From: Cytophagales bacterium
GTDB taxonomy: Bacteria; Bacteroidota; Bacteroidia; Cytophagales; Cyclobacteriaceae
Assembly (NCBI GenBank): GCA_017303795.1
Contig: JAFLBR010000020.1
Coordinates: 1 to 64,000 of the forward strand
Length of the DNA: 64,000 bases
Reading direction: 5' to 3'
Below, piece by piece: positions 1-64,000 of the stretch; the first letter of the stretch is position 1, and every line of letters starts with the position of its first letter. The translations under genes and the position numbers were made by a program. Under the pieces are notes generated by a model, which worked only from the letters and a program-made list of their open reading frames with translations, was not told the DNA's origin and searched no databases.

Positions 1-56
1 GACTGTTCGTTGAGTATCCCGATAATCTGGGCCTCCGTAAAGCGCATCTTCTTCAT
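1..56 (-). CDS. IS3-family transposase OrfA, N-terminus only (runs off window)
   Basis: The reverse strand from position 56 reads M-K-K-M-R-F-T-E-A-Q-I-I-G-I-L-N-E-Q and then leaves the window. This matches the start of the small helix-turn-helix subunit (OrfA, HTH_Tnp_1) of IS3-family transposases, which typically begins M-K-K-x-R-F-[ST]-E-x-Q-I. OrfA binds the element's terminal repeats and is normally fused to the DDE catalytic OrfB by -1 frameshifting. Only 18 codons are visible, so the subgroup and the integrity of the element cannot be judged. The gene lies just inside the right boundary of the element, the usual position of orfA relative to the left IR. Confidence 0.75.
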   Translation of the reverse strand, partial: MKKMRFTEAQIIGILNEQ

Positions 57-126
57 TTGCTGTTTTTGTTAGGTTAAAGTTAAAAAACTCTATTTTTAAC
101 CTGTTCAAAAAAAACAGCCTAGTACC
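1..126 (-). mobile_element. Right-hand portion of an IS3-family insertion sequence
   Basis: OrfA starts at 56 and reads leftwards; about 65 bases of A/T-rich leader follow to roughly 120-126. At about 127 the sequence changes to in-frame codons of an unrelated ATPase gene. Read from outside inwards, the terminal stretch includes GGCTGTTTTTTTTGAACAG (bases 101-119 reversed), a plausible terminal repeat. The exact end and any target-site duplication cannot be fixed because the other end lies outside the window. Confidence 0.6.
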
Positions 127-336
127 GACCCAATTCAATCAATGGATAGCATAAACATTCTTTCTACAATTGATTTGTTAAGAAGTATAGTTGTGAATCA
201 TAAAAAGCAAATTATACTTTCTACTCATGATGAAAACTTTCATAATCTATTAAAGAAGAAGATGCCATCAAGTTTATTCAATTCAAAATTTATGGAGCTC
301 GAGACTTTTGGAAAGGTAAAAACGAGCGGTAATTAA
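127..336 (+). pseudogene. C-terminal fragment of an SbcC/SMC-like AAA ATPase cut by the IS
   Basis: From 127 an open frame reads D-P-I-Q-S-M-D-S-I-N and continues to a stop at 334-336. D-P-I-Q-S-M-D is the Walker B/D-loop region of SbcC/Rad50-like ATPases (the usual text is L-D-D-P-I-Q-S-M-D-D), and I-I-L-S-T-H-D further on is the switch-histidine motif. The tail F-M-E-L-E-T-F-G-K-V is also typical of this group, which is common in phage-defence and DNA-repair loci. The Walker A half is missing and the break falls inside Walker B, exactly where the IS3-like sequence starts, so insertion destroyed the gene. The ATG at 142 is only an internal Met. No active product is expected. Confidence 0.65.
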
Positions 337-378
337 TGAACGCGTTTAGTGGCACGTTTGCACTGTTCACCCATAATT

Positions 379-414
379 GTTCTTCACTGGTAATTTTGAA
401 ACTTCTCACCTTGC
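379..414 (+). repeat. Short direct repeat X, copy 1
   Basis: A 36-base stretch beginning GTTCTTC and ending ACTTCTCACCTTGC recurs with a few changes at 817-853. Here it stands five bases before the helicase-like block starting at 420. In the second copy the same two blocks are separated by the hip locus. Confidence 0.6.
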
Positions 415-419
415 CCGTT

Positions 420-704
420 AAGCCTTCATTTTATTAAATTGTACTAGACTGAAAGTTGCGTATAGCCCAATTAATAGAATGTTAGCCAACAAGATTACTG
501 TACTGATCGGCAAAGCCATCCGGGAGGGAAAGTACCTGAACATTACTTACAAAAATAAGGGTGACGAGATTACATTATTCTGGATCAGCATTTTGGATAT
601 CCCGGCAACCGATGTGCTGCGGGTGAACATGTTTAATGTGACCAAAGACGATCCCATTTTAGACGCAAAAATCTTTGTGTCTGGCATTCAGTCTGCCGAG
701 ATCC
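420..704 (+). repeat. Direct repeat H, copy 1 (duplicated helicase 5' end)
   Basis: This 285-base block aligns without visible indels to 2578-2862. It starts in the shared leader AAGCCTTCATTT, with both ATGs 59 bases in, and stops abruptly after the codons for S-A-E. Conservation covers the leader and the first ~74 codons of the helicase. The encoded peptides are roughly three-quarters identical, so the duplication is not recent, or the two copies came from related loci. Confidence 0.75.
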
Positions 705-709
705 CCTAG
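479..709 (+). pseudogene. Truncated paralogue of the WYL-helicase-nuclease N-terminus
   Basis: The 76-residue reading frame is a copy of the first ~74 residues of the protein encoded at 2637-5621, including I-G-K-A-I-R-E-G-K-Y-L and F-W-I-S-I-L-D-I-P. It then runs out of homology and stops two codons later. The piece corresponds to the N-terminal WYL-like beta-barrel only, with no helicase motors. It may be a decayed remnant; a stand-alone WYL-like regulator is the alternative but has no supporting evidence. Its value is as an apparent empty-site version of the locus downstream. Confidence 0.6.
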
Positions 710-731
710 TTGCTGTTGGTCAAAATTAGTT

Positions 732-755
732 GTTGCGGGTCGCCTGACCCGCAAC
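732..755. repeat. Perfect GC-rich hairpin, arms GTTGCGGGTC / GACCCGCAAC
   Basis: Ten-base perfect arms flank the loop GCCT. No T-run follows, so this is not a good intrinsic terminator. The same GCGGGTT/AACCCGC theme occurs inside the ThuA-like gene at 23691-23707, which suggests a dispersed palindromic repeat. Confidence 0.6.
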
Positions 756-816
756 GTGGAGAAACCGTAAACTCTTACCCGCAGGATATTATGCAAGGGA
801 TCCCGCGCTTGCAGGT

Positions 817-853
817 GTTCTTCATCGGCAGTTTTTGGAACTTCTCACCTTGC
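817..853 (+). repeat. Short direct repeat X, copy 2
   Basis: A 37-base copy of the 379-414 repeat with the same GTTCTTC start and ACTTCTCACCTTGC end. Immediately after it, sequence homology to copy 1 stops and the hip regulatory region begins. Confidence 0.6.
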
Positions 854-951
854 AGGGATCTCGAATAAATAAAAGGATTGATAACAACATTGCCAGACTA
901 ATCGCAAAGCCATCCAGAAGAAGATTTCTTTTGCCCTCAAATTCCAAAAAA

Positions 952-1071
952 TTAATTCCCGAGCGGGAATATTTTATGCAATTGCAAAACAGAAGTACAA
1001 AATATTACCGATGGGGAATATTTCGTTTTAAATTATAAAAATTAGTCATAATATTACCGTACGGGAATATT
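952..1071. promoter_or_regulatory. Three palindromic operators, 49-base period, upstream of hipB
   Basis: Three 22-base near-palindromes lie at 952-973, 1001-1022 and 1050-1071. The third has perfect AATATT outer arms around the core ACCGTACGGG; the second has the same arms around ACCGATGGGG; the first has inner arms ATTCCCG/CGGGAAT. The starts are exactly 49 bases apart, and the last operator ends on the base before the hipB ATG at 1072. HipB-type antitoxins autorepress by binding several palindromes upstream of their own operon, so these are the expected autoregulatory sites. The spacing is direct observation; binding is inferred. Confidence 0.8.
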
Positions 1072-1302
1072 ATGAATGCTTCAAATCCACAATCAATAGG
1101 CGATTTTGTAAAGAAAACACGGAAAAGCCTCAGCATAACTCAAAATGACCTGGCGCTTACTTCGGGCACCGGCCTTCGCTTTATTATTGAGTTAGAGCAG
1201 GGCAAGCCTACCTGCCAGTTGGGTAAGGTGCTCACGGTTTTACAAACCCTCGGCATTGCCGTACAGCTAACCGGGCCGCTACAAAATAACCCATCGCGAT
1301 GA
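1072..1302 (+). CDS. hipB: HipB-like (Y4mF-type) antitoxin, XRE-family repressor
   Basis: This is a 76-residue DNA-binding antitoxin that should neutralise the HipA kinase encoded next to it and repress the operon. A helix-turn-helix of the Cro/CI class occupies about residues 8-62 (I-G-D-F-V-K-K-T-R-K ... L-A-L-T-S-G-T-G-L-R-F-I-I-E-L-E-Q-G-K), followed by the short beta tail L-G-I-A-V-Q-L seen in HipB and Y4mF proteins. The ATG directly follows the third operator, so bound repressor would also cover the ribosome-binding region. It overlaps hipA by the four bases ATGA, implying translational coupling. The family call is firm from the motif and gene pairing. Confidence 0.85.
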   Translation: MNASNPQSIGDFVKKTRKSLSITQNDLALTSGTGLRFIIELEQGKPTCQLGKVLTVLQTLGIAVQLTGPLQNNPSR

Positions 1303-2561
1303 CAGCAACCTTAGATGTGTATCTGCATACTGATCTCGTGGGTCACCTTGTTCAAGATGAGCATGGCCAAACGTTGTTTCAATATTCAGCAGCATGGCTT
1401 GCAAACACCAACGCTATCCCTTTGTCGCTAAGTCTTCCCTTGCAGAAAGAACCATTTGGTGAGAAACAGTGCAAACCGTTTTTTGCCGGAGTGCTGCCCG
1501 ACCCTGCGAAGCGTACGCTCATTGCGCGCAACCTGGGCATCAGTGCGAATAATGACTTCGCTATGCTGAAGGAAATTGGAGGCGAGTGTGCCGGAGCAAT
1601 TACGGTTGTAAATGCGGGAGAAAAATTATCTGAGTACGCAACTGACTACAAATTACTTTCAGTAAGTGCGTTGGAAAAAATAGTAATAGAGTTGCCCAAA
1701 CGGCCGCTCATGGCGGGCGAAGCGGGTGTTCGTCTTTCACTTGCTGGTGCGCAGGATAAAATTGCGGTCTATAAAAAAGACAATGATTTATTCCTTCCCC
1801 TACATAACACCCCAAGTTCGCACATTCTGAAGCCAGATATAGAAGCTTATAAAGGCATTGTTTTCAACGAAGCTTTTTGCATGAAACTGGCGGCACAGGT
1901 TGGCTTGCCCGTGGCACCCGTAACAACGGCTGCGGCAGGCCCTGTTGACTATTTGCTGATTGAACGCTACGACCGGACGCAAACACAAGTTGACAACAAG
2001 GTTAGGTTGGAGCGCATTCATCAGGAAGATTTTTGTCAGGCACTGGGTATTGTGCCTGATAGAAAGTATCAGGCTGAAGGCGGACCATCCATTAAAGATT
2101 GTTTTGATTTGGTTCGCAAAGTATCCAGCGTACCTGTTTTGGATTTAAATGCACTGCTTGATGCCATCATTTTTAATTTTCTGATTGGCAACCACGATGC
2201 GCACGGTAAAAATTTTTCGTTGTTGTATCGAAAGCCTGGTGCAGTAACCTCGCCCGGAAAGATACGACTGGCACCGTTGTATGATCTGATCTGCACACCG
2301 GTGTATCCGAACCTTAGTAAAAAGATGGCGATGAAGATTGGTGACGCTTATGTGTTGGATGATGTTAACCCACGGCAATTTGAAAAACTGGCCGAACAGA
2401 TCGGGTTTGCCAAACCGCTGGTAAAAAGAAGAGTGATTGATCAGGCTAAAAAAGTAAAGGAGTATTTACCGGTAGTCGATGTTACACATCCGGTAGCCGA
2501 TGAGATCAGGAAGTTTGTAGCCAGTCATTGCGAAGTGGTGTTGAAACGATTTGCCATCTGA
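1299..2561 (+). CDS. hipA: HipA-like serine/threonine kinase toxin
   Basis: At 420 residues this is near the usual HipA length. The N-terminal coupling subdomain (about 1-105) carries G-G-E-C-A-G-A-I near residue 94, and the kinase part shows R-L-S-L-A-G-A-Q-D-K, S-S-H-I-L-K-P, E-R-Y-D-R and H-Q-E-D-F-C-Q-A-L-G. The catalytic loop N-H-D-A-H-G-K-N lies at 298-305 (D300 as the likely base, K304 and N305 for ATP/metal) and A-P-L-Y-D-L replaces DFG. All key residues are present, so it looks active. E. coli HipA phosphorylates glutamyl-tRNA synthetase and causes persistence; the target here is unknown. It is cotranscribed with hipB and placed between two copies of the helicase 5' end. Confidence 0.88.
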   Translation: MTATLDVYLHTDLVGHLVQDEHGQTLFQYSAAWLANTNAIPLSLSLPLQKEPFGEKQCKPFFAGVLPDPAKRTLIARNLGISANNDFAMLKEIGGECAGAITVVNAGEKLSEYATDYKLLSVSALEKIVIELPKRPLMAGEAGVRLSLAGAQDKIAVYKKDNDLFLPLHNTPSSHILKPDIEAYKGIVFNEAFCMKLAAQVGLPVAPVTTAAAGPVDYLLIERYDRTQTQVDNKVRLERIHQEDFCQALGIVPDRKYQAEGGPSIKDCFDLVRKVSSVPVLDLNALLDAIIFNFLIGNHDAHGKNFSLLYRKPGAVTSPGKIRLAPLYDLICTPVYPNLSKKMAMKIGDAYVLDDVNPRQFEKLAEQIGFAKPLVKRRVIDQAKKVKEYLPVVDVTHPVADEIRKFVASHCEVVLKRFAI

Positions 2562-2577
2562 GAGAACCTTTGTAGGC

Positions 2578-2862
2578 AAGCCTTCATTTCATTAAATTGT
2601 ACTGCATACATAGTCGCAGATATTTTACTTTAATAAATGCTTACCACCAACATCGCAATACTCATCGGCAAAGCCATCCGCGAAGGAAAGTACCTGAGCA
2701 TCGCTTACAAAAATAAGGGAGGCGAGCTTACGCAATTCTGGATAAGCATTCTGGATATCCCCTCTAAGGATGAGCTGCGGGTGAACATGTTTAATGTGAC
2801 CAAAGACGATCCTCTGATAGATAAAAAAATTTACATATCGGGAATTCAGTCAGCAGAGCTCC
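2578..2862 (+). repeat. Direct repeat H, copy 2 (intact helicase 5' end)
   Basis: Partner of 420-704. It covers 59 bases of leader, including AAGCCTTCATTT and ATTAAATTGTACT, plus the first ~75 codons of the helicase gene. The leader being conserved along with the coding part suggests the duplicated unit carried its own promoter region. Confidence 0.7.
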
Positions 2863-5621
2863 TCCGATTTTCACATTATGATGTGCCTGAAAGTCTGATC
2901 AAAAAACTGGAAGCAGATGAGCAGCTGGAAATGTATAACGTTACCCGCTATGATAATTCCATTTTAAACTATTGCCTGGAGTGCTACAAAACCAATAAAG
3001 ACCCGTTTCTCCACAAAACCCATTTGATTGCCGGGCTGGATTTATCCTCATTTGAAAGCACAAACCCGTACCTGTTAACCGGAGAACAACAAAAGCAAAT
3101 CATAAAAGAGGTTTACCAGAATGATTATAAAAAGCACTACGATTACGAACTCGCCCTTTCCGAGTTTTCCATAGACCTGAGTTCGAAGGGCAAATTTGTG
3201 GTGGCCTTCCGGAAGCTTACGTTCGACCCGGTAAAGAAAACGTTGCACTTAAGTAGCAAGACGCATTTCAATTCCAACTTCTACATTCAGCGTGTCAAGT
3301 ACACCTTGTCGTACTACACTGATCTAAGCCCAGCTGATTTTGAGACGATGTATCTAAAAGGTAAAGCTGAAACCATTGAACTGTTAAGCGGTAATTTTAA
3401 GACGGGCGAACTGCCCAACACCCGCCCTGAACTCGTGGTGCTAGGGTATGAGCAGATCGACATTTCAGGAATTTATGATCAGATACATGCCGAGTATCAA
3501 AAGAAAGAAATGCAGGTTCCGTTAAAAGCATTCTTTCAGAATTTGTCTTCGCTGGATAGAAAAAACAGAAAAGAACCACACATCGTATTGTATGATCGGA
3601 ATGTGAATATCGATCAGCTTCGCACAGTTTACAATGCTTTAAAATATCCCATCACGTACATACAGGGGCCACCGGGTACGGGCAAAACACAAACGATATT
3701 GAACATTATCGTGAACTGTATGGCCAATGCCAAAACACTCTTGATTTCATCGAACAACAACGTGCCCATTGATGGCATTAAAGACAAACTATACCTCGGC
3801 AAGTACCGCGACAAAGAGATTCAGCTTCCGGTAATCAGATTGGGCAACAAAGAATGTGTGAAGCAGGCATTGCAAACGATAAAAAAACTATACGCCTTTG
3901 ATACAAAAGATGTACCCAAAGAGGCCATGCTGGCGAACCTCAAGGAGAAGTCAAAAGAGAAGAACAAGTTACTGCTTGACCGGTTAAAACAATATGAGGA
4001 TAGACTAGACGTAACCCAGAATCTGGAATTCGTGAACGGACTCTTGTCGAAAGGCAAAAATCACTTACTCGAAAAAGAAAAGCGAGCACTGGATGAAAGG
4101 TTAGCGCAGATACCGGAAGTGACGAATGAAGACCTCAACAATATTTTTGAGGTTATAAAAGATAACCATCAACTCCTGCAGTTTTTTTATTTTGAGTCAT
4201 TACGATGCATCAAGCGTCTAAAAACGAAAGACTATAGTCAGCTTATTGAGATTGTAAATATTAAAGAAGAGAGTAACCAGATCCGAGAATTTAACAAGTG
4301 GCTGGCGGACGATGATAATCTGGAAAAATTCACGAAGGTTTTTCCGATTATTCTGACCACCAACATTTCGTGTCGCAGACTGGGAAAAAACTATAAGTTT
4401 GATTTGCTGGCCATGGACGAGGCCGGTCAGTGCGATATAGCCACCAGCCTTATTCCGATTTCCAAATGCAAAAACATGGTTCTCATTGGCGATACCAACC
4501 AGTTAAAACCGATTGTAGTCTTTGAAGAGACCCGAAACCAGGAGTTAATGCGGCAGTATACTATTGACGAACCGTACGATTATTATAATAATTCTATTCT
4601 TTCCACCTACAAAAGAATTGACAATATCTCCCGCGACATTCTATTGAGTTATCATTATCGTTGTGGCACAAAAATCATTCATTATTCCAACATGCGGTTT
4701 TATGAGAGCAAACTGAATTTATCAAAAATCAAGACCTTAGGTGAAGTGAAGTTGATAGACGTGAACAACGTCAATCAGAAAGCGAAAAATTCAGCCATTG
4801 AAGAGGCGCAGGAAATTGTACAATATCTCCACGATAATAAATTATCAGATGTCTTTATCCTCACACCCTTCCGAAATCAAGAAACGGTTATCAATCACTA
4901 TTTAAAGGAGGCAAAAGAACGGGGAGAGATAGAACCGTCCGTTAGTTGTGGAACCATTCATAAAGTACAGGGAAGAGAAAACCAGACCATCATGATCTCC
5001 ACAGCGCTTTCCAGAAATACCACTTCGCGCACATATGACTGGGTAAAAAATAATAGTCAGTTAATTAACGTAGGTGTTACCCGCGCCAAGGAAAAATTGG
5101 TGGTGGTTACCGATAAAAAGGCGATAGATATTTTATCCCGAAAAGATGATGATTTGTATGCTTTGATCGAGTATGTGCAAAAGAATGGTACTACGCAGGT
5201 TTCTCAAAGTACCGCCAATCGGTTTACCATCGGGTTTTCAAATAACTCCGTGTTTGAAGATGAGTTTTATAAAACGATGAGTCATTACTGCACCATACAA
5301 GGCACGCGGTTTGAAAGAAACATAAAGTTAACGGATGTATTTCCGGAAGAGATTAACAACGCAACTGTAAACAAAAGAGAATTTGATGGAATTGTTTTTG
5401 AAGGAAAAGTGCCTAAGGTAATCTTTGAAGTAAATGGAGCCGAGCACACTAAAAACAAGAAACGAATTGAGTCGGATACCCTAAAAATGCAACTGACCAA
5501 AAGTAAGGATGTGAAACTGATTTTAATTCCCAATCAATATGTGAAGCATTATGAATACATCCGCGAGTTAATGAATAAAATCAAAGGCGGGGTTTATCAG
5601 AAGACGTTGTTTGAGGATTGA
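2637..5621 (+). CDS. WYL-like / SF1 helicase / PD-(D/E)XK-like nuclease fusion, probable defence effector
   Basis: This 994-residue protein has three parts. Residues ~1-80 resemble a WYL-type small barrel (A-I-R-E-G-K-Y-L-S-I-A-Y-K-N-K ... I-Y-I-S-G-I-Q-S-A-E-L). The middle is an SF1 DNA2/NAM7-like helicase with G-P-P-G-T-G-K-T at 344-351, D-E-A-G at 594-597, G-D-T-N-Q-L-K-P near 618, H-K-V-Q-G-R-E and G-V-T-R-A-K-E-K at ~813. The C-terminus looks like a VSR/DUF559-type nuclease with D917, E931-V-N-G-A-E-H937 and downstream basic residues. Such helicase-nuclease fusions occur in prokaryotic immunity. The motor motifs are clear; the WYL and nuclease calls rest on pattern likeness. No methylase or other partner lies downstream, so it probably acts alone. 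Confidence 0.8.
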   Translation: MLTTNIAILIGKAIREGKYLSIAYKNKGGELTQFWISILDIPSKDELRVNMFNVTKDDPLIDKKIYISGIQSAELLRFSHYDVPESLIKKLEADEQLEMYNVTRYDNSILNYCLECYKTNKDPFLHKTHLIAGLDLSSFESTNPYLLTGEQQKQIIKEVYQNDYKKHYDYELALSEFSIDLSSKGKFVVAFRKLTFDPVKKTLHLSSKTHFNSNFYIQRVKYTLSYYTDLSPADFETMYLKGKAETIELLSGNFKTGELPNTRPELVVLGYEQIDISGIYDQIHAEYQKKEMQVPLKAFFQNLSSLDRKNRKEPHIVLYDRNVNIDQLRTVYNALKYPITYIQGPPGTGKTQTILNIIVNCMANAKTLLISSNNNVPIDGIKDKLYLGKYRDKEIQLPVIRLGNKECVKQALQTIKKLYAFDTKDVPKEAMLANLKEKSKEKNKLLLDRLKQYEDRLDVTQNLEFVNGLLSKGKNHLLEKEKRALDERLAQIPEVTNEDLNNIFEVIKDNHQLLQFFYFESLRCIKRLKTKDYSQLIEIVNIKEESNQIREFNKWLADDDNLEKFTKVFPIILTTNISCRRLGKNYKFDLLAMDEAGQCDIATSLIPISKCKNMVLIGDTNQLKPIVVFEETRNQELMRQYTIDEPYDYYNNSILSTYKRIDNISRDILLSYHYRCGTKIIHYSNMRFYESKLNLSKIKTLGEVKLIDVNNVNQKAKNSAIEEAQEIVQYLHDNKLSDVFILTPFRNQETVINHYLKEAKERGEIEPSVSCGTIHKVQGRENQTIMISTALSRNTTSRTYDWVKNNSQLINVGVTRAKEKLVVVTDKKAIDILSRKDDDLYALIEYVQKNGTTQVSQSTANRFTIGFSNNSVFEDEFYKTMSHYCTIQGTRFERNIKLTDVFPEEINNATVNKREFDGIVFEGKVPKVIFEVNGAEHTKNKKRIESDTLKMQLTKSKDVKLILIPNQYVKHYEYIRELMNKIKGGVYQKTLFED

Positions 5622-5630
5622 TCAACCTTA

Positions 5631-5710
5631 ATCCTGAGCCGGGGCAGGGTGAGCGCAGTGCGAAGGATCCCCTAATAGAGAACTACTTGAGATCCTTCGC
5701 TCGTTCTAAT
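5631..5710. repeat. Dispersed palindromic repeat with GCGAAGGATC arms
   Basis: GCGAAGGATC (5660-5669) and GATCCTTCGC (5691-5700) are perfect inverted arms around a 21-base loop, set in a CCTGAGC...GAGCGCAGTGCGAAGGATC context typical of intergenic repeats in Bacteroidota. The reading frame across it (5618-5836) has no recognisable product. The rest of the gap to 5863 is unremarkable A/T-rich leader. Confidence 0.55.
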
Positions 5711-5863
5711 CTCAAATCAAATACATTATTAAAACTTCGCATTGCAGCTTATCATACACACCCGCTCAGGATTGCTTGCGCTGGAGTAGGCTGGTGGCCT
5801 CGAAATTATCATCACTATCATACTATTAAAAAATAATTACCAACTTGCAGCCAGCCCCTACCT

Positions 5864-6739
5864 ATGAAATTCCTCACCGCAGTATTCTATTACGGATTCA
5901 TTATCCCCATATCCCACCTGCCGTTTCGCGTACTTTATGTAATCTCAGACGGATTGTATTTCATTATCTACCGCGTAATTGGCTATCGTAAAAAAGTAGT
6001 GTTGCAAAATATTGCGCAGTCGTTTCCCGATAAAACAGCCGCAGAACATGTACAAATAGTAAATGGTTTTTATCGGCACTTGTGCGATCTGGTGGTAGAA
6101 AGCTTAAAAGTCTTTACCATTTCGCAAGCAGAGGTAAACGAGCGCATGAAAGTTGTGAACCCGGATTTTATAGATCGGTTTTACGATCAAGGTAAAAATG
6201 TGATTATGGCAGGTGGCCACTATAATAATTGGGAGTTGTTTGCCGTGGCTATTGATGCCTCGATTAAACACAAAGCGGTAGCAATTTACAAACCGCTTTC
6301 AAGTTTATTCTTTGATAAGAAAATGCGGGAGTCGCGCAGCAAGTATGGGTTGGAAATGATTTCTACGCGGAAGGTAGAGGAAGAATTTAAACGAGCTAAT
6401 GCACCCCTTCGCACTATTATTTTTGGTTTTGACCAATCTCCGCGATCAGCAAAAAAGTGTTATTGGTCAACTTTTCTAAATCAAGATACGGCCATGCTTT
6501 TTGGTGTAGAGAAGTATGCAAAAGAATATAACTTTCCGGTGGTGTATGCGCGCATAAATAAAGTAAGCCGTGGGCATTACATAACAGAATTTGTTGAATC
6601 AATAGAAGACCCTTTGAATACGGGCTACGGAGAAATCACCAAACGCATGAATGACCTGTTGGAGAAAGATATTCTCAAGCAGCCGGAGTATTGGTTGTGG
6701 TCGCACAAGCGCTGGAAACACAAGTGCCCTACATCCTGA
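5864..6739 (+). CDS. Lipid A biosynthesis-type lysophospholipid acyltransferase (LpxL/HtrB family)
   Basis: This 291-residue protein transfers an acyl chain to a lipid acceptor at the inner membrane, most likely a late (secondary) acylation of lipid A. An N-terminal hydrophobic helix (~5-38) anchors it. The family motif H-x4-E is at H119/E124 in A-G-G-H-Y-N-N-W-E, and the end W-L-W-S-H-K-R-W-K-H is the conserved C-terminal signature. The length matches bacterial HtrB proteins of about 290-310 residues. It stands alone on the plus strand with its own leader, beyond the accessory island. Which acyl chain and position it serves cannot be told from sequence. Confidence 0.88.
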   Translation: MKFLTAVFYYGFIIPISHLPFRVLYVISDGLYFIIYRVIGYRKKVVLQNIAQSFPDKTAAEHVQIVNGFYRHLCDLVVESLKVFTISQAEVNERMKVVNPDFIDRFYDQGKNVIMAGGHYNNWELFAVAIDASIKHKAVAIYKPLSSLFFDKKMRESRSKYGLEMISTRKVEEEFKRANAPLRTIIFGFDQSPRSAKKCYWSTFLNQDTAMLFGVEKYAKEYNFPVVYARINKVSRGHYITEFVESIEDPLNTGYGEITKRMNDLLEKDILKQPEYWLWSHKRWKHKCPTS

Positions 6740-6840
6740 GCGATCAACTTGATTAGTGTATATTCGGTACTTATAAATTACTTCACCTACAAAAGCGGAT
6801 TAAGTCCAGGTAGGGTTCAAAGATTTTATTTAGGGCGTAT

Positions 6841-7067
6841 TACTGATAAATAGTTGGTGATCGTAGGGCATAGTGATTGCTAGCCAGTTGGTTACACTAG
6901 ATTTTTAGAAGTTTAGTGAAACGGGTTTCACTAAACTTTTTCAGACTCACTAAAAAATTATCAACCTCATAACAAAGCGTTCGATTTGATAATGAAAATG
7001 AGTTTTTTAGCCATAAGGCTTACCAAAAAAAGTTTTGAGTAAAGATTCCACCAACTATTTATCAGTA
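6841..7067. repeat. Inverted-repeat-bounded 227-base element (MITE-like)
   Basis: Perfect 19-base inverted arms, TACTGATAAATAGTTGGTG at 6841-6859 and its complement at 7049-7067, bound non-coding sequence that contains a second perfect palindrome at 6911-6936. Weaker symmetry extends outside the arms (TTATTTAGG on the left, CCTTATTTAGGA on the right). No coding frame is supported in the whole 6740-7088 gap. It may be a miniature transposable element or a large transcribed hairpin. Confidence 0.55.
6911..6941 (+). terminator. Rho-independent terminator-like hairpin after the acyltransferase
   Basis: Twelve-base perfect arms GTTTAGTGAAAC / GTTTCACTAAAC are separated by GG and followed by a run of five T. 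It sits about 170 bases past the acyltransferase stop, inside the inverted-repeat element, so it may have been supplied by that element. Confidence 0.5.
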
Positions 7068-7088
7068 CATTACCTTATTTAGGATAGC

Positions 7089-7715
7089 TTACTTTCTATT
7101 ACCCATAGCTCGGTAGGCAACATAACCCATCCCCGTAAATACCGTACCCATGCACCCTAATAACACCGATAAAAACCATTTCTCCATAAAACTATTTACT
7201 AAAACATTTTCGGGATCATCAGGATCCACCAGAATTTCAATTACTTCACCTACCGCATAGTTTTTGTCAGAAGAGCTGGTTGTGCTGAAATATGTAAAAG
7301 TTTTTCCGTTGAACTCATAGCTGAACACCGGTGAGTAGAGCATGGTTGAACCATTGTCATGGCTGCTGATGTGGCTTCGGTAATCAATCACCTTACCTTT
7401 AACTGGCTGGGCCCGGATTTCAAATTTTTGATTGGCGTAGATAAGGTATGCCGTTATGCTTACCAGAACAATCCCGATACTCATAAATATGGCTCCCACC
7501 AACTTGCCAACATGAATACGGTTAGGTTGAAATTGCTTTTTCAGGTCCTCAACCGGTTGAGAATGTTCAATTTCATATTCAAGTTTTTCGGTAAGGGTAA
7601 GCGCGTGCTCGGCATCAATAGTCAGCACTTGCTGAAAGTATCGGACTGCCTCCAGCTTTTCGCCTGATTCAATTAACTCAATTGCATGTTGTCTTTGCTC
7701 TTGTGAAAGTGTCAT
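7089..7715 (-). CDS. DUF3592 membrane protein
   Basis: This 208-residue protein of unknown function has a TPR-like helical N-terminus (~5-45, A-I-E-L-I-E-S-G-E-K-L-E-A-V-R-Y-F-Q), a first transmembrane helix at ~70-92, an extracytoplasmic beta-rich DUF3592 domain (~98-175, with V-K-G-K-V-I-D-Y-R, Y-S-P-V-F-S-Y-E-F-N-G and the D-P-D-D-P-E-N-V-L-V motif) and a second transmembrane helix near 183-203. Two helices around one domain is the standard DUF3592 layout; the TPR-like extension is less usual. It is separated from the minus-strand genes to its right by a strong terminator and so has its own promoter. Confidence 0.75.
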   Translation of the reverse strand: MTLSQEQRQHAIELIESGEKLEAVRYFQQVLTIDAEHALTLTEKLEYEIEHSQPVEDLKKQFQPNRIHVGKLVGAIFMSIGIVLVSITAYLIYANQKFEIRAQPVKGKVIDYRSHISSHDNGSTMLYSPVFSYEFNGKTFTYFSTTSSSDKNYAVGEVIEILVDPDDPENVLVNSFMEKWFLSVLLGCMGTVFTGMGYVAYRAMGNRK

Positions 7716-7761
7716 AAAGGAAAGATACTAAAACACAGCGTATCGGGTTACTCAGCTTACA

Positions 7762-7796
7762 AAAAAAGAGGTTCCTGAAATCAGGAACCTCTTTTT
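7762..7796 (-). terminator. Strong rho-independent terminator (bidirectional)
   Basis: A 16-base perfect stem (7763-7778 with 7781-7796) around a two-base loop contains GAGGTTCCTGA and its complement, with A-tracts and T-tracts on both flanks. It directly follows the minus-strand gene ending at 7799 and separates that transcript from the DUF3592 gene. Confidence 0.85.
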
Positions 7797-7798
7797 CT

Positions 7799-7990
7799 TC
7801 ACTTTCTCAACAGCACGTTTAAAAAATGTTTTCGCTTTAGTTTGAACTTGGTGTCATCGAAGTAGACAATTTCATTGTTTTCAATTAACCGGATCCGATA
7901 CGTGCGAAGGGCAGCGTCAACCTGATCCAGAATCTCACCTTCTTTACCACTAAGTAGCGTTACCCGATCTCCTTTGTAAATGGAGGCCAT
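7799..7990 (-). CDS. Small 63-residue SH3/KOW-like protein
   Basis: An ATG at 7990, 13 bases beyond the stop of the Asp-rich lipoprotein, opens a 63-residue frame beginning M-A-S-I-Y-K-G-D-R-V-T-L-L-S-G-K-E-G-E-I and ending in a basic tail. The text Y-K-G-D-R-V-x-x-L-x-G-K-E-G-E-I resembles the start of KOW/SH3-like barrels. A longer frame from 8101 exists only because Asp codons of the neighbouring gene read as Met/Thr in this frame, so 7990 is the better start. It shares a transcript with the lipoprotein and ends at the terminator. Function unknown. Confidence 0.5.
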   Translation of the reverse strand: MASIYKGDRVTLLSGKEGEILDQVDAALRTYRIRLIENNEIVYFDDTKFKLKRKHFLNVLLRK

Positions 7991-8003
7991 TGGAATCCGG
8001 AGA

Positions 8004-8747
8004 TTACCCGTTATCATCGTCATCATCGTCATCATCGCTGTCGTCATCGTCAATATCATCGTCATCATCATCATCTTCTCCACCTTTGCAGGAGTCTTCA
8101 AAATTATTTTTAACGATGTTTGCCAAAGCGGTATTGGTAGTATCGTTTATCCGGATAATCCCGTCAGCGCTTACTGTTGCTTTGCTCAGGTCCACTCCAG
8201 TAAATAAAACATCTAGATTAAATAGTACCAGAAAGTTTTTCAAGCTACCCTCCTGAATCTCGAAACCATTATCATCTTCATATTCAAACTCTAAACTGGT
8301 TTTAGAAGAAAACTCTACCGTTACACTGTCGCCCTCTGCTGGCTTGTATTTAAACACGATGAATACGCTATTGCCGTTGGCTAAAGTTTTTCCCAATTCT
8401 ATTTCAAATTCTTCGTAGAATCCAGGCAAGAGTTTACCATTTACAAATTCAGGGTTGCTGGTACCGGCAATCAAATCTACTACATAGCTACCTTCGAACT
8501 CTACTTCATTGCTATCATCAACCAGATCATCATCTTCGGTTGTTTCGAATTCAAATTTCCGTACGCCAATCATAGCTTGTTCAAAACTATAGCCGGTACT
8601 TTGTATCCGCCCAGAGCTATTGATGCGGGAAGAAGTAGTGGTCGCTTTCATTTTAAGTTGTAAACCTTCGGGAGCCAGACTGTTATCATCACAACTCCAG
8701 AATACCAACACAGTCAACATCAGACTTACAATCAATTTAGTTTTCAT
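8004..8747 (-). CDS. Lipoprotein (DUF4382-like) with poly-Asp C-terminal tail
   Basis: This is a 247-residue lipoprotein: hydrophobic signal and lipobox V-F-W-S-C (Cys 19), then an Ala/Thr/Ser-rich linker and a beta-rich domain reminiscent of DUF4382 (R-K-F-E-F-E-T-T-E, L-P-G-F-Y-E-E-F-E-I-E-L, V-D-L-S-K-A-T). The last ~30 residues are almost all Asp, encoded by GAT/GAC runs around 8010-8085. Such a tail would bind divalent cations or basic surfaces. It is grouped with a second acidic lipoprotein 28 bases upstream and a sigma/FecR/receptor operon running the other way. The tail tract is simple-sequence DNA and may vary in length between strains. Confidence 0.65.
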   Translation of the reverse strand: MKTKLIVSLMLTVLVFWSCDDNSLAPEGLQLKMKATTTSSRINSSGRIQSTGYSFEQAMIGVRKFEFETTEDDDLVDDSNEVEFEGSYVVDLIAGTSNPEFVNGKLLPGFYEEFEIELGKTLANGNSVFIVFKYKPAEGDSVTVEFSSKTSLEFEYEDDNGFEIQEGSLKNFLVLFNLDVLFTGVDLSKATVSADGIIRINDTTNTALANIVKNNFEDSCKGGEDDDDDDDIDDDDSDDDDDDDDNG

Positions 8748-8775
8748 AATAAATAGTTAGGTGTTTAATTAAGTT

Positions 8776-9819
8776 TTAAAGTTTTCTAAAAATCAAAGTT
8801 TTGCTTTCATCGTCATCATCTTCCGGTTTTGAGAGTTTGATTTGCATAGCGGTAATTTCAATTACATCCCAGTCTTCACTTATGGCATGCAATACCTCTT
8901 CTCCGGTTATTGAAATTTCGAGTTCCAGTTCGTCATCGTCTGATTCAATTTCCCAATCGCCCAGATAATTGCTGGAATTTTTTACGATCAATAGCTCTTT
9001 ATCTTCTTGAAACGTAAAGGTGTACCCTTGCAATTCGGCTGTACGATCGGTTTCATCCATGAACAAGGTTACCGTCCAGATTCCGGTTGTTAACAAAGTA
9101 CCAAGATTATCCTCGCTCAGATCATCATCGTTGTAATCATTATCGTCATCTTCATCGCAGTCGTCCTTACTTTCGTCAATTATATCTTCTAGTTCATCAA
9201 AATCAGTTACCATAATTTCAACACCGGTGGATAATACCACCGTAACCGGAAACACAAGTCCTGCAAATTCATCGTCTTCCAATTGGTTCAGGAAGTTGTA
9301 CAAGGCTTTGTCATCCAGAATGGTTACCGTAGCTGCCACTTGATTGTTGGCATCGTACGTGGTAAACTTTAAAGGATATTTAAAGTCGATGCACTCAATA
9401 TCATCATCCTCGCATTGATCGATCAGATCATCCAGCTCATCTTCATCTTGTACCGTGATAACCGAATGATCGGCCAACACTACACGAATCGGAAAAACGA
9501 AATCTACATCATCATCACCTGAGTCATCAAATAAGTCTTCAATATCTTTCAGGTCATCCAGATTGTTTAGGGTAATCGTTTGTCCATTTGTTTCAATGGT
9601 TACGGGAAACACCAACGTAATGCAACTGGCCTTGTCCAGAATATTATCGACCGACCCATCTTGTTTGGCTACCCGAAAAAGAAGGTTGGCTATCGCATCA
9701 GTTTTGGTAATGGTGGTACCATCCGGAGGTAGTGAAATAACCAATTCCTCCTGCTGGCAGGCGGTGAGCAGCGCAAGGCCCATCATAATCACCAGTACCC
9801 ATTTAATCAGAAGTTTCAT
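8776..9819 (-). CDS. Acidic lipoprotein with four internal ~40-residue repeats
   Basis: This 347-residue lipoprotein has the lipobox L-L-T-A-C (Cys 21). Four related units can be seen between ~65 and 225, each with an F-P-V/I-x-V strand, a second strand ending in I-T-V or an equivalent, then an Asp/Glu-rich helix such as D-E-D-E-L-D-D-L-I-D. A low-complexity Asp stretch (~D-D-C-D-E-D-D-D-N-D) separates them from a C-terminal lipocalin-like region (~240-347, G-I-W-T-V-T-L-F ... Y-T-F-T-F-Q-E-D). No named function is recognised. The extreme acidity and position opposite the sigma/receptor operon suggest cation binding at the cell surface; this is inference. It is probably the first gene of the minus-strand transcript. 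Confidence 0.65.
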   Translation of the reverse strand: MKLLIKWVLVIMMGLALLTACQQEELVISLPPDGTTITKTDAIANLLFRVAKQDGSVDNILDKASCITLVFPVTIETNGQTITLNNLDDLKDIEDLFDDSGDDDVDFVFPIRVVLADHSVITVQDEDELDDLIDQCEDDDIECIDFKYPLKFTTYDANNQVAATVTILDDKALYNFLNQLEDDEFAGLVFPVTVVLSTGVEIMVTDFDELEDIIDESKDDCDEDDDNDYNDDDLSEDNLGTLLTTGIWTVTLFMDETDRTAELQGYTFTFQEDKELLIVKNSSNYLGDWEIESDDDELELEISITGEEVLHAISEDWDVIEITAMQIKLSKPEDDDDESKTLIFRKL

Positions 9820-9908
9820 GGTTTCAATAGTTAGCCATTTTCTGTGTTACATGCATAAAACAGGTGAGTTCCCGAAACTCCTACCCAGCCTCACAAAAAG
9901 TTTTGAAA

Positions 9909-9940
9909 TGGTACGTACCACAACATTAATGTGGCCCCAC
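9909..9940. promoter_or_regulatory. Palindromes in the divergent lipoprotein/sigma intergenic region
   Basis: TGGTACGTACCA (9909-9920) is a perfect 12-base palindrome, and CCAC/GTGG arms (9918-9921 and 9931-9934) overlap its right end. They sit 90 bases from the lipoprotein start and about 55 from the sigma factor start, a natural place for an operator shared by both divergent transcripts. Confidence 0.35.
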
Positions 9941-9992
9941 CTGTTTTTTAGTTTGGTAATTCTGATTTACTTGAACAATCGCACGACACGGC

Positions 9993-10502
9993 ATGGAAGA
10001 ATCGCAGCACATTTGTGAGGAGAGTTTGTTCCGAAGGGTATTTCAGGCGCATTCCAAAGACCTTTATAATTTTCTGTATTATAAATACGGAGCCGATAAT
10101 CATCCGGAAGATCTGATGCAGGAGGCTTTCGCCAAATTGTGGGATAACTGTAAGCGAGTTTCGGCCGACAAGGCGCGGGCATTTTTATTTACGGTAGCAA
10201 ATAACCAGATGCTCAATGAGTTGGCGCGAAAAAAAACCGTCCTGAATTATCAGAAAGAGGAACAAATAACGCTTACCAACCAATCGCCACATTATATATT
10301 AGAGGAGAATGAATATATGAACCGCCTGCAAAAGGCTATTGAAGAATTGAGCGAAGAACAGCGGGTAGCTTTTTTATTAAACCGTGTAGAGGGAAAGAAA
10401 CATCGGGAGATTGCCGAGATTCTGGGCATTTCACAAAAGGCAGTAGAAAAGCGGATTTACAAAGCATTGGAAAACCTACAGCAGAAACTTGGAATAATTT
10501 AG
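9993..10502 (+). CDS. ECF-type RNA polymerase sigma factor (FecI-like)
   Basis: This 169-residue sigma-70 family factor has region 2 at about residues 10-80 (L-Y-N-F-L-Y-Y-K-Y-G ... P-E-D-L-M-Q-E-A-F-A-K-L-W) and region 4 at ~115-165 (L-S-E-E-Q-R-V-A-F-L-L-N-R-V-E-G-K-K-H-R-E-I-A-E-I-L-G-I-S). There is no region 3, as in all ECF factors. The next two genes encode a FecR-type anti-sigma factor and a TonB-dependent receptor with an STN domain, the classic cell-surface signalling trio. It should transcribe this operon and perhaps the acidic lipoprotein genes when the receptor is occupied. Confidence 0.9.
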   Translation: MEESQHICEESLFRRVFQAHSKDLYNFLYYKYGADNHPEDLMQEAFAKLWDNCKRVSADKARAFLFTVANNQMLNELARKKTVLNYQKEEQITLTNQSPHYILEENEYMNRLQKAIEELSEEQRVAFLLNRVEGKKHREIAEILGISQKAVEKRIYKALENLQQKLGII

Positions 10503-10558
10503 TCTGGCAGGGTAGGAGATTTTATCGTTAACCTGTTTTATTAACAGTTAAAGGGTTT

Positions 10559-11470
10559 ATGCAAGACCGTGAATACATAGAAAAGTGGTTGTCGGGTTCG
10601 CTTAACGCAGACGAGAAAGTTGCGTTTGAAGAGACTGCAACCTTTCGTGGCCTGCAAAGAATGGATAATGCCCTGCAGCGGTTCAAGCCTTTACCGTTGG
10701 ATGAACAAGAAGTATTCAATAAAATCAAATCACGCAGAGAAAAGGCGGCTAAGGTAGTTTCCATCAACTGGCCATTGGTTTGGCGTATTGCTGCTATCTT
10801 GATTATAGGTGTTGGTGCTTCGTATTATTTTCTGCAACCCACACAAGCAGATCTGCCGGTAACGTATCAGGCAGCAGTTGGCCAAATGGTTGACGTAACA
10901 TTGCCTGACAAGTCGCGCGTTACCTTAAATGCAGGCTCCAGTATTTCTTATTCGAAAAGTGAGTGGAAGGATAACCGAGTAGTTAACCTTACCGGTGAAG
11001 CTTTTTTTGAAGTTGAAAAGGGCGAGCGGTTTCAGGTTGTAACACAATCAGGAACAGTTACGGTGTTAGGCACACAATTCAATGTGAAAGACAGAAAAGA
11101 CTTTTTTGAAGTAAGTTGTTATGAAGGTAAAGTGGAAGTAAAAACTACCGGAAGCCCGTTACAACTTGTGGCTAATCAGGCCTATCGGGAAATACAAAAA
11201 CAACCTGTTCCCATTACGCTTTCAGGCACCCAACCCTCGTGGAAGCAACTGGAAACTTCGTTTACGAGTGTGCCTTACAGCGAGGTGTTGCATGAACTCG
11301 AACGCCAGTATGATGTGCGCATTCAGGTTATCGATATTGATACCACCCAATTATTTACGGGTCGCTTTCCAAACCACGATCTGGAAACTGCGCTAAAGTC
11401 TGTTACTTTGCCTTTGAACTTGCACTATCAGACCACCGGCAAAGAAATCAGGTTTATGCATGCAGAGTAA
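10559..11470 (+). CDS. FecR-family anti-sigma regulator
   Basis: This 303-residue inner-membrane protein holds the ECF sigma factor and passes the receptor signal to it. A cytoplasmic sigma-binding N-terminus (~1-70, Y-I-E-K-W-L-S-G-S-L-N-A-D-E) precedes one transmembrane helix (~75-92). The periplasmic FecR domain (~105-205) has the signatures V-T-L-P-D-K-S-R-V-T-L-N-A-G-S, L-T-G-E-A-F-F-E-V and V-L-G-T-Q-F-N-V, and a DUF4974-like domain forms the C-terminus (~225-300). It starts 56 bases after the sigma gene and overlaps the receptor gene by 11 bases, so the three genes form one operon. Confidence 0.92.
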   Translation: MQDREYIEKWLSGSLNADEKVAFEETATFRGLQRMDNALQRFKPLPLDEQEVFNKIKSRREKAAKVVSINWPLVWRIAAILIIGVGASYYFLQPTQADLPVTYQAAVGQMVDVTLPDKSRVTLNAGSSISYSKSEWKDNRVVNLTGEAFFEVEKGERFQVVTQSGTVTVLGTQFNVKDRKDFFEVSCYEGKVEVKTTGSPLQLVANQAYREIQKQPVPITLSGTQPSWKQLETSFTSVPYSEVLHELERQYDVRIQVIDIDTTQLFTGRFPNHDLETALKSVTLPLNLHYQTTGKEIRFMHAE

Positions 11471-13961
11471 TAGGTTTATCTGCCTTGTATTTTTGGTATC
11501 CATCATCGGCATGCCGCTGCAGGCCCAGCAAGTGAAACGTGAACCTTTGCGTTTTGTATTACAAAAACTGCAGCATCAGTTTAAGGTTGTATTTACGTTT
11601 GCCGATGACTGGATAGCAGGAGTTGAGGTAGAGATGCCAGCATCAAAAAATTCCCTGCAGGCCACGCTTACCCATCTAAGCAAGCAAACAAACCTGACAT
11701 TTCAGATACTGGACTCGCGGTATATTGTAATCAGTAAGTCTTTCATAAAAGTTAACGATTCACTTTGCGCCACCGTGCACTCAGCCGAAACAGGTGAACC
11801 CTTGCCAGGCGCTACCGTACAACTCAACCAGGCCTTCACGACCACTAATCCTTCTGGCTATTTTCAACTTAGCACTTCATCCGGACAACTTGTTATTCGA
11901 ATGCTGGGCTTTGAACCCTTGCTCCTTTCATCTGATTCAATTCAGGGAGATTGTGCTTCGTTATTCCTGAAGCCTGACTTCACCATGCTGAATGAAGTTA
12001 CCGTAACGGATGTGATTGCATCAGGAATTGAAGAACGGGCTGATGGTACCATTACATTACGCCCGGAGATATTGGGTATTTTACCCGGGCATCCACAACC
12101 CGATGCGTTACAAACTTTACAATATCTTCCCGGAGTAAAAAGTATTGCCGAGGCCTCCGCAGATTTAAATATTCGTGGGGGAACAAATGATCAAAACCTG
12201 GTATTGCTGGATGGAATCCGGGTTTATCAAACCGGTCATTTTTTTGGATTGATCTCCGGTCTTAACCCACATGTTATTTCAAAAGTAAGTTTGATTAAGA
12301 ATGGCACCAGTGCTTATTATGGTGAGGGTGCATCGGGTACTATTATTATTCAGGCCGAAGATCAGGTTAATCGTAAACTAAGTGGCAGTGCCGGAGCGAA
12401 TCTTTTATATACAGATGCAAATGTTCACGTGCCGTTGACTAAAAAGTTATCAATTCAGTTGGCGGCTCGCAGATCACTTCCTTCCGTGTGGCAAACGCCC
12501 ACCTATAAACAATATTTTAAACGCGCTTTTAGTTATACCGAAGTAGCAAACCCTTCCAATACAATAGCACAAAGCCAGGATTTTAATTTTTTCGATACGC
12601 ATGTAAAGTTGCTCTACGATGCAACACCGCGCGATAAGGTAAGGGCAACTTTTTTTAATGTTACCAACCTGCTGGAATATGAAGAACGGGCACAGGGTAT
12701 AACACCGGATCAACGGAAAAGTACGCTCAGGCAGAATAGTTATGGAAGTAGCCTTACGCACACACGGCTATGGACTGATAAAATCAAAACAAACCTGGAG
12801 GGATTTATTTCGGGGTATTCACTGGATGCTGTTAATCAAAACACATTGGCTAATCAACAACTTACGCAGGGCAACCAGATTTTGGATGCAGGTATGAGAT
12901 TATCGGCATTTTGGAATGTCCATCCACAGCTTCTGGTTACAACGGGGTATCAGTTTTTTGAAAGTGGCATTACCAATTCCGATGCAATCAATAATCCAGT
13001 ATTTAGCAGATTGAGTAAGGAAGTTAATCGTACCCATGCAGTTTTTGCGGAGGCAACATTCTACGATAAGCAGGAACGCACTCAGGTTAGATTTGGTTTG
13101 CGAGCCAACCACTATTCTAAACCCAACACCTTTCGGGCCGAGCCCCGCCTGATACTCAATAGAAAGATAGGAAAGTATTTTTCAGCCGAAGTACAGGGCG
13201 AGATAAAGACTCAAACCAGTGTACAGGTTATAGATCTTCAAAACGATTTCTTAGGGGTGGAAAAGAGACGCTGGTTGCTTTCCAATGGTACTGATGTACC
13301 CATATTGCACAGTAGGCAAGTTTCAACAGGGTTAAATTTTAATAAAGGCAAATGGCTGGTGAGTGCCGATTTATTTTATAAAAATGTAGATGGCGTAATT
13401 ACCTCTAGTCAGGGTTTTCAAAACCAGTTTCAAAACGTGCGCACAATGGGCAACTATTATACACAGGGTGTGGATATCCTTACAAATTATAAGCACTCAA
13501 AATTTAACTCTTGGCTCAGTTATTCTGTTTCGCAAAGTGTTTACAAATTTTCTGATCTTATTCCACCTTCATTTCTAAACAACCTGGATATTCGCCACAG
13601 TTTGAATGGCGGAGTTGGCTATAGAGTAAATCAATTGGAATTATCGTGTGGTGCCAACTGGCATTCTGGCCGACCCACAACGCTTGTTCTTGAAAATGAA
13701 GTAATTTCAGGAGTAATCAATTACGATTCACCTAATGCAGTAAGTCTGAAAAACTACTTTCGAGTAGATGTATCAGCGAGTTGGTATTTTTATTTAGGAA
13801 AATCCATCAACAGCCACGCAGGAGTTTCGTTATGGAATGTATTGGATAGAAAAAACATTCTCAGTCAGCATTATCAGCTTATTGAGTTTTCGCAATTAAG
13901 TACAATACAACAGCCAGGATTGGGTTTTACACCTAACCTGTTTCTAAGAGTGAACTTTTAG
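11460..13961 (+). CDS. TonB-dependent outer-membrane receptor with STN signalling domain
   Basis: This 833-residue receptor has a signal peptide (~1-22, ending L-Q-A-Q-Q), an STN domain (~25-95, F-V-L-Q-K-L-Q-H-Q-F-K-V-V), a carboxypeptidase regulatory-like domain (~105-180, G-E-P-L-P-G-A-T-V), a plug domain (~200-300, L-N-I-R-G-G-T-N-D-Q-N-L-V-L-L-D-G-I) and a beta-barrel to the end in V-N-F. The STN domain is the part that signals to FecR. At 833 residues it is shorter than SusC-type receptors, and no susD gene follows, so glycan uptake is unlikely. A metal chelate or similar ligand fits the acidic neighbours better but is unproven. Confidence 0.88.
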   Translation: MQSNRFICLVFLVSIIGMPLQAQQVKREPLRFVLQKLQHQFKVVFTFADDWIAGVEVEMPASKNSLQATLTHLSKQTNLTFQILDSRYIVISKSFIKVNDSLCATVHSAETGEPLPGATVQLNQAFTTTNPSGYFQLSTSSGQLVIRMLGFEPLLLSSDSIQGDCASLFLKPDFTMLNEVTVTDVIASGIEERADGTITLRPEILGILPGHPQPDALQTLQYLPGVKSIAEASADLNIRGGTNDQNLVLLDGIRVYQTGHFFGLISGLNPHVISKVSLIKNGTSAYYGEGASGTIIIQAEDQVNRKLSGSAGANLLYTDANVHVPLTKKLSIQLAARRSLPSVWQTPTYKQYFKRAFSYTEVANPSNTIAQSQDFNFFDTHVKLLYDATPRDKVRATFFNVTNLLEYEERAQGITPDQRKSTLRQNSYGSSLTHTRLWTDKIKTNLEGFISGYSLDAVNQNTLANQQLTQGNQILDAGMRLSAFWNVHPQLLVTTGYQFFESGITNSDAINNPVFSRLSKEVNRTHAVFAEATFYDKQERTQVRFGLRANHYSKPNTFRAEPRLILNRKIGKYFSAEVQGEIKTQTSVQVIDLQNDFLGVEKRRWLLSNGTDVPILHSRQVSTGLNFNKGKWLVSADLFYKNVDGVITSSQGFQNQFQNVRTMGNYYTQGVDILTNYKHSKFNSWLSYSVSQSVYKFSDLIPPSFLNNLDIRHSLNGGVGYRVNQLELSCGANWHSGRPTTLVLENEVISGVINYDSPNAVSLKNYFRVDVSASWYFYLGKSINSHAGVSLWNVLDRKNILSQHYQLIEFSQLSTIQQPGLGFTPNLFLRVNF

Positions 13962-14037
13962 ATGAGAGAAGAACTATTGAATCCAAAATTCTTCTTAATT
14001 TAGAAACATAGGGTAAACTCACTTTGAACAAAGTAAC

Positions 14038-14235
14038 ATGACCGAACGCGATCTTAGAAAACTGGAAGCTACCATTCGTTTAAAGATGGAAGACATCAAA
14101 ACTCAAAAAGTAAGTTTGAAAGACTCCGGCATTGGCGGATTAATGAATACCCTTAAAAAAGTAGATGAAGCCTCGTACGATAAAATCATGCCTGCCTATA
14201 AAGAGATGGTGGCAAAGTTTAACATTTTTAAATAG
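14038..14235 (+). CDS. Small charged protein of unknown function (65 aa)
   Basis: The frame begins M-T-E-R-D-L-R-K-L-E-A-T-I-R-L-K and is mostly helical and charged, with no signal peptide or membrane segment. It starts 76 bases after the receptor stop. I do not recognise a family. A clean ATG and same-strand position support a real gene; length and lack of motifs leave doubt. The following SRPBCC protein is 70 bases downstream and could share its transcript. Confidence 0.5.
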   Translation: MTERDLRKLEATIRLKMEDIKTQKVSLKDSGIGGLMNTLKKVDEASYDKIMPAYKEMVAKFNIFK

Positions 14236-14305
14236 AGCGGTTGTTTAAAAGTAGTATTTGCAAATAACGAGTCGAAATCCATAACTTCACGTAAACCCCG
14301 AAGTT

Positions 14306-15229
14306 ATGCCAGCCTTTCACGTAGAAAAATCCATTGAAATTAAAGCTGCCCCCGATGTGGTGTACACCTTTTTGAGTGACTTTAACAACTGGCGTATGTG
14401 GTCGCCCTGGCTAATTCTTGAGCCGGAAGCTAAAGTAACCGTTGCCCCCGGAGGCAAACATTATGCGTGGGAAGGAAAACGTACCGGCAGTGGCGAAATG
14501 AAAATCGAAAAAGAAAATCCACCTCAGCGATTAGATACAACCGTTACATTTTTAAAACCGTGGAAGTCCACCTCTTCTACCTGGTTTGACATAAAGCCAG
14601 TTGCATCGGGTACACACCTTACGTGGTACATGGATAGCAGCCTGCCATTCTTTTTGTTCTTCATGAAAAAAATGATGACGGCTTACATTGGCATGGATTA
14701 CACCCGTGGACTTAACATGTTAAAAGATTATCTCGAAACCGGAGCGGTGCCTTCACAACTCAACTTCAAAAACATTACTGACTATGCGGGCTGTACTTAT
14801 ATTGGATTCAGAACTTCGTGCAGCATGGATACTGTAGGCGAAAAGATGAAAGCAGATTTTGGTAAACTTTTCACTTTCACAAAAGATAAACCCGATCTGT
14901 TAAGCGGAATTCCGTTTTCGATTTACCATAAGTGGGATGTAGTAAAAAATAAAGTTGAATACACAGCCGCGTTTCCGGTTAAAACTGTGCCGGCTAACTT
15001 ATCAGCAGGTGCGGTAACGGGAAGTATTCCCGCAGTAAAAGTGAATACCATTGCCCACACCGGAACCTACAAACACTTGGGTAATGCATGGAGTGCGCAG
15101 TATAACATGCAACAAGCAAAGGTATTTAAGTGGAAAAAGGGGATTGATCCTTTCGAAACGTACTTAACTATGCCGGGTGCAGTGCCCGAAAACGAGCAGG
15201 TTACGGAGGTTCATTTTCCGGTCGCATAA
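14306..15229 (+). CDS. SRPBCC ligand-binding domain fused to GyrI-like effector-binding domain
   Basis: This 307-residue cytoplasmic protein joins two ligand-binding folds. Residues ~1-148 are a START/SRPBCC polyketide-cyclase-like domain (S-I-E-I-K-A-A-P-D-V-V-Y-T-F-L-S-D-F-N-N-W ... W-E-G-K-R-T-G-S-G-E-M). Residues ~155-305 resemble the GyrI/AraC effector-binding fold (Y-I-G-F-R-T-S-C-S, V-N-T-I-A-H-T-G-T-Y-K-H-L, final acidic strand T-E-V-H-F-P-V). This combination is known among small-molecule-binding proteins of Bacteroidota, without an assigned ligand. There is no DNA-binding domain, so it is not itself a regulator. Confidence 0.75.
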   Translation: MPAFHVEKSIEIKAAPDVVYTFLSDFNNWRMWSPWLILEPEAKVTVAPGGKHYAWEGKRTGSGEMKIEKENPPQRLDTTVTFLKPWKSTSSTWFDIKPVASGTHLTWYMDSSLPFFLFFMKKMMTAYIGMDYTRGLNMLKDYLETGAVPSQLNFKNITDYAGCTYIGFRTSCSMDTVGEKMKADFGKLFTFTKDKPDLLSGIPFSIYHKWDVVKNKVEYTAAFPVKTVPANLSAGAVTGSIPAVKVNTIAHTGTYKHLGNAWSAQYNMQQAKVFKWKKGIDPFETYLTMPGAVPENEQVTEVHFPVA

Positions 15230-15300
15230 TTTTTTTATTCTGAGGCGAGGCTGTAACCTTTCCTTTCGGGAGTAGTATTAGGAAGATAAATCCCATTACT

Positions 15301-15924
15301 ATGAAACCCATCCGATTATTAGTTGTGCTGCTGGCTATGGTAGCGGTTCCGGCATTTGCCCAACAACCTGAGAAAATTGAAAAACCGGTAACGGAGTCAA
15401 AAGCAGAAACGCGCTCCGATGGTCTGGTTAAGATTGCAGCACCTGCGCGTAATTTTAATTTCGACATCCGCATTGACGGAAAAGCAATTGAACAAGATAT
15501 TGAAAATGCTTTGCGCCTTGCCTTGCGGTCGGTAGAGCATTCGCTTGAAGCGATTCAGATTCATCTGCAACCTATTGAGATAAACCTGAGCAATCTCAAC
15601 AGTTTAAACAACACCATCGAAATAAATATTCCCCGCATTGAAGTGGATATTGAACCCATTGAAATAGATCTGGAGGATTTCGATTTCGACTTTGATCAGG
15701 ATGTTGATTTTGACTTCGATCACGATTTTGATTTGGATATCGATCTTGATGACGTGGACGATGAAGAGGAATTTTTGCTAAAGAAGGAAAAAGAGAAAGT
15801 GAAGGCCGAAAAGGAAAAGGAAGCGAAAGAAAAAGAGATGAAAGAGAAATCGAAGGAGAAGCAAGAAAAAGAAAAGTCTAAAGAGGAGCAGAGCAAATCC
15901 AAAGGCCTGAAAAAAATAAACTAA
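15301..15924 (+). CDS. Secreted low-complexity protein with Asp/Phe repeats and Lys/Glu tail
   Basis: This 207-residue protein has a signal peptide (~1-20, ending A-F-A-Q-Q). Residues ~95-125 alternate I-E and N-I-P, ~125-150 alternate D with F or L (D-F-D-F-D-F-D-Q-D-V-D), and ~155-207 are Lys/Glu-rich and likely a single charged helix. The strict alternation gives one acidic and one hydrophobic face per strand. It is the third acidic envelope protein in 8 kb, which links it loosely to the lipoproteins at 8.0-9.8 kb. No family is recognised. The opposite-strand frames here are artefacts of composition. Confidence 0.6.
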   Translation: MKPIRLLVVLLAMVAVPAFAQQPEKIEKPVTESKAETRSDGLVKIAAPARNFNFDIRIDGKAIEQDIENALRLALRSVEHSLEAIQIHLQPIEINLSNLNSLNNTIEINIPRIEVDIEPIEIDLEDFDFDFDQDVDFDFDHDFDLDIDLDDVDDEEEFLLKKEKEKVKAEKEKEAKEKEMKEKSKEKQEKEKSKEEQSKSKGLKKIN

Positions 15925-15953
15925 ACAGGCTAAGTGGTATTTGATTGTAATTT

Positions 15954-15980
15954 GCATAAAGCCGTATCTTGGCTTTATGC
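15954..15980. promoter_or_regulatory. Perfect inverted repeat over the Crp-like gene start
   Basis: GCATAAAGCC (15954-15963) and GGCTTTATGC (15971-15980) are perfect 10-base arms with a 7-base loop, and the right arm contains the ATG at 15977. As RNA the hairpin would bury the start codon; as DNA it could be an operator for the encoded regulator. Confidence 0.5.
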
Positions 15981-16540
15981 AATCACTCATAAGTCACATT
16001 CAGCAGTATTGCCCCATTGGTAAAACAGCACTGAAAAGTTTAGCCGGTGCATTACAAAAAGTTGAATTACCAAAGGGCGCTTTCCTTACTACCGAAGGCA
16101 AAACATGCAACCACGTTTATTTTCTGGAACAAGGTTGCTTGCGCGGATTCTATAATCTGGATGGAAAAGATATTACCTATTGGTTTGCATTCGAAAATAA
16201 TTTTGTCACTTCATTCTTTAGTTTCATTAGTCGCAAGCCGGGTGTAGAAAACATTCAATTGCTGGAAGATTGTACACTTTGGGCAATCAGTTATGATGAA
16301 CTACAACACCTGTACGCAAAACATACAGACATAGAACGGTTGGGCCGGATTATGCATGAGCGATATTATGTAATGCTGGAAGAGCGTTTTGTAGCCAATC
16401 ATTTTAAAGAGGCCCGCGAGCGTTATGAAAATCTGGCAACAGCCACGCCCCATATTTTGCAACGTGTGCCACTGGGTTATATAGCGTCTTATCTGGGCAT
16501 TACGCAGGAAACCCTGAGCCGCATTCGCAGTAAAACATAG
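15977..16540 (+). CDS. Crp/Fnr-family transcriptional regulator
   Basis: This 187-residue regulator has a cyclic-nucleotide-binding-like beta-barrel (~15-115, L-P-K-G-A-F-L-T-T-E-G-K ... Y-F-L-E-Q-G-C-L-R-G-F-Y) and a C-terminal helix-turn-helix (~150-187) with P-L-G-Y-I-A-S-Y-L-G-I-T-Q-E-T-L-S-R-I-R. The cNMP phosphate cassette is not intact, as in most such Bacteroidota proteins, so the ligand is unknown. I chose ATG 15977 over 15941 because M-Q-S-L-I-S-H-I matches family starts and the upstream codons lie in the inverted repeat. The yiaA gene follows at once and may be its target. Confidence 0.82.
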   Translation: MQSLISHIQQYCPIGKTALKSLAGALQKVELPKGAFLTTEGKTCNHVYFLEQGCLRGFYNLDGKDITYWFAFENNFVTSFFSFISRKPGVENIQLLEDCTLWAISYDELQHLYAKHTDIERLGRIMHERYYVMLEERFVANHFKEARERYENLATATPHILQRVPLGYIASYLGITQETLSRIRSKT

Positions 16541-16615
16541 TTTCTATTTTGACTTATGTCAAAATTATTGGATTACAGTAGCTCTACTTTTGAATCGGTT
16601 AAACCAAATCAAAAA

Positions 16616-17038
16616 ATGGAAAACAAATCGATTCAAAAACCTTCGAACGCTTTTATTGCCGCCTCTTGGGTAGCCTTGTTAACGGGTATGCTGGCCTATA
16701 TTATAGGCTTATGGAATGCCGAAATGGAGTTGAATGAAAAGGGATATTACTTTACAGTATTAATGTTTGGCTTGTTCGCAGCTATTTCGTTACAAAAGGC
16801 GGTACGCGATCAATTGGAAAAAATTCCGGTTACCAATATTTATTATAGCCTGGCGTGGTTCAGTACCGTGCTGGCTATTGTACTATTGGTGGTTGGTTTA
16901 TGGAATGCTGAATTAATCCGGAGCGAAAAAGGATTTTATGCCATGTCGTTTACGCTGAGTTTGTTTGGGGCGATTGCAGTTCAGAAAAACACACGCGATA
17001 GTCAGTTGGCGGAGAAGCACATGGATATATCTGAATAG
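16616..17038 (+). CDS. yiaA: YiaA/YiaB-family inner-membrane protein
   Basis: This 140-residue membrane protein carries two tandem YiaAB modules, each with two helices and the near-identical motif G-L-W-N-A-E followed by E-K-G-[YF]-Y. The text N-E-K-G-Y-Y-F and L-F-G-A-I-A-V-Q-K-N-x-R-D closely follows E. coli YiaA. Its biochemical role is unknown. A frame start at 16556 would add 20 residues, but the family begins about where M-E-N-K-S-I-Q-K-P-S lies, so I favour ATG 16616. It lies just downstream of the Crp-like regulator on the same strand. Confidence 0.82.
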   Translation: MENKSIQKPSNAFIAASWVALLTGMLAYIIGLWNAEMELNEKGYYFTVLMFGLFAAISLQKAVRDQLEKIPVTNIYYSLAWFSTVLAIVLLVVGLWNAELIRSEKGFYAMSFTLSLFGAIAVQKNTRDSQLAEKHMDISE

Positions 17039-17065
17039 TTTAAATTTTATTTATCCTTTTAGTTT

Positions 17066-17250
17066 GAGCCCTGAAGGGGCATAATACGTAAAGGCAGGGT
17101 GAAGCCCTGTCATTGTGAAAGTAAATGCAAACAAGCCCTGAAAGGGTGTAAGAGTCCGGATATTATATCACCCCTTCAGGGCTATGAAGTTGGCTGGTTT
17201 AAAACGCAGGGCTTCACCCTGCGTTTGTTAATGCCACCCTTTCAGGGCTT
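17066..17250. repeat. Nested palindromic repeat built from AGCCCTGAAAGGG units
   Basis: Four related units occur: GAGCCCTGAAGGGGC (17066), CAAGCCCTGAAAGGGTG (~17132), CACCCCTTCAGGGCT (~17170) and CACCCTTTCAGGGCTT (~17235). Between them lie GCAGGGTGAAGCCCTG and its complement GCAGGGCTTCACCCTGC. The outer and inner pairs are mutually inverted, so the whole block can fold as nested hairpins. This is the well-known style of dispersed intergenic repeat in Bacteroidota. No gene is supported between 17039 and 17308. Confidence 0.7.
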
Positions 17251-17308
17251 AACTAAAAAGAATGAGAGGAATAGTTTTTTTGATTGCTACTTAAATACTC
17301 TCAATGAC

Positions 17309-17836
17309 CTAATCATGTACTTTAAAATTTTTCTTCAGACAAGAAGTATTTACCGAAAGCTCTGAAACACCACCTGTTAAATTCTTTACATTCTTAAATC
17401 CGTTATTATTTAACAGAATAGCCGCCCGCGGACTTCTAAAACTATGGCTACAGTACACCAGTATCTCACGGTCTTTATAAGCACTTAATTCCGAGAGTCT
17501 TTTTTCCAGATCATCAATATTGATATTAATGGCGTTGTTGAAATGGCCATAGGTGTTTCGCATACTTCGCCCTTCAAACTCAGCTCTTGAACGTACATCC
17601 AGTAAAACAACATTTGGGTTAGCTGCAATGCGATCACAAAATTCTGTTGCGCTAAGATTTTCAAATTGAAGACTGCTTTTTAAAACCAGTTTCATGTGGC
17701 AGGTAGCACATGTGCCCGGCTTGGTATGCACCATTTTATCACATTTCTGACCACAAGGCATGCACACATACTCTTGTGTTTGAGCGGATAGCTGAATGCT
17801 GATAAAGATGAAACAAAAAATGCTGGCGTATTTCAT
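17309..17836 (-). CDS. Exported rhodanese-like protein with N-terminal heavy-metal-binding motif
   Basis: This 175-residue protein has a signal peptide (~1-19, L-S-A-Q). Residues ~23-50 carry Y-V-C-M-P-C-G-Q-K-C-D ... P-G-T-C-A-T-C-H-M-K-L, six cysteines in the pattern of the heavy-metal-binding domain found with CopA/CusB proteins. A rhodanese domain (~60-165) follows with catalytic Cys129 in V-Y-C-S-H-S-F-R-S-P. It could handle sulfane sulfur or copper in the periplasm. It overlaps the upstream DoxX-like gene by four bases, so the two are coupled. Confidence 0.75.
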   Translation of the reverse strand: MKYASIFCFIFISIQLSAQTQEYVCMPCGQKCDKMVHTKPGTCATCHMKLVLKSSLQFENLSATEFCDRIAANPNVVLLDVRSRAEFEGRSMRNTYGHFNNAININIDDLEKRLSELSAYKDREILVYCSHSFRSPRAAILLNNNGFKNVKNLTGGVSELSVNTSCLKKNFKVHD

Positions 17837-18201
17837 TGCTTACTTAGTTTCAAATGATAGTAATATGACACGCCCGCTACAAGAAAGAACACCGGAAACA
17901 AGAGTACATCGGTTATGGGCGAACCAATAGCAAGTAAAGAATAAACGGCTGCGGCCAAATCAAAAATAAGCCCGGCATAGGCCCAGTCTTTGATGCGACC
18001 CAGGCCCGGAATCAGTAAGGCGATACTACCCACAGCTTTACCTATCCCAATAAACCGAATAAAATATTCGGGGTAACCCATCTGCCCATGAATAAAATCA
18101 ATAGAAGCCTGATCGAGCATGATATTGGGAATAGCCGAAAGCAACATGAAGCCTGCAAACAAGATGGTTGTTATCCAGTAAATAATTTTGTCTTTTTTCA
18201 T
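17833..18201 (-). CDS. DoxX-like membrane protein
   Basis: This 122-residue protein with four hydrophobic helices has the DoxX_2 pattern: I-Y-W-I-T-T-I-L-F-A-G-F-M, a loop, then F-I-R-F-I-G-I-G-K-A-V-G-S-I-A-L-L-I-P-G and a final pair of helices. DoxX-like proteins are poorly understood quinone- or redox-linked membrane proteins. It is the first gene of the pair with the rhodanese protein (ATGA overlap), which supports a role in sulfur or redox chemistry. This is inference from context. Confidence 0.72.
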   Translation of the reverse strand: MKKDKIIYWITTILFAGFMLLSAIPNIMLDQASIDFIHGQMGYPEYFIRFIGIGKAVGSIALLIPGLGRIKDWAYAGLIFDLAAAVYSLLAIGSPITDVLLFPVFFLVAGVSYYYHLKLSKQ

Positions 18202-18230
18202 AGTAATATTTGTTGATTCAAGGTAAGCGT

Positions 18231-18635
18231 TTATTTCAAGCGCACCAGTTTTCCTTTTCGTTTTACAATGTTTTTATAATCCCACTGAATCTCGCGGCCT
18301 TTTGCAAGCCAACGTTTCAGGTCTTTGGTTTTAATTTGATCAGCCGATGTGTAGAAGATGGATGCATCTTTAAACTTCTTCCCGCGACTGTCAAGTGCTT
18401 CTTCGTCAAAGTCAGCTCCGCTCCAGAACATCAGTCGCACTCCGGCTTTTAGTTTATCGTATCCGGTTATCGGGTTGCCATCTAAAAACCAAACCGGGTG
18501 GCGATGCCAGATTTTGTTCTCAGCCTCCGGCAAGTGTTTGGAGATTTCGAACGCCAGTACTTCACAAATGGCTTTGTCTTCCACTTCTTTGGAAGCATTG
18601 TATTCCAATATCTCTTTTGCAATCTTAACCGCCAT
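18231..18635 (-). CDS. DUF1801-domain protein
   Basis: This 134-residue cytoplasmic protein resembles DUF1801 (YdhG-like): V-W-F-L-D-G-N-P-I-T-G-Y, V-R-L-M-F-W-S-G-A-D-F and a basic C-terminus are characteristic. Function is unknown. It lies five bases after the AHSA1/SRPBCC gene and is probably the last gene of an ArsR-SRPBCC-DUF1801 operon, a common grouping in Bacteroidota. Confidence 0.72.
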   Translation of the reverse strand: MAVKIAKEILEYNASKEVEDKAICEVLAFEISKHLPEAENKIWHRHPVWFLDGNPITGYDKLKAGVRLMFWSGADFDEEALDSRGKKFKDASIFYTSADQIKTKDLKRWLAKGREIQWDYKNIVKRKGKLVRLK

Positions 18636-18639
18636 AAAT

Positions 18640-19143
18640 TTATTTCTTTAATGTGGCTAATAAGCTTTCCAGTTGATTTAAGCCCATGGTAAATCCTTCT
18701 TTGAATCCCATCTCTATAATTTTTTCAAGTGTTTCAAAGGTATCAACGGTAATAGTAATATTTACCACTGTACCGTTTGTGGTGTTACTAAAAACATTTT
18801 GCCAATGCATTCTTGAGAAATCAGGATTAAGCGTTCCGGCTTCATCGCAAAAAGCATCTAACCCGGTATAACTTTTTTCGGCTTCAATCTTTTCGTAGTC
18901 GAACCTACACCAGTGTACCTGGTTTTCAGGACTGATCATAGAATACAACCACGCGCCACCTTCACGAAAGTCAAGCGCTTTGGTTTTGTTTTGATAGGGT
19001 AGTGGTGCCCACCATTGGTCTAACAATTCTGCGGTAGTCCACGCTTTCCACACTAATGGTAGGTCTGCAGCAAACTCACGCTTTACATGAATGGTTCTGT
19101 TTTCTTTGTTTACAGTAAAATCGAATAGCAGGTTAGTGTTCAT
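18640..19143 (-). CDS. AHSA1/SRPBCC-domain protein
   Basis: This 167-residue protein has the Aha1 C-terminal / START-like fold: [24 protein letters not shown] and W-W-A-P at the start, and [17 protein letters not shown] at the end, both hallmark segments. It likely binds a hydrophobic small molecule. It overlaps the ArsR-family gene by four bases (ATGA). ArsR plus AHSA1 is a recurrent regulator/ligand-binding pair of unknown ligand. Confidence 0.82.
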
Positions 19144-19460
19144 TTTTTTGGTTTTTTTAAGGTGGTTAATAAAGTATCCAGTTGGTTGAAACGCTTCTCC
19201 CAGATTTTACGAAACTGCTCCAGCCATTTGTCAATCTCTTTCATTTTGTTGATTTCAAGTTGGTAATAAATTTCACGGCCACGCTGTTCAGGTACTACCA
19301 GTTCGCACTCGGTAAGAATGCGTAGGTGTTTGGAAACCGCTTGCCGCGAAGTATCAAAATGTTCGGCTATGGCATTGGGTGTCATAGCCTGTAAGGCAAT
19401 AAGCGCAATAATCGCGCGCCTGGAAGGGTCGGCTATAGCCTGAAAAATATCTCTTCTCAT
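19140..19460 (-). CDS. ArsR-family winged-helix repressor
   Basis: This 106-residue regulator starts [18 protein letters not shown], the standard opening of the metal-independent ArsR group (SdpR-like), with recognition helix [12 protein letters not shown]. No CxC metal site is visible. A longer frame begins at 19508, but a consensus promoter -7 box lies at 19494-19501, inside that extension, so translation must start at 19460. It probably represses its own operon by binding the inverted repeats upstream. Confidence 0.85.
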
Positions 19461-19481
19461 TGGGTAAACTCTTTTTGGGAA

Positions 19482-19575
19482 ACCGTTCGGTTGCAAATAT
19501 ATGCGCAACCAATTGATTTCACAATAGCAAACCAGATTTTTTACTAAAAGTGAAATCAGGTTTTGGCCGAACGGT
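19482..19575. promoter_or_regulatory. Nested inverted repeats between divergent arsR and sugar genes
   Basis: ACCGTTCGG (19482-19490) pairs with CCGAACGGT (19567-19575), and TGATTTCAC (19514-19522) pairs with GTGAAATCA (19550-19558). The two pairs are nested in a 94-base region between the divergent arsR and 19630 genes. ArsR dimers bind such symmetric sites, so these are candidate operators. Confidence 0.45.
19494..19526 (-). promoter_or_regulatory. Bacteroidota-type promoter for the arsR operon
   Basis: Read on the minus strand, TATATTTG (a perfect TAnnTTTG -7 box, 19494-19501) lies 20 bases downstream of TTG at 19522-19524 (the -33 element). That spacing is standard for the primary sigma factor of Bacteroidota. 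Transcription would begin close to 19488, giving a leader of under 30 bases to ATG 19460. Confidence 0.6.
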
Positions 19576-19629
19576 AGCAGCCAATACCCTCAAAATTTCT
19601 ACTTTAGTAAATACTAACCTGAATCTACC

Positions 19630-20580
19630 ATGCCATCCAGAAGACATTTTGTAAAAACCCTTGCGGCCGGAGCATTGTTTGTTCCCGCTTTCAATTTGTT
19701 ATCGTGTAAACCCGAAAAGAAAGAAACTGTGGACACTGGGCTTAAAATTTCATTGGCACAATGGTCGCTGCACCGCGCCTTCGAGAAGGGCGAGTTGCAG
19801 GCGGTAAACTTTGCAGCATTGGCTCGGCAGTATAATATCAATGCGGTTGAATATGTAAATGGTTTTTATCGCGATAAGGGTTCGGATGAAAAATTCTGGA
19901 ATGAGATGAAGCGCACAGCCGATAATGAAGGTGTAACAAACCTGCTGATCATGATTGATGAAGAAGGCGATTTGGGAAATCCGGATTCAGCCGCACGCAC
20001 TACGGCAATCGAAAATCATTACAAGTGGTTACATGCGGCTAATTTGTTGGGTTGCCATTCGGTGCGCGTAAATGCTTTTGGCGAAGGCAGCCGCGAAGAC
20101 GTACAAAAAGCCATGATTGATTCAATGCAACGCCTGGGTGAGTATGCGGCTCCGCTTAATCTTAATATATTGATTGAAAACCATGGACTGTTTAGCAGCG
20201 ATGGCAAGTGGGTGGCGGAAGTAATACAGCAAAGTGGTAAAACAAATTGTGGTACGTTGCCCGATTTTGGTAACTGGTGTTTAAGTGCCAAGTGGGGCAC
20301 CACACAAATTGAATGTGCTGAAGTATATGATCGCTACCAGGGCGTGGCCGATCTACTGCCGTTTGCCAAAGGGGTTAGTGCAAAATCGTATGCGTTTGAT
20401 GCCGATGGAAATGAAACACGAATCGATTACCTGCGCTTGTTAAAGTTGGTAAAGGATTCTGGGTTTAATGGGTACGTAGGTATTGAGTTTGAAGGATTTG
20501 ATATGGCTGAGCCGGATGGAATCATAGCAACACAAAAACTTTTGGAGCGTAGCTGGCAACAGTTGAAAGCTAATTCTTAA
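19630..20580 (+). CDS. Tat-exported sugar phosphate isomerase/epimerase-like TIM barrel
   Basis: This 316-residue protein of the xylose isomerase-like TIM barrel family (AP_endonuc_2) has a Tat-type leader S-R-R-H-F-V-K-T-L and a possible lipobox L-L-S-C at residue ~26. Metal-binding residues typical of the barrel are visible in A-V-E-Y-V-N-G, I-L-I-E-N-H-G, T-L-P-D-F-G-N-W and Y-V-G-I-E-F-E-G. Family members act on keto- and aldo-sugars. It opens a cluster with two Gfo/Idh/MocA proteins and a ThuA-like protein, so it probably isomerises or cleaves an oxidised sugar in the periplasm. Confidence 0.8.
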   Translation: MPSRRHFVKTLAAGALFVPAFNLLSCKPEKKETVDTGLKISLAQWSLHRAFEKGELQAVNFAALARQYNINAVEYVNGFYRDKGSDEKFWNEMKRTADNEGVTNLLIMIDEEGDLGNPDSAARTTAIENHYKWLHAANLLGCHSVRVNAFGEGSREDVQKAMIDSMQRLGEYAAPLNLNILIENHGLFSSDGKWVAEVIQQSGKTNCGTLPDFGNWCLSAKWGTTQIECAEVYDRYQGVADLLPFAKGVSAKSYAFDADGNETRIDYLRLLKLVKDSGFNGYVGIEFEGFDMAEPDGIIATQKLLERSWQQLKANS

Positions 20581-20588
20581 TTTAGAAC

Positions 20589-21362
20589 GTGATGATACAA
20601 TTGAAAGAAGTGCGAGCAGAGTATTATTTACTATTACTTATGTTAGTTGCTGCTTGCGCAGGAAAGCCCGAACCACCTGAACAATTAAGTTTAAGAAGCA
20701 CAGTAAATGGAGATACAGTTTTTGCAAATGCTATTGATGGAACACTGACTCCAGATCAGATTTTAACCACTCCGCATCGTGTTGTGTTAACCGGAATGGC
20801 AAATCATCGGTTGATTACGATCTATAAACAAGGCTTTGAAAAGCGAATTACCGAATATAATTCTTACGAGAACTACGACCCTTGGTATAGCGATCATCAA
20901 CAACATTATATGCCGGGAATAGATTTGATTAGTGGCTATAATCTTTTGAATGTAGGCCACTATGATATGACTACCGAAAAGTTGAATTTATTGTTTGATA
21001 AACCTGTACTAGTAAAATCGATTTATTACCCATCCTTTATTCAGGACTCGCTAAAAGAAAAGCCAATTAATCGAAATTATTATCTGATCTCAGTTTACGA
21101 TGAAGACACCAACCGCGATTCGCTAATTGATAATAATGACTTAAGGCGATTTTATCAGTATCCGGATTCAGGGATTCAACCATCGCAACTAATTCCCCCT
21201 GACTATTCTGTTTTAAGGTCGCAGTATGATTCAGGAAATGATGTGATGTATATTTTTGCGCGGCATGATCGCAATGCCAATGGACGGGCGGAAGACAAAG
21301 AACCTGTTCATGTGTTTTGGATTGATCTCGCAAAACCAAGTGTCGCTAAAAGGATGTATTGA
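20589..21362 (+). CDS. Lipoprotein with EF-hand-like calcium loops
   Basis: This 257-residue lipoprotein has the signal L-L-L-L-M-L-V-A-A-C (Cys ~24). Two Asp-rich loops are visible: D-E-D-T-N-R-D-S-L-I-D-N-N-D and D-R-N-A-N-G-R-A-E-D-K-E, spaced as in EF-hand or dockerin-like Ca2+ loops. The rest is beta-rich and unrecognised. It starts nine bases after the TIM-barrel gene and should be cotranscribed with it. A role in binding or presenting a glycan substrate is possible but not shown. Confidence 0.6.
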   Translation: MMIQLKEVRAEYYLLLLMLVAACAGKPEPPEQLSLRSTVNGDTVFANAIDGTLTPDQILTTPHRVVLTGMANHRLITIYKQGFEKRITEYNSYENYDPWYSDHQQHYMPGIDLISGYNLLNVGHYDMTTEKLNLLFDKPVLVKSIYYPSFIQDSLKEKPINRNYYLISVYDEDTNRDSLIDNNDLRRFYQYPDSGIQPSQLIPPDYSVLRSQYDSGNDVMYIFARHDRNANGRAEDKEPVHVFWIDLAKPSVAKRMY

Positions 21363-21369
21363 TCAGAAA

Positions 21370-22470
21370 TCAGAGTTTCAACTCGATGCGCTTACCGGTT
21401 TTAACAGCCAGATAAATAGCATCCACAATTTTCATGTCTTTCAAACCCTCTTCACCGTTAACTGGTATTTCAGGAGTTTTATTATCCAGAATAATTTGTG
21501 CCATCTCGTCCATTTGTGTGGTTTGATGGGTAACATGTGGCAGTGTAAGTGGCCCGGCATGCGTTCGCCCTTGTATCGGGCCGTAACCCGTAGAAGGTTG
21601 TAGTTCGGCAAATCCTTTTTCGCCATTCAAAAAGAATTTATCTAAGTTATTCATGCTGTATGTAGAAAGACAAGATGCAACAGCACCGCTTGCAAAGCCC
21701 AGTTGAAACTGTATCGTTTCATCCACACCTTCTTTAAATTTTTGCGGATCGGTTTTGGTTTCCTGCGCAGTAACCCAAATCGGTTCTTCACCTAACATGT
21801 ACCGCGATCCATTGATGGAATAAATTCCGATATCCATCATGGCCCCACCACCAGCCAGGTTTTTGGTAAGTCGCCATTGGCCGGGATCGCCAATTCTAAA
21901 ACCACTTAGCCCTTGAAAGAAGAGTGGTTTCCCAAATGCACCGGCTTTGCGCATGCGCACAACTTCAAGTGTGTTGGCTTCAAAGTGCATGCGATAACCG
22001 ATCAATAATTTTACATTTGCTTTTTTGCAGGCATTTACCATTTCCAATCCTTCCATGGCATTTAAGGCCATCGGCTTTTCGCAGATAACATGCTTACCCG
22101 CTTGCGCTACGCGTATGGCTTGCTGATGATGTAGTGCATTGGGTGTAATGATATAGACTGCATCAATATCAGGATTGTTTTTAATCTGATCGAAGTTTTC
22201 GTAGTTGTAACAATTCTTTTCAGCAATACCATATTTGGCTTGCCAGGTTTTTATTTTGGATGGCGTGCCGCTAATCACTCCGGTAAGTTTTGCCCGCTTG
22301 CAACTTAACATGGCTTCGGCTACACGTGTGCCGTAGCTGCCCAAACCCATAATGGCAACTCTTAATACGGGGCCTTGCGGGATTGTTAAAACATCTTTTC
22401 CGATTGCTGGTAATGCTGGTAACAACAGCGCAGCAGATAATTGCTGTAAGAATATTCTGCGTGAGTTCAT
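21370..22470 (-). CDS. Tat-exported Gfo/Idh/MocA-family oxidoreductase
   Basis: This 366-residue NAD(P)-dependent sugar dehydrogenase-like protein has the Tat leader S-R-R-I-F-L-Q-Q-L and L-L-L-P-A-L-P-A-I-G. The Rossmann motif is V-A-I-M-G-L-G-S-Y-G-T-R near 40, the substrate/cofactor motif C-E-K-P-M-A-L-N is near 130, and G-G-G-A-M-M-D-I-G-I-Y appears in the C-terminal domain. Periplasmic members keep the cofactor tightly bound, as in glucose-fructose oxidoreductase. Convergent with the lipoprotein at 20589. Confidence 0.87.
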   Translation of the reverse strand: MNSRRIFLQQLSAALLLPALPAIGKDVLTIPQGPVLRVAIMGLGSYGTRVAEAMLSCKRAKLTGVISGTPSKIKTWQAKYGIAEKNCYNYENFDQIKNNPDIDAVYIITPNALHHQQAIRVAQAGKHVICEKPMALNAMEGLEMVNACKKANVKLLIGYRMHFEANTLEVVRMRKAGAFGKPLFFQGLSGFRIGDPGQWRLTKNLAGGGAMMDIGIYSINGSRYMLGEEPIWVTAQETKTDPQKFKEGVDETIQFQLGFASGAVASCLSTYSMNNLDKFFLNGEKGFAELQPSTGYGPIQGRTHAGPLTLPHVTHQTTQMDEMAQIILDNKTPEIPVNGEEGLKDMKIVDAIYLAVKTGKRIELKL

Positions 22471-22593
22471 CTTAAACAGGTTAATGTCTCCTGAAAGATA
22501 GACCTTATCTTATAAAAAGACAATGTATAGATGAACTGAAATCAGCGGTTAGCCAGAAAACAGACCTAAACCTTTTCAGCTATGCGGCACTTA

Positions 22594-22848
22594 CTACTTA
22601 AACCTAAGTTTAAAATACAACAGCGATGAAGCCAGCACCAGTGTAAGCATGTTGGCTACAATTACCGGTATATCTTGAATAATGATTCCGTAGATAAGCC
22701 AGAGTAATACGCCAAAGCAGAAGAACGAAAACATGCCCAGCGATAAATCTTTGGCCGAACCGCTTTTCCAGGTTTTAATTACTTGCGGCAAAAAGGCGAT
22801 GGTCGTGCATGATCCCGCAGCCAATCCAAGCAATTGAGTGATGTTCAT
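22594..22848 (-). CDS. SemiSWEET sugar transporter
   Basis: This 84-residue protein has three helices forming one half of a SWEET transporter: A-F-L-P-Q-V-I-K-T-W-K-S-G-S-A-K-D-L-S holds the PQ-loop and the conserved K-x-x-[ND]-x-S, and a terminal helix V-A-N-M-L-T-L-V contains the expected Asn. Dimers give a facilitated sugar channel in the inner membrane. Its place between two sugar oxidoreductases fits uptake of the product of the periplasmic route. Confidence 0.85.
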   Translation of the reverse strand: MNITQLLGLAAGSCTTIAFLPQVIKTWKSGSAKDLSLGMFSFFCFGVLLWLIYGIIIQDIPVIVANMLTLVLASSLLYFKLRFK

Positions 22849-22981
22849 AATTTTATTTTTTCATTGCAAAGATACGGTTTGAGATGGCAATGGGTTGTGT
22901 ACGTGTAAGATTATCCGTTGTCAGATGGAGTTCAATCGTTTGCTGACTTTTTATCAGCCAGCCAAAACAGCGAATTCAGAA

Positions 22982-23752
22982 TTAATTTTTCTGATCGGGG
23001 CTGGAAAATGTACTGGATAATGTTTGATTGCTTCCGCTTTCGTAATCCATATCGTTATGTCCCATGTTAAAATAAATCATACGATAGTTTTTATTCGTCC
23101 ACACCACCGGATAATAACCACTATGCCAGATTTCGTGGGACTTGGGTCCGGTACCTAAAGGAAAACTTGTTGAATCGATGGAAAGTAAAATCTCAATGTT
23201 TTGATTGAGACGTAAATCGTTTTGCCAACGGTACCACTCGTTGGGTGCAGCAGTAAAAATATTTGGTAACGCTTTCGTTGCCGGATGCCCTTGTTCTGTT
23301 TTAAGAATTGCTGTGGTGGGCCGCCATGTGTTGCTGGCGTATTGGCCTGAGCCCAGAAATTCATTGTGGTACCAATCCCAGTTTTGCGGATAAGCCGATG
23401 GCGTTAAAGCAAAGCCTGCAAAATGAAATCCCATCCAACTTCCTCCGGCTTCCATATAGTTTTGAAAAACTATTCGCTGCACAGAATCATCGGGCCGCGA
23501 ATCTAAAAAGAGAATCACATCTACATCACGTAAATTCTTTTCAGTAAGATCACTCCAGTTACGGGTGGTGTCGTACTTAAAGTTGTGAAGGGTTGCTTGT
23601 TGAAAGAACCAGTTGTTGGCTTCTTGTATAAAACTGATGTGAGCCGCATCGTGTTTGCCGGTATAAAATGCCAATACTCTAAAACGTAGAGCGGGTTTAC
23701 AACCCGCAACCAGAAATACTATTAGGAGACAGAAGTTTGTAACGCACCTCAT
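22982..23752 (-). CDS. ThuA-like lipoprotein
   Basis: This 256-residue protein of the ThuA (trehalose-utilisation) class-I glutaminase-like fold has the lipobox F-L-V-A-G-C (Cys 18). Family text includes L-A-F-Y-T-G-K-H-D-A-A-H, V-I-L-F-L-D-S-R-P, G-G-S-W-M-G-F-H-F-A-G and I-Y-F-N-M-G-H. ThuA proteins usually occur with Gfo/Idh/MocA dehydrogenases in oxidised-sugar catabolism. Codons 15-24, spanning the lipobox, lie in a palindromic repeat (see 23691-23707). It is preceded by a small membrane protein gene with a 29-base gap. Confidence 0.75.
   Translation of the reverse strand: MRCVTNFCLLIVFLVAGCKPALRFRVLAFYTGKHDAAHISFIQEANNWFFQQATLHNFKYDTTRNWSDLTEKNLRDVDVILFLDSRPDDSVQRIVFQNYMEAGGSWMGFHFAGFALTPSAYPQNWDWYHNEFLGSGQYASNTWRPTTAILKTEQGHPATKALPNIFTAAPNEWYRWQNDLRLNQNIEILLSIDSTSFPLGTGPKSHEIWHSGYYPVVWTNKNYRMIYFNMGHNDMDYESGSNQTLSSTFSSPDQKN
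23691..23707. repeat. Palindrome GCGGGTT / AACCCGC inside the ThuA-like coding sequence
   Basis: Seven-base perfect arms with loop TAC. In the minus-strand frame the surrounding sequence encodes A-G-C-K-P-A-L-R, including the lipobox cysteine. The arms match the dispersed hairpin at 732-755, suggesting an intergenic repeat drawn into the signal-peptide junction. Confidence 0.5.
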
Positions 23753-23781
23753 ATAACTTTACATGTATCTGAGTTTTGATT

Positions 23782-23952
23782 TTAACGCTTTCTCCTAACG
23801 TATCGTACAAGTAAATCGATCAACTGAATGATTAACCAGAGGCATCCAATCATTAAAAGAAAAATAAGCAAACTTACCGGTTGGCCCGGATCGAATGCCC
23901 GCCAGTTGTACCAGCCAACAATTCCTATGAAAGAAAATGTTTTAATAATCAT
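23782..23952 (-). CDS. Small single-pass or two-pass membrane protein (56 aa)
   Basis: On the minus strand an ATG at 23952 opens M-I-I-K-T-F-S-F-I-G-I-V-G-W-Y-N-W-R-A-F-D-P-G-Q and then a long hydrophobic helix (~26-50) ending in the basic tail R-Y-V-R-R-K-R with TAA at 23782-23784. The start overlaps the end of the Gfo/Idh/MocA gene by 11 bases, a sign of translational coupling, and the positive tail after the helix obeys the positive-inside rule. No family is recognised. At under 60 residues it is easily missed. Confidence 0.5.
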   Translation of the reverse strand: MIIKTFSFIGIVGWYNWRAFDPGQPVSLLIFLLMIGCLWLIIQLIDLLVRYVRRKR

Positions 23953-25297
23953 CCGTTAACGCAAACTCGTTTTTCCGGTTCATCCATTTACCCTGTGTAA
24001 AATCCGGAAACTCAACACTCTCGCCACCCAGCTGGATGGATGATTCTGATAGCGGAGTAATGGCACTCCACGTTACGGCATCATATACATCTTGTGGTGT
24101 ATTGGTTTTACGTTTCACGGCTTCAATAAATCCATTCAGCACAAACCAATCCATGCCACCATGCCCGGCTCCGCTAGCATCGTTACCATATTTTTTCCAA
24201 AGCGGATGATCGTACTTTTCCAACCACGCTTTGGCATCTTCCCATTGATGTGGTTTAGAACTTTGCCCTTCTATGTAAATAGATTTATTCACATCCATCC
24301 AAATGCCCTTTGTGCCTTGTACCCGAAAGCCTAATGAATACGGTCGTGGTAAGTTAGTATCGTGTTGAAGCAAAATAGTTTCTTTGTTGGTGGTGCTAAT
24401 CATAGTGGTAACTACATCGCCCAATTTGAAATTTACTTTTGCATTGGGATGATCGGCCCCGCCTAATTTTACCACATGCTCGTGCAAACCCTTTGCTTTG
24501 GTAGAATATGAAACCAATTGTGTAAACCGATTGCCGCGATTGATATCAATCATCATCGCCACCGGCCCAATACCATGTGTGGGATACAAATCACCATCGC
24601 GGTAAACGGAATGTTGTGTGCGCCACTGTGCTTCTGAAAAACCTTTTTCACCAAACTCTGCACCGCCTCCGTATGGATTTTTTCCATCATTAAATTTCAC
24701 TTCGCGCAAATCGTGCTGATAGCCACCTTGTAAGTGAACCAACTCGCCAAATACATTTTGACGCACCATGTTTAGCACTGCCATTACATCGCGTCTGTAG
24801 CAAACATTTTCCAGCATCATCAACGGCATACCGGTGCGTTCGCTGGTGTGTACCAATTGCCAACATTCTTCTACTGTCATTCCGGTAATCACTTCGCAGC
24901 CCACATATTTTTTGGCGTTCATGGCATCCAAACACATAACCGTGTGCCATTCCCACGGAGTAGAAATAATTACGGCATCAATATCTTTATTCTCTAAAAG
25001 TTTTTTGTAACCGTTGGGGCCATCTAGTATTACCTGCGGCTTTGGTTTACCTGATTTGGTTACAAGCGATAAACTCATGTCAATCATGCGTTGTTGCACA
25101 TCGCAAATGGCTACTACTTCGGTGTCGCTGCGTTTTAAGGCGAGTTCGAGGTGGTTTTGTCCGCGCATGCCTACACCAATAAAACCTACTCTGACTTTAG
25201 CGGCTTTGTTGTTTGCCATCAGCACGTTTGACGGTAGTATCGAAAATCCCAATCCGGCTGCAGCCGATGTTTTGATAAAATTTCTGCGCGTTGTCAT
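23942..25297 (-). CDS. Tat-exported Gfo/Idh/MocA oxidoreductase, GH109-like
   Basis: This 451-residue protein has the Tat leader T-R-R-N-F-I-K-T and A-A-A-G-L-G-F. The Rossmann motif V-G-F-I-G-V-G-M-R-G-Q-N-H is near 37. Y-P-T-H-G-I-G-P-V, N-R-G-N-R-F and G-G-M-D-W-F match the GH109 group (NAD-dependent alpha-N-acetylgalactosaminidases), which cleave glycosides through a 3-keto intermediate. It may thus be a glycosidase rather than a net dehydrogenase; substrate unknown. It follows the NUDIX gene by seven bases and overlaps the small membrane gene downstream. Confidence 0.82.
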   Translation of the reverse strand: MTTRRNFIKTSAAAGLGFSILPSNVLMANNKAAKVRVGFIGVGMRGQNHLELALKRSDTEVVAICDVQQRMIDMSLSLVTKSGKPKPQVILDGPNGYKKLLENKDIDAVIISTPWEWHTVMCLDAMNAKKYVGCEVITGMTVEECWQLVHTSERTGMPLMMLENVCYRRDVMAVLNMVRQNVFGELVHLQGGYQHDLREVKFNDGKNPYGGGAEFGEKGFSEAQWRTQHSVYRDGDLYPTHGIGPVAMMIDINRGNRFTQLVSYSTKAKGLHEHVVKLGGADHPNAKVNFKLGDVVTTMISTTNKETILLQHDTNLPRPYSLGFRVQGTKGIWMDVNKSIYIEGQSSKPHQWEDAKAWLEKYDHPLWKKYGNDASGAGHGGMDWFVLNGFIEAVKRKTNTPQDVYDAVTWSAITPLSESSIQLGGESVEFPDFTQGKWMNRKNEFALTDDY

Positions 25298-25304
25298 AGT
25301 GAAG

Positions 25305-25844
25305 TTAAATTTTACGTAACTGAAAAGTTTTTAAAATGCCGAGTACACTCAGGCTGTCGGTAATTTTTCCATCCATTACCATTTGGTATGCTTCGCTAAG
25401 CGGAAGTTTCCAAACTTTAAGATCGGCTTCGGTTTCTTCCAGATTATTTTTTTCCTGTGTAAGCCCTTCCGCTAAAAAAAGAAATCCTTCTTCATCGCTT
25501 ACGGAGTTAGACAAATGCGTGCGTTGAATCATGCTCCAGGTGGTGGCTACTAATCCGGTTTCTTCCTGAAGTTCACGTTTTGCGGCTTCTAACGGATCTT
25601 CATTCAGTGGGCCACCGCCTTCTGGAATTTCCCAGCTCCATTCGTTTAACGTGTAGCGCCATTGTCCAACCAGCCACGTATTTCCTTCGGCATCAAGCGG
25701 CACAATACCAATAGCTTTGTTTTTAAAATGTACTTTACCATAAATACCCTGCCCGCCACCGGGGTTTATCACCTGATATTCGGTTACATTAATCCACCGG
25801 TTGTCGTATTTCTCAGTTGCCGAAAGTGTTTTCCACGGATTCAT
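25305..25844 (-). CDS. NUDIX hydrolase (ADP-ribose pyrophosphatase-like)
   Basis: This 179-residue enzyme has a perfect Nudix box: G-G-G-P-L-N-E followed by D-P-L-E-A-A-K and R-E-L-Q-E-E-T-G-L. The surrounding text (V-G-Q-W-R-Y-T-L-N-E-W-S-W-E-I-P-E-G) is that of the ADP-ribose pyrophosphatase/NudF branch. I place the start at ATG 25844 (M-N-P-W-K-T-L-S); the frame start at 25871 lies in an A/T-rich inverted repeat. It heads the minus-strand sugar cluster and might recycle NAD-derived metabolites from it. Confidence 0.85.
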   Translation of the reverse strand: MNPWKTLSATEKYDNRWINVTEYQVINPGGGQGIYGKVHFKNKAIGIVPLDAEGNTWLVGQWRYTLNEWSWEIPEGGGPLNEDPLEAAKRELQEETGLVATTWSMIQRTHLSNSVSDEEGFLFLAEGLTQEKNNLEETEADLKVWKLPLSEAYQMVMDGKITDSLSVLGILKTFQLRKI

Positions 25845-25850
25845 AGTTCT

Positions 25851-25942
25851 ATTCAAAAATTCAAAGTCCAAGATTGAAAATTTATTTCACACTTAAAGGC
25901 CGAATGCATTGAATCTTGAGTTTTGAATTTCGATTTTTGAAT
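25851..25942. repeat. A/T-rich inverted repeat in the NUDIX/rnhB divergent gap
   Basis: ATTCAAAAAT (25851-25860) and ATTTTTGAAT (25933-25942) are perfect arms; inner AAGATT (25870-25875) and AATCTT (25912-25917) also pair. The element fills nearly the whole gap between the two start codons (25844 and 25945) and may hold both promoters. Confidence 0.4.
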
Positions 25943-25944
25943 AC

Positions 25945-26544
25945 ATGTTACTTTCTGCTTTTACGCCCGATCTGATTGAAGCTGGTTGCGATGAGGTAGG
26001 CCGAGGTTGTTTGGCTGGCCCGGTGGTAGCCGCAGCCGTAATTTTACCGAAAGCCTATACGCATGAATTGTTGAATGATTCCAAGCAACTGAACAAAGAA
26101 GATCGGCTAAAGTTGCAAACTGATATTGTGCGCGATGCACTGGCATGGGCGGTGGCAGAAGTGAGTAACGAAGAAATTGACTCTATAAACATTCTCAATG
26201 CTTCTTTCAAAGCCATGCATCTGGCATTAGATCAATTAAAACTTAGACCACAATTTTTACTTATAGATGGCAACCGCTTTAAACCTTACGGTGAAATTCC
26301 TTTTGAGTGTATTATAAAAGGCGATGGCGCTTATTTGTCGATAGCAGCGGCTTCAGTGTTGGCAAAAAATTACCGCGATGATTTGATGAGCAAACTCGCT
26401 GAAAAATATCCTGGCTATGGCTGGCATACCAATGTGGGTTATCCTACCGATGAACACCGCGATGGTATTCGTACTTTGGGCATTACACCTTACCATCGTA
26501 GATCTTTTCAGTTGTTGCCTTCGCAGCTTGAGTTATTTGAGTAA
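25945..26544 (+). CDS. rnhB: Ribonuclease HII
   Basis: This 199-residue enzyme cleaves RNA of RNA-DNA hybrids, including single ribonucleotides in DNA. It shows A-G-C-D-E-V-G-R-G-C-L-A-G-P-V with the catalytic Asp-Glu pair, L-L-I-D-G-N-R-F with a further Asp, and the characteristic I-I-K-G-D-G-A-Y-L-S-I-A-A-A-S-V-L-A-K. The late signature Y-P-G-Y-G-W-H-T-N-V-G-Y is intact. The length is typical for RnhB. Confidence 0.95.
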   Translation: MLLSAFTPDLIEAGCDEVGRGCLAGPVVAAAVILPKAYTHELLNDSKQLNKEDRLKLQTDIVRDALAWAVAEVSNEEIDSINILNASFKAMHLALDQLKLRPQFLLIDGNRFKPYGEIPFECIIKGDGAYLSIAAASVLAKNYRDDLMSKLAEKYPGYGWHTNVGYPTDEHRDGIRTLGITPYHRRSFQLLPSQLELFE

Positions 26545-26552
26545 CTTGGTAT

Positions 26553-27440
26553 ATGGCCATTTCATTTTTCAAAAAGAAACCCGACACCTTTGATTATGAG
26601 GAGTCACGGATTTGCCGATGCTGTAACCATGTGTTTAAAGGCCGCTATTGTAACATTTGTGGTGAAAAAGTAATTGAACCCAGCGAACGCACTTTTCTTA
26701 CTTTTCTGGATAACCTGCTTAATGCTTTTACTTTTCTTGATGGCAAGTTTTTGAAGAGCCTGAAATTGTTGCTGCTTCGGCCGGGACAGCTTTCGCGCAA
26801 CATTGCCGATGGCCTGCGAGTGCCTTATATGAAGATGGTCTCGCTGTTTTTTGTGGCCAACTTTTTTTATTTCCTGTTTCCGTTTTTCGATTCGTTTAAT
26901 TCTTCGTTGTATTCGCAAACCAACCTTATGGGCCAGCACAGTGTAACGGCAACGGCTATTGTAAAGAAAGAAGTTGAAAAGCGTCAAATTTCAATGGAAG
27001 AATTTCAGGAAAAGTATCAGGCTCAATCAACTAATTTATCCAAACTTTTGCTAGTTACGTTAGTTTTAGTACTAACAGCCACTCACATGGTTGTCAATTA
27101 TTCAAAGAAGAATTACTTCTTTGATCATCTGCTGGTTTCACTTGAGTTTTACAGTTTTCACTTACTGGTAAATATGCTCTTGTTGCCAGCTATTGTTTTG
27201 CTTTTGATAAAATTTGCAGCATCAATTGGATGGGATTGGAATAGTTTATTAACGGATCGAATATTCTCAGTACCCGTTTATGGTCTGATTTTGTATTTCT
27301 TAATTCGCGCACAACGAATATTCTATTTGCAGAAATGGTATTGGGCTATCCCTAAAGCAATTATTTTGTTTTATCTGTTTACTGAAACTATTCCGTTGTA
27401 CAGAATCTTGTTGTTTTATATCACAGTTTGGACTATCTAA
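26553..27440 (+). CDS. DUF3667 zinc-ribbon membrane protein
   Basis: This 295-residue protein has an N-terminal zinc ribbon (C-R-C-C-N-H ... Y-C-N-I-C-G-E) at ~20-40, the DUF3667 core F-L-D-N-L-L-N-A-F-T-F-L-D-G-K-F-L-K-S-L-K-L-L-L-L-R-P-G and then L-R-V-P-Y-M-K-M-V-S-L-F-F. About five hydrophobic helices follow. The family is Bacteroidota-specific and unstudied. It starts eight bases after rnhB and is probably cotranscribed. Confidence 0.82.
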   Translation: MAISFFKKKPDTFDYEESRICRCCNHVFKGRYCNICGEKVIEPSERTFLTFLDNLLNAFTFLDGKFLKSLKLLLLRPGQLSRNIADGLRVPYMKMVSLFFVANFFYFLFPFFDSFNSSLYSQTNLMGQHSVTATAIVKKEVEKRQISMEEFQEKYQAQSTNLSKLLLVTLVLVLTATHMVVNYSKKNYFFDHLLVSLEFYSFHLLVNMLLLPAIVLLLIKFAASIGWDWNSLLTDRIFSVPVYGLILYFLIRAQRIFYLQKWYWAIPKAIILFYLFTETIPLYRILLFYITVWTI

Positions 27441-27462
27441 GCGCCAGAAAATAAGAACGATT

Positions 27463-28242
27463 GTGTGCCTGGTATTCATTTCATTAAATAGTCATCCTCA
27501 ATACAAAGTAATAGTTGCGGCTAACCGCGATGAATTTTACGAACGTAAAACTGCACCCGCTTCTTTCTGGAAAGATCAACCCGAAATTGTTGGTGGTCGC
27601 GATCTGGAAGCTGCCGGAACATGGATGGCCATGAACACAAATGGAAAGGTTGCATTAGTAACAAACTATCGCGATCCGGCTCACATCAATCCGAAGGCAC
27701 CATCGCGCGGTAAACTTGTTTCCGACTTTTTAACGGGTAACAAATCGCCAGAGCAATACTTGCACGAATTGGAACCCACTGCCAATCAGTATAATGGATT
27801 TAATCTGCTGGTTGGTAATCTGGATGAGTGGTGGTATCTATCAAATTATAAAACCGGCATTCAAAAGCTTGAGTCAGGTATTTATGGATTGAGTAACGAG
27901 TTGTTAGATGGCGCCTGGCCAAAAGTTGTTCGTGGTAAGCAGAAATTTTTGCGTGTGATGGAATTTGATGCCCTGCCTGAAGAATTGTTCAGGATGCTAT
28001 ATGATGAACAACGGGCCGAAGATCAAACCTTACCTGATACCGGTATAGGCCTTGAGCGGGAGCGTGCACTTTCATCTATGTTTATTAAAACAAAAGGCTA
28101 TGGAACGCGATGCTCAACAGTATTATTGATTGATAAGGAAGACCGTGTGCAGTACTATGAAAGAACTTACAACGTAGAAACTTTCGAGCACGGCACACGG
28201 GGTTTCCGGTTTAACGTGGCTACTTCACCACAAGCCTCCTGA
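27463..28242 (+). CDS. NRDE/TANGO2-family protein
   Basis: This 259-residue protein begins, from a GTG codon, M-C-L-V-F-I-S-L and carries the name motif A-A-N-R-D-E-F-Y-E-R, then G-G-R-D-L-E-A-A-G-T-W-M-A and T-N-Y-R-D-P. In this family Cys2, exposed after Met removal, is the presumed N-terminal nucleophile, so the non-ATG start at 27463 is right; any other start would lose it. TANGO2 proteins are linked to haem or lipid handling. The 3' end overlaps the end of the giant gene on the other strand by 23 bases. Confidence 0.9.
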   Translation: MCLVFISLNSHPQYKVIVAANRDEFYERKTAPASFWKDQPEIVGGRDLEAAGTWMAMNTNGKVALVTNYRDPAHINPKAPSRGKLVSDFLTGNKSPEQYLHELEPTANQYNGFNLLVGNLDEWWYLSNYKTGIQKLESGIYGLSNELLDGAWPKVVRGKQKFLRVMEFDALPEELFRMLYDEQRAEDQTLPDTGIGLERERALSSMFIKTKGYGTRCSTVLLIDKEDRVQYYERTYNVETFEHGTRGFRFNVATSPQAS

Positions 28243-31200
28243 TAGATCCATTCGAGCTGCGCACCGTATAAATGCCCGGAGCGAGTGATGAGATATCCAG
28301 TTTATTAGCATCTGAAACTTTGATAACTAACACCCCCAGGTTATTGTAAACCGCATAATTACCTTTCTTGTTAATGGTAACATCGGTACCATATGTGGCC
28401 GGGTTAGGATAGAGTAGCCACTCCAGATCCAGATTAATAGCAATAATGTTGGAATAACTGGAAGTGCCATCAAAGTCTGTTTGTTTTAACCGGTAGTAAT
28501 TTATACCCGCCATCGGACTGTAATCAACAAAATTATAAGTAGTAGCACTTTGTTTAGTACCCTGACCCGCTACATTACCCAGACTTGTAAACTCACCACC
28601 ATCAATTGAATGTTGTACCGTAAAGAAATCGTTATTTAATTCAGAAGCAGTTACCCACTTGAGGTTTACTTTTTCATTTTCTGCGGTAGCATTAAAGCTT
28701 AATAACTCAACCGGAAGTGGATTGTCCAAACCAGAAGAACCAAGCGTGATCGGACTAAAGCTTGTAATTACACCTGCCGAAATTACAGTGCCATTGGCAG
28801 CTGTTCCAGTAGTGCCGCCATTACCGTGATTAACCCATGCAGTTCCATTCCAGCGCACAACGCGCAGGTTTGCCGGATTGGTAATGTACGGGCCGGTACA
28901 ATCAGGTGTGTTCCAACTAAGCGTTACACTTACGTTTGATCCGCCAACGGCTGGGTTGCGATCCAACATCCAGTACTCGCACGAACTTACTGTAACTATA
29001 CCTGTGGGGTAAGTACTAGCATCTCCAAAAGGATGAACTGCTTTAAAATATTCGGCTGTAAAAAAATGAGCCGTATTTGTTGGAGCAGAAATACTGATTG
29101 GTCTGAATATTCCACCATCTCCTGTGGGAAAACTGAATGCATCATTTCCTGTCTTTCGAATCGGGCCATCTATGTGACTCGCATTGGAGCCGCCAGTTGA
29201 TGTTGCATTGTCTGCAAAATTCAAATAATTGGACGCTGAGGTAATCAATACTCCATTAGTAAACGTGGCGTTGGTGGTAATAGTGGCATCAGTTCCTAGT
29301 ATTGCAAATCCTGCAGATTTGTTAATAGTGAATCTTCTAAAAACTGGTGATGCAGTACCAGATTTGATAATGCTTTGAAATGCACCTCCAGTCAATACAA
29401 TTGTGCCATTGTTGGCCCCAAACGTAATAGTTGTGGGTCCATCTACGGTAACATTATTATAAAAATTACTGGCTGAATTGTAGGCAGGTTGTATTGTTCC
29501 GCTCGCTTGGTTAAAAGTTACATTGCCAATAAATTCATCCACAGATGCATTACCTAGTCTAAAAATTCCGGTTCCTGAGTTGGAGAAAGTTGAAGCACCC
29601 GTAAATACATTGCCTCCTACACTACCATCAGTAGAAGCGCCAGTTTTGATGAAGGAATTTGTGCCGTTAAAATTAGCGCCATCTAAAAATAATGCTGGTG
29701 CTGTTGCAGACATGGCGCCATTCCAAATAGCTGAGGGACCAGTCCGTAAAGTAGCCGAACCTGTTAAAATTAAATTTTGTGCTGTAACTCCAGACTGGGT
29801 AAATCTTTGTAAACGTAATTCACCAGCGATAAAGCCTGTGCCGCCTACGCTAATTGTTCTGCCGCTGGCGAGTGTTGCCGAGCCGGCAGCATTTTCGCAG
29901 AAGTAGATACCAGTTCCGTTTGTACTATTAACGATAATGTCGCCATTGAATGTATTGCTGCCAATATATGCTGGCCGTATATAGGAACTACCCGTATTGG
30001 TCATGGTAACAGTATTGTTATACACACTGGCCGTTGTTAACTCCAATAACAAATCATTCGATCCACTGTTGATTAAAGTAGTTACACCATTGAAAGTGTT
30101 TCCACCATTGGTGCGCAATTGCCCGGTACTGCTGTTTTGAATAGTGGTAGTTCCTTGGAATGTTGTATTCCCACTTCCTTGATTATAATTTGCTCCTGTT
30201 TTTTCAAGGAAAGCGGCACTATTAAATACACCACCATTAATTAAAAGTTGTGGAGCTCTGAAATCAACGGCTCCATCAAACGCAATGGTAGGCCCTAAAT
30301 ACAAAGCTGCTGTTCCTGTCAACAATAAATTTTGAGATGTTCCTCCTGTTTGGGTAAACCTGCGAAGGCGTAATTCACCCAAACTAAAACCAAGACCACC
30401 AACTGAGATAGTTCTGCCGGCTGCCAGTGTAGCCGTTCCACCACCGCTTTCGCTGAAGTAAATGCCACCACCAAAAGTAGAGTTGACAATAATATTTCCA
30501 TTGAACGTTGTGCCTGCAATATTATCCGCCATGCGGATGGTTGATGAACCTGTGTTGGTTAGGGTAAGATCTCCATTGAAGGTGTCAAGCGCATTTAAAG
30601 CAAATCTAAACCAACCACTACCTGAATTGGCAATAGTAGTTAAACCGTTAAATGTATTGCCACCATTACTATCGTTATTTGCCGCTCCTGTTTTTTCGAG
30701 GTAAGTAATTCCGTTATAGATGGCACCATCCAATGCAAATTGTGGCACTCTGAAATCAAGATTACCATTGAAGGTTGAAGTTGGGCCAATGCGCAACAAG
30801 GCCGTTCCGGTTAGTAACAATGTTTGAGCAGCAGTTCCGGTTTGTGTGAATCTGCGGAAGCGTAATTCACCACTGCTGTAGCCTAAACCACCTACTAACA
30901 AACTTGCGCCATTGCCCAAGGTTGAGCTTCCGGTTGCATTATTGGAGAAATATACACCTGCACTGCCAAGTGTTGAGTTGAAAGTTATATTTCCATTAAA
31001 CTGATTGCCTGCAACGTTGTGTGCCAGATAAATAATATTAGAGCCTGTGTTGGTTACTGTAAGATTACCATTAAAAATGTCAGGTGTTGTATTGGCTGTT
31101 AGTAAATATCCGCTTCCGGAGTTTACTAATGATGCCGTGCTATTAAATGTATTACCTCCGGTACCAGCATTGTCAGAAGCGCCCTTCTTCTCAAGGTAGA

Positions 31201-34200
31201 CTGTGCCGTTATAAGTTGTTCCGTTAAGTAACAACTGTGGTGCTCTGAAATCAACGTTACCACCAAATGTGGATGCAGGGCCAAGAGTGAGTATGGCAAT
31301 ACCACTTAGGTCAAGTGTTTGTGGAGTAGCACCCACTTGCGTAAACCGAATTAATCGAATATCGCCACTTAATACACCAGAACCACCTACACCAATGGTG
31401 CGTGTTGCCGCAAGCGTAGAGGTTCCATTTGTATTGTTGCCAAAATAAATACCACCCCCAAAAGTTGAGTTCAATTGAATGTTGCCATTGTATTGATTGC
31501 CGGGAGAATTTTCAGAAAGCTGAACGGTAGATGAGCCAGAGTTTGTAACGATAAGGTTGTTGTTAAAAACATCGGAAGAAATATTGGCCGACATAAGGTA
31601 GCCATTGCCCGAGTTAACCAATGTTGTAGATTGATTAAAGATGTTACCGCCATCTCCTGCATCGTTTGAGGCACCATTCTTCTCGATATAAGCCGTTCCA
31701 TTAAACGTGGTGCCATTCAATAATACACGAGGCGAAACAAAGTTAACGTTACCATCAAAGGCTGAAGTAGGGCCCAACCATAAAAGGGCAGAGCCTGATA
31801 GGGTGAGGTTCTGATTAAATGCACCTATTTGTGTAAATCTGCGGAAGCGCAGTTGACCTGTAGTAAAACCACTACCCCCCACATTTATGGTTCCATTGGT
31901 AAAAGTTGATGCGCCTGTTGCAGTATTGGAAAAAATAATACCCAATGCACTACCTGTATTGTTAACAGTTATAGTATTGTTGAATTGATTACCCGCCACA
32001 TTGTGGGCCATAAAGATCCAATTCGATCCGGTGTTAGTAATAGTAACAGGCCCGTTGAAAATATCGGGAGTAACATTTGCCATATACCAGGCACCACTGT
32101 TTGAATTAATCAATGTGCTTGATCCATTAAAAATATTTCCACCATTGCTGGTATCATCTACGGCACCAGACTTTTCAAAAGAGGCACTTCCATTGTAAGT
32201 GGCACCGTGCAAGAGCAAACGAGGTGCTACAAAATTTACACTGCCATCAAAAGATGAGTTTGGTCCTACACGCATAATAGAAGATCCTGTTAACGTGATG
32301 TTTTCGGGTAGTGCCCCAATTTGCGTAAAGCGATACAGGTTCAATGATCCACTTGAAAATGTACCGGCTGTTATAACTCCATTAAGAGTTGAACTGGCTG
32401 GTGTTTGGCCATTAAAAGTAACACCTGATGCTCCTCCGGAATTAATAACATTAATATCTCCATTGTAGGTAGTGGTGCCGTTTTCTCCCATCTGAATAAC
32501 GGTTGCACCGGAAGAGTTAGTTACATTAATATTAACCGGCCCTAGAAAAGTTGAAGTTGATCCGGTGCCCAGTAAAAAGCGGTGATTACTTTGAATAGAA
32601 CCCGCACAATTTATTGTTAACGTACCGGCAACCGATAACCCCACATTGGTTCCTTCACCAATTAAGTACGACCACGCATCAGTGCCGCCTGTTTTATTAC
32701 TATTGATAGTGAGATCCGAATTAAAGGTGGTTATCTGGCCATTATGATTATGCGCGAAATAGATTCTGTAGCTGCCGGTATTGTTAAATGTGGTAGCAGC
32801 ATTAAACTGATCTCGGTTTGTATTCCCGGTAAGCAAGTAACCACTGCCCGAGTTGGTAATTATTGTAACGCCATCAAAGACGTTACCGCCAGCACCGGCA
32901 TCATCACTTGCTCCGTTTTTTTCAAGCGTAGCAGTTCCGCTATAAGTACAACCATTTAAGAATAAGCGAGGCGCTGTAAAATTCACATTCCCCCCAAAAG
33001 CTGAACTAGGGCCAACTGTCAATAAGGTCGTGCCTGAAAAGGTTGTTAATGTTTGAGGGGTGTTGCCAAGCTGAGTAAAACGCGGTAATGTTAATGAACC
33101 ACTAGAAAAACCAGAACCACCAATCGAAATAGTATTTCCCGCAGATAGTGTTGCCGTAGCAGCAGCACTTTCACAAAACGCAATACCCGTTCCACCTGTA
33201 CTGTTCAGTATAATGTTTCCATTAAATGCATTTGTTCCGGCATAAGCCATCCGGATGTTTGAAGTACTGGTATTAAGAAGGGTAAGGCTTCCGTTGTACG
33301 TACTTCCCGTAACCAGCTCCAGCAGTACATCGCCATTGCTATTGTTGGTTATTGAGGTTGGTCCATTGAAGGTATTACTTCCATTGGTTCTTAAAACTCC
33401 ACTTCCATTATTAACAATCGTAGTAGTTGAACCAAATGTGTTATTACCTATACCAGTATTGTTTATAGTTCCGGTTTTTTCAAGATAGGCAGTTCCACCA
33501 ATACTAATTCCATCCAGGTAAAGTTGTGGCGCCCTTAAATCGGCATTACCGCCAAAAGAAGTAGCTGGCCCAACTCGTAACAAGGTTGTAGTTCCTCCCA
33601 GGTTCAGGTTTAATGCACCGGTTCCCGGATTAGTAAAACGCTGAATGTTTAAACTACCTGATGTATAGCCACCAGCAATGCTAAATGAACCTGATGGTGC
33701 TTGAGTGGCGCTGGCTGAAACTCCACTATTGAACGTTACTCCATTCGATCCACCCGTGTTGGTAAGCGTAATATTTCCATTATAGGTTGCTGTACCATTT
33801 ACACCCATGGTGATCATGGTGTTTGCGTCTGAGTTGGTATTGTTGATAATAAGATTTCCGCCAAGCGTAAGGGTTGTACCTGCACCATTTAAAAAACGGT
33901 GATCGCTGCGAAGAGCACCGGCACAATTGATTATCAAATCACCACCGATGGAAACATTAGAGTTTGTAATCTCGCCTACTAAAAATGACCACTGATCTGT
34001 GCCACCACTTTTATTTGAATTAAGGGTAAGATTATTAGCAAACGTAGTAGTTGCACCATTGTGATTGTAGGCAATTCGGATTCTGAAACTACCAGTGTTG
34101 TTAAAAGTAGTTGCGGCATTAAAGGTATCGGCAGCTCCGTTTCCAAAAAAGATTTCGGCTGAGCCATTATTGGTAACTGTAGTTACACCATTAAAAGTAT

Positions 34201-35947
34201 TACCTGAGCTGGAGTTATCGCTAGCACCAGTCTTTGTAATAGAAGCTGTTCCATTAAATACGCTTGAAGTTAAAACGAATTGTGGCGAGCTAAATGTTAC
34301 ATTTCCACCAATAGTTGAGTTCGTTAAACGCAATAATGAAGTCGCCCCTGTAAGGGCAAGATTCATGGCGGTGCTACCAGCTTGTGTAAAATTGCGGAAG
34401 GCAAGCTCTGAGCCAGTAAATCCACCGCCACCAATATTAATGGTATTGCCAGCCGACATATTAGCTAATCCAGAACCTTGAATAAAGGCAACTCTATCTG
34501 AACTGGTAATGGTAACGCTGCCATTTAATGTAACATCACCGGCATTTCCAATCCAGTTTTCAACATTGGTTACACCTGCATTTGAATTAATAATTAGAGG
34601 ACCGTTAAATGTGGTTGATGATCCGGCTTCATAACTAATGTGAATATCGCCACCGGTTGCATTGTTGGTAAACGTTGTGGTTCCGTTAAAGGTAACACTG
34701 GCCGTTCCGAAACGGCTGATTTGAATTCTGCTTTGAATATCGGTTGCACTGGTGTTGTTGAAAGTAGCGTTCGCCTGAAACACATTACCTGCGTTATCTT
34801 CGGCTACACGTATTCTGTTTCCACCAGTATTATTAAAGAAGGCCGCAGCATTCCAGGTATCTCCGGCATCAGCAGGATTAGTACCCATGGCAAAATCCCC
34901 ACCTTGATTATTCACCGTCATCACACCATTAAAAGTATTTCCACCACGCGAGTTATCAACTGCCGAACCTGTTTTAGTAACAGTTACAGCCTGAAACGAA
35001 CTTGAATTAAAGATGATAGAGGGCGTACTAATAGTTAATGCACCACTAAAGTTTGATGCGGGCCCAAGTGTAAGCGTGGCTGTATCATTGCCACCTAACG
35101 AAATATTTTGTGCTGTTGCTCCAGCTTGCGTTAATCTTGCCAGGGTTAAGTTGCCACAACCCGAACCACCAAATCCGGCAACGGAAATGGTACGGGTAGC
35201 CGCAAGTGTTGCTGTACCACCGCCAGCACCAATTGAAATTAGTCCGGTGGCATTGTAAGTAACGGTTATGTTATTGTTGATCTGATTAGCCGCTGAATTA
35301 TAGGCTATTTCCAATGGCCCCGTGTTTCCACTTACTAATGAAAGTACTCCGTTAAAAATATCGGGGTTGGTTCCTCCCAGACGAAACTGACTGGCAGAAC
35401 TATTAGTTAGTGTTACACTTCCTGAAAAGGTATTACCACCGGTACTGGTGTCGTTATTATTGGCAGTTTTAGTTACGGTTACGGAACCATTAAATACTGA
35501 ACCATTAAAAAAGATTCTTCCGGTAGAACCATTTACGTTTGCTCCAAAAGTTGTTCCGCTAAAAGTGGAGGTACCGGTTGTATTAAGTGTAACCGCAGCA
35601 GCTGCTCCGGTGTTGTTTATAGTTCCGGTAACAAAGCTGTTCGTACCGGTAGTAGTCAGATTAAATCCATTCAGATTAATCACACCTGTATAACCATTCA
35701 CCGTAATTCCGGCTACATTTGGTGCAACATCCAGTGTACAATTTCCTAAACCGTTGGCATTAAAAGTCACTGCATCCGATGGGCCCGGAACAGATGCTCC
35801 GCCTGCTCCGCCCGAGGTTGTGGACCAGTTGGCTGTGTTGTTCCAATTAGATGCACCGGCAGCAACCCAAAATCTTTGGCCGAAGGATATTTGGGAAATT
35901 AGAAGAAGGATGAATACTGTGAGGTAAGAAAGTAAAGGTTTATTCAT
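28220..35947 (-). CDS. Giant repetitive type IX-secreted surface protein (~2575 aa)
   Basis: I start it at ATG 35947, giving a clear signal peptide (M-N-K-P-L-L-S-Y-L ... I-S-F-G-Q); the open frame extends further upstream but without a signal. At least ten imperfect repeats of ~165-215 residues follow, each with [RN]-F-T-Q-x-G near the start, a G-P motif, L-x-L-x-G strands, Y-N-G-T-x-x-x-E-K-x-G and N-S-G-S-G, rich in Asn, Thr, Gly and Ser as in beta-helix adhesins. Then come P-V-E-L-L-S-F-N-A with a fibronectin-like region and a C-terminal T9SS sorting domain (L-Y-P-N-P-A ... L-A-P-G-I-Y-T-V-R). It should be exported, cleaved and anchored on the surface. Ligand unknown. Opposite-strand frames through it are by-products of composition. 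Confidence 0.85.
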   Translation of the reverse strand: MNKPLLSYLTVFILLLISQISFGQRFWVAAGASNWNNTANWSTTSGGAGGASVPGPSDAVTFNANGLGNCTLDVAPNVAGITVNGYTGVINLNGFNLTTTGTNSFVTGTINNTGAAAAVTLNTTGTSTFSGTTFGANVNGSTGRIFFNGSVFNGSVTVTKTANNNDTSTGGNTFSGSVTLTNSSASQFRLGGTNPDIFNGVLSLVSGNTGPLEIAYNSAANQINNNITVTYNATGLISIGAGGGTATLAATRTISVAGFGGSGCGNLTLARLTQAGATAQNISLGGNDTATLTLGPASNFSGALTISTPSIIFNSSSFQAVTVTKTGSAVDNSRGGNTFNGVMTVNNQGGDFAMGTNPADAGDTWNAAAFFNNTGGNRIRVAEDNAGNVFQANATFNNTSATDIQSRIQISRFGTASVTFNGTTTFTNNATGGDIHISYEAGSSTTFNGPLIINSNAGVTNVENWIGNAGDVTLNGSVTITSSDRVAFIQGSGLANMSAGNTINIGGGGFTGSELAFRNFTQAGSTAMNLALTGATSLLRLTNSTIGGNVTFSSPQFVLTSSVFNGTASITKTGASDNSSSGNTFNGVTTVTNNGSAEIFFGNGAADTFNAATTFNNTGSFRIRIAYNHNGATTTFANNLTLNSNKSGGTDQWSFLVGEITNSNVSIGGDLIINCAGALRSDHRFLNGAGTTLTLGGNLIINNTNSDANTMITMGVNGTATYNGNITLTNTGGSNGVTFNSGVSASATQAPSGSFSIAGGYTSGSLNIQRFTNPGTGALNLNLGGTTTLLRVGPATSFGGNADLRAPQLYLDGISIGGTAYLEKTGTINNTGIGNNTFGSTTTIVNNGSGVLRTNGSNTFNGPTSITNNSNGDVLLELVTGSTYNGSLTLLNTSTSNIRMAYAGTNAFNGNIILNSTGGTGIAFCESAAATATLSAGNTISIGGSGFSSGSLTLPRFTQLGNTPQTLTTFSGTTLLTVGPSSAFGGNVNFTAPRLFLNGCTYSGTATLEKNGASDDAGAGGNVFDGVTIITNSGSGYLLTGNTNRDQFNAATTFNNTGSYRIYFAHNHNGQITTFNSDLTINSNKTGGTDAWSYLIGEGTNVGLSVAGTLTINCAGSIQSNHRFLLGTGSTSTFLGPVNINVTNSSGATVIQMGENGTTTYNGDINVINSGGASGVTFNGQTPASSTLNGVITAGTFSSGSLNLYRFTQIGALPENITLTGSSIMRVGPNSSFDGSVNFVAPRLLLHGATYNGSASFEKSGAVDDTSNGGNIFNGSSTLINSNSGAWYMANVTPDIFNGPVTITNTGSNWIFMAHNVAGNQFNNTITVNNTGSALGIIFSNTATGASTFTNGTINVGGSGFTTGQLRFRRFTQIGAFNQNLTLSGSALLWLGPTSAFDGNVNFVSPRVLLNGTTFNGTAYIEKNGASNDAGDGGNIFNQSTTLVNSGNGYLMSANISSDVFNNNLIVTNSGSSTVQLSENSPGNQYNGNIQLNSTFGGGIYFGNNTNGTSTLAATRTIGVGGSGVLSGDIRLIRFTQVGATPQTLDLSGIAILTLGPASTFGGNVDFRAPQLLLNGTTYNGTVYLEKKGASDNAGTGGNTFNSTASLVNSGSGYLLTANTTPDIFNGNLTVTNTGSNIIYLAHNVAGNQFNGNITFNSTLGSAGVYFSNNATGSSTLGNGASLLVGGLGYSSGELRFRRFTQTGTAAQTLLLTGTALLRIGPTSTFNGNLDFRVPQFALDGAIYNGITYLEKTGAANNDSNGGNTFNGLTTIANSGSGWFRFALNALDTFNGDLTLTNTGSSTIRMADNIAGTTFNGNIIVNSTFGGGIYFSESGGGTATLAAGRTISVGGLGFSLGELRLRRFTQTGGTSQNLLLTGTAALYLGPTIAFDGAVDFRAPQLLINGGVFNSAAFLEKTGANYNQGSGNTTFQGTTTIQNSSTGQLRTNGGNTFNGVTTLINSGSNDLLLELTTASVYNNTVTMTNTGSSYIRPAYIGSNTFNGDIIVNSTNGTGIYFCENAAGSATLASGRTISVGGTGFIAGELRLQRFTQSGVTAQNLILTGSATLRTGPSAIWNGAMSATAPALFLDGANFNGTNSFIKTGASTDGSVGGNVFTGASTFSNSGTGIFRLGNASVDEFIGNVTFNQASGTIQPAYNSASNFYNNVTVDGPTTITFGANNGTIVLTGGAFQSIIKSGTASPVFRRFTINKSAGFAILGTDATITTNATFTNGVLITSASNYLNFADNATSTGGSNASHIDGPIRKTGNDAFSFPTGDGGIFRPISISAPTNTAHFFTAEYFKAVHPFGDASTYPTGIVTVSSCEYWMLDRNPAVGGSNVSVTLSWNTPDCTGPYITNPANLRVVRWNGTAWVNHGNGGTTGTAANGTVISAGVITSFSPITLGSSGLDNPLPVELLSFNATAENEKVNLKWVTASELNNDFFTVQHSIDGGEFTSLGNVAGQGTKQSATTYNFVDYSPMAGINYYRLKQTDFDGTSSYSNIIAINLDLEWLLYPNPATYGTDVTINKKGNYAVYNNLGVLVIKVSDANKLDISSLAPGIYTVRSSNGSIRRLVVK

Positions 35948-35968
35948 ATAAACAGTAAGGGTAATCTT

Positions 35969-35976
35969 CAAAATTA
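35969..35976 (-). promoter_or_regulatory. Possible -7 box of the giant gene
   Basis: On the minus strand TAATTTTG matches TAnnTTTG exactly and lies 21 bases before ATG 35947. No TTG is seen at the ideal -33 distance, so this is half a consensus only. Confidence 0.3.
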
Positions 35977-36046
35977 TACTTTTATACGTGTTTGTTGCAT
36001 GCAGTAACATGTACTTTTTTAGGAACATACTTAACTTTTTTACCGA

Positions 36047-36889
36047 TTGAAAAAGCAAATTCCGCTTGCACTCCGCCTGGTTCGGTGGTTTTTTCCAAAA
36101 CTGGAATGGTTGTCGGCCAGGCTTGCAGTAGAATATTTCGAAAAAATATTTTTCTCGCCTTTGCGCTACCAAGCTCCTGAAAAGGAAATGGAGTGCGAAC
36201 AGCAAGCTACTTTAGAGGAAATTGTTGCGAATGGATTGAAAATTCAAACGTACCGCTGGGGCGATGCAACCAATCCCTATGTTTTAGTGATGCATGGCTG
36301 GGCAGGCCGGGCAACCCAATTTCGAAAGTTTATTCCGGAATTAGTTGCGGCTGGCTACCAGGTGGTAGGTTTTGACGGCCCCGCTCATGGTAAATCATCC
36401 GGCAAACGGACTACCATTCTGGAATTTGAAACCGCACTTAAAATGGTAATAACCAGATGGGGTAAACCTGTCGCGGCCATAGCCCACTCGTTTGGAGGCG
36501 GGGCGTTACTCTTTTCTATTATGAATGGCCTGCCGGTAAAAAAGCTTGTTAACATTGCCTCACCCACAATGGCTGATGAAATTATCAAATCTTATCTGCG
36601 CGCAATTAATGGTTCGTGGAAAACGGGGCAACGGTTTAAGAAGCTAATCGAAAAGAAGTATGGTAAACATTTTGAAGAGTTTACGGCCATGTACTTTATA
36701 GAACATATTAAAGGGTTGGACTTGTTGCTGGTGCACGATGACGAGGATAAAGATGTGCCCATCATTCAGGCTGAAAAGTTACTTGAAAAATATCCGGCCC
36801 GTTTACTTCGCACTTCCGGTCTGGGTCATAATCGCGTTCTGAAAGATGAGAACGTAATCGCAGCCTGTATCGATTTTATCAGAAATTAA
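36047..36889 (+). CDS. Alpha/beta-hydrolase
   Basis: This 280-residue hydrolase has V-M-H-G-W-A-G-R (oxyanion region), nucleophile elbow A-H-S-F-G-G with Ser148, the acid in V-H-D-D-E-D-K-D-V-P and the late G-L-G-H-N-R-V-L histidine. The only start that keeps the conserved N-terminal helix (R-L-V-R-W-F-F-P ... F-S-P-L-R) is a TTG at 36047; the first Met is at residue 48. Substrate unknown. It diverges from the giant gene across a 99-base gap. Confidence 0.8.
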   Translation: MKKQIPLALRLVRWFFPKLEWLSARLAVEYFEKIFFSPLRYQAPEKEMECEQQATLEEIVANGLKIQTYRWGDATNPYVLVMHGWAGRATQFRKFIPELVAAGYQVVGFDGPAHGKSSGKRTTILEFETALKMVITRWGKPVAAIAHSFGGGALLFSIMNGLPVKKLVNIASPTMADEIIKSYLRAINGSWKTGQRFKKLIEKKYGKHFEEFTAMYFIEHIKGLDLLLVHDDEDKDVPIIQAEKLLEKYPARLLRTSGLGHNRVLKDENVIAACIDFIRN

Positions 36890-37071
36890 CCGATTGGTGT
36901 AACTTAACGGCTTGAAACCCGTCTGAAATCTGGAAGTAAAGAACCGCTCACAAAAACTAATCTGGCTTTTTAAGCGTTTTTTGAAACCAAAACCAAAATA
37001 TCCAGTAAAAGACTAAGATTGAACAACTAATCAGCTAAACCGAACATCTTTCTGCTTTAACATATTTTATC

Positions 37072-37788
37072 ATGCCAAATATCATTAAGACTACCCACAT
37101 CTCCCGCACGTATAAAATGGGAACCAACATTGTAAATGCGTTGCAAGACATCTCCATTTCTATTGAGCGTGGTGAGTATGTTGCATTTATGGGCCCATCG
37201 GGTTCGGGTAAATCAACCCTTATGAATATTGTAGGCTGCCTCGATACGCCAAGTTCGGGCGAATACTGGCTCAACAACCAGTTGGTGAGCGATATGACCG
37301 AGAATGAATTAGCAGTAGTTCGTAATAAAGAAATCGGCTTTGTGTTTCAAACCTTTAACCTTTTGCCACGGGCATCGGCATTAGAGAATGTAGCACTTCC
37401 GCTAATCTATGCCGGTTATAGCAAAAGCGAACGCGAAGACATGGCTATGGCTGCATTGGAGAGTGTCGATTTGGCCAATCGCCATCATCACAAGCCAAAC
37501 GAACTTTCTGGTGGACAGCGCCAACGCGTAGCCATTGCGCGGGCATTGGTAAATAATCCTTCTATTATTCTGGCCGATGAACCTACCGGTAACCTCGATT
37601 CTAAAACCTCTTACGATATTATGAACCTGTTTCAGGAGTTGCACGACAAGGGCAACACCATCATTATGGTAACACACGAAGATGATATTGCCCATTATGC
37701 ACATCGCATTATTCGTTTGAAGGATGGTTTGATTGAGTGGGATAAGAAGAACGAGAATGTGAGTCGCGGCCAGGCCGTAACAGCCTGA
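37072..37788 (+). CDS. ABC transporter ATP-binding protein, MacB/LolD type
   Basis: This 238-residue ATPase has Walker [11 protein letters not shown]-loop F-V-F-Q-T-F-N-L-L, signature L-S-G-G-Q-R-Q, Walker [13 protein letters not shown] and H-loop M-V-T-H-E. The sequence follows the MacB/LolD/FtsE group that drives mechanotransmission or lipoprotein release. No permease gene is adjacent, so the partner must be encoded elsewhere. The 182-base gap upstream shows no clear structure. Confidence 0.9.
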
Positions 37789-37839
37789 CTGGCTTCTCAA
37801 ACAATTTGATATTGAATTTTAAATCTTCAATTTTCCCCT

Positions 37840-38388
37840 ATGAAGATTTATACCAAGACCGGAGATCAGGGCACTACTTCTTTATTTGGAGGTAAACGCG
37901 TTTTAAAGTCCGATTTGCGAATTGATACCTACGGTACGGTAGATGAACTTAATTCGTGGATTGGCGTGTTGCGCGATCAACCGGTAAATCAAAACCTGAG
38001 TGCAGTGCTGATTGAAATTCAGGATCGCTTATTTACCATTGGTTCTATTCTGGCCACAGAACCCGGCAACAGAAAAGTTAAAATTCCGGCACTTACCGAA
38101 ACCGACATTACTTTTCTTGAAAAAGAAATTGATGCAATGGATACCGTACTACCGCCAACGAAATTTTTTGTGCTGCCCGGTGGCCATCAGGCAGTTTCGT
38201 TCGGGCATGTTACCCGCACCGTTTGCCGCAGAGCTGAGCGTTTGGTAATTGCACTTAATCAGGTTGATCCGATTAACGAACTCGTCATCAAATATCTCAA
38301 CCGACTTTCTGATTATCTTTTTGTACTGTGCCGCATGATGACGCACGAGCTGAATGCCCCCGAAACTCCGTGGAAACCTCGCATGTAA
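37840..38388 (+). CDS. Cob(I)alamin adenosyltransferase, PduO type
   Basis: This 182-residue enzyme makes adenosylcobalamin from cob(I)alamin and ATP. The N-terminal ATP-binding motif I-Y-T-K-T-G-D-Q-G-T-T-S-L-F-G-G is complete, and F-V-L-P-G-G, C-R-R-A-E-R and Y-L-N-R-L-S-D-Y-L-F match the cobalamin-side signatures. The length is normal for a trimeric PduO-type enzyme. It stands 51 bases after the ABC ATPase gene. Confidence 0.92.
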   Translation: MKIYTKTGDQGTTSLFGGKRVLKSDLRIDTYGTVDELNSWIGVLRDQPVNQNLSAVLIEIQDRLFTIGSILATEPGNRKVKIPALTETDITFLEKEIDAMDTVLPPTKFFVLPGGHQAVSFGHVTRTVCRRAERLVIALNQVDPINELVIKYLNRLSDYLFVLCRMMTHELNAPETPWKPRM

Positions 38389-38477
38389 ACCACTTGATTT
38401 AGACCTAACACATGTTAGCATTCAGGGACTGAAAGTTGTATCTTGCAGAAAATTTATTTTTCACTAACAAAGATGCA

Positions 38478-39542
38478 ATGGTCGATACAGAAAGCATTTC
38501 AATTACCCGAACGGCAAAGTCAAGGTTAAGCAAAACAGATTTTAATAGTCTTTCATTCGGACAGGTTTTTACCGATCACATGTTTATGGCCGACTACCGC
38601 GATGGCCAATGGAAAAATCTACGCATAGTGCCTTATGGACCAATTCAAATCAGTCCGGCAACGCCTGCGTTACACTATGGCCAATCCATATTTGAAGGCA
38701 TGAAGGCCTATCGTGCAGATGATGGAAAAGCGCTGGTATTTCGTGCTGCTGATAATCTTACACGCATGAATATTTCGGGTAACCGAATGTGTATGCCCGC
38801 TGTGCCGGAAGATCTTTTTATGGAAGCACTTTCAACTTTAATAGATTTAGATCGTGCCTGGATTCCTAATCAGGAGGGAAGTTCACTTTACATTCGGCCG
38901 TTTATGTTTTCTGCCGATGAGTTTATCGGCATCCGGCCATCATTGGATTTTACATTTATGATTTTACTTAGTCCGGTAGGGCCTTATTATGCTACACCGG
39001 TTAAAGTAAAAATAGAAACACATTATACACGTGCCGTAGAAGGTGGCACCGGTTTCGCGAAAGCGGGTGGTAATTATGGTGGTGCAATTTATCCGGCCAA
39101 GCTTGCGCAAGATCAGGGTTATCATCAATTAATCTGGACGGATGGTAAAACACACGAGTACGTGGAGGAGAGCGGCACCATGAATCTGATGTTTGTAATC
39201 AACAACACATTGCTTACTCCGGCACTCAGCGATTCTATTCTGGCGGGTATTACGCGCCAGAGTGTGATTGACCTCGCTCGCCATTGGGGCATGAATGTAG
39301 AGGAAAGAAAAATTTCCATTATTGAATTAGTAGCTGCCTTAAAACAAGGTCGGGTGCAAGAAGCGTTTGGTGCCGGTACTGCTGCAACCATTGCGCACAT
39401 TGAATTGATTGGGCATGAAGAAGAAAAATTTCTGTTACCACCCGTTGAGAGCCGCACGTTCTCGAACCGCGTGTTAGCTGAATTGGAAAACATTAAGCGT
39501 GGAAAAGTTCAGCCACCGTTTGATTGGATTTATAAGATTTAA
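38478..39542 (+). CDS. ilvE: Branched-chain amino acid aminotransferase
   Basis: This 354-residue PLP enzyme catalyses the last step of Val, Leu and Ile synthesis. Signatures: L-H-Y-G-Q-S-I-F-E-G-M-K-A-Y, Y-I-R-P-F-M, the PLP-lysine region G-F-A-K-A-G-G-N-Y-G, E-S-G-T-M-N-L-M-F and G-A-G-T-A-A. The length fits the eukaryote-like class II branch. ATG 38478 is preferred over the TTG at 38436. It ends just before a strong terminator. Confidence 0.93.
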   Translation: MVDTESISITRTAKSRLSKTDFNSLSFGQVFTDHMFMADYRDGQWKNLRIVPYGPIQISPATPALHYGQSIFEGMKAYRADDGKALVFRAADNLTRMNISGNRMCMPAVPEDLFMEALSTLIDLDRAWIPNQEGSSLYIRPFMFSADEFIGIRPSLDFTFMILLSPVGPYYATPVKVKIETHYTRAVEGGTGFAKAGGNYGGAIYPAKLAQDQGYHQLIWTDGKTHEYVEESGTMNLMFVINNTLLTPALSDSILAGITRQSVIDLARHWGMNVEERKISIIELVAALKQGRVQEAFGAGTAATIAHIELIGHEEEKFLLPPVESRTFSNRVLAELENIKRGKVQPPFDWIYKI

Positions 39543-39556
39543 TATTGTTTTAATTG

Positions 39557-39598
39557 AAACCGCCTCGCACTTTGTGTTTGAGGCGGTTTTATTTTTTG
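39557..39598 (+). terminator. Rho-independent terminator of ilvE
   Basis: Stem AAACCGCCTC (39557-39566) and GAGGCGGTTT (39580-39589), followed by TATTTTTT. The stem core recurs in the orphan hairpin at 62547-62574. Confidence 0.85.
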
Positions 39599-39611
39599 CT
39601 TTCTTGCCACT

Positions 39612-40115
39612 ATGCGTATTTTAATTTTTAGTTGTTTCATGCTTGGTTTTGCGGCTGCCACTTTTGGTCAGGAGCAAATGGTGTTGTTAAAGCGTGGTGA
39701 TGTAGTAGCCCGTTTTGAATTGGGCGACAACATTAAATGTAAACTGCGCAATGGAAAAACTAAAGCGGGCATGGCCATTCGTTATACCGATTCTTTCATC
39801 TTGCTGCGTGGTGATACAATTCTGTTTTCCGACATCTATAAAATTCACGCAAAAGGAAAACGCAAGGCCGACTTCAGGCAAAAAGTTGGAACTGTTTTAA
39901 TGATTGGAGGCGTGGGTTATTTTGCGATTGATCAAATCAATACAATTTTCTTTGTAGAAGGCCAGAGCGGGATTGACGAAGGCGTGGCCATTACATCGGG
40001 TAGTTTAGTAGCAGCAGGCGCAGCATTAACTTTTTTACGAAGCCCCTATCTGAAAGTGCGCGGCCTTTCTATTCGGATGGTTACGCCAGAGTCGCGCTAT
40101 TATCGTTACGAGTAG
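39612..40115 (+). CDS. Exported or membrane protein of unknown function
   Basis: This 167-residue protein has a signal peptide (~1-19, A-T-F-G-Q) and a beta-rich region with K-R-G-D-V-V-A-R-F-E-L-G-D-N-I-K-C-K-L-R. Two hydrophobic stretches (~95-110 and ~128-140) could be membrane helices. No family is recognised. It lies behind the ilvE terminator and 53 bases before prfB. Confidence 0.6.
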   Translation: MRILIFSCFMLGFAAATFGQEQMVLLKRGDVVARFELGDNIKCKLRNGKTKAGMAIRYTDSFILLRGDTILFSDIYKIHAKGKRKADFRQKVGTVLMIGGVGYFAIDQINTIFFVEGQSGIDEGVAITSGSLVAAGAALTFLRSPYLKVRGLSIRMVTPESRYYRYE

Positions 40116-40168
40116 AGATTTATTGGAGCCGGGATGTTATCTTCGCGCCATAATTAGTTTTTAAAGAA

Positions 40169-41270
40169 ATGACTACCGAACAATTAAAGGATTTGAAAGT
40201 CCGTGTTGCCGCCCTCAGGCGGTATCTTTGACTACGATCGTAAAATCGTAGAAATACAAGACGAAGAACGTATTACCCATCAGGCCGATTTCTGGAACAA
40301 ACCCAAAGAGGCTGAAGTTATCCTCAAAAACATTCGCACTAAAAAAGTATGGACCGATGCATTTGCTGATGTAAGCAAACTGCTCGATGACCTTGACGTG
40401 CTGAACGAATTTCATGAAGCAGGCGATGCCAGCGAAGAAGAACTGGATGCTGAGTATAACAAAACAGCAAAGGCTATTGAAGAGCTGGAATTCAAAAAAA
40501 TGCTCAGCAAAGAAGAAGATCAGTTGAGTGCCGTAATGGAAATTAATCCCGGTGCGGGCGGAACAGAGAGTAACGATTGGGCCGATATGCTTAACCGCAT
40601 GTACATTATGTGGGGCGAGAAGAGTGGCTACAAAGTTTCGCAGATAGATTATCAAGCGGGTGAAGTGGCCGGAATAAAGTCGGCTACACTTGAACTTGAA
40701 GGCCCGTTCGCGTATGGAAAATTAAAATCAGAAATTGGTGTGCATCGTTTGGTGCGCATTTCACCTTTCGATAGCAATCAGCGCAGGCATACTTCTTTTG
40801 CTTCTGTGTTTGTTTATCCTAAAGTAGATGATTCCATTCAGATAGAAGTTAACCCAGCCGATGTAGAAATTCAGACTTCGCGTTCGGGCGGAGCGGGTGG
40901 CCAGAACGTAAACAAAGTAGAAACCAAAGTACAACTTACACACAAACCTTCGGGTATTGTTATTGTGTGCCAGGTAGAACGTTCGCAACATGCCAACCGC
41001 GAACGCGCCATGCAAATGTTAAAGTCCAAACTCTATCAGGTAGAAATGGAAAAACGCAATGCGGCACGCGATAAAGTGGAGGCTGGTAAAATGAAAATTG
41101 ATTTTGGTTCACAAATCCGCAACTACGTATTGCATCCTTATAAATTAGTGAAAGATGCCCGCACGAGTGTTGAGCGCCACGATGCACAAAATGTATTGGA
41201 TGGCGATCTGGATGATTTCATAAAAGCCTATTTGTTGGAAGATCAGGAAGCTTCTTCTGCTAAACAGTAA
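40169..41270 (+). CDS. prfB: Peptide chain release factor 2 with programmed +1 frameshift
   Basis: RF2 recognises UGA and UAA stops. The frame from ATG 40169 ([10 protein letters not shown]) reaches an in-frame TGA at 40229 after 20 codons, and the rest continues in +1 from GAC at 40230 to 41270, a 366-residue product. The SPF stop-recognition motif ([10 protein letters not shown]) and the catalytic G-G-Q ([13 protein letters not shown]) are intact. A frame call that starts at 40203 would miss the true N-terminus. RF2 thus controls its own synthesis. Confidence 0.96.
40217..40232 (+). promoter_or_regulatory. prfB: prfB frameshift site
   Basis: AGGCGGTATCTTTGAC holds the slippery CTT, the UGA stop and C in the +4 position. 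An AGG-rich internal Shine-Dalgarno lies upstream at about the canonical distance. It is one base from the E. coli site text. Confidence 0.93.
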
Positions 41271-41443
41271 GTTGGTATTCGGTAGGTGGTGATCGGTATT
41301 TCAGTAAGCAGTAAGTAGTGATCAGTATTCGGTAATCAGTAAGTGGTATTCAGTAATTAGAAAACCCTAATTATTAGTTATGGAATATGTAGAGAGTTAC
41401 CGAAATTCCTAATTCCTAATTCCTAATTCCTAATTCCTAATTC
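41271..41443. repeat. Intergenic repeats: GGTATTCGGTA-like units and (AATTCCT)n
   Basis: 41271-41360 is a string of degenerate repeats of TATTCGGTA, CAGTAAG and GTGATC; 41404-41443 is about five and a half exact copies of the heptamer AATTCCT. The tracts lie directly before the MFS start and may vary by slippage. Confidence 0.75.
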
Positions 41444-41447
41444 AAAC

Positions 41448-42608
41448 TTGACCAAGACCTACAACACATCCTTCTGGCTTCTCTGCCTTAGCTCGTTGCT
41501 GTTCTTTGCGAGTTTTAATATGATCATTCCGGAATTACCGGAGTATCTTTCTAAACTTGGTGGTGCCGATTACAAAGGTTTAATCATTTCACTATTCACC
41601 ATCACCGCCATGCTTTCGCGGCCATTCAGTGGAAAGTTAGCCGATAGCATTGGGCGCGTACCGGTTATGATTTTTGGAGCTGTAGTTTGTTTGATCTGCA
41701 GTTCACTTTATCCACTTGTTACATCGTTGATGCCTTTTTTTGTGTTGCGTTTCTTTCATGGATTCTCCACCGGCTTTACGCCAACCGGAAATACCGCTTA
41801 CCTGGCCGATATAATTCCCGCAGAGAAAAGAGGCGAGGCAATGGGTTTGCTCGGCACGGCTGGTGCTGTGGGTATGTCGGGTGGGCCGGCATTGGGTGGC
41901 ATGCTCAGCAATCAGTTTGGACTGAACGTGATGTTCTATGCTTCGTCTTTGCTTGCACTGATTTCCATTCTCATTCTTATCCGCACCCGCGAAACACTTA
42001 TAACCAAACAACGATTTTCATTGACTCATCTTCGCGTAAAGCGGAGTGATTTTTTTGAACCGCTTGTATTAGCACCTTGCATTGTAATGGTTTTATCAGC
42101 GTTTGCCTATGGTGCGGTGTTTACATTAATCCCCGATTTCGGGCAACATGTAGGTGTGCGTAACAAAGGGTTGTTGTTTACTTATCTCACGGTGGCTTCG
42201 TTGATTGTGCGATTACTCGCAGGTAAAGCTTCTGATCGTTACGGTCGCCAGCCGGTATTAATGGTTAGTACATCGGTAATTGTTTTAGCGATGTTGGTGA
42301 TTGGCCTTGCTACAACCAAATTACAATTGATGATAGGAGTGGTACTATACGGATTTGCACAAGGTTCTACATCGCCTACGTTGTTGGCCTGGGCAACTGA
42401 TTTAAGTGACAACCGATTTAAAGGCCGCGGTATTGCTTCGCTTTACATTTTCATGGAACTTGGTATTGGTTTAGGCGCAGTAATTTCCGGTTGGTTGTAT
42501 GCAAACGATGCTAACTTATTCTTTCCGGTATTTTCAGTTAGTGCTGTGCTGGCTGCTATCGCTTTTCTTTATTTGGTTTTTACACGAAGGTTAAAGACAT
42601 CCTCATGA
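41448..42608 (+). CDS. Major facilitator superfamily transporter
   Basis: This 386-residue transporter with 12 predicted helices shows the MFS loop 2-3 signature G-K-L-A-D-S-I-G-R-V-P-V and its second-half echo G-K-A-S-D-R-Y-G-R-Q-P-V. P-T-G-N-T-A-Y resembles drug-efflux members. The TTG start at 41448 is needed to keep helix 1 (W-L-L-C-L-S-S-L-L-F-F-A-S). It overlaps the next gene by four bases. Confidence 0.87.
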   Translation: MTKTYNTSFWLLCLSSLLFFASFNMIIPELPEYLSKLGGADYKGLIISLFTITAMLSRPFSGKLADSIGRVPVMIFGAVVCLICSSLYPLVTSLMPFFVLRFFHGFSTGFTPTGNTAYLADIIPAEKRGEAMGLLGTAGAVGMSGGPALGGMLSNQFGLNVMFYASSLLALISILILIRTRETLITKQRFSLTHLRVKRSDFFEPLVLAPCIVMVLSAFAYGAVFTLIPDFGQHVGVRNKGLLFTYLTVASLIVRLLAGKASDRYGRQPVLMVSTSVIVLAMLVIGLATTKLQLMIGVVLYGFAQGSTSPTLLAWATDLSDNRFKGRGIASLYIFMELGIGLGAVISGWLYANDANLFFPVFSVSAVLAAIAFLYLVFTRRLKTSS

Positions 42609-43264
42609 AAAAATTACCATTGATTGCTTTTGTTATCATCGCCATTGTGCACCTTGTTGCGGTTACGTTCAACATGGCGTTGATCAGTGCCCTTACCAAA
42701 CCGTTGTTGGTTATTGCGTTAGTGATTTATTATCTCGTAGCCTCTTCCAAACGAAGTGTACTTTTTCTGGTAGCCTTATTCTTTTGCTGGCTGGGCGATG
42801 TACTCTTAATGTTTCAGCGCGATGAACTTTTCTTTATTGCCGGATTGCTTTCATTTCTTACTGGCCACGTGTTGTACATTTTCTGTTACCGAAAATTTGT
42901 GCGTGCAGGTTCGGGATTAACCGGGCCGCAGCGCATTCGGTTTGCGTTGCCCATTGCGTTGGCCGGAACAGGTTTGGTAACAATACTTTTTCCATACCTC
43001 GGTGCGTTACAGATTCCGGTTATGGTGTATGCGTTGGTGATAACGGTAATGGCCATGCAGGCTTTGTTTCGGTATGGTTATACTAATGCAAGGAGTTTTA
43101 CGCTGGTGTTTGCGGGTGCAATCAGTTTTATGATTTCCGATTCATTACTCGCCATCAATAAATTCATGCAACCGCTGCCTCTTGCCGGTTTGGCTATTAT
43201 GTTTACGTACATACTTGCTCAATACTTAATTGTAGAAGGTGTGCTTAAGCATGAGGCAGAATAA
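42605..43264 (+). CDS. YhhN/TMEM86-family membrane protein (lysoplasmalogenase-like)
   Basis: This 219-residue protein with about eight helices has the YhhN core: F-F-C-W-L-G-D-V-L-L-M, G-H-V-L-Y-I-F-C-Y and G-A-I-S-F-M-I-S-D-S-L-L-A, whose acidic residues form the active site in lysoplasmalogenases. Translationally coupled to the MFS gene (ATGA). Confidence 0.83.
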   Translation: MKKLPLIAFVIIAIVHLVAVTFNMALISALTKPLLVIALVIYYLVASSKRSVLFLVALFFCWLGDVLLMFQRDELFFIAGLLSFLTGHVLYIFCYRKFVRAGSGLTGPQRIRFALPIALAGTGLVTILFPYLGALQIPVMVYALVITVMAMQALFRYGYTNARSFTLVFAGAISFMISDSLLAINKFMQPLPLAGLAIMFTYILAQYLIVEGVLKHEAE

Positions 43265-43266
43265 TC

Positions 43267-44358
43267 TCACTCTTTCAACGACCTGAGAACTGAGTCAAAA
43301 ATTGCACGACTTCTTCTGTGGGCATATCGTTGGCCGTACGCGCTGGATGTAAGACTCACAACCAGATTTTCCGCTGGAACAATAAATAACACATTGCCGC
43401 CATTGCCCGATGCATAGATGCACTCATACTTTTTACCATTAACCTGCCGGGTAGCGCGCCACCAAAAATATCCGTAGCCATTAGCCACGCCATCATCAAA
43501 GGTTAGTTGTTTGGTTAACATCTCGTTAATCCAGTTTGAGCTGATAACCTGCTTGCCTTGCCAATTGCCTTTATTGATTACTAGTTGCCCAAGTTTTGCA
43601 AAGTCTAATGTAGTTAGGTATAAATTTCCCATAGGTGCGGTGCTGCCGTTCAGCGCGGTGTACCAGTAATACTCGCGGATGCCAAGCGGTGTAAAGAGAT
43701 TTTCTTTTGCAAAGTCCGCAAGCTTTTTGCCGGAAGTCTCTTCTATAATAGCGCCAACAAGCATAGGGCAAATGTCATTGTAAACAAACTTCTCACCGGG
43801 TTTAAAAATCATGGGTAGCGAAGTAGCAAAATTTACCCAATGGTTAGCAGTAATCCAGTTTCCGGTGCCGCCCGGAGAATTATTATCATCATCGTCAGCA
43901 CTTAGTCCGGAGGACATTGCAAGTAAATGTTTGATTTTAATTTCCTGATGACCATCTTTTTTAGGTTGATCAAATTTGGCACTCGGAAAAAAATCATAAA
44001 TACTTTGCTCCGTACTTTTCACTAAGCCTTTGTCGATGGCTATTCCCAGAAGTAAAGCGGTTACACTTTTACCGGCCGACCGGATGTCATGAATCGTTTC
44101 GCGCCAATAGGTATTGAAGTATTCTTCAACCACCAGGTTGTTATTCTTGATTACTACAATTCCTCTGAAATCGTTAGGGGGAGTTGTATTTATGGATTTA
44201 ATCAACCGCGCAATAGTATCGGCATTCATTTTTACGGATGCCAGATCGACCTTCACTAAACCAGCAACGGGTGGTTTTAGCCTATCGGTTAGATCGGTTT
44301 GGGCAGCACATGTTACATTTACAAGTAGCGCAATTACTAAAATTCTAATGCAATTCAT
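43267..44358 (-). CDS. Beta-lactamase-fold serine hydrolase
   Basis: This 363-residue protein has a signal peptide (~1-18, C-A-A-Q). The catalytic tetrad S-x-x-K is S-A-G-K-S-V-T, the Y-x-N analogue is V-Y-N-D, and late W-x-G is represented by G-N-G-G. Members include periplasmic esterases and D-amino-peptide hydrolases; the natural substrate here is unknown. It is convergent with the YhhN gene. Confidence 0.85.
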   Translation of the reverse strand: MNCIRILVIALLVNVTCAAQTDLTDRLKPPVAGLVKVDLASVKMNADTIARLIKSINTTPPNDFRGIVVIKNNNLVVEEYFNTYWRETIHDIRSAGKSVTALLLGIAIDKGLVKSTEQSIYDFFPSAKFDQPKKDGHQEIKIKHLLAMSSGLSADDDDNNSPGGTGNWITANHWVNFATSLPMIFKPGEKFVYNDICPMLVGAIIEETSGKKLADFAKENLFTPLGIREYYWYTALNGSTAPMGNLYLTTLDFAKLGQLVINKGNWQGKQVISSNWINEMLTKQLTFDDGVANGYGYFWWRATRQVNGKKYECIYASGNGGNVLFIVPAENLVVSLTSSAYGQRYAHRRSRAIFDSVLRSLKE

Positions 44359-44436
44359 TTTGAGGATTTAGTTATACTCAACTCAATCGGAGCCTTACCG
44401 GTAAGTCGGGGTTATCCATTCCAACGTAAAATCGGT

Positions 44437-45000
44437 TTATGGGTTCGGACTTTTCTCCATTCTAAAATCAACTACATGCGTGGCTCCAATTTTCCAGGTG
44501 TTATTTTCCTGTACATAGATGTCCGCCCAACTGATGTATTCAATTTCAACTTCTTTTGTAATTACATGCTCGTTTGTTACCTGATTTTTATACGTGAGCA
44601 AAGCTGTATCATTAAAAAATTGTAGCGTTAAGTTGGTGTACGTTACAAGGGTGATTTTCCAATCGGATGCCGCCAAACGATCAGTGATATAGTCTTGCCG
44701 GTTGAACAATTTTCCATTGTCGGTAAAGGTAAAGTTTTTTGAAAGCAGGGTATCGAAACCAATACTGCTGGGGGCTTGCATAACCAGCGGCCACTTCCGT
44801 TTTACGTTAAGAATCATTTCTGCATCGCTTTGTCTATCCTCATGCTGGGCTTGTAGTAGCGTGTAGTTAGCAATATCAACCGTTGGGGTGAGATTTTTCT
44901 CGATTATGGTTATGGCACTATACGTGGTTGTTTCGTTTTGGGTACATGATAAAAGTACAACGGATAGAGAGAAGAGTAGTGTTGTAATTACTGGTTTCAT
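44437..45000 (-). CDS. NTF2-like lipoprotein (DUF4440/SnoaL type)
   Basis: This 187-residue lipoprotein from ATG 45000 has the lipobox V-V-L-L-S-C. The C-terminal domain resembles DUF4440: L-S-K-N-F-T-F-T-D-N-G-K, D-W-K-I-T-L-V-T-Y-T, and the final W-K-I-G-A-T-H-V. Function unknown; members bind small ligands. Confidence 0.7.
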   Translation of the reverse strand: MKPVITTLLFSLSVVLLSCTQNETTTYSAITIIEKNLTPTVDIANYTLLQAQHEDRQSDAEMILNVKRKWPLVMQAPSSIGFDTLLSKNFTFTDNGKLFNRQDYITDRLAASDWKITLVTYTNLTLQFFNDTALLTYKNQVTNEHVITKEVEIEYISWADIYVQENNTWKIGATHVVDFRMEKSPNP

Positions 45001-45122
45001 GGAATGAATGGTAATTGTAGTGAGATATTTCATTTACCACATTGTCGCCCTACACTAAGCACACTTATTAACTTGCTTGGATACGGAAGTATGCGGCCAG
45101 ATAGTGTGTTGCAGTGAAAGAA

Positions 45123-45623
45123 TCAAAACCGTTCATTTATCTGCCTTAACATTTCAATGGTGTCAACAAATGTAATGTTAAATGGCAAGCAGGCTTCTGG
45201 TATTTTTATTTTTCGCCTCACTTCAGGTTGACTTTTCTCGTGAGTTACAATAGTTATATTAGCTTTGTCAGTAAGAGCATACGCGACAAGCCAAGCGTCT
45301 GCTTCATCTGCGTCAAGGAACTCAGCCAATGCTGTTGGGCTATAATGACCGCTTCTTGAGTTGGCCCACATTACAACTTGCCCGTAACTAGTAATTATGC
45401 CTTGTGTGTCTTTAAAGAAATGATCTGGTAAATTGTCTTCACACCATTGTTTTAAATCATCTTGGTGGTCATAGATTTCCTTTTTTACTTTATCGATACT
45501 AATAATCTTGCCTTCATTGGCTAATTGTTTCACCTTGGTCCAAAAACTTGGTACAATATCTAAAGGGTAATTAAACCTATGGGCTTGTATGAAGAAGTTA
45601 CTATCGACAACATAAATACTCAT
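45123..45623 (-). CDS. DUF4411 PIN-like protein, likely toxin
   Basis: This 166-residue protein has a PIN-like fold: Y-V-V-D-S-N-F-F-I at the N-terminus gives the first catalytic Asp (D7), and F-L-D-A-D-E-A-D-A-W and I-V-T-H-E supply others. DUF4411 is paired with ImmA/IrrE-HTH proteins in toxin-antitoxin-like operons. Here the stop and start are five bases apart. RNase activity is inferred from the fold. Confidence 0.75.
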   Translation of the reverse strand: MSIYVVDSNFFIQAHRFNYPLDIVPSFWTKVKQLANEGKIISIDKVKKEIYDHQDDLKQWCEDNLPDHFFKDTQGIITSYGQVVMWANSRSGHYSPTALAEFLDADEADAWLVAYALTDKANITIVTHEKSQPEVRRKIKIPEACLPFNITFVDTIEMLRQINERF

Positions 45624-45628
45624 TTACC

Positions 45629-46762
45629 CTAAAAATGTTTGTCGAAAAACTTTTTATAGGTGTCACCTTTTAAACTTGTGAGTTTATAGGCATCTCGATA
45701 CAACAACTGATTTGTTTTGACAGCTTGGTTTATTCGAGCAGCAAATGTTAGACTTAGTCTTTTCTTTGTGGTTGCATAGAAGTCACCGCCACCTGCTTGA
45801 CTTTCTTTTTTGTATTGAACTTGATTTATGTAATTATTATAAAAATTAAAGAAAGATGTTTTGTTGATCTTACTTAAATCCAATGCTCTACGTGCGATTA
45901 CAATTTGGCTAACTTTAAAATGCCTTGCAACATAGGCAATATCAGCTCGCTCACTCCATATGCGATTAAAAGAAATTTCAGGAACTAAGAATTCGGCTGC
46001 TATTTTGTCGCATAGAATTTCTACTGGGTCATTCGCTGGAAGAAGTTGTCTAAAGTCAAAACCAGCGCTGTGTCCCGTCCAGATGTGCGCGAGTTCATGA
46101 ACTAGCGTGAATAGTTGCGCTGCTTTTCCATCAGCATTATTCACAAACATGAATGGTGCGATTTTATCAACCAGCACAAAACCTCGGCATTCATCTACTT
46201 TTATGGGCCGGCTAGTGTTGTTTTCAACAACGCTATTAAATACAACAATGACTCCAGCGTCCTCAATTTTTTGTGTTAGGTAATCAACCGCAGTTTCTAT
46301 TTTTTGAAAAGAACTTGCCCATTCATTTTCAAGTCCAAGTACTCTTCTAATATCAGCAACGATTTCGGTCACATTCTGATTGTCGGAATATTTGCCAACA
46401 AAAGGAAGGCTTTCATAATCACTATCTCCTAGATAGTCTCTAAGCCAGCCTTGCCTTTGTTGCATTAACATAATTGTGTCATACACATTTACGCTGACAT
46501 TCTGAGTTGCTCTTCCTCTTTGATTAGTTCTGAAGAAAGGGATGGGAAGTTTTTCAATAGGTGGTTCGGCTAGAAAAAGATAGCCGAAAGGCAAGTGAAC
46601 TTTGTGAGAGAATTTCTCAAGTTGCTTCACAGTGGGCTGTTTTCGGTCTTCTAACCAGTCAGTAACGTTTGGAAATTTTGCAGCAAAATCCTGCAGTTCA
46701 TATCCAGCACGCTGGATAGCCCAAGTGATGATGTCCGGTTTAATATTTACCCCTACGTTCAT
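45629..46762 (-). CDS. ImmA/IrrE metallopeptidase with N-terminal XRE-like domain
   Basis: This 377-residue protein has a helix-turn-helix-like N-terminus (~10-65, I-I-T-W-A-I-Q-R-A-G ... Q-L-E-K-F-S-H-K) and a zinc metallopeptidase with H-E-L-A-H at 222-226. ImmA cleaves repressors, so this could inactivate a regulator of the PIN-like partner or sense stress and derepress the pair. All metal ligands are seen. It is the first gene of the operon. Confidence 0.85.
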   Translation of the reverse strand: MNVGVNIKPDIITWAIQRAGYELQDFAAKFPNVTDWLEDRKQPTVKQLEKFSHKVHLPFGYLFLAEPPIEKLPIPFFRTNQRGRATQNVSVNVYDTIMLMQQRQGWLRDYLGDSDYESLPFVGKYSDNQNVTEIVADIRRVLGLENEWASSFQKIETAVDYLTQKIEDAGVIVVFNSVVENNTSRPIKVDECRGFVLVDKIAPFMFVNNADGKAAQLFTLVHELAHIWTGHSAGFDFRQLLPANDPVEILCDKIAAEFLVPEISFNRIWSERADIAYVARHFKVSQIVIARRALDLSKINKTSFFNFYNNYINQVQYKKESQAGGGDFYATTKKRLSLTFAARINQAVKTNQLLYRDAYKLTSLKGDTYKKFFDKHF

Positions 46763-47050
46763 TAATGTTTAAAAATAGGAATTTTTCTAAGCTTTTGATT
46801 TTTTTTTGAAGTCCGCAAAGGGTGATCGCCTCTACACACTTACGAATATCAGTTTTGCGGAAGAGTTTGACAAGTGCAAAACTTTGCTTTCTATAGTTTG
46901 CTTGGTTCTCGTATGTTACTGAGCTGTATGGCGGCTAAGCACTAAAATCTGAATTATTGGTTGTATTAATTCATTACGGATAAACTATGTATACAATGCA
47001 GATAATTTAAGTTTCCTCAACTAATGGGAATTCCGATTCCAACATCCTTC
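46763..47050. other. Non-coding gap with a short inverted repeat
   Basis: No gene is supported. TCCGCAAA (46812-46819) and TTTGCGGA (46854-46861) are perfect arms over a 34-base loop. It lies upstream of the ImmA/DUF4411 operon and could contain its promoter or a boundary of the module. Confidence 0.4.
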
Positions 47051-47080
47051 AAAAAAAATGCCTCCCAAACAGGAGGCATT
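47051..47080 (-). terminator. Rho-independent terminator of the GIN-domain gene
   Basis: Stem AATGCCTCC (47057-47065) / GGAGGCATT (47072-47080). On the minus strand the stem is followed by eight T. Confidence 0.85.
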
Positions 47081-47105
47081 ACTTTTATAACTTCAATCTT
47101 ATCGC

Positions 47106-47918
47106 TTACATCTTTCGCACTTTGCCACTACCCGATGAATGACTGTTTACCTGGCTGGGGTTACCGCGATATGAAACACTTCCACTTCCTGAAATCGTGG
47201 CATCCAATGCCTGCTTCACATTAATCTCTACATCGCCCGAGCCGGAAATACGTACTTCACATTTTTCAACTTCCAAATCAGCAGCCTGCACTTCGCCCGA
47301 GCCACTAATAGTAGCACGGATTTCTTTTGCCGAACCACTCGCAATAATTCTACCCGAACCTGATACGTTCATCTCTGCGCGTTCGGTAATCGTGCTGGCT
47401 AACATTACTTTACCCGAACCACTCACTTTACTTTCCACCGCGCGGCAATTTCCTTTCACGCGAATATTTCCTGAACCACTTACATTGGCTTCCATGTAGC
47501 CCGATGCATTCACTTCAATCTCCATCGACCCCGAACCACTTACCGCTAAAGCCAGATCGCCCGCTTTAATAACGCCTTCACCAATCAGGTTTCCGGAACC
47601 ACTCACACTAATGCCTTCAATATTTTTTACCGTTACATAAACAACAATCCTATCGTTGCTGTCCCAGTTCCACGAGCGCCATTCGCTTTCGCGACCAATA
47701 CTTAAGCGACTGCCAGAAACTTCAGTCTCAATTTTTTCAAGAACTTCTTTTGGACCTTCCAGCACAACTTTTTGTTCATTGCCCTGCCGCAAGTATAATT
47801 TGCCCGGCACACGGAAGTTTAGTTTTGTGAAGGTGTCAACGTTTCGGGTTTCTTTGGTTTGAGCCCAAACCAGTACAAAGCCGAAAACAAACAAGAGGGT
47901 AATAGCAATGCGTTTCAT
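47106..47918 (-). CDS. GIN-domain (DUF2807) surface protein with S-G-S-G repeats
   Basis: This 270-residue protein has a signal peptide (~1-19, V-W-A-Q). Ten S-G-S-G motifs, each separated by a 15-25-residue strand pair, make a regular beta-helix like the head-GIN domain described for auto-transporter adhesins. It ends at a strong terminator. It is probably a periplasmic or outer-membrane protein. Confidence 0.8.
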   Translation of the reverse strand: MKRIAITLLFVFGFVLVWAQTKETRNVDTFTKLNFRVPGKLYLRQGNEQKVVLEGPKEVLEKIETEVSGSRLSIGRESEWRSWNWDSNDRIVVYVTVKNIEGISVSGSGNLIGEGVIKAGDLALAVSGSGSMEIEVNASGYMEANVSGSGNIRVKGNCRAVESKVSGSGKVMLASTITERAEMNVSGSGRIIASGSAKEIRATISGSGEVQAADLEVEKCEVRISGSGDVEINVKQALDATISGSGSVSYRGNPSQVNSHSSGSGKVRKM

Positions 47919-48035
47919 ATCTGTTTTTGATTAGTGCGTTAATGACAACCGGATTTTTAAGAGGTTGCCTGCGGTTGAATTTTTTATTCGGAGTTTGATT
48001 TTACTTTCTTTAGGACGCAAAAAGCAGGTATTACG

Positions 48036-48674
48036 TTGCAGCCACGCGTATTTTCTTTTCAAACTATAAAAGCTCCGGCCGAAACGCTGCTGAAAGAGCA
48101 GGGCAGCCGGTTTTTAGCGTTCGCGTTTCCGGTTAGTTCAGAATCGGACATTAAAATGCAATTGACCACCTTGCGAAAAAAATATTTTGACGCCACGCAC
48201 CATTGTTATGCCTGGATGTTGGGTGCCGATAAATCTAAGTTTCGGGCTAACGATGATGGCGAACCGAATCATACTGCAGGCGATCCGATTCTAGGTCAGA
48301 TTCGCGCACATAATCTTACCAACGTTTTGGTTGTGGTAGTGCGATATTTTGGCGGAACAAAACTGGGCGTGGGCGGCTTGGTGCAAGCCTATAAAGCGGC
48401 CAGTGCCGGTGTACTTGAAAATGCCAGTATAATGGAGTGCGAAGTTACCTGCGCGTTTCATATTCACTATGCTTACACCAGCACACCAGAAGTAATGAGT
48501 CTGGTAAAAGAATTTGATTTAAAAATTCAGCAGCAAAATTTTACCGATGTTGGCTTTATGGAAATAAATCTTTCGCTGCGTAAGCGCGATGATTTTATAA
48601 AGCGACTGGAATTGCTAAAGGCTTTGAATCATGAAATAGTTTTCGAAGAAGTGGAAACAGAAGCGTCAGACTGA
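48036..48674 (+). CDS. YigZ/IMPACT-family protein
   Basis: This 212-residue protein has the UPF0029 motif H-H-C-Y-A-W ... D-D-G-E-P-N-H-T-A-G-D-P-I-L and V-V-V-V-R-Y-F-G-G-T-K-L-G-V-G-G-L-V-Q-A-Y. Translation probably begins at TTG 48036. Yeast and animal relatives regulate translation under stress; the bacterial role is uncertain. Confidence 0.87.
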   Translation: MQPRVFSFQTIKAPAETLLKEQGSRFLAFAFPVSSESDIKMQLTTLRKKYFDATHHCYAWMLGADKSKFRANDDGEPNHTAGDPILGQIRAHNLTNVLVVVVRYFGGTKLGVGGLVQAYKAASAGVLENASIMECEVTCAFHIHYAYTSTPEVMSLVKEFDLKIQQQNFTDVGFMEINLSLRKRDDFIKRLELLKALNHEIVFEEVETEASD

Positions 48675-48706
48675 AGTTGTGACAACAACCTGACGCTTAA
48701 CTTTTA
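48661..48706 (+). terminator. Terminator-like hairpin enclosing the YigZ stop
   Basis: AAGCGTCAG (48661-48669) and CTGACGCTT (48690-48698) are perfect arms; an inner GTTGT/ACAAC pair strengthens the stem. The stop TGA is inside the hairpin and AACTTTTA follows. Confidence 0.55.
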
Positions 48707-48731
48707 TCAACGCTGATCAACTCCTAAACTC

Positions 48732-51461
48732 TTAATCTGCGCGATCGTATTTTTTATTGATATGTGCAATACCTTCTGCCATCCAGCCCGGTTGTGGTTG
48801 GTCTTTCAAAAAGTGATCGAAGTATTGCTGCATCCGCAACAGAAAATCTTTTTGATTCGCTTCGTTGGCTAAATGATGGCCTTCGTTTGGATACGAAAGA
48901 AAAATAACCTGCTTGCCTAATCTGCGGGCCGCATTGTAATACTCCAGGCCTTGTCCCCAATCCACAGCACCATCGGCAGTGCCATGTAAAATCATAAACG
49001 GTGTTTTAATTTTTGGTGCATGAAACATAGGCGACTCGCGTTGGTAGGCTTCGCGTGCAGCCCACGGAGTTGCGTTGCGCCCCATGCGCACTTGCCCTGT
49101 TTCCATTATGCCGTGGTGATTGGTGCCAGTACTTCCGTAAATGTTGTTGTAAAAACTTTCTAAGTTGGTAGGCGGTGCACCTGTTACAATACAGGTAAAC
49201 ATATCGGTTTGAGTTAAGATAAACGAAGTTTGATAGCCGCCCCAGCTATGTCCTTGCAATCCGATTTTTTTCGGATCGGCATAACCCAGCTCAATTACTT
49301 TCTTAACAGCCGAGGTTACACAATCCAACGAACTGGTTCCGGGTCGGCCTTCTTCAAACACATTATCCGGTTGAAACACAAGATACCCATTGCTGGAATA
49401 CAACGACATGTGTGGCCGATCATCAAACACGGGCATGGAATACAAGTGATGGGTCTGGCTCATCTTCTCATAGAAGTAAACTACCATCGGATATTTTTTG
49501 CCTTGTTCGTAATTGGCGGGTAGCGTAAGTGTGCCTTGCAACTTTTGTCCTTTGCTGTTGGTATAATCAACCAGTACGCGCTTGCCCCACGCAAATTGTT
49601 TTTGTTGCGGATTGGCATTGGTAATTTTTTTAGCGTTGGCAAACGCAGTGTTGCTTACATAATAATCCGGAAAGTCCACAAAAGTTTGGCTGTTGAAAAT
49701 AATCCGATCAGCATTCAAGGCCTTGAGTGGAGTACTGAAGGCGCGGTCTTCATAGATTATAGCAACCGGAGATTTACCGGGAGCCAGTGTATAGAAGCCT
49801 GTCTTCTTGGTCCACTCGCCATAGGCATAAAGTGTTGCTGGTTTTTTCAGGTCAATAAATTCTTCTAACGGATCGAGCGCAACATATGTGAAACGAATTT
49901 CCTGTTTGTCGCCCTGCCCACCGGTAAGGTTTGTGGCTTTGCTGCCATCAAGTGCCAGCAACCACAAATCGTATTTATGATTTACAACTACACCTCTACC
50001 ATCTTTTGTCCAGCCCTCTACACCAAAGGGTGGTTTTTCGTGTGGATACGGATGCTCCATGTTCATAAACTTTACCGGAGCAACTTTGGAGATATTGGTT
50101 ACTTTGTTGGTAGTAAGATCAACTACTTGCAAACTGGAATCAAGTTGATAGAGATAATACCGGCCATCGGGCGAACCACTCAGCGGACGATTTACATTTT
50201 TAGCAAAGAGTTGTCGCGAACCATCTTTTAAACTTACGCGATATAAATCCGCAGGACTCACTCCCCAGTTTATATCATTCAAATAAGGTTTTTCATCGCG
50301 GGCAACAGCATACATGGAACTGCGCGATACAGTAACCTGACGCATGGCATCATCGGCCAGTTTAGAAAACTTTCCGGTGGTAAGGTCTATCGCACAAAGC
50401 AGCGTAAACTTTTTGTTTTGTTCGGCTCTGCGCATTTGCACCGATTGAATGTAATCGTCTTTCCAATGCCATACGTCCACATTGGCAATGGTATCCTTAC
50501 TCATTTTTATTTTTTGCTCTTGCGGGCGGATGCCAAAGAATACAGAAGTACCATCTTCACTAAAACTTACCTCACGATTCTCGCTAATGATCATTTCTTT
50601 AGGCAAACCGTTTAAATTTTGAGCGGTGAAGGTTTGCTTTCTGTAAGCCGGTGTACCCACATTGGTAAACACCACCAGCGAATTGGTTTTATGTAAAGTA
50701 GTATCGCGCGCGCTGCCCTTTAATACGGCCAGGCTTTTGCCTTTTGCAGTCCAATCTTTTCGCAAGGCATTGTCATCATCCCAACTGATTTTTTCATACT
50801 TCAAGGTATCGATGTCAAGCGTTTTTAATTCGCCTGTAGCGAGGGTTAACAGGTAAACACCATTGCCACTTTTTCCATCGGCATCAACCGTATACGCCAG
50901 TAAAGTTCCTTTCTTGTTAAAGGCATAGTTACTTACGTTGCCAATGTTGGTAATGGTGCCATCGGCAAGCTTGCGCAGAATAAGATCTTTGCCTTCGTGT
51001 TTGGAGTTGTCTTCAGTTGGTTTTTTACGAAGTACTGCAAAGTAATTTGAACTGGCTGATAACGTTGCGGATTCGACTCTTTCCACCGCGTATTTCTCAC
51101 CGGTCTCTGCATTCATTACCCAGGCGGTGTTGAATACAGGTTTTTTATTTTTCTTCAGTTTTTTATCTTCTTCTTTGGATGGTTTGGTGGTATAGGTTAC
51201 CCATTTGCTGTCTTCAGAGAAGCGTGGTGTTTGAGCAAACTTTATTTTATACTGTTTATCGGCATCCAGATTTTTAATAATCAACGTATCATCGCCACCA
51301 TTGGACCGGTGTGCATAGGCAAACCATTTACCATCGTTTGATATAGTGGGTGTTACAATGCGGCTCCATTTAGGATAATCTTTAATGGTTAAAGCCTTTT
51401 GTTGACTGATCGCGGCAAGGCAAGCCAATGTCATTAAAAAAGAAAGCAATGTCTTTCTCAT
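48732..51461 (-). CDS. S9-family prolyl oligopeptidase-like peptidase
   Basis: This 909-residue exported peptidase has a signal peptide (~1-20, A-I-S-Q-Q) from ATG 51461, a WD-like beta-propeller (~30-640) and a C-terminal alpha/beta hydrolase with G-H-S-W-G-G-Y (Ser739), then G-T-A-D-G-A-V-D-W and P-N-E-G-H-H for the Asp and His. It releases dipeptides or cleaves after Pro or similar in the envelope. Confidence 0.9.
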   Translation of the reverse strand: MRKTLLSFLMTLACLAAISQQKALTIKDYPKWSRIVTPTISNDGKWFAYAHRSNGGDDTLIIKNLDADKQYKIKFAQTPRFSEDSKWVTYTTKPSKEEDKKLKKNKKPVFNTAWVMNAETGEKYAVERVESATLSASSNYFAVLRKKPTEDNSKHEGKDLILRKLADGTITNIGNVSNYAFNKKGTLLAYTVDADGKSGNGVYLLTLATGELKTLDIDTLKYEKISWDDDNALRKDWTAKGKSLAVLKGSARDTTLHKTNSLVVFTNVGTPAYRKQTFTAQNLNGLPKEMIISENREVSFSEDGTSVFFGIRPQEQKIKMSKDTIANVDVWHWKDDYIQSVQMRRAEQNKKFTLLCAIDLTTGKFSKLADDAMRQVTVSRSSMYAVARDEKPYLNDINWGVSPADLYRVSLKDGSRQLFAKNVNRPLSGSPDGRYYLYQLDSSLQVVDLTTNKVTNISKVAPVKFMNMEHPYPHEKPPFGVEGWTKDGRGVVVNHKYDLWLLALDGSKATNLTGGQGDKQEIRFTYVALDPLEEFIDLKKPATLYAYGEWTKKTGFYTLAPGKSPVAIIYEDRAFSTPLKALNADRIIFNSQTFVDFPDYYVSNTAFANAKKITNANPQQKQFAWGKRVLVDYTNSKGQKLQGTLTLPANYEQGKKYPMVVYFYEKMSQTHHLYSMPVFDDRPHMSLYSSNGYLVFQPDNVFEEGRPGTSSLDCVTSAVKKVIELGYADPKKIGLQGHSWGGYQTSFILTQTDMFTCIVTGAPPTNLESFYNNIYGSTGTNHHGIMETGQVRMGRNATPWAAREAYQRESPMFHAPKIKTPFMILHGTADGAVDWGQGLEYYNAARRLGKQVIFLSYPNEGHHLANEANQKDFLLRMQQYFDHFLKDQPQPGWMAEGIAHINKKYDRAD

Positions 51462-51581
51462 AGCAGAATAGGTTAGTTGCAAAGAAGAAAAATACTACCG
51501 TAGCGTTCAGCTTAACGCGATGATTTTACAAACGGCAGAAAACAGAGATGTGCTTTACAGGTTAGCATACTTTTCGACCAC

Positions 51582-52175
51582 TTATTTAAGCAGGCCCTGT
51601 AGCTTGTGGTAAATCTCCAAACAAGCCCAGGCATCGGTAGCGGCATAGCTGATTTGTTTTTCATTTAATACCTCAGCTTCCCAGTTACTGGTTTGTGCAC
51701 TTTTTGAAATGCGAAAGCCCAGCAGTAATGCGGTTAATTTTTTTACACTTTCTACCTGCAGGCCGGCTTGTTTACTCATGTCGGCCAGTTCAATAAATCC
51801 GGCAGGGTCATAATTTTTTAAACGTTGCAAAGCTTTAATGTCATCGCGCAAAGCCACGCCAGCTTTTTGAATGTCATCGCTTTCCAGAAACTTAAGGATG
51901 GGTGCGTGCATGCCGGTAAACTTTAACCGCACTAAAAACACTTTGTCGGGCAATGCAATTTGCAGCAGCGATACTTTGTTTTGCTGGCCGCGCACAAACA
52001 CCGGTTTGGTTTCGGTATCAAAGCCTACCACTTTATGTTCGCGCACTTCATCAAATACACGTGGCAATAGTTTCTCATCAGAGATAACCAGCACTTTGCC
52101 TTCAAACGCGCCCAGCGGAAGTTCGTTTATTTCTTCGTGCGAAATGGTAAGCGGTAAATTACTTTTCTGTGGCAT
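51582..52175 (-). CDS. DEDDy 3'-5' exonuclease
   Basis: This 197-residue nuclease resembles RNase D/WRN exonuclease: V-G-F-D-T-E-T-K-P (first DE pair), a middle Asp in L-R-D-D-I-K-A-L, and Y-A-A-T-D-A-W-A-C-L-E-I-Y, the DEDDy signature with Tyr. Stand-alone, with no HRDC domain. Its start overlaps nhaC by 17 bases. Confidence 0.9.
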   Translation of the reverse strand: MPQKSNLPLTISHEEINELPLGAFEGKVLVISDEKLLPRVFDEVREHKVVGFDTETKPVFVRGQQNKVSLLQIALPDKVFLVRLKFTGMHAPILKFLESDDIQKAGVALRDDIKALQRLKNYDPAGFIELADMSKQAGLQVESVKKLTALLLGFRISKSAQTSNWEAEVLNEKQISYAATDAWACLEIYHKLQGLLK

Positions 52176-53604
52176 CCAGCCTGCGGATTTTATAATTAAG
52201 ATATGCCTGCAGCACCGTCATTAGCGGACTGATGATGCAGAAGAAACAGTAGGGCGCATAAGCTACGGTTGCCACTCCCAAAACAGTGGACTGTGTGGCC
52301 CCGCAGGTATTCCAGGGTATCAATACGGAAGTTACTGTTCCAGAATCTTCCAGCGTTCTGCTTAATACTTCAGGTTTTAATCCGCGTTTGCGATAGGTAT
52401 CGGCATACATGCGGCCCGGCACGGCAATGGCCATGTATTGATCGGAGGCTGTGCCGTTAAAGAAAATACACGTAGCAGCAGTAGAAGCTACCAACGAACC
52501 GGTAGAATGGGCATACTGAATAATTTTTTCAGCAATAATCTTAAGTAAGCCAGCCGATTCCATTACGCCACCAAAAATCATAGCACATAAAATCAACCAG
52601 ATCGTATTCAACATGCCGCTCATGCCTTTCGCAGTAAGCAGTTCGGTTATCATCGGGTCGGCTGTTTGAATGTTAATGGTGGTTGTCATCGAATTCATAA
52701 CCGCAATGAAGGCAGCCTTTGCAAAATTTCCCTCTACTTCAGAAATCTCTACAACCAGATCGGGTTGAAAAATGATTGCGGCTATACCACCTAATAGTGC
52801 ACCTACCAGCAGTGCCGGTAAAGCCGGTACTTTCTTTACAATCATAACAATAACCAGTACGGGCACAATAAATAAAAACGGACTCAGATTAAAGCGTGAT
52901 TCAATAGCCGTTAAAACAGCCGAGCTATCGGTAGCTGCGCCAGCGGTATCTAATGTAAAGCCCCAGATAAAAAAGATAATCAACGTAATGGCCAGCGTGG
53001 GGAAGGTGGTGTACATCATGTATCGGATGTGGGTAAACAAATCGGTGCCTGCCATGGCCGGTGCCAGGTTTGTAGTATCAGACAAGGGCGACATTTTATC
53101 GCCAAAGTATGCACCCGAAATAATAGCTCCGGCAATTACACCTTCGTGGATTTCCATCGCTTTGCCAATCCCCAACAGGGCAATGCCCACGGTAGCCACG
53201 GTACTCCACGAACTTCCGGTAGCCACCGAAACAATGGCGCACACAACACAAGCGGCAAGTAAAAAGATAGTGGGGTTAAGAATTTTTAGTCCGTAATAAA
53301 TCATGGAGGGAACAATGCCGCTGAGTAACCACGTACCCGCCAACGAGCCAATAGTTAATAGAATTAACATGGCGGCCATAGCCGAACTGATACTCTTTAC
53401 AATACTACCTTCAATTTCTTGCCATGTAAAACCGCAGCGAAAGGCAATGATTCCGGCAACGCCTGAGGCCAGTAATAAGGCAATCTGGTTGGCGCCAGCA
53501 ATGGCATCGTTACCCAGCACAATTACATTAAGCGTAAGCAATGCAATCAGAACTGCGATGGGAATAAGCGCCTGAAGGAAGGAAGGTTTTTTAAGTTCGG
53601 GCAT
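52159..53604 (-). CDS. nhaC: Na+/H+ antiporter NhaC
   Basis: This 481-residue membrane protein with about 12 helices has the NhaC signature: G-S-L-A-G-T-W, C-A-I-V-S-V-A-T-G-S-S-W-S-T-V-A-T-V-G, G-A-Y-F-G-D-K-M-S-P-L-S-D-T-T-N-L-A and W-N-T-C-G-A. It exchanges Na+ for H+ across the inner membrane. It overlaps the exonuclease gene. Confidence 0.92.
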   Translation of the reverse strand: MPELKKPSFLQALIPIAVLIALLTLNVIVLGNDAIAGANQIALLLASGVAGIIAFRCGFTWQEIEGSIVKSISSAMAAMLILLTIGSLAGTWLLSGIVPSMIYYGLKILNPTIFLLAACVVCAIVSVATGSSWSTVATVGIALLGIGKAMEIHEGVIAGAIISGAYFGDKMSPLSDTTNLAPAMAGTDLFTHIRYMMYTTFPTLAITLIIFFIWGFTLDTAGAATDSSAVLTAIESRFNLSPFLFIVPVLVIVMIVKKVPALPALLVGALLGGIAAIIFQPDLVVEISEVEGNFAKAAFIAVMNSMTTTINIQTADPMITELLTAKGMSGMLNTIWLILCAMIFGGVMESAGLLKIIAEKIIQYAHSTGSLVASTAATCIFFNGTASDQYMAIAVPGRMYADTYRKRGLKPEVLSRTLEDSGTVTSVLIPWNTCGATQSTVLGVATVAYAPYCFFCIISPLMTVLQAYLNYKIRRLDATEK

Positions 53605-53723
53605 TGAGCAGTTTTAAAAGCCTGTAAGATAATAATTATGTGGTTTGGCCAACACAGGTTTTATAGCGCACTTCCGGTAATGTGTATAAAAAAGTTGTAA
53701 ATCGTGAGTAAAATTTAACCATT

Positions 53724-54233
53724 ATGCTGCAAGCCGAAAAGATTCTGATAAAGGCAAGACACTCGGGCTTTTACCTTTGGTTGTTGAATGTGGCGTTGGA
53801 CAGGATGATTCCGTTTAACAAACCGCACGGTTTTCGGATTTTGGAACTGGAGGAGCACCGTCTGAAAACCGGTGTGCCGTATAAGCGCAGAAACTTTAAC
53901 CACATTCGGGGGTTGCATGCGTGTGGGCTGGCCACCTTGTCGGAGTTTACCACCGGATTTTTATTGCTGAGTGCGTTGGGCATGAAGAAGTACCGCATAA
54001 TTATGCAGCGATTGGAAATGAATTACCACTACCAGGGCAAGATGGCCGCCACGGCTGAGTTTACCATTTCGAAAGAATGGATCGAAGAAAAGATTGTTAA
54101 GCCTTTACAAAGTCAGGAGTCGGTAGTAGTACCCTGTGAAATAAAAATTTTTGATGTGAAGGGTAATCAATTAACCACGGGCCTGGTGTATTGGCAATTT
54201 AAAGATTGGGCAAAAGTAAAAACGAAAGCCTGA
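53724..54233 (+). CDS. DUF4442 hotdog-fold thioesterase-like protein
   Basis: This 169-residue protein has the DUF4442 motifs M-I-P-F-N-K-P-H-G-F-R-I, R-R-N-F-N-H-I-R-G-L-H-A-C-G and F-T-T-G-F-L-L. The fold suggests acyl-thioester binding. It overlaps the next gene by one base and begins a three-gene plus-strand operon ending in a GT2 gene. Confidence 0.78.
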   Translation: MLQAEKILIKARHSGFYLWLLNVALDRMIPFNKPHGFRILELEEHRLKTGVPYKRRNFNHIRGLHACGLATLSEFTTGFLLLSALGMKKYRIIMQRLEMNYHYQGKMAATAEFTISKEWIEEKIVKPLQSQESVVVPCEIKIFDVKGNQLTTGLVYWQFKDWAKVKTKA

Positions 54234-55156
54234 TGGCCGATTCCTTTTCGCAAAGTTCGTTACCAAAAACATTTTCTCCGGCTGCGCGGTATGTATATAA
54301 CACACCCGCGCATCTGTTACTTCAAGCGCCAAAAGGGTGGTTGGTTTTTGAATGGACTAACCCAGAAGGTGATGTCCGTGCGCGGATTTGCGTAAACGTA
54401 AACCGCAGAGTGGCTGTAAGTCCGGCCCGTGCGCCATTTGGTTCGTGTGAGATTTATACGAAAGTAAGTACGGTTACACTGGGTAGATTTTTCGGTTTTG
54501 TTGAAACAGCCCTTCAGCAGAAAAAAATAAAACAGTTTACAATTAAATGCTGGCCGGTGGTGTATCAGGCGCAACAATCTCAGCTTTACAATGTGCTGCG
54601 CAAACTTAAGTTTACACTTACGCGCGAGGTGACAAGTATCATTACAGTAAATAAGAGTCCGTTAACGGCAAGCATGAAAATTTCGGAGCGACAAAAAGCT
54701 GTTAAGTCCGAGAAATTATTTTCATTCCATTCATGTACGCCTAATCAATTCAAAACGGTTTATGATTTTATATTGGCGTGCAGAAAATCGCGTAAGCAAA
54801 GCCTTTCACTTTCGTGGAAACAATTGAAGCAAACCATTGCTGCCTTGCCCGATCGTTTTTTGTTTTTCAGTTTAACCAATGCAACCGGTATTGCCGCTGC
54901 CGCGATTGTAGTTCGCGTAAGCGATAGCATTTGGTATACCTTTTATTATGCGCACGATGCTAAGTATAACAAGGTTAGTCCGGTGGTGCATTTGTTAGAT
55001 TGTATTTATGCCTGTGCTGCAAAAGAAAAAGTTAAGCTGATAGACTTGGGTACGTCCATGGTAAATGATGAAGTAAATAAACCCTTACTTCACTTTAAAC
55101 AAAGTGTGGGTGCGCTTACCATTCCTAAATTTACGTTCACTAAAAATTACGCATGA
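54233..55156 (+). CDS. GNAT/FemAB-like acyltransferase
   Basis: This 307-residue protein from ATG 54233 (M-A-D-S-F-S-Q-S-S) has a GNAT-type C-terminal half: F-L-F-F-S-L-T-N-A-T-G-I-A-A-A-A-I-V-V-R, W-Y-T-F-Y-Y-A-H and L-I-D-L-G-T-S-M. FemAB-like relatives work on surface polymers, consistent with the following glycosyltransferase (four-base overlap). Substrate unknown. Confidence 0.62.
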   Translation: MADSFSQSSLPKTFSPAARYVYNTPAHLLLQAPKGWLVFEWTNPEGDVRARICVNVNRRVAVSPARAPFGSCEIYTKVSTVTLGRFFGFVETALQQKKIKQFTIKCWPVVYQAQQSQLYNVLRKLKFTLTREVTSIITVNKSPLTASMKISERQKAVKSEKLFSFHSCTPNQFKTVYDFILACRKSRKQSLSLSWKQLKQTIAALPDRFLFFSLTNATGIAAAAIVVRVSDSIWYTFYYAHDAKYNKVSPVVHLLDCIYACAAKEKVKLIDLGTSMVNDEVNKPLLHFKQSVGALTIPKFTFTKNYA

Positions 55157-56004
55157 ACGCGCCACTCGTAACGGTAATTTGTGTGTGTTATAACCACGCG
55201 CGGTTTGTAACCGAAGCGTTGGATTCGGTTATGGAGCAAACGTATCAACCCATCGAGTTGATTGTAATTGATGATGGCAGCACCGATGGCAGTCCGAAAA
55301 TTATCAAGCAATGGATTGCCACGCATCCGGAAACGGTGTTGTTACTGAATGGTACTAACATAGGCTATTGCAAAACTTTTAATAAAGCCGCTGCTCTGGC
55401 AAAAGGAAAATACTTGATTGATCTCTCGGCTGATGATATTTTATTGCCGGAACGGATCGCTATTGGCGTTCAATCTCTTGAATCAAACCCACAGGCAGGT
55501 GTAACTTTTTCTGATGCTGAGCATGTTAATGAAACGGGCGTTAAAATCAGTTTGCATTCCGATCGGTTTCCGCACCACACCATACCTTCTGGTGATATTT
55601 ATACAGACGTAATCGAGCGGTTTTTTATTTGTTCGCCCACCATGATGTTTTCACACGAGGTGTTTAAAGAGTTAGGTGGCTATGATGAAACCCTTGCCTA
55701 CGAAGATTTCGATTTCTGGATCCGGTCATCGCGCAAGTATCATTATGTGTACACTCCTGTAGTGTTGGTAAAAAAAAGAAAAGTGAATGGATCGTTATCC
55801 AGTTCACAATTCAAAATCAGATCTACACATTCGCTTACTACATTTAAGGTTTGTGAAAAAATTAAGCAGTTGAATAGAACTGAACAGGAACGAAAAGCCT
55901 TGAATTCAAGGATTATTTACGAGATGAAGATGAATCTTAGGCTACTGAATTTCAAAATGGTTGCTAACTTTTTTCTACTTTGGCTTCGCAATCGTTCGCT
56001 ATGA
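55153..56004 (+). CDS. Family 2 glycosyltransferase
   Basis: This 283-residue inverting transferase has V-T-V-I-C-V-C-Y-N-H-A-R-F, I-V-I-D-D-G-S-T-D-G-S (nucleotide), D-L-S-A-D-D-I-L-L (DxD) and Y-E-D-F-D-F-W-I (catalytic acid). It is a GT-A fold acting on a surface glycan. It is convergent with rsgA. Confidence 0.9.
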   Translation: MNAPLVTVICVCYNHARFVTEALDSVMEQTYQPIELIVIDDGSTDGSPKIIKQWIATHPETVLLLNGTNIGYCKTFNKAAALAKGKYLIDLSADDILLPERIAIGVQSLESNPQAGVTFSDAEHVNETGVKISLHSDRFPHHTIPSGDIYTDVIERFFICSPTMMFSHEVFKELGGYDETLAYEDFDFWIRSSRKYHYVYTPVVLVKKRKVNGSLSSSQFKIRSTHSLTTFKVCEKIKQLNRTEQERKALNSRIIYEMKMNLRLLNFKMVANFFLLWLRNRSL

Positions 56005-56028
56005 ATTTACCTGATTTGATAATACAAC

Positions 56029-56946
56029 TTATTTCCGATTATCCTCACCTGTAACCATACTCACGTAACTATTATACCGACTGGCTGCGATGATTCCGGA
56101 TTCAACGGCATCCAGTATAGCACATTTAGGTTCGTTCAGGTGTAAACAACGTGCACCAAATTTACACGCCAATCTCAACTCCCGCATCTCTGGAAAGTAA
56201 TCTGAAATTTCCTGCTCGTTCATATCTACTAGTCCCCATTCTTTAATGCCGGGCGTGTCGATAATAAAAGTGGTTTCGTTAGCCTGAAACATTTCGGCAA
56301 ATGTAGTAGTGTGGGTTCCTTTTTCAGAGAAATCGGAAATAGCACCGGTTGCCAATTTAAGTTCAGGCAACAATCTGTTTAACAAGGTTGATTTACCCAC
56401 ACCGGAATGTCCGGCCACCAACGTAACTTTTCCTTGCAGGTGCGCTTGTACAGTTTCTACATCGGCATCGTGCTGGGCAGAAATGGTTAATACCTGCGCC
56501 CCGATATTTTGGTAGATATGTGTTAACGCATCAAGTTCTTCAAATTCATCCGCAGTAAGCAAATCTTTTTTATTGAAAATGATTAGCTGTGGAATGCGAA
56601 AAGATTCTGCCGAAACTGAAACACGATCGATAAAACCCAAGGATGTGCGCGGTTGTTTCAGTGTGGCTAAGATCAACACCTGATCTATGTTGGCCGCCAA
56701 CACGCTGGCATGGCCGGTTTTTTTTACGGACTGTCTGAGGATGTGATTCTTGCGTTCGTAAATGCTGGTTATTATACCATCCTTAGATAAATCCTCCAGC
56801 TCTACATAATCCCCAACTGCAATCGGATTTGATTCTTTGTAACCCTCCAGGCGCATCTTACCGCGTGTGCGGCATTGTATAACCGCACCGGTTTCCAGTC
56901 GCACCTCATACCACGAACCGGTAGACCGTATAACCAGACCTTTCAT
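56029..56946 (-). CDS. rsgA: Ribosome small subunit GTPase RsgA
   Basis: This 305-residue circularly permuted GTPase matures the 30S subunit. Order seen: OB fold (~1-70), G4 F-N-K-K-D-L, G1 G-H-S-G-V-G-K-S-T, G3 D-T-P-G, then the C-terminal zinc motif C-K-F-G-A-R-C-L-H-L-N-E-P-K-C. It is a housekeeping gene set between two glycan genes. Confidence 0.95.
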   Translation of the reverse strand: MKGLVIRSTGSWYEVRLETGAVIQCRTRGKMRLEGYKESNPIAVGDYVELEDLSKDGIITSIYERKNHILRQSVKKTGHASVLAANIDQVLILATLKQPRTSLGFIDRVSVSAESFRIPQLIIFNKKDLLTADEFEELDALTHIYQNIGAQVLTISAQHDADVETVQAHLQGKVTLVAGHSGVGKSTLLNRLLPELKLATGAISDFSEKGTHTTTFAEMFQANETTFIIDTPGIKEWGLVDMNEQEISDYFPEMRELRLACKFGARCLHLNEPKCAILDAVESGIIAASRYNSYVSMVTGEDNRK

Positions 56947-57155
56947 AAATAGTGCGGTGTTCTGCTTTCTGATATTATCATGACTAACTTCCTGTTTAAA
57001 AATTCAAAGTAAATAATTTAAGACTCGTACTACTTTAAAGATCGGTTATTTTTTAAATGGCAACTCATAATTTTTTTGGGTGTAGAGACAAGTCAAACAA
57101 ATGGTTTTGTAATAATCTTAGCCTATTAGTTATCTTGCTACCAGCATTTAGGTGT

Positions 57156-58100
57156 ATGAGCGACAAAAACATTGAAATTGATCTGGTTTACCTTTGGGTG
57201 GATGGGAGTGACCCAAAGTGGAAAAAAAAGAAACAGATTTTTACAAATGCCCCCATCGATAGCACCGAGTTAAATGCGGTTGGGCGGTATGCAAATAGCG
57301 ATGAGTTAAAGTATGCCTTGCGATCTGTTGAAAAGCATGCCCCGTGGATCAGAAACATTTTTATTGTAACCGATGATCAGCAGCCCGAGTGGTTAAATAC
57401 AGACAATCCCAAAATTAAAGTGGTTGATCACACAACCATTATTCCGGCAGAAGCCTTACCTACGTTTAACTCAAGCGTAATAGAGTATTTCATTTATAAG
57501 ATTCCACAACTATCGGAGCATTTCCTGTTTGCCAATGACGATATGTTTTTTAATGCAGACCTTACCCCCGATTTCTTTTTTGCAAAAGATGGCTACCCGA
57601 TTGTTCGTCTTAAACGAAAGCTCTTGGGCAAGTGGCATCATCAGTTAAAAACACTTTTACTAAATGTGGGCTATTACCAAAAAATGTTAATTGATTCCAT
57701 GAACTTAGTGGAAAAAAAGACCGGTGAATTTTATTCAGGTGTGCCGCACCATAATATTGATTCATTCCGAAAGTCAGACTACCAAAAGGGCATAGAAGTA
57801 ACTTTTAACGAGCAGGTAAAAAAATCGCAAAGCAACCGCACCCGCACTTTTGGCGATTTTCATCGCTCGGCCATTGCCTATTATTCGCTAGCCATAGGCC
57901 GAGGTCATTTACAATATGTAGGCCGGAAAGTGGCCAGCCGTATCCTGGTCTACAAACATAACTTTCAGCAATACATCGATAAATACCAACCCCTGCTATT
58001 CTGCTTAAACGATAACCAGCACGTTACGGATAAGCACCGGCAAAAGGTGCAACCTTTCCTGGAAAGCCTTTTTCCAAAAAAATCTGCTTTCGAAAAGTAA
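57156..58100 (+). CDS. Stealth-family sugar phosphotransferase (first)
   Basis: This 314-residue protein is related to capsule hexose-phosphate transferases. Conserved regions CR1 (D-L-V-Y-L-W-V-D-G-S-D-P-K-W), CR2 (E-L-K-Y-A-L-R-S-V-E-K-H-A-P-W-I) and a third region with F-N-S-S-V-I-E and F-L-F-A-N-D-D-M-F-F are visible. A start at 57057 would add a non-conserved 33-residue leader; ATG 57156 puts CR1 at residue ~6. It ends K-K-S-A-F-E-K, like the second Stealth protein. Confidence 0.88.
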   Translation: MSDKNIEIDLVYLWVDGSDPKWKKKKQIFTNAPIDSTELNAVGRYANSDELKYALRSVEKHAPWIRNIFIVTDDQQPEWLNTDNPKIKVVDHTTIIPAEALPTFNSSVIEYFIYKIPQLSEHFLFANDDMFFNADLTPDFFFAKDGYPIVRLKRKLLGKWHHQLKTLLLNVGYYQKMLIDSMNLVEKKTGEFYSGVPHHNIDSFRKSDYQKGIEVTFNEQVKKSQSNRTRTFGDFHRSAIAYYSLAIGRGHLQYVGRKVASRILVYKHNFQQYIDKYQPLLFCLNDNQHVTDKHRQKVQPFLESLFPKKSAFEK

Positions 58101-58164
58101 GGTATTCAATTTACCATGTTAGCTCACCGCTGCTCTTGACTGCAATGCTCTTGGTGCAGAAGAC

Positions 58165-58980
58165 TCAGTCAGTGTCATATTTATCCACGCCATTCACGCA
58201 TCTTTTGGACTTGTTGGCAATGGCAACACTTAAAATTCTTTTGTTTTCTTCCAGCATAACACGCGAGCTTATGGGATGATGCAGGTGATAACCAAACCCA
58301 CCCAGCTTTATTTTATAGAATTGCTTTCCACTATTAAGCATGCGAATCATAAACTCCGTATCCTCCCGGCCCCAACCCACAAAATCTTCATTAAATCCAT
58401 TTACTTCTAGTACGTCCGCTCTCCAAAACGATAGATTGCAACCTCTTACTTTTGTGTCGTCTTCGGTGCTGTATGAAAAGAAACTCGATAAGGGTGGAAA
58501 ATAAATATTGTTAAATCGTTTTTTAATTCCCAGCTGAAAAAAACTGAAATCAATTTGATGGTTTGTAAGGCATTGTTGTGTTAGCCGTTTTTTCAACATA
58601 ACTCTCGAGCCTTGAATAAATCTGTTTGCCTTGGCATGGCTTAGGTGAGACTTAATAAACTCTTTATGTAAGATGATGTCTCCATCAACCAGAATAATAT
58701 AATCACCATGAGATTTTGAAATGGCCAGATTGCGTATGGCCGATAGGCGGAAGCCCGTATCTTCATGCCAGGCATGTATTATTGGAATTGTGGTTTTGGC
58801 CCGATAGGAATCTACCAACTGCCGCGTGTCGTCCCTCGAGCCATCATCGGCAATAATTATTTCAGTTGGCGGTACAGTTTGTCTCAACGCACTTAACAAT
58901 ACCAGCTCTAAGGCATCCTTTCGGTTATAGGTTGTGATGATGAGGGATGTTGTTGGGGGATTATGCTGAATTTTTGACAT
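58165..58980 (-). CDS. Family 2 glycosyltransferase with Glyco_transf_7C
   Basis: This 271-residue transferase has S-L-I-I-T-T-Y-N-R, I-I-A-D-D-G-S-R-D-D-T, V-D-G-D-I (DxD) and the C-terminal galactosyltransferase motif V-R-G-C-N-L-S-F-W ... F-V-G-W-G-R-E-D-T-E-F. ATG 58980 gives a normal short N-terminus. It lies between the two Stealth genes and shares strand with the second. Confidence 0.88.
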   Translation of the reverse strand: MSKIQHNPPTTSLIITTYNRKDALELVLLSALRQTVPPTEIIIADDGSRDDTRQLVDSYRAKTTIPIIHAWHEDTGFRLSAIRNLAISKSHGDYIILVDGDIILHKEFIKSHLSHAKANRFIQGSRVMLKKRLTQQCLTNHQIDFSFFQLGIKKRFNNIYFPPLSSFFSYSTEDDTKVRGCNLSFWRADVLEVNGFNEDFVGWGREDTEFMIRMLNSGKQFYKIKLGGFGYHLHHPISSRVMLEENKRILSVAIANKSKRCVNGVDKYDTD

Positions 58981-59203
58981 AGGTTTAATTGCATTGTCTA
59001 GCACACCTGTTTTATCAAATTTAAAGTGATGATAAAGGAAGGAGCACTGGCTTTCATTGGGGGAAATAATTATCGTATCGGTTCAGGTTTTGGTGTATTT
59101 AAGATACACCACTTCTTAATAAGAAAAAAATAAACTCTTCTTTTGGACACATTTTATATACATTATTCAGAGATTTGATCAGTTTAACTGTTCTTCAACC
59201 AGA

Positions 59204-60196
59204 TTATTTCTCAAAGCCTGATTTTTCTGGTAGAATACTTTCAAATGCTAACCGAACATCATTTAAGGTCTTGTCGTAATTTCGGATATACTCGCTGTCA
59301 TTCACACAAACCAGTTTATAAGATTGTTCGCGGATTGCTTTAATGGCTTGTGCCGACCTTAATACCAGCGGAAACATTTTGGTGTCATCGTAGGTATTGT
59401 AGGGCACAAAATTAGATTGGCAGATTTGCCAAGTTCTGAATAATTCTTGTGTGTAATCGCGCGGACTGCGAAAGCGGTTCTTCGACATTTCGGTTAACTC
59501 ACTTCCGGCATAGTCCCACACTTCCTGGTACGTAGTTTTGGTATAAGGCTGTGCGTTGTGCGGTGTTCTAAGCGTTATAAATTTATCGTAAGGTTGTAAG
59601 AGCCGGGTAAGTCTTGCTTTGCTGCCGTATTTTGGGTTGAACCATTTATCATGGTCGCGTTTCAAAACTTCCTTCTTATCAAAACGCTTATTAATAATTT
59701 CAATATTATTTTTTAAACATTTGGTCCATAACGAGAGACCGAGATTCATCCTAAACGATGCAATGTCATTCGGAATTCCGTCTGTAAAAAACCGTTCTTC
59801 TTTCAGGTGATTGATAATAAAAAAGTCATCGTTGAAATAAACAAAGTGTTCCGCTAACCCCGGTATCTTATGCAAGTAAATTTCAATCAAACTTGAGTTA
59901 AAGCAAGGCAAAAATTGATTTGGAATATAGTCGGTATGATTAACAAGCTTTAATTTGGGATGTTCCGCATTTAACCACGCAGGCTTTTGGCCGCAGGTAA
60001 CAAAATGAATATTTCTTACCCAGGGCGCAAATTTCTCTATGCCTCTGAACCAGAATTTCAGCAATCCATTGTCTCTGAAACGAGCTTCCGTTACTTCGTT
60101 TTTGGTATTATCTATTTTACCCGAATATTTGGCAAAATCCTGTTGCCATTTCGGGTCATTCATATCCACCCAGGTAACTACAAAATCTATATCCAT
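59204..60196 (-). CDS. Stealth-family sugar phosphotransferase (second)
   Basis: This 330-residue protein has CR1 D-F-V-V-T-W-V-D-M-N-D-P-K-W, CR2 L-L-K-F-W-F-R-G-I-E-K-F-A-P-W, F-N-S-S-L-I-E and Y-F-N-D-D-F-F, plus a C-terminal R-T-P-H segment. The end E-K-S-G-F-E-K echoes the first Stealth. Stealth enzymes transfer a hexose-1-phosphate to build phosphodiester-linked polymers; in bacteria these are capsules or exopolysaccharides. Confidence 0.9.
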   Translation of the reverse strand: MDIDFVVTWVDMNDPKWQQDFAKYSGKIDNTKNEVTEARFRDNGLLKFWFRGIEKFAPWVRNIHFVTCGQKPAWLNAEHPKLKLVNHTDYIPNQFLPCFNSSLIEIYLHKIPGLAEHFVYFNDDFFIINHLKEERFFTDGIPNDIASFRMNLGLSLWTKCLKNNIEIINKRFDKKEVLKRDHDKWFNPKYGSKARLTRLLQPYDKFITLRTPHNAQPYTKTTYQEVWDYAGSELTEMSKNRFRSPRDYTQELFRTWQICQSNFVPYNTYDDTKMFPLVLRSAQAIKAIREQSYKLVCVNDSEYIRNYDKTLNDVRLAFESILPEKSGFEK

Positions 60197-60510
60197 AAAA
60201 TGGTGCTGATTACAGTAAAATTTCCAAACGTATTCTACTACAAATAAAACAGGTTAATATGGAAAAAACTGCTACCGCATTGATAATTCGTGGGCTACCG
60301 ATTCATCCTCCAACGGCAACTTACCTCCCCACAACCTAAAGTTCTAATTAAATCGTTTACTAAACACCCGATTGAGGGATGAAAACAAATGTTGAGAATT
60401 CGCAAACCAATTTTGTTTGAGTTAAATTACTTCTAAACCAGAAATGTTTAACTGGTTTTCATTGTGTTGCGATAATTTAAATAACTTGCACAACCGATAA
60501 ATCAAATTCT
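60197..60510. other. Non-coding gap between Stealth and DUF6588 genes
   Basis: No gene is supported; the only ATG frame is 26 codons. AAACCAG (60435-60441) and CTGGTTT (60452-60458) form a short perfect inverted repeat 53 bases before the downstream start. TAACTTGC just ahead of the start is a weak -7-like box. Confidence 0.4.
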
Positions 60511-61539
60511 ATGAGAAAGATTCTTATTCTGTTTTTAGTATCAACAATTTCGTTGAGTGCCTGGGCGCAAGGCGATTTAAATGAATTGATGACGGGCAGT
60601 CTTCAGGATGCTACTAAACTATTAGATGGCTATACCAAACCTGCCCTTAAAGCCTTTGGCTATGGATTAAATCAAGGTTGGTACAATACCGCAAAACCAC
60701 ATAAACCCTTTGGTGTGGATTTAACCATTTCTGTTTCGGCTGTTACCATCCCCAACTCAGATTTATTTTACACAGTTAATAATAATGACCTTACAAGCCT
60801 TGATCTAGTGAGTGTAAATGGGCAACCCGTTACACCGGGTACTGGTAGTGCTCAGGTTCCCACCATCTTTGGCCCGGATACACCACCAACTTTTGAAAAC
60901 AGGAATAGTGGGGCGCAGTTTGAAGCACCAGGTGGGTTAGATCTAAAGAAAGAAATTGGAATTCAGGCTATGCCTGTACCCATTGCGCACCTGGGTATTG
61001 GTTTGCCAAAAGGGTTTGATTTAAAAATCAGATTTGTACCTACTGTAAATATTGGTGATGATGCCAAGTTTGATTTGTTCGGTGTTGGGGTGATGCACGA
61101 TGTGAAACAGTACATACCCGGCATTAAAAATCTTCCATTTGATTTATCAGGATTTGTAGGGTACACCAGCATGAAGTTAATAAGTAATCTAGATGTAACG
61201 GCTGGCAGTAATCAACGTGCAGAATTCAAATCATCGGCTACTACTATTCAGGCTTTGGTTTCCAAAAAGATTTCTGTTCTTACCGTTTACGGAGGGTTAG
61301 GCTACAACATTGCAAAGACAAAAATTGCAATGCTGGGTGCTTATGAGTTTGAAGAAACACCCGGTTATCCCCCCATTACTATAGAGGATCCTATCACGTT
61401 AAGTTCCGATGCAAGCGGTATGCGTGCAACGGCAGGTCTTCGTTTGAAATTGGCAGTAATCACATTGCATGGCGATTACACCGTACAGAAAGATAATTTT
61501 AACACGCTTACTGTAGGGTTTGGTATTAACGTACGCTGA
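60511..61539 (+). CDS. DUF6588 putative outer-membrane beta-barrel
   Basis: This 342-residue protein has a signal peptide (~1-20, A-W-A-Q). Strands ending in aromatic or Gly-rich turns (I-P-I-A-H-L-G-I-G-L-P-K-G-F, L-S-G-F-V-G-Y-T, V-Y-G-G-L-G-Y-N-I-A-K) and the final V-G-F-G-I-N-V-R are typical of OMP barrels in this family. It is terminated by a bidirectional hairpin. Confidence 0.78.
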   Translation: MRKILILFLVSTISLSAWAQGDLNELMTGSLQDATKLLDGYTKPALKAFGYGLNQGWYNTAKPHKPFGVDLTISVSAVTIPNSDLFYTVNNNDLTSLDLVSVNGQPVTPGTGSAQVPTIFGPDTPPTFENRNSGAQFEAPGGLDLKKEIGIQAMPVPIAHLGIGLPKGFDLKIRFVPTVNIGDDAKFDLFGVGVMHDVKQYIPGIKNLPFDLSGFVGYTSMKLISNLDVTAGSNQRAEFKSSATTIQALVSKKISVLTVYGGLGYNIAKTKIAMLGAYEFEETPGYPPITIEDPITLSSDASGMRATAGLRLKLAVITLHGDYTVQKDNFNTLTVGFGINVR

Positions 61540-61554
61540 TAAGCTACTGATAAT

Positions 61555-61591
61555 AAAAAAACGGCTCGCCAATAACGAGCCGTTTTTTTTT
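61555..61591. terminator. Bidirectional rho-independent terminator
   Basis: ACGGCTCG (61561-61568) and CGAGCCGT (61576-61583) with A-tract and nine-base T-tract flanks. It serves the plus-strand DUF6588 gene and the minus-strand crotonase gene. Confidence 0.9.
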
Positions 61592-61603
61592 GCTGCTTGT
61601 ATA

Positions 61604-62377
61604 TTACTGCCCTTTAAACTCCGCCTTCCGCTTTTCAATAAAGGCTTTCATACCTTCTTTCTGATCGGCCGAAGCAAACGTGAGGTAAAAGTTTTTACGC
61701 TCAAGTGTAAGTCCCTCGTCTAAATGAGTTTCGAACGAACGATTAATAGATTCTTTTGCAAGCTGCACAGCCACAGGTGATAGTTGCGCAATTTCTTTGG
61801 CAAGTGTAAAGGCTTCGAGCAGGTACATTTCTTTCGGCACCACTTTATTAACTAATCCGTAAAAGTGAGCTTCTTCTGCCGATAAAAACCGACCGGTTAA
61901 AATCAACTCCATGGCTTTGGCTTTACCCACCGCTTTGGTTAAACGTTGTGTTCCACCGGCACCGGGTATCGTTCCTATTTTTATTTCGGGCTGACCAAAC
62001 TTTGCAGTCTCCGATGCAATTACCATATCGCAAGTCATTACAAATTCACATCCGCCACCCAATGCAAATCCGGAAACGGCAGCAATAATAGGTTTCTTGG
62101 TTTTCCGAATCTGATCCCATGTAGTGAATTGATCCAGCAACAACATATCAATGGCTGACTTATCAGCCATTTGTTTTATATCGGCCCCGGCTGCAAAAGC
62201 TTGTTCGTTGCCGGTAATAATAATTACCCGCACGGCATCATTCTTATCTAAGGCTACCAGTGCATCGCGTACCTCCTGCATCAATTGTGGATTTAATGCA
62301 TTCAATTCTTTGGGCCTGTTTAGCTCAATCAGCGCTACGTGTGGTTCTTTTTGTTCTGTTACTTTAATCAGCTCCAT
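61604..62377 (-). CDS. Enoyl-CoA hydratase/isomerase (crotonase)
   Basis: This 257-residue enzyme has F-A-A-G-A-D-I-K-Q-M (oxyanion hole), G-G-G-C-E-F-V-M-T-C-D, and F-G-Q-P-E-I-K-I-G-T-I-P-G-A-G-G-T-Q-R-L with both catalytic Glu positions. It is likely a short-chain enoyl-CoA hydratase in fatty acid or amino acid degradation. Its length is normal. Confidence 0.92.
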   Translation of the reverse strand: MELIKVTEQKEPHVALIELNRPKELNALNPQLMQEVRDALVALDKNDAVRVIIITGNEQAFAAGADIKQMADKSAIDMLLLDQFTTWDQIRKTKKPIIAAVSGFALGGGCEFVMTCDMVIASETAKFGQPEIKIGTIPGAGGTQRLTKAVGKAKAMELILTGRFLSAEEAHFYGLVNKVVPKEMYLLEAFTLAKEIAQLSPVAVQLAKESINRSFETHLDEGLTLERKNFYLTFASADQKEGMKAFIEKRKAEFKGQ

Positions 62378-62410
62378 ATTGTTTAAAGAAATTTGTTTTT
62401 AATGGTTAGT

Positions 62411-62574
62411 AACTGATGATAAGCAGCATTGAATGTTTAGGCGTCAAGCCGACTATTAACTATAGCAAACAGCCGCCAGACGCTTGTATTCAGCGTAACA
62501 TCAGTTAGTATAACAAAACTAAACTTTATGGCTGCTATAAAAAAGAAAGACCGCCTCACGTTTGAGGCGGTCTT
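62411..62574 (+). ncRNA. Candidate structured RNA with terminator-like 3' hairpin
   Basis: AACTGATG (62411-62418) pairs with CATCAGTT (62499-62506); inside, GCGTC (62441-62445) pairs with GACGC (62479-62483). Downstream a 12-base perfect stem (62547-62558 / 62563-62574, core GACCGCCTCA) resembles an intrinsic terminator, but no gene precedes it on either strand. The hairpin implies a short transcript starting in 62378-62440. The T-run after it is weak, so this is speculative. Confidence 0.3.
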
Positions 62575-62608
62575 ATCTAACCAAAAGGCGGATAAAAAAA
62601 TGTGCTAT

Positions 62609-62685
62609 GCGAGGTTATATACCGGTGGTGGTTTGCTGAGTAACCTCGCCCGGAGTTTAATTTTGAGAATTGAGGTTAATCTCAA
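62609..62685 (+). promoter_or_regulatory. Mutually exclusive stems upstream of the phosphatase gene
   Basis: GCGAGGTTA (62609-62617) pairs perfectly with TAACCTCGC (62641-62649). A second GAGGTTA (62672-62678) could pair with the same TAACCTC instead, and TTGAGA (62663-62668) with TCTCAA (62680-62685). The competing folds end 33 bases before ATG 62719. Confidence 0.35.
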
Positions 62686-62718
62686 ACCTTTCCTTGAAAA
62701 TTTCTTGAATTTCGAAAA

Positions 62719-63186
62719 ATGAAGGTACTTTTTGTTTGTCTGGGCAATATTTGCCGCTCGCCATTGGCCGAGGCTGTTTTTAATCATAAAATCAAGCAAT
62801 TGAATTTACAACATCGCATTTCTGCCGATTCGTGCGGAACGGGCGATTATCACATTGGCGACCAGCCCGATCCGCGTACCATTAAGACAGCCCAAAAAAA
62901 CGGAGTGGAAATCTGGCATCAGGCCCGCCAGCTTTCGGTACAAGATTTATCTGCGTTCGATTATTTGTTTGCCATGGATGAACAAAACAAGCGGGGCATT
63001 TTACGGTTGCCCGATGCCGGTAAGCATACACATAAAATAAAATTAATTCGCGAGTTCGATCCGCAAGGACAAGGCGATGTGCCAGATCCGTATTATGGTA
63101 CTATGAATGATTTTCAAGACGTGTTCGAGATGCTGGATCGTACGTTGGATGTATTTATCGAATCGATTAAACACGATCAATTATAA
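62719..63186 (+). CDS. Low-molecular-weight protein tyrosine phosphatase
   Basis: This 155-residue phosphatase has the C-x5-R P-loop C-L-G-N-I-C-R-S (Cys7, Arg13) and the general-acid loop D-P-Y-Y-G. It is eukaryote-like in length. Bacterial members often oppose BY-kinases in capsule export. Its stop codon TAA overlaps that of the convergent aspartate kinase gene within TTATAA (63181-63186). Confidence 0.93.
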   Translation: MKVLFVCLGNICRSPLAEAVFNHKIKQLNLQHRISADSCGTGDYHIGDQPDPRTIKTAQKNGVEIWHQARQLSVQDLSAFDYLFAMDEQNKRGILRLPDAGKHTHKIKLIREFDPQGQGDVPDPYYGTMNDFQDVFEMLDRTLDVFIESIKHDQL

Positions 63187-64000
63187 TCGCAACAACACCT
63201 GTAACGTAGAGCGCGAAGATTGCTCTAACAAAATACCCGGCTTTTGCCGATACTCATTAAAAGTAGTGGCATCGTAATTTTTTATGGTGATCAGCGTAAG
63301 CCCGGTGTTGTAATACACTTCAAAGTTTTTGCTCAAGGCCTCAATTAAGCGCAATGTTTTAGGTTCGCGGTAGTCCACGCAAATTGAAAACGAAATGGCA
63401 GAGTTCTGCATCACATTTATATGAACATCGTGTTGCGAAAGCGTGGTAAAGATGTTGCTCATCTGCTGCTCGTTTACAAACGAGTAGTCCGTAACCTTGC
63501 ACGAGATCAAACATTGATTTTCCTTAAACACAACTAACGGTGGCAGTTTATCAATTTTACATTCGTGAATGCGTGTGCCGGGTAAAGCAGGGTTATCGAA
63601 ATTTTTTACCAACAGCGGAATGCCCGCATTGGCTAACGGCTTTATGGTTTTAGGATGAATAACAGAAGCGCCATAGTATGTCATCTCTGCCGCTTCCTGA
63701 TACGGCAACTCATCAAACACAACGGCATTTGGTAATCGTTTAGGGTCGGCACTCATTACACCAGGCACATCTTTCCAAATGGTTACTGATTCAGCTGAAA
63801 GGCAAGCTGCAAAAATGGCGGCACTGTAATCGCTACCTTCGCGGCCTAAAGTGGTGGTTTTGTTATCGGAAGTTGCGCCAATAAAACCTTGTGTTACCAA
63901 CAGTTGGCTTTGCAGATTTTTTTTGAGGCCCTGAATTTTTTTGCGCGATTGTTCCCAATCCACTTTGCCTCCGCGCCAGGTGTTATCGGTTTGAATGTAG
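63181..64000 (-). CDS. Aspartate kinase, C-terminal part (5' end outside window)
   Basis: On the minus strand the frame is open to the window edge and reads Y-I-Q-T-D-N-T-W-R-G-G-K-V-D-W-E, then F-I-G-A-T, T-L-G-R-E-G-S-D-Y-S-A-A and V-W-K-D-V-P-G-V, the kinase core, followed by two ACT-like regulatory segments to 63181. It phosphorylates Asp at the head of Lys/Met/Thr synthesis. The GTG at 63963 is an internal Val, not a start. Confidence 0.9.
   Translation of the reverse strand, partial: YIQTDNTWRGGKVDWEQSRKKIQGLKKNLQSQLLVTQGFIGATSDNKTTTLGREGSDYSAAIFAACLSAESVTIWKDVPGVMSADPKRLPNAVVFDELPYQEAAEMTYYGASVIHPKTIKPLANAGIPLLVKNFDNPALPGTRIHECKIDKLPPLVVFKENQCLISCKVTDYSFVNEQQMSNIFTTLSQHDVHINVMQNSAISFSICVDYREPKTLRLIEALSKNFEVYYNTGLTLITIKNYDATTFNEYRQKPGILLEQSSRSTLQVLLRL

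Follow-up and report, generated by a model that had tools for sequence, protein, structure and literature searches.

Among the UPF1-like helicase proteins of bacterial defence, the helicase of Mokosh is accompanied by a PLD nuclease or by a kinase part, and Hhe carries a Vsr-like nuclease. WYL domains are familiar chiefly from regulators that accompany defence systems, and BrxR, CapW, PafBC, and DriD, which share the WYL fold, are transcription factors not known to carry a motor or a nuclease. The joining of a WYL domain to an SF1 motor is exemplified by the PIF1 helicase of Thermotoga elfii, where, according to the available text of the papers concerned, the WYL domain binds single-stranded DNA (ssDNA) and enables the helicase, the WYL domains of PIF1 helicases being reported as necessary for unwinding (PMC9122601, PMC6789036, PMC9964779). 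Its WYL domain is C-terminal, its motor is of the PIF1 type, and a nuclease goes unmentioned in the available part of PMC9964779. In Hachiman, a helicase-nuclease has been described to fire on ssDNA ends in defence (PMC10925250, available text).

In the window analysed here, i.e., the whole stretch of 64,000 nucleotides from a Cytophagales bacterium, positions 2637–5621 of the forward strand hold an intact frame of 994 amino acids, which starts with ATG and ends at a stop codon without internal stops. The encoded protein comprises a WYL-like domain, a UPF1-like SF1 helicase, and a DUF2726-like nuclease in one chain, an architecture of which no description was found in the open-licence PubMed Central literature as searched, within the text available there. 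An earlier sequence-only reading had proposed a sensor-like N-terminus, an SF1 motor, and a nuclease C-terminus for this gene, and this three-part plan is now upheld by Pfam matches to the motor, profile matches to the nuclease, and a predicted WYL-like fold. Relatives at 50 loci were retrieved by a pattern-based scan of 84,980 species (one genome per species), which used six short peptide patterns and therefore found mainly close relatives. Forty-seven sequences, that of the window included, align over more than 880 residues, and from these the alignments A1 (28 sequences, picked for diversity), A2 (43), and A3 (45, C-terminal) were made, with some sequences too short in the region concerned and the near-copies L009 and L036 dropped.

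The helicase core (residues 323–828; positions 3603–5120, forward strand) is the only part of the 994-residue protein with Pfam matches, these being the two families anticipated from the bare sequence, AAA_11 (residues 323–628, E 8.6e-32) and AAA_12 (residues 664–827, E 3.4e-18), both of which were matched in 28/28 members. Its motifs consist of the Walker A sequence GPPGTGKT (344–351, with K350 as the Walker A lysine), DEAGQ (594–598, with E595 as the motif II glutamate), GDTNQLKP (618–625), HYR (673–675), TIHKVQGRE (773–781), and NVGVTRAK (811–818). The key residues of these motifs are invariant in the family alignment, down to 30% identity, and an insertion at about 405–568 within the core is poorly conserved. 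Given that its matches among PDB sequences include Sen1, Nam7/UPF1, SMUBP2, and DNA2, the motor is, by sequence homology, a UPF1/SMUBP2/DNA2-like SF1 helicase.

It is in the motor that the likeness to catalogued defence systems resides. PADLOC (2023) models matched only the motor of the 994-residue protein and of three distant members, and NCBIfam (June 2026) models scored far below their cut-offs for the same four proteins. The helicase core is related to that of Mokosh (PADLOC MkoC, 2.2e-42; MkoA, 1.1e-38), but the match is confined to the helicase region, no PLD or kinase match was returned by Pfam, and the protein differs from Mokosh in having a DUF2726-like nuclease, as judged by homology, and no partner. 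Hhe and ProA possess an SF1 core of the same kind, yet the NCBIfam scores amounted to 64.3 bits against a cut-off of 2000 for Hhe and 87.8 against 1500 for ProA, and Pfam gave no match to DUF4011, which is expected in Hhe, or to DUF3320. Membership of Mokosh, Hhe, or ProA was rejected because the matches are helicase-only. Helicase stretches of the PADLOC candidate PDC-S37 were also matched (1.3e-27), its 1550-position profile being covered only in part.

Nearer in domain content are two plasmid-encoded proteins, WP_154395897.1 (902 amino acids, Parabacteroides) and WP_236479692.1 (893 amino acids, Escherichia coli), in both of which an AAA_11-AAA_12 motor is followed by a DUF2726 nuclease, as in the 994-residue protein. 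They differ from it in that the identity of 28–38% extends over motor segments only, and their shorter N-terminus cannot be aligned to its residues 1–289. In their case, too, PADLOC models are matched in the helicase parts only, and the NCBIfam scores stay below the cut-offs. DUF2726 occurs in the phylum sample (48/296), compared with 0/39 near relatives in a scan in which the control genomes gave no signal either, and nine helicase-DUF2726 frames with an alignable motor were found in other Bacteroidota genomes, at fetched loci that exclude their N-termini. As proteins with motor and DUF2726 do exist, the kind is already known from annotation, and it is the built-in WYL-like sensor that constitutes the new part.

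The C-terminal domain (residues about 867–994; positions 5235–5618, forward strand) is taken as a DUF2726-like nuclease by homology, its putative PD-(D/E)XK, DUF2726/DUF559-like nature being drawn from alignments, a predicted structure, Foldseek, and profile comparisons. D917, E931, and H937, which the sequence-only reading had singled out as a PD-(D/E)XK signature, proved invariant together with G934, E936, D947, and K950 in A1 (28/28) and A3 (45/45), and all seven are kept in the 10 most divergent members examined (30–40% identity), giving the motif D...E-x-[DN]-G-x-x-H...D-x-x-K. In the predicted structure (helix, three strands, helix, strand; mean pLDDT 69), D917 lies in the second strand and E931 in the third, which is the PD-(D/E)XK order of elements. 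The nuclease match is clear by profile: hhalign returned 98.2% (E 3.7e-14) over 98 columns against DUF2726 and 92.5% over 45 columns against DUF559 (profiles from 18 and 27 of the 30 fetched loci, respectively, the remainder being partial or unused), with other regions of the protein below 0.5%. Of the suggested DUF559 and Vsr types, neither was retained as the closest nuclease, since the DUF2726 profile scores higher.

By fold search the match is weak. Foldseek returned 343 matches to the C-terminal model at E up to 10, of which none reached E 0.001 and the best stood at 0.066 (3hrl); the first 13 rows comprised 12 PD-(D/E)XK proteins and one mitoribosome chain, and the lower rows include unrelated folds. 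We take the PD-(D/E)XK rows, namely 3hrl, TnsA, MspJI, AgeI, and bunyavirus cap-snatching endonucleases, to be members of that superfamily. The only match of the C-terminal profile among PDB sequences at E up to 10 was the homing endonuclease I-Bth0305I (E 0.0018). Among the 28 members, DUF2726 (PF10881) was matched in 15, MTES_1575 in five, and DUF559 in four, counted at E up to 0.1 and not at the curated cut-off; the best member match to DUF2726 was 2.2e-11, and for the 994-residue protein itself Pfam returned no nuclease family at E up to 1. DUF2726 is termed a REase-fold DNase elsewhere (PMC3710099, available text). The related DUF559, Vsr, and I-Bth0305I nucleases act on DNA.

The N-terminal domain (residues 1–80; positions 2637–2876, forward strand) forms a helix followed by a five-stranded barrel in the AF2 model of residues 1–330 (mean pLDDT 82). 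BrxR WYL chains (7qfz) fill Foldseek rows 1–7 for this model at E 3.7e-3 to 9.2e-3 and probability 1.00, and CapW, DriD, and PafBC appear among rows 9–20, none of the 602 matches reaching E 0.001. The same search also brought up Hfq, Sm proteins, and a designed SH3 barrel, in line with the Sm-like nature of WYL domains (PMC6789036, available text). At the sequence level, hhalign gave 43% over 28 columns against a WYL profile from 29 of the 30 fetched loci (the remainder partial or unused), with controls below 0.5%. The N-terminal profile matched no WYL chain among PDB sequences, its sole match being an irrelevant AHNAK2 (E 0.33); the WYL family of Pfam (PF13280) was not matched in the 994-residue protein at E up to 1 and is absent among the 25 families listed, of 38 in all, for the 28 members. 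By eye, the presumed third strand (LRVNMFN, placed by strand order) shows no evident W-Y-L tripeptide. The WYL sensor of the earlier reading is thus retained as a predicted barrel fold with BrxR in the top rows and without a significant sequence match, and in view of the weak sequence support the label WYL-like was chosen. Residues 81–322 (positions 2877–3602, forward strand), which in the model contain helices together with a second group of strands ahead of the helicase core, had no match of their own in the Foldseek, hhalign, or PDB-sequence searches and may correspond to the stalk and 1B domain of the UPF1 type.

The family is rare and patchily scattered across several bacterial phyla. Full-length homologues occur in six phyla at 30–92% identity, with those of Bacteroidota at 63–92%, those of Bacilli at 36–40%, and one planctomycete, one elusimicrobium, two Cardiobacteriaceae, and two spirochaetes at 30–34%. 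Conservation of both termini together with the motor indicates that the three parts have travelled together. The gene was detected in 7/148 genomes of the taxonomic family, its own genome included, and in 1/395 genomes of the phylum sample, its own only, two candidates having been scored per listed genome such that some may be missed. At five loci of same-genus genomes, two of them on contigs of only 3.7 and 5.2 kb, a helicase-like frame was absent around the best match to the adjoining acyltransferase gene. Frames are broken at 5/50 loci (L015, L018, L029, L049, and L057, the last at a contig edge), which may reflect decay or sequencing error. In the tree of 47 rows, Bacteroidota are kept together and the five label changes for six phyla are the minimum possible, so that transfer between phyla is not demonstrated by the tree; the two spirochaete rows do separate, on starred branches, although both rows are long. 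The patchiness could stem from gain and loss within phyla or from transfer.

No partner gene recurs beside the homologues, the largest cluster of neighbour proteins being present at 7/51 loci compared. Their neighbourhoods are variable and rich in defence genes: the 88 nearest neighbours, drawn from 216 mechanically called open reading frames of at least 120 amino acids within 3 kb (X-containing frames dropped), matched 165 PADLOC models at 1e-10 or better against three for 88 controls, a contrast which overstates the enrichment as models rather than proteins are counted and the models are redundant. The controls were picked at random from 202 frames in 20 hand-placed stretches of six genomes of the taxonomic family of the window, frames of 1300 amino acids or more being excluded. 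The lowest E-values shown were 1.1e-285 for the neighbours and 1.3e-11 for the controls, and the 25 models listed of the 165 include Vsr, AbiEi, MTase_II, DrmMII, SoFic, IetA, and pAgo. Of ten hand-picked neighbours scanned singly, four matched PADLOC at 1e-10 and six matched nothing; genes of ordinary metabolism and of the cell surface lie beside the homologues as well. The island context supposed beforehand is in keeping with these surroundings, and the orthologues, being patchy and variably placed, are not confined to core housekeeping contexts.

The protein is probably a one-gene, accessory means of defence against invading DNA, of phages or of other origin, activated by exposed single-stranded nucleic acid. 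By analogy with the PIF1-WYL and Hachiman precedents, its mode of action may be inferred to be one of sensing, loading, and cutting. The ligand of the N-terminal WYL-like domain would be exposed single-stranded nucleic acid, ssDNA at DNA ends or at intermediates of phage replication being the likeliest form, and the domain would load or license the UPF1-like motor. The motor would translocate, probably 5' to 3', and present the strand to the C-terminal nuclease, which would cut invading DNA or, when strongly activated, the whole DNA of the cell. Since no self-marking partner recurs, invader and self would have to be told apart by DNA structure or by a threshold. More tentatively, and with confidence falling short of even, the protein may be the founding member of a new family of one-gene immune proteins whose motor-nuclease contains a WYL-like sensor of its own, such that recognition, translocation, and destruction are carried out by one chain with no partner and no self-marking. 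Single-stranded nucleic acid and a phage-induced nucleotide signal are both conceivable ligands for such a built-in sensor. A WYL-like sensor fused to its effector, if true, would open to direct test, in a protein seemingly independent of partners, the idea that WYL domains read single-stranded nucleic acid as the sign of infection, and an unlisted family would be added to the UPF1-like helicase defence proteins alongside Mokosh and Hhe.

The same sensing could instead serve abortive infection, with the activated nuclease destroying host and phage DNA alike in the manner reported for Hachiman. The lack of a recurrent partner, and hence of a recurrent self-marking methylase, is in line with this mode, as is the Hachiman precedent itself (PMC10925250, available text), but direct clearance and the abortive mode look alike in sequence alone; we consider it doubtful, albeit worthy of fair attention. 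UPF1-like helicases include RNA enzymes, and an RNA-directed role, whereby the motor would run on RNA and the DUF2726-type domain would cut RNA or RNA-DNA hybrids, draws on Sen1, Nam7/UPF1, and SMUBP2 being among the best PDB sequence matches and on an ssRNA-binding WYL protein that boosts Cas13d (PMC9122601, available text). The DNase designation of DUF2726 and the DNA-acting relatives of the nuclease named above weigh against such a role, which appears unlikely, and favour DNA over RNA as the probable substrate.

The one-gene defence reading has also to be set against two functions outside host immunity. DNA2, which is among the sequence matches, also combines helicase and nuclease, and an accessory DNA repair protein that processes ends in the way of DNA2, with no specialisation for defence, would account for this likeness; a low and patchy prevalence, variable and defence-rich neighbourhoods, and broken frames at 5/50 loci, whether decayed or mis-sequenced, render such a repair role quite improbable. 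Slimmer still is the likelihood that the gene belongs to a mobile element and serves element competition or its own upkeep rather than the host. A repeated element does lie at the window edge, helicase-DUF2726 relatives are carried on plasmids, and the faecal contig MT835661.1, which bears an unverified phage label, encodes a 590-amino-acid helicase-nuclease frame matching residues 562–953 at 25% identity. Nevertheless, among 72,556 plasmids and 50,697 phages no record covered 80% of the 994-residue protein, and the matches from the viral contig scan, at 19 loci at least, were to parts of the motor only.

The repeated element in question occupies the very beginning of the window, position 1 of which is the start of contig C13. 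The first 126–127 bases (feature at 1–127) recur identically elsewhere in the genome at four places, including three contig starts, which indicates that this is the end of a repetitive element, in all probability an insertion sequence. It is followed on the forward strand by a 64-amino-acid ATPase-like frame (142–336), a truncated second copy of the family gene (479–709), a hipB-like antitoxin gene (1072–1302, 76 amino acids, HTH_19 below cut-off), the hipA toxin kinase gene (1299–2561, 420 amino acids, Pfam HipA_C 5e-53 and Couple_hipA 5e-26), the full gene, and then a lipid A acyltransferase gene. The truncated copy comprises the first 75 codons, after which a stop occurs, and is a diverged allele (75% amino acid identity) that retains a portion of the 5' flank. 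As for the HipBA pair and SbcC remnant previously noted next to the gene, the hipB-like and hipA genes are present, and the remnant comes down to the 64-amino-acid frame, possibly the C-terminal fragment of an SbcC/AAA_13-like ATPase by a weak Pfam AAA_13 match below cut-off (E 0.0096). This fragment was rejected as a partner because its match is too weak and not recurrent. The hipBA pair was likewise rejected, as its two proteins cluster with no neighbours of other homologues, and it is an incidental neighbour outside the system; the only locus with stretches similar to hipBA of the window is L011, where the similarity is at the DNA level.

A related helicase joined to a DUF2726 domain, the PD-(D/E)XK nuclease family that best matches the C-terminus of the window's helicase protein, is encoded elsewhere in the Bacteroidota by nine frames, each some 810-925 aa long (loci L193-L196, L198, L199, L203, L204, and L208), and this arrangement is a sister architecture to that of the window protein. 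Helicase motifs and a DUF2726-like end were also observed in a 590-aa frame (3638-5410 of locus L190) from MT835661.1, an unverified faecal contig labelled as phage, where the adjoining 407-aa frame resembles a tyrosine recombinase.

Within the window, the helicase gene has a second, truncated copy at positions 479-709: the 5' part of a diverged allele, together with some of its upstream flank. The remnant and the full gene lie on opposite sides of hipBA, and the former may be the trace of an allele replacement, with hipBA in between. Directly upstream of hipB (949-1071), three partly palindromic 25-nt repeats with GGGAATATT ends, sharing 72-100% mutual identity and spaced by exactly 49 bases, are possibly HipB operators. 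At L011, a locus encoding a homologous helicase, two short stretches (13736-14003) resemble the window's hipB/hipA junction and the 3' end of hipA; adjoining each other some 2.7 kb from the helicase, they perhaps represent an internally deleted hipBA.

Two frames at 8004-9819 on the reverse strand carry long Asp runs and, as judged by eye, lipoprotein-like starts; no counterpart of either was found in the five same-genus stretches compared, two of which are contigs of 3.7 and 5.2 kb. Positions 1-127, at the contig start, form the end of a repeated element and recur without a mismatch at four further sites in the genome; read on the reverse strand, this end seems to resemble the start of an IS3-type orfA.
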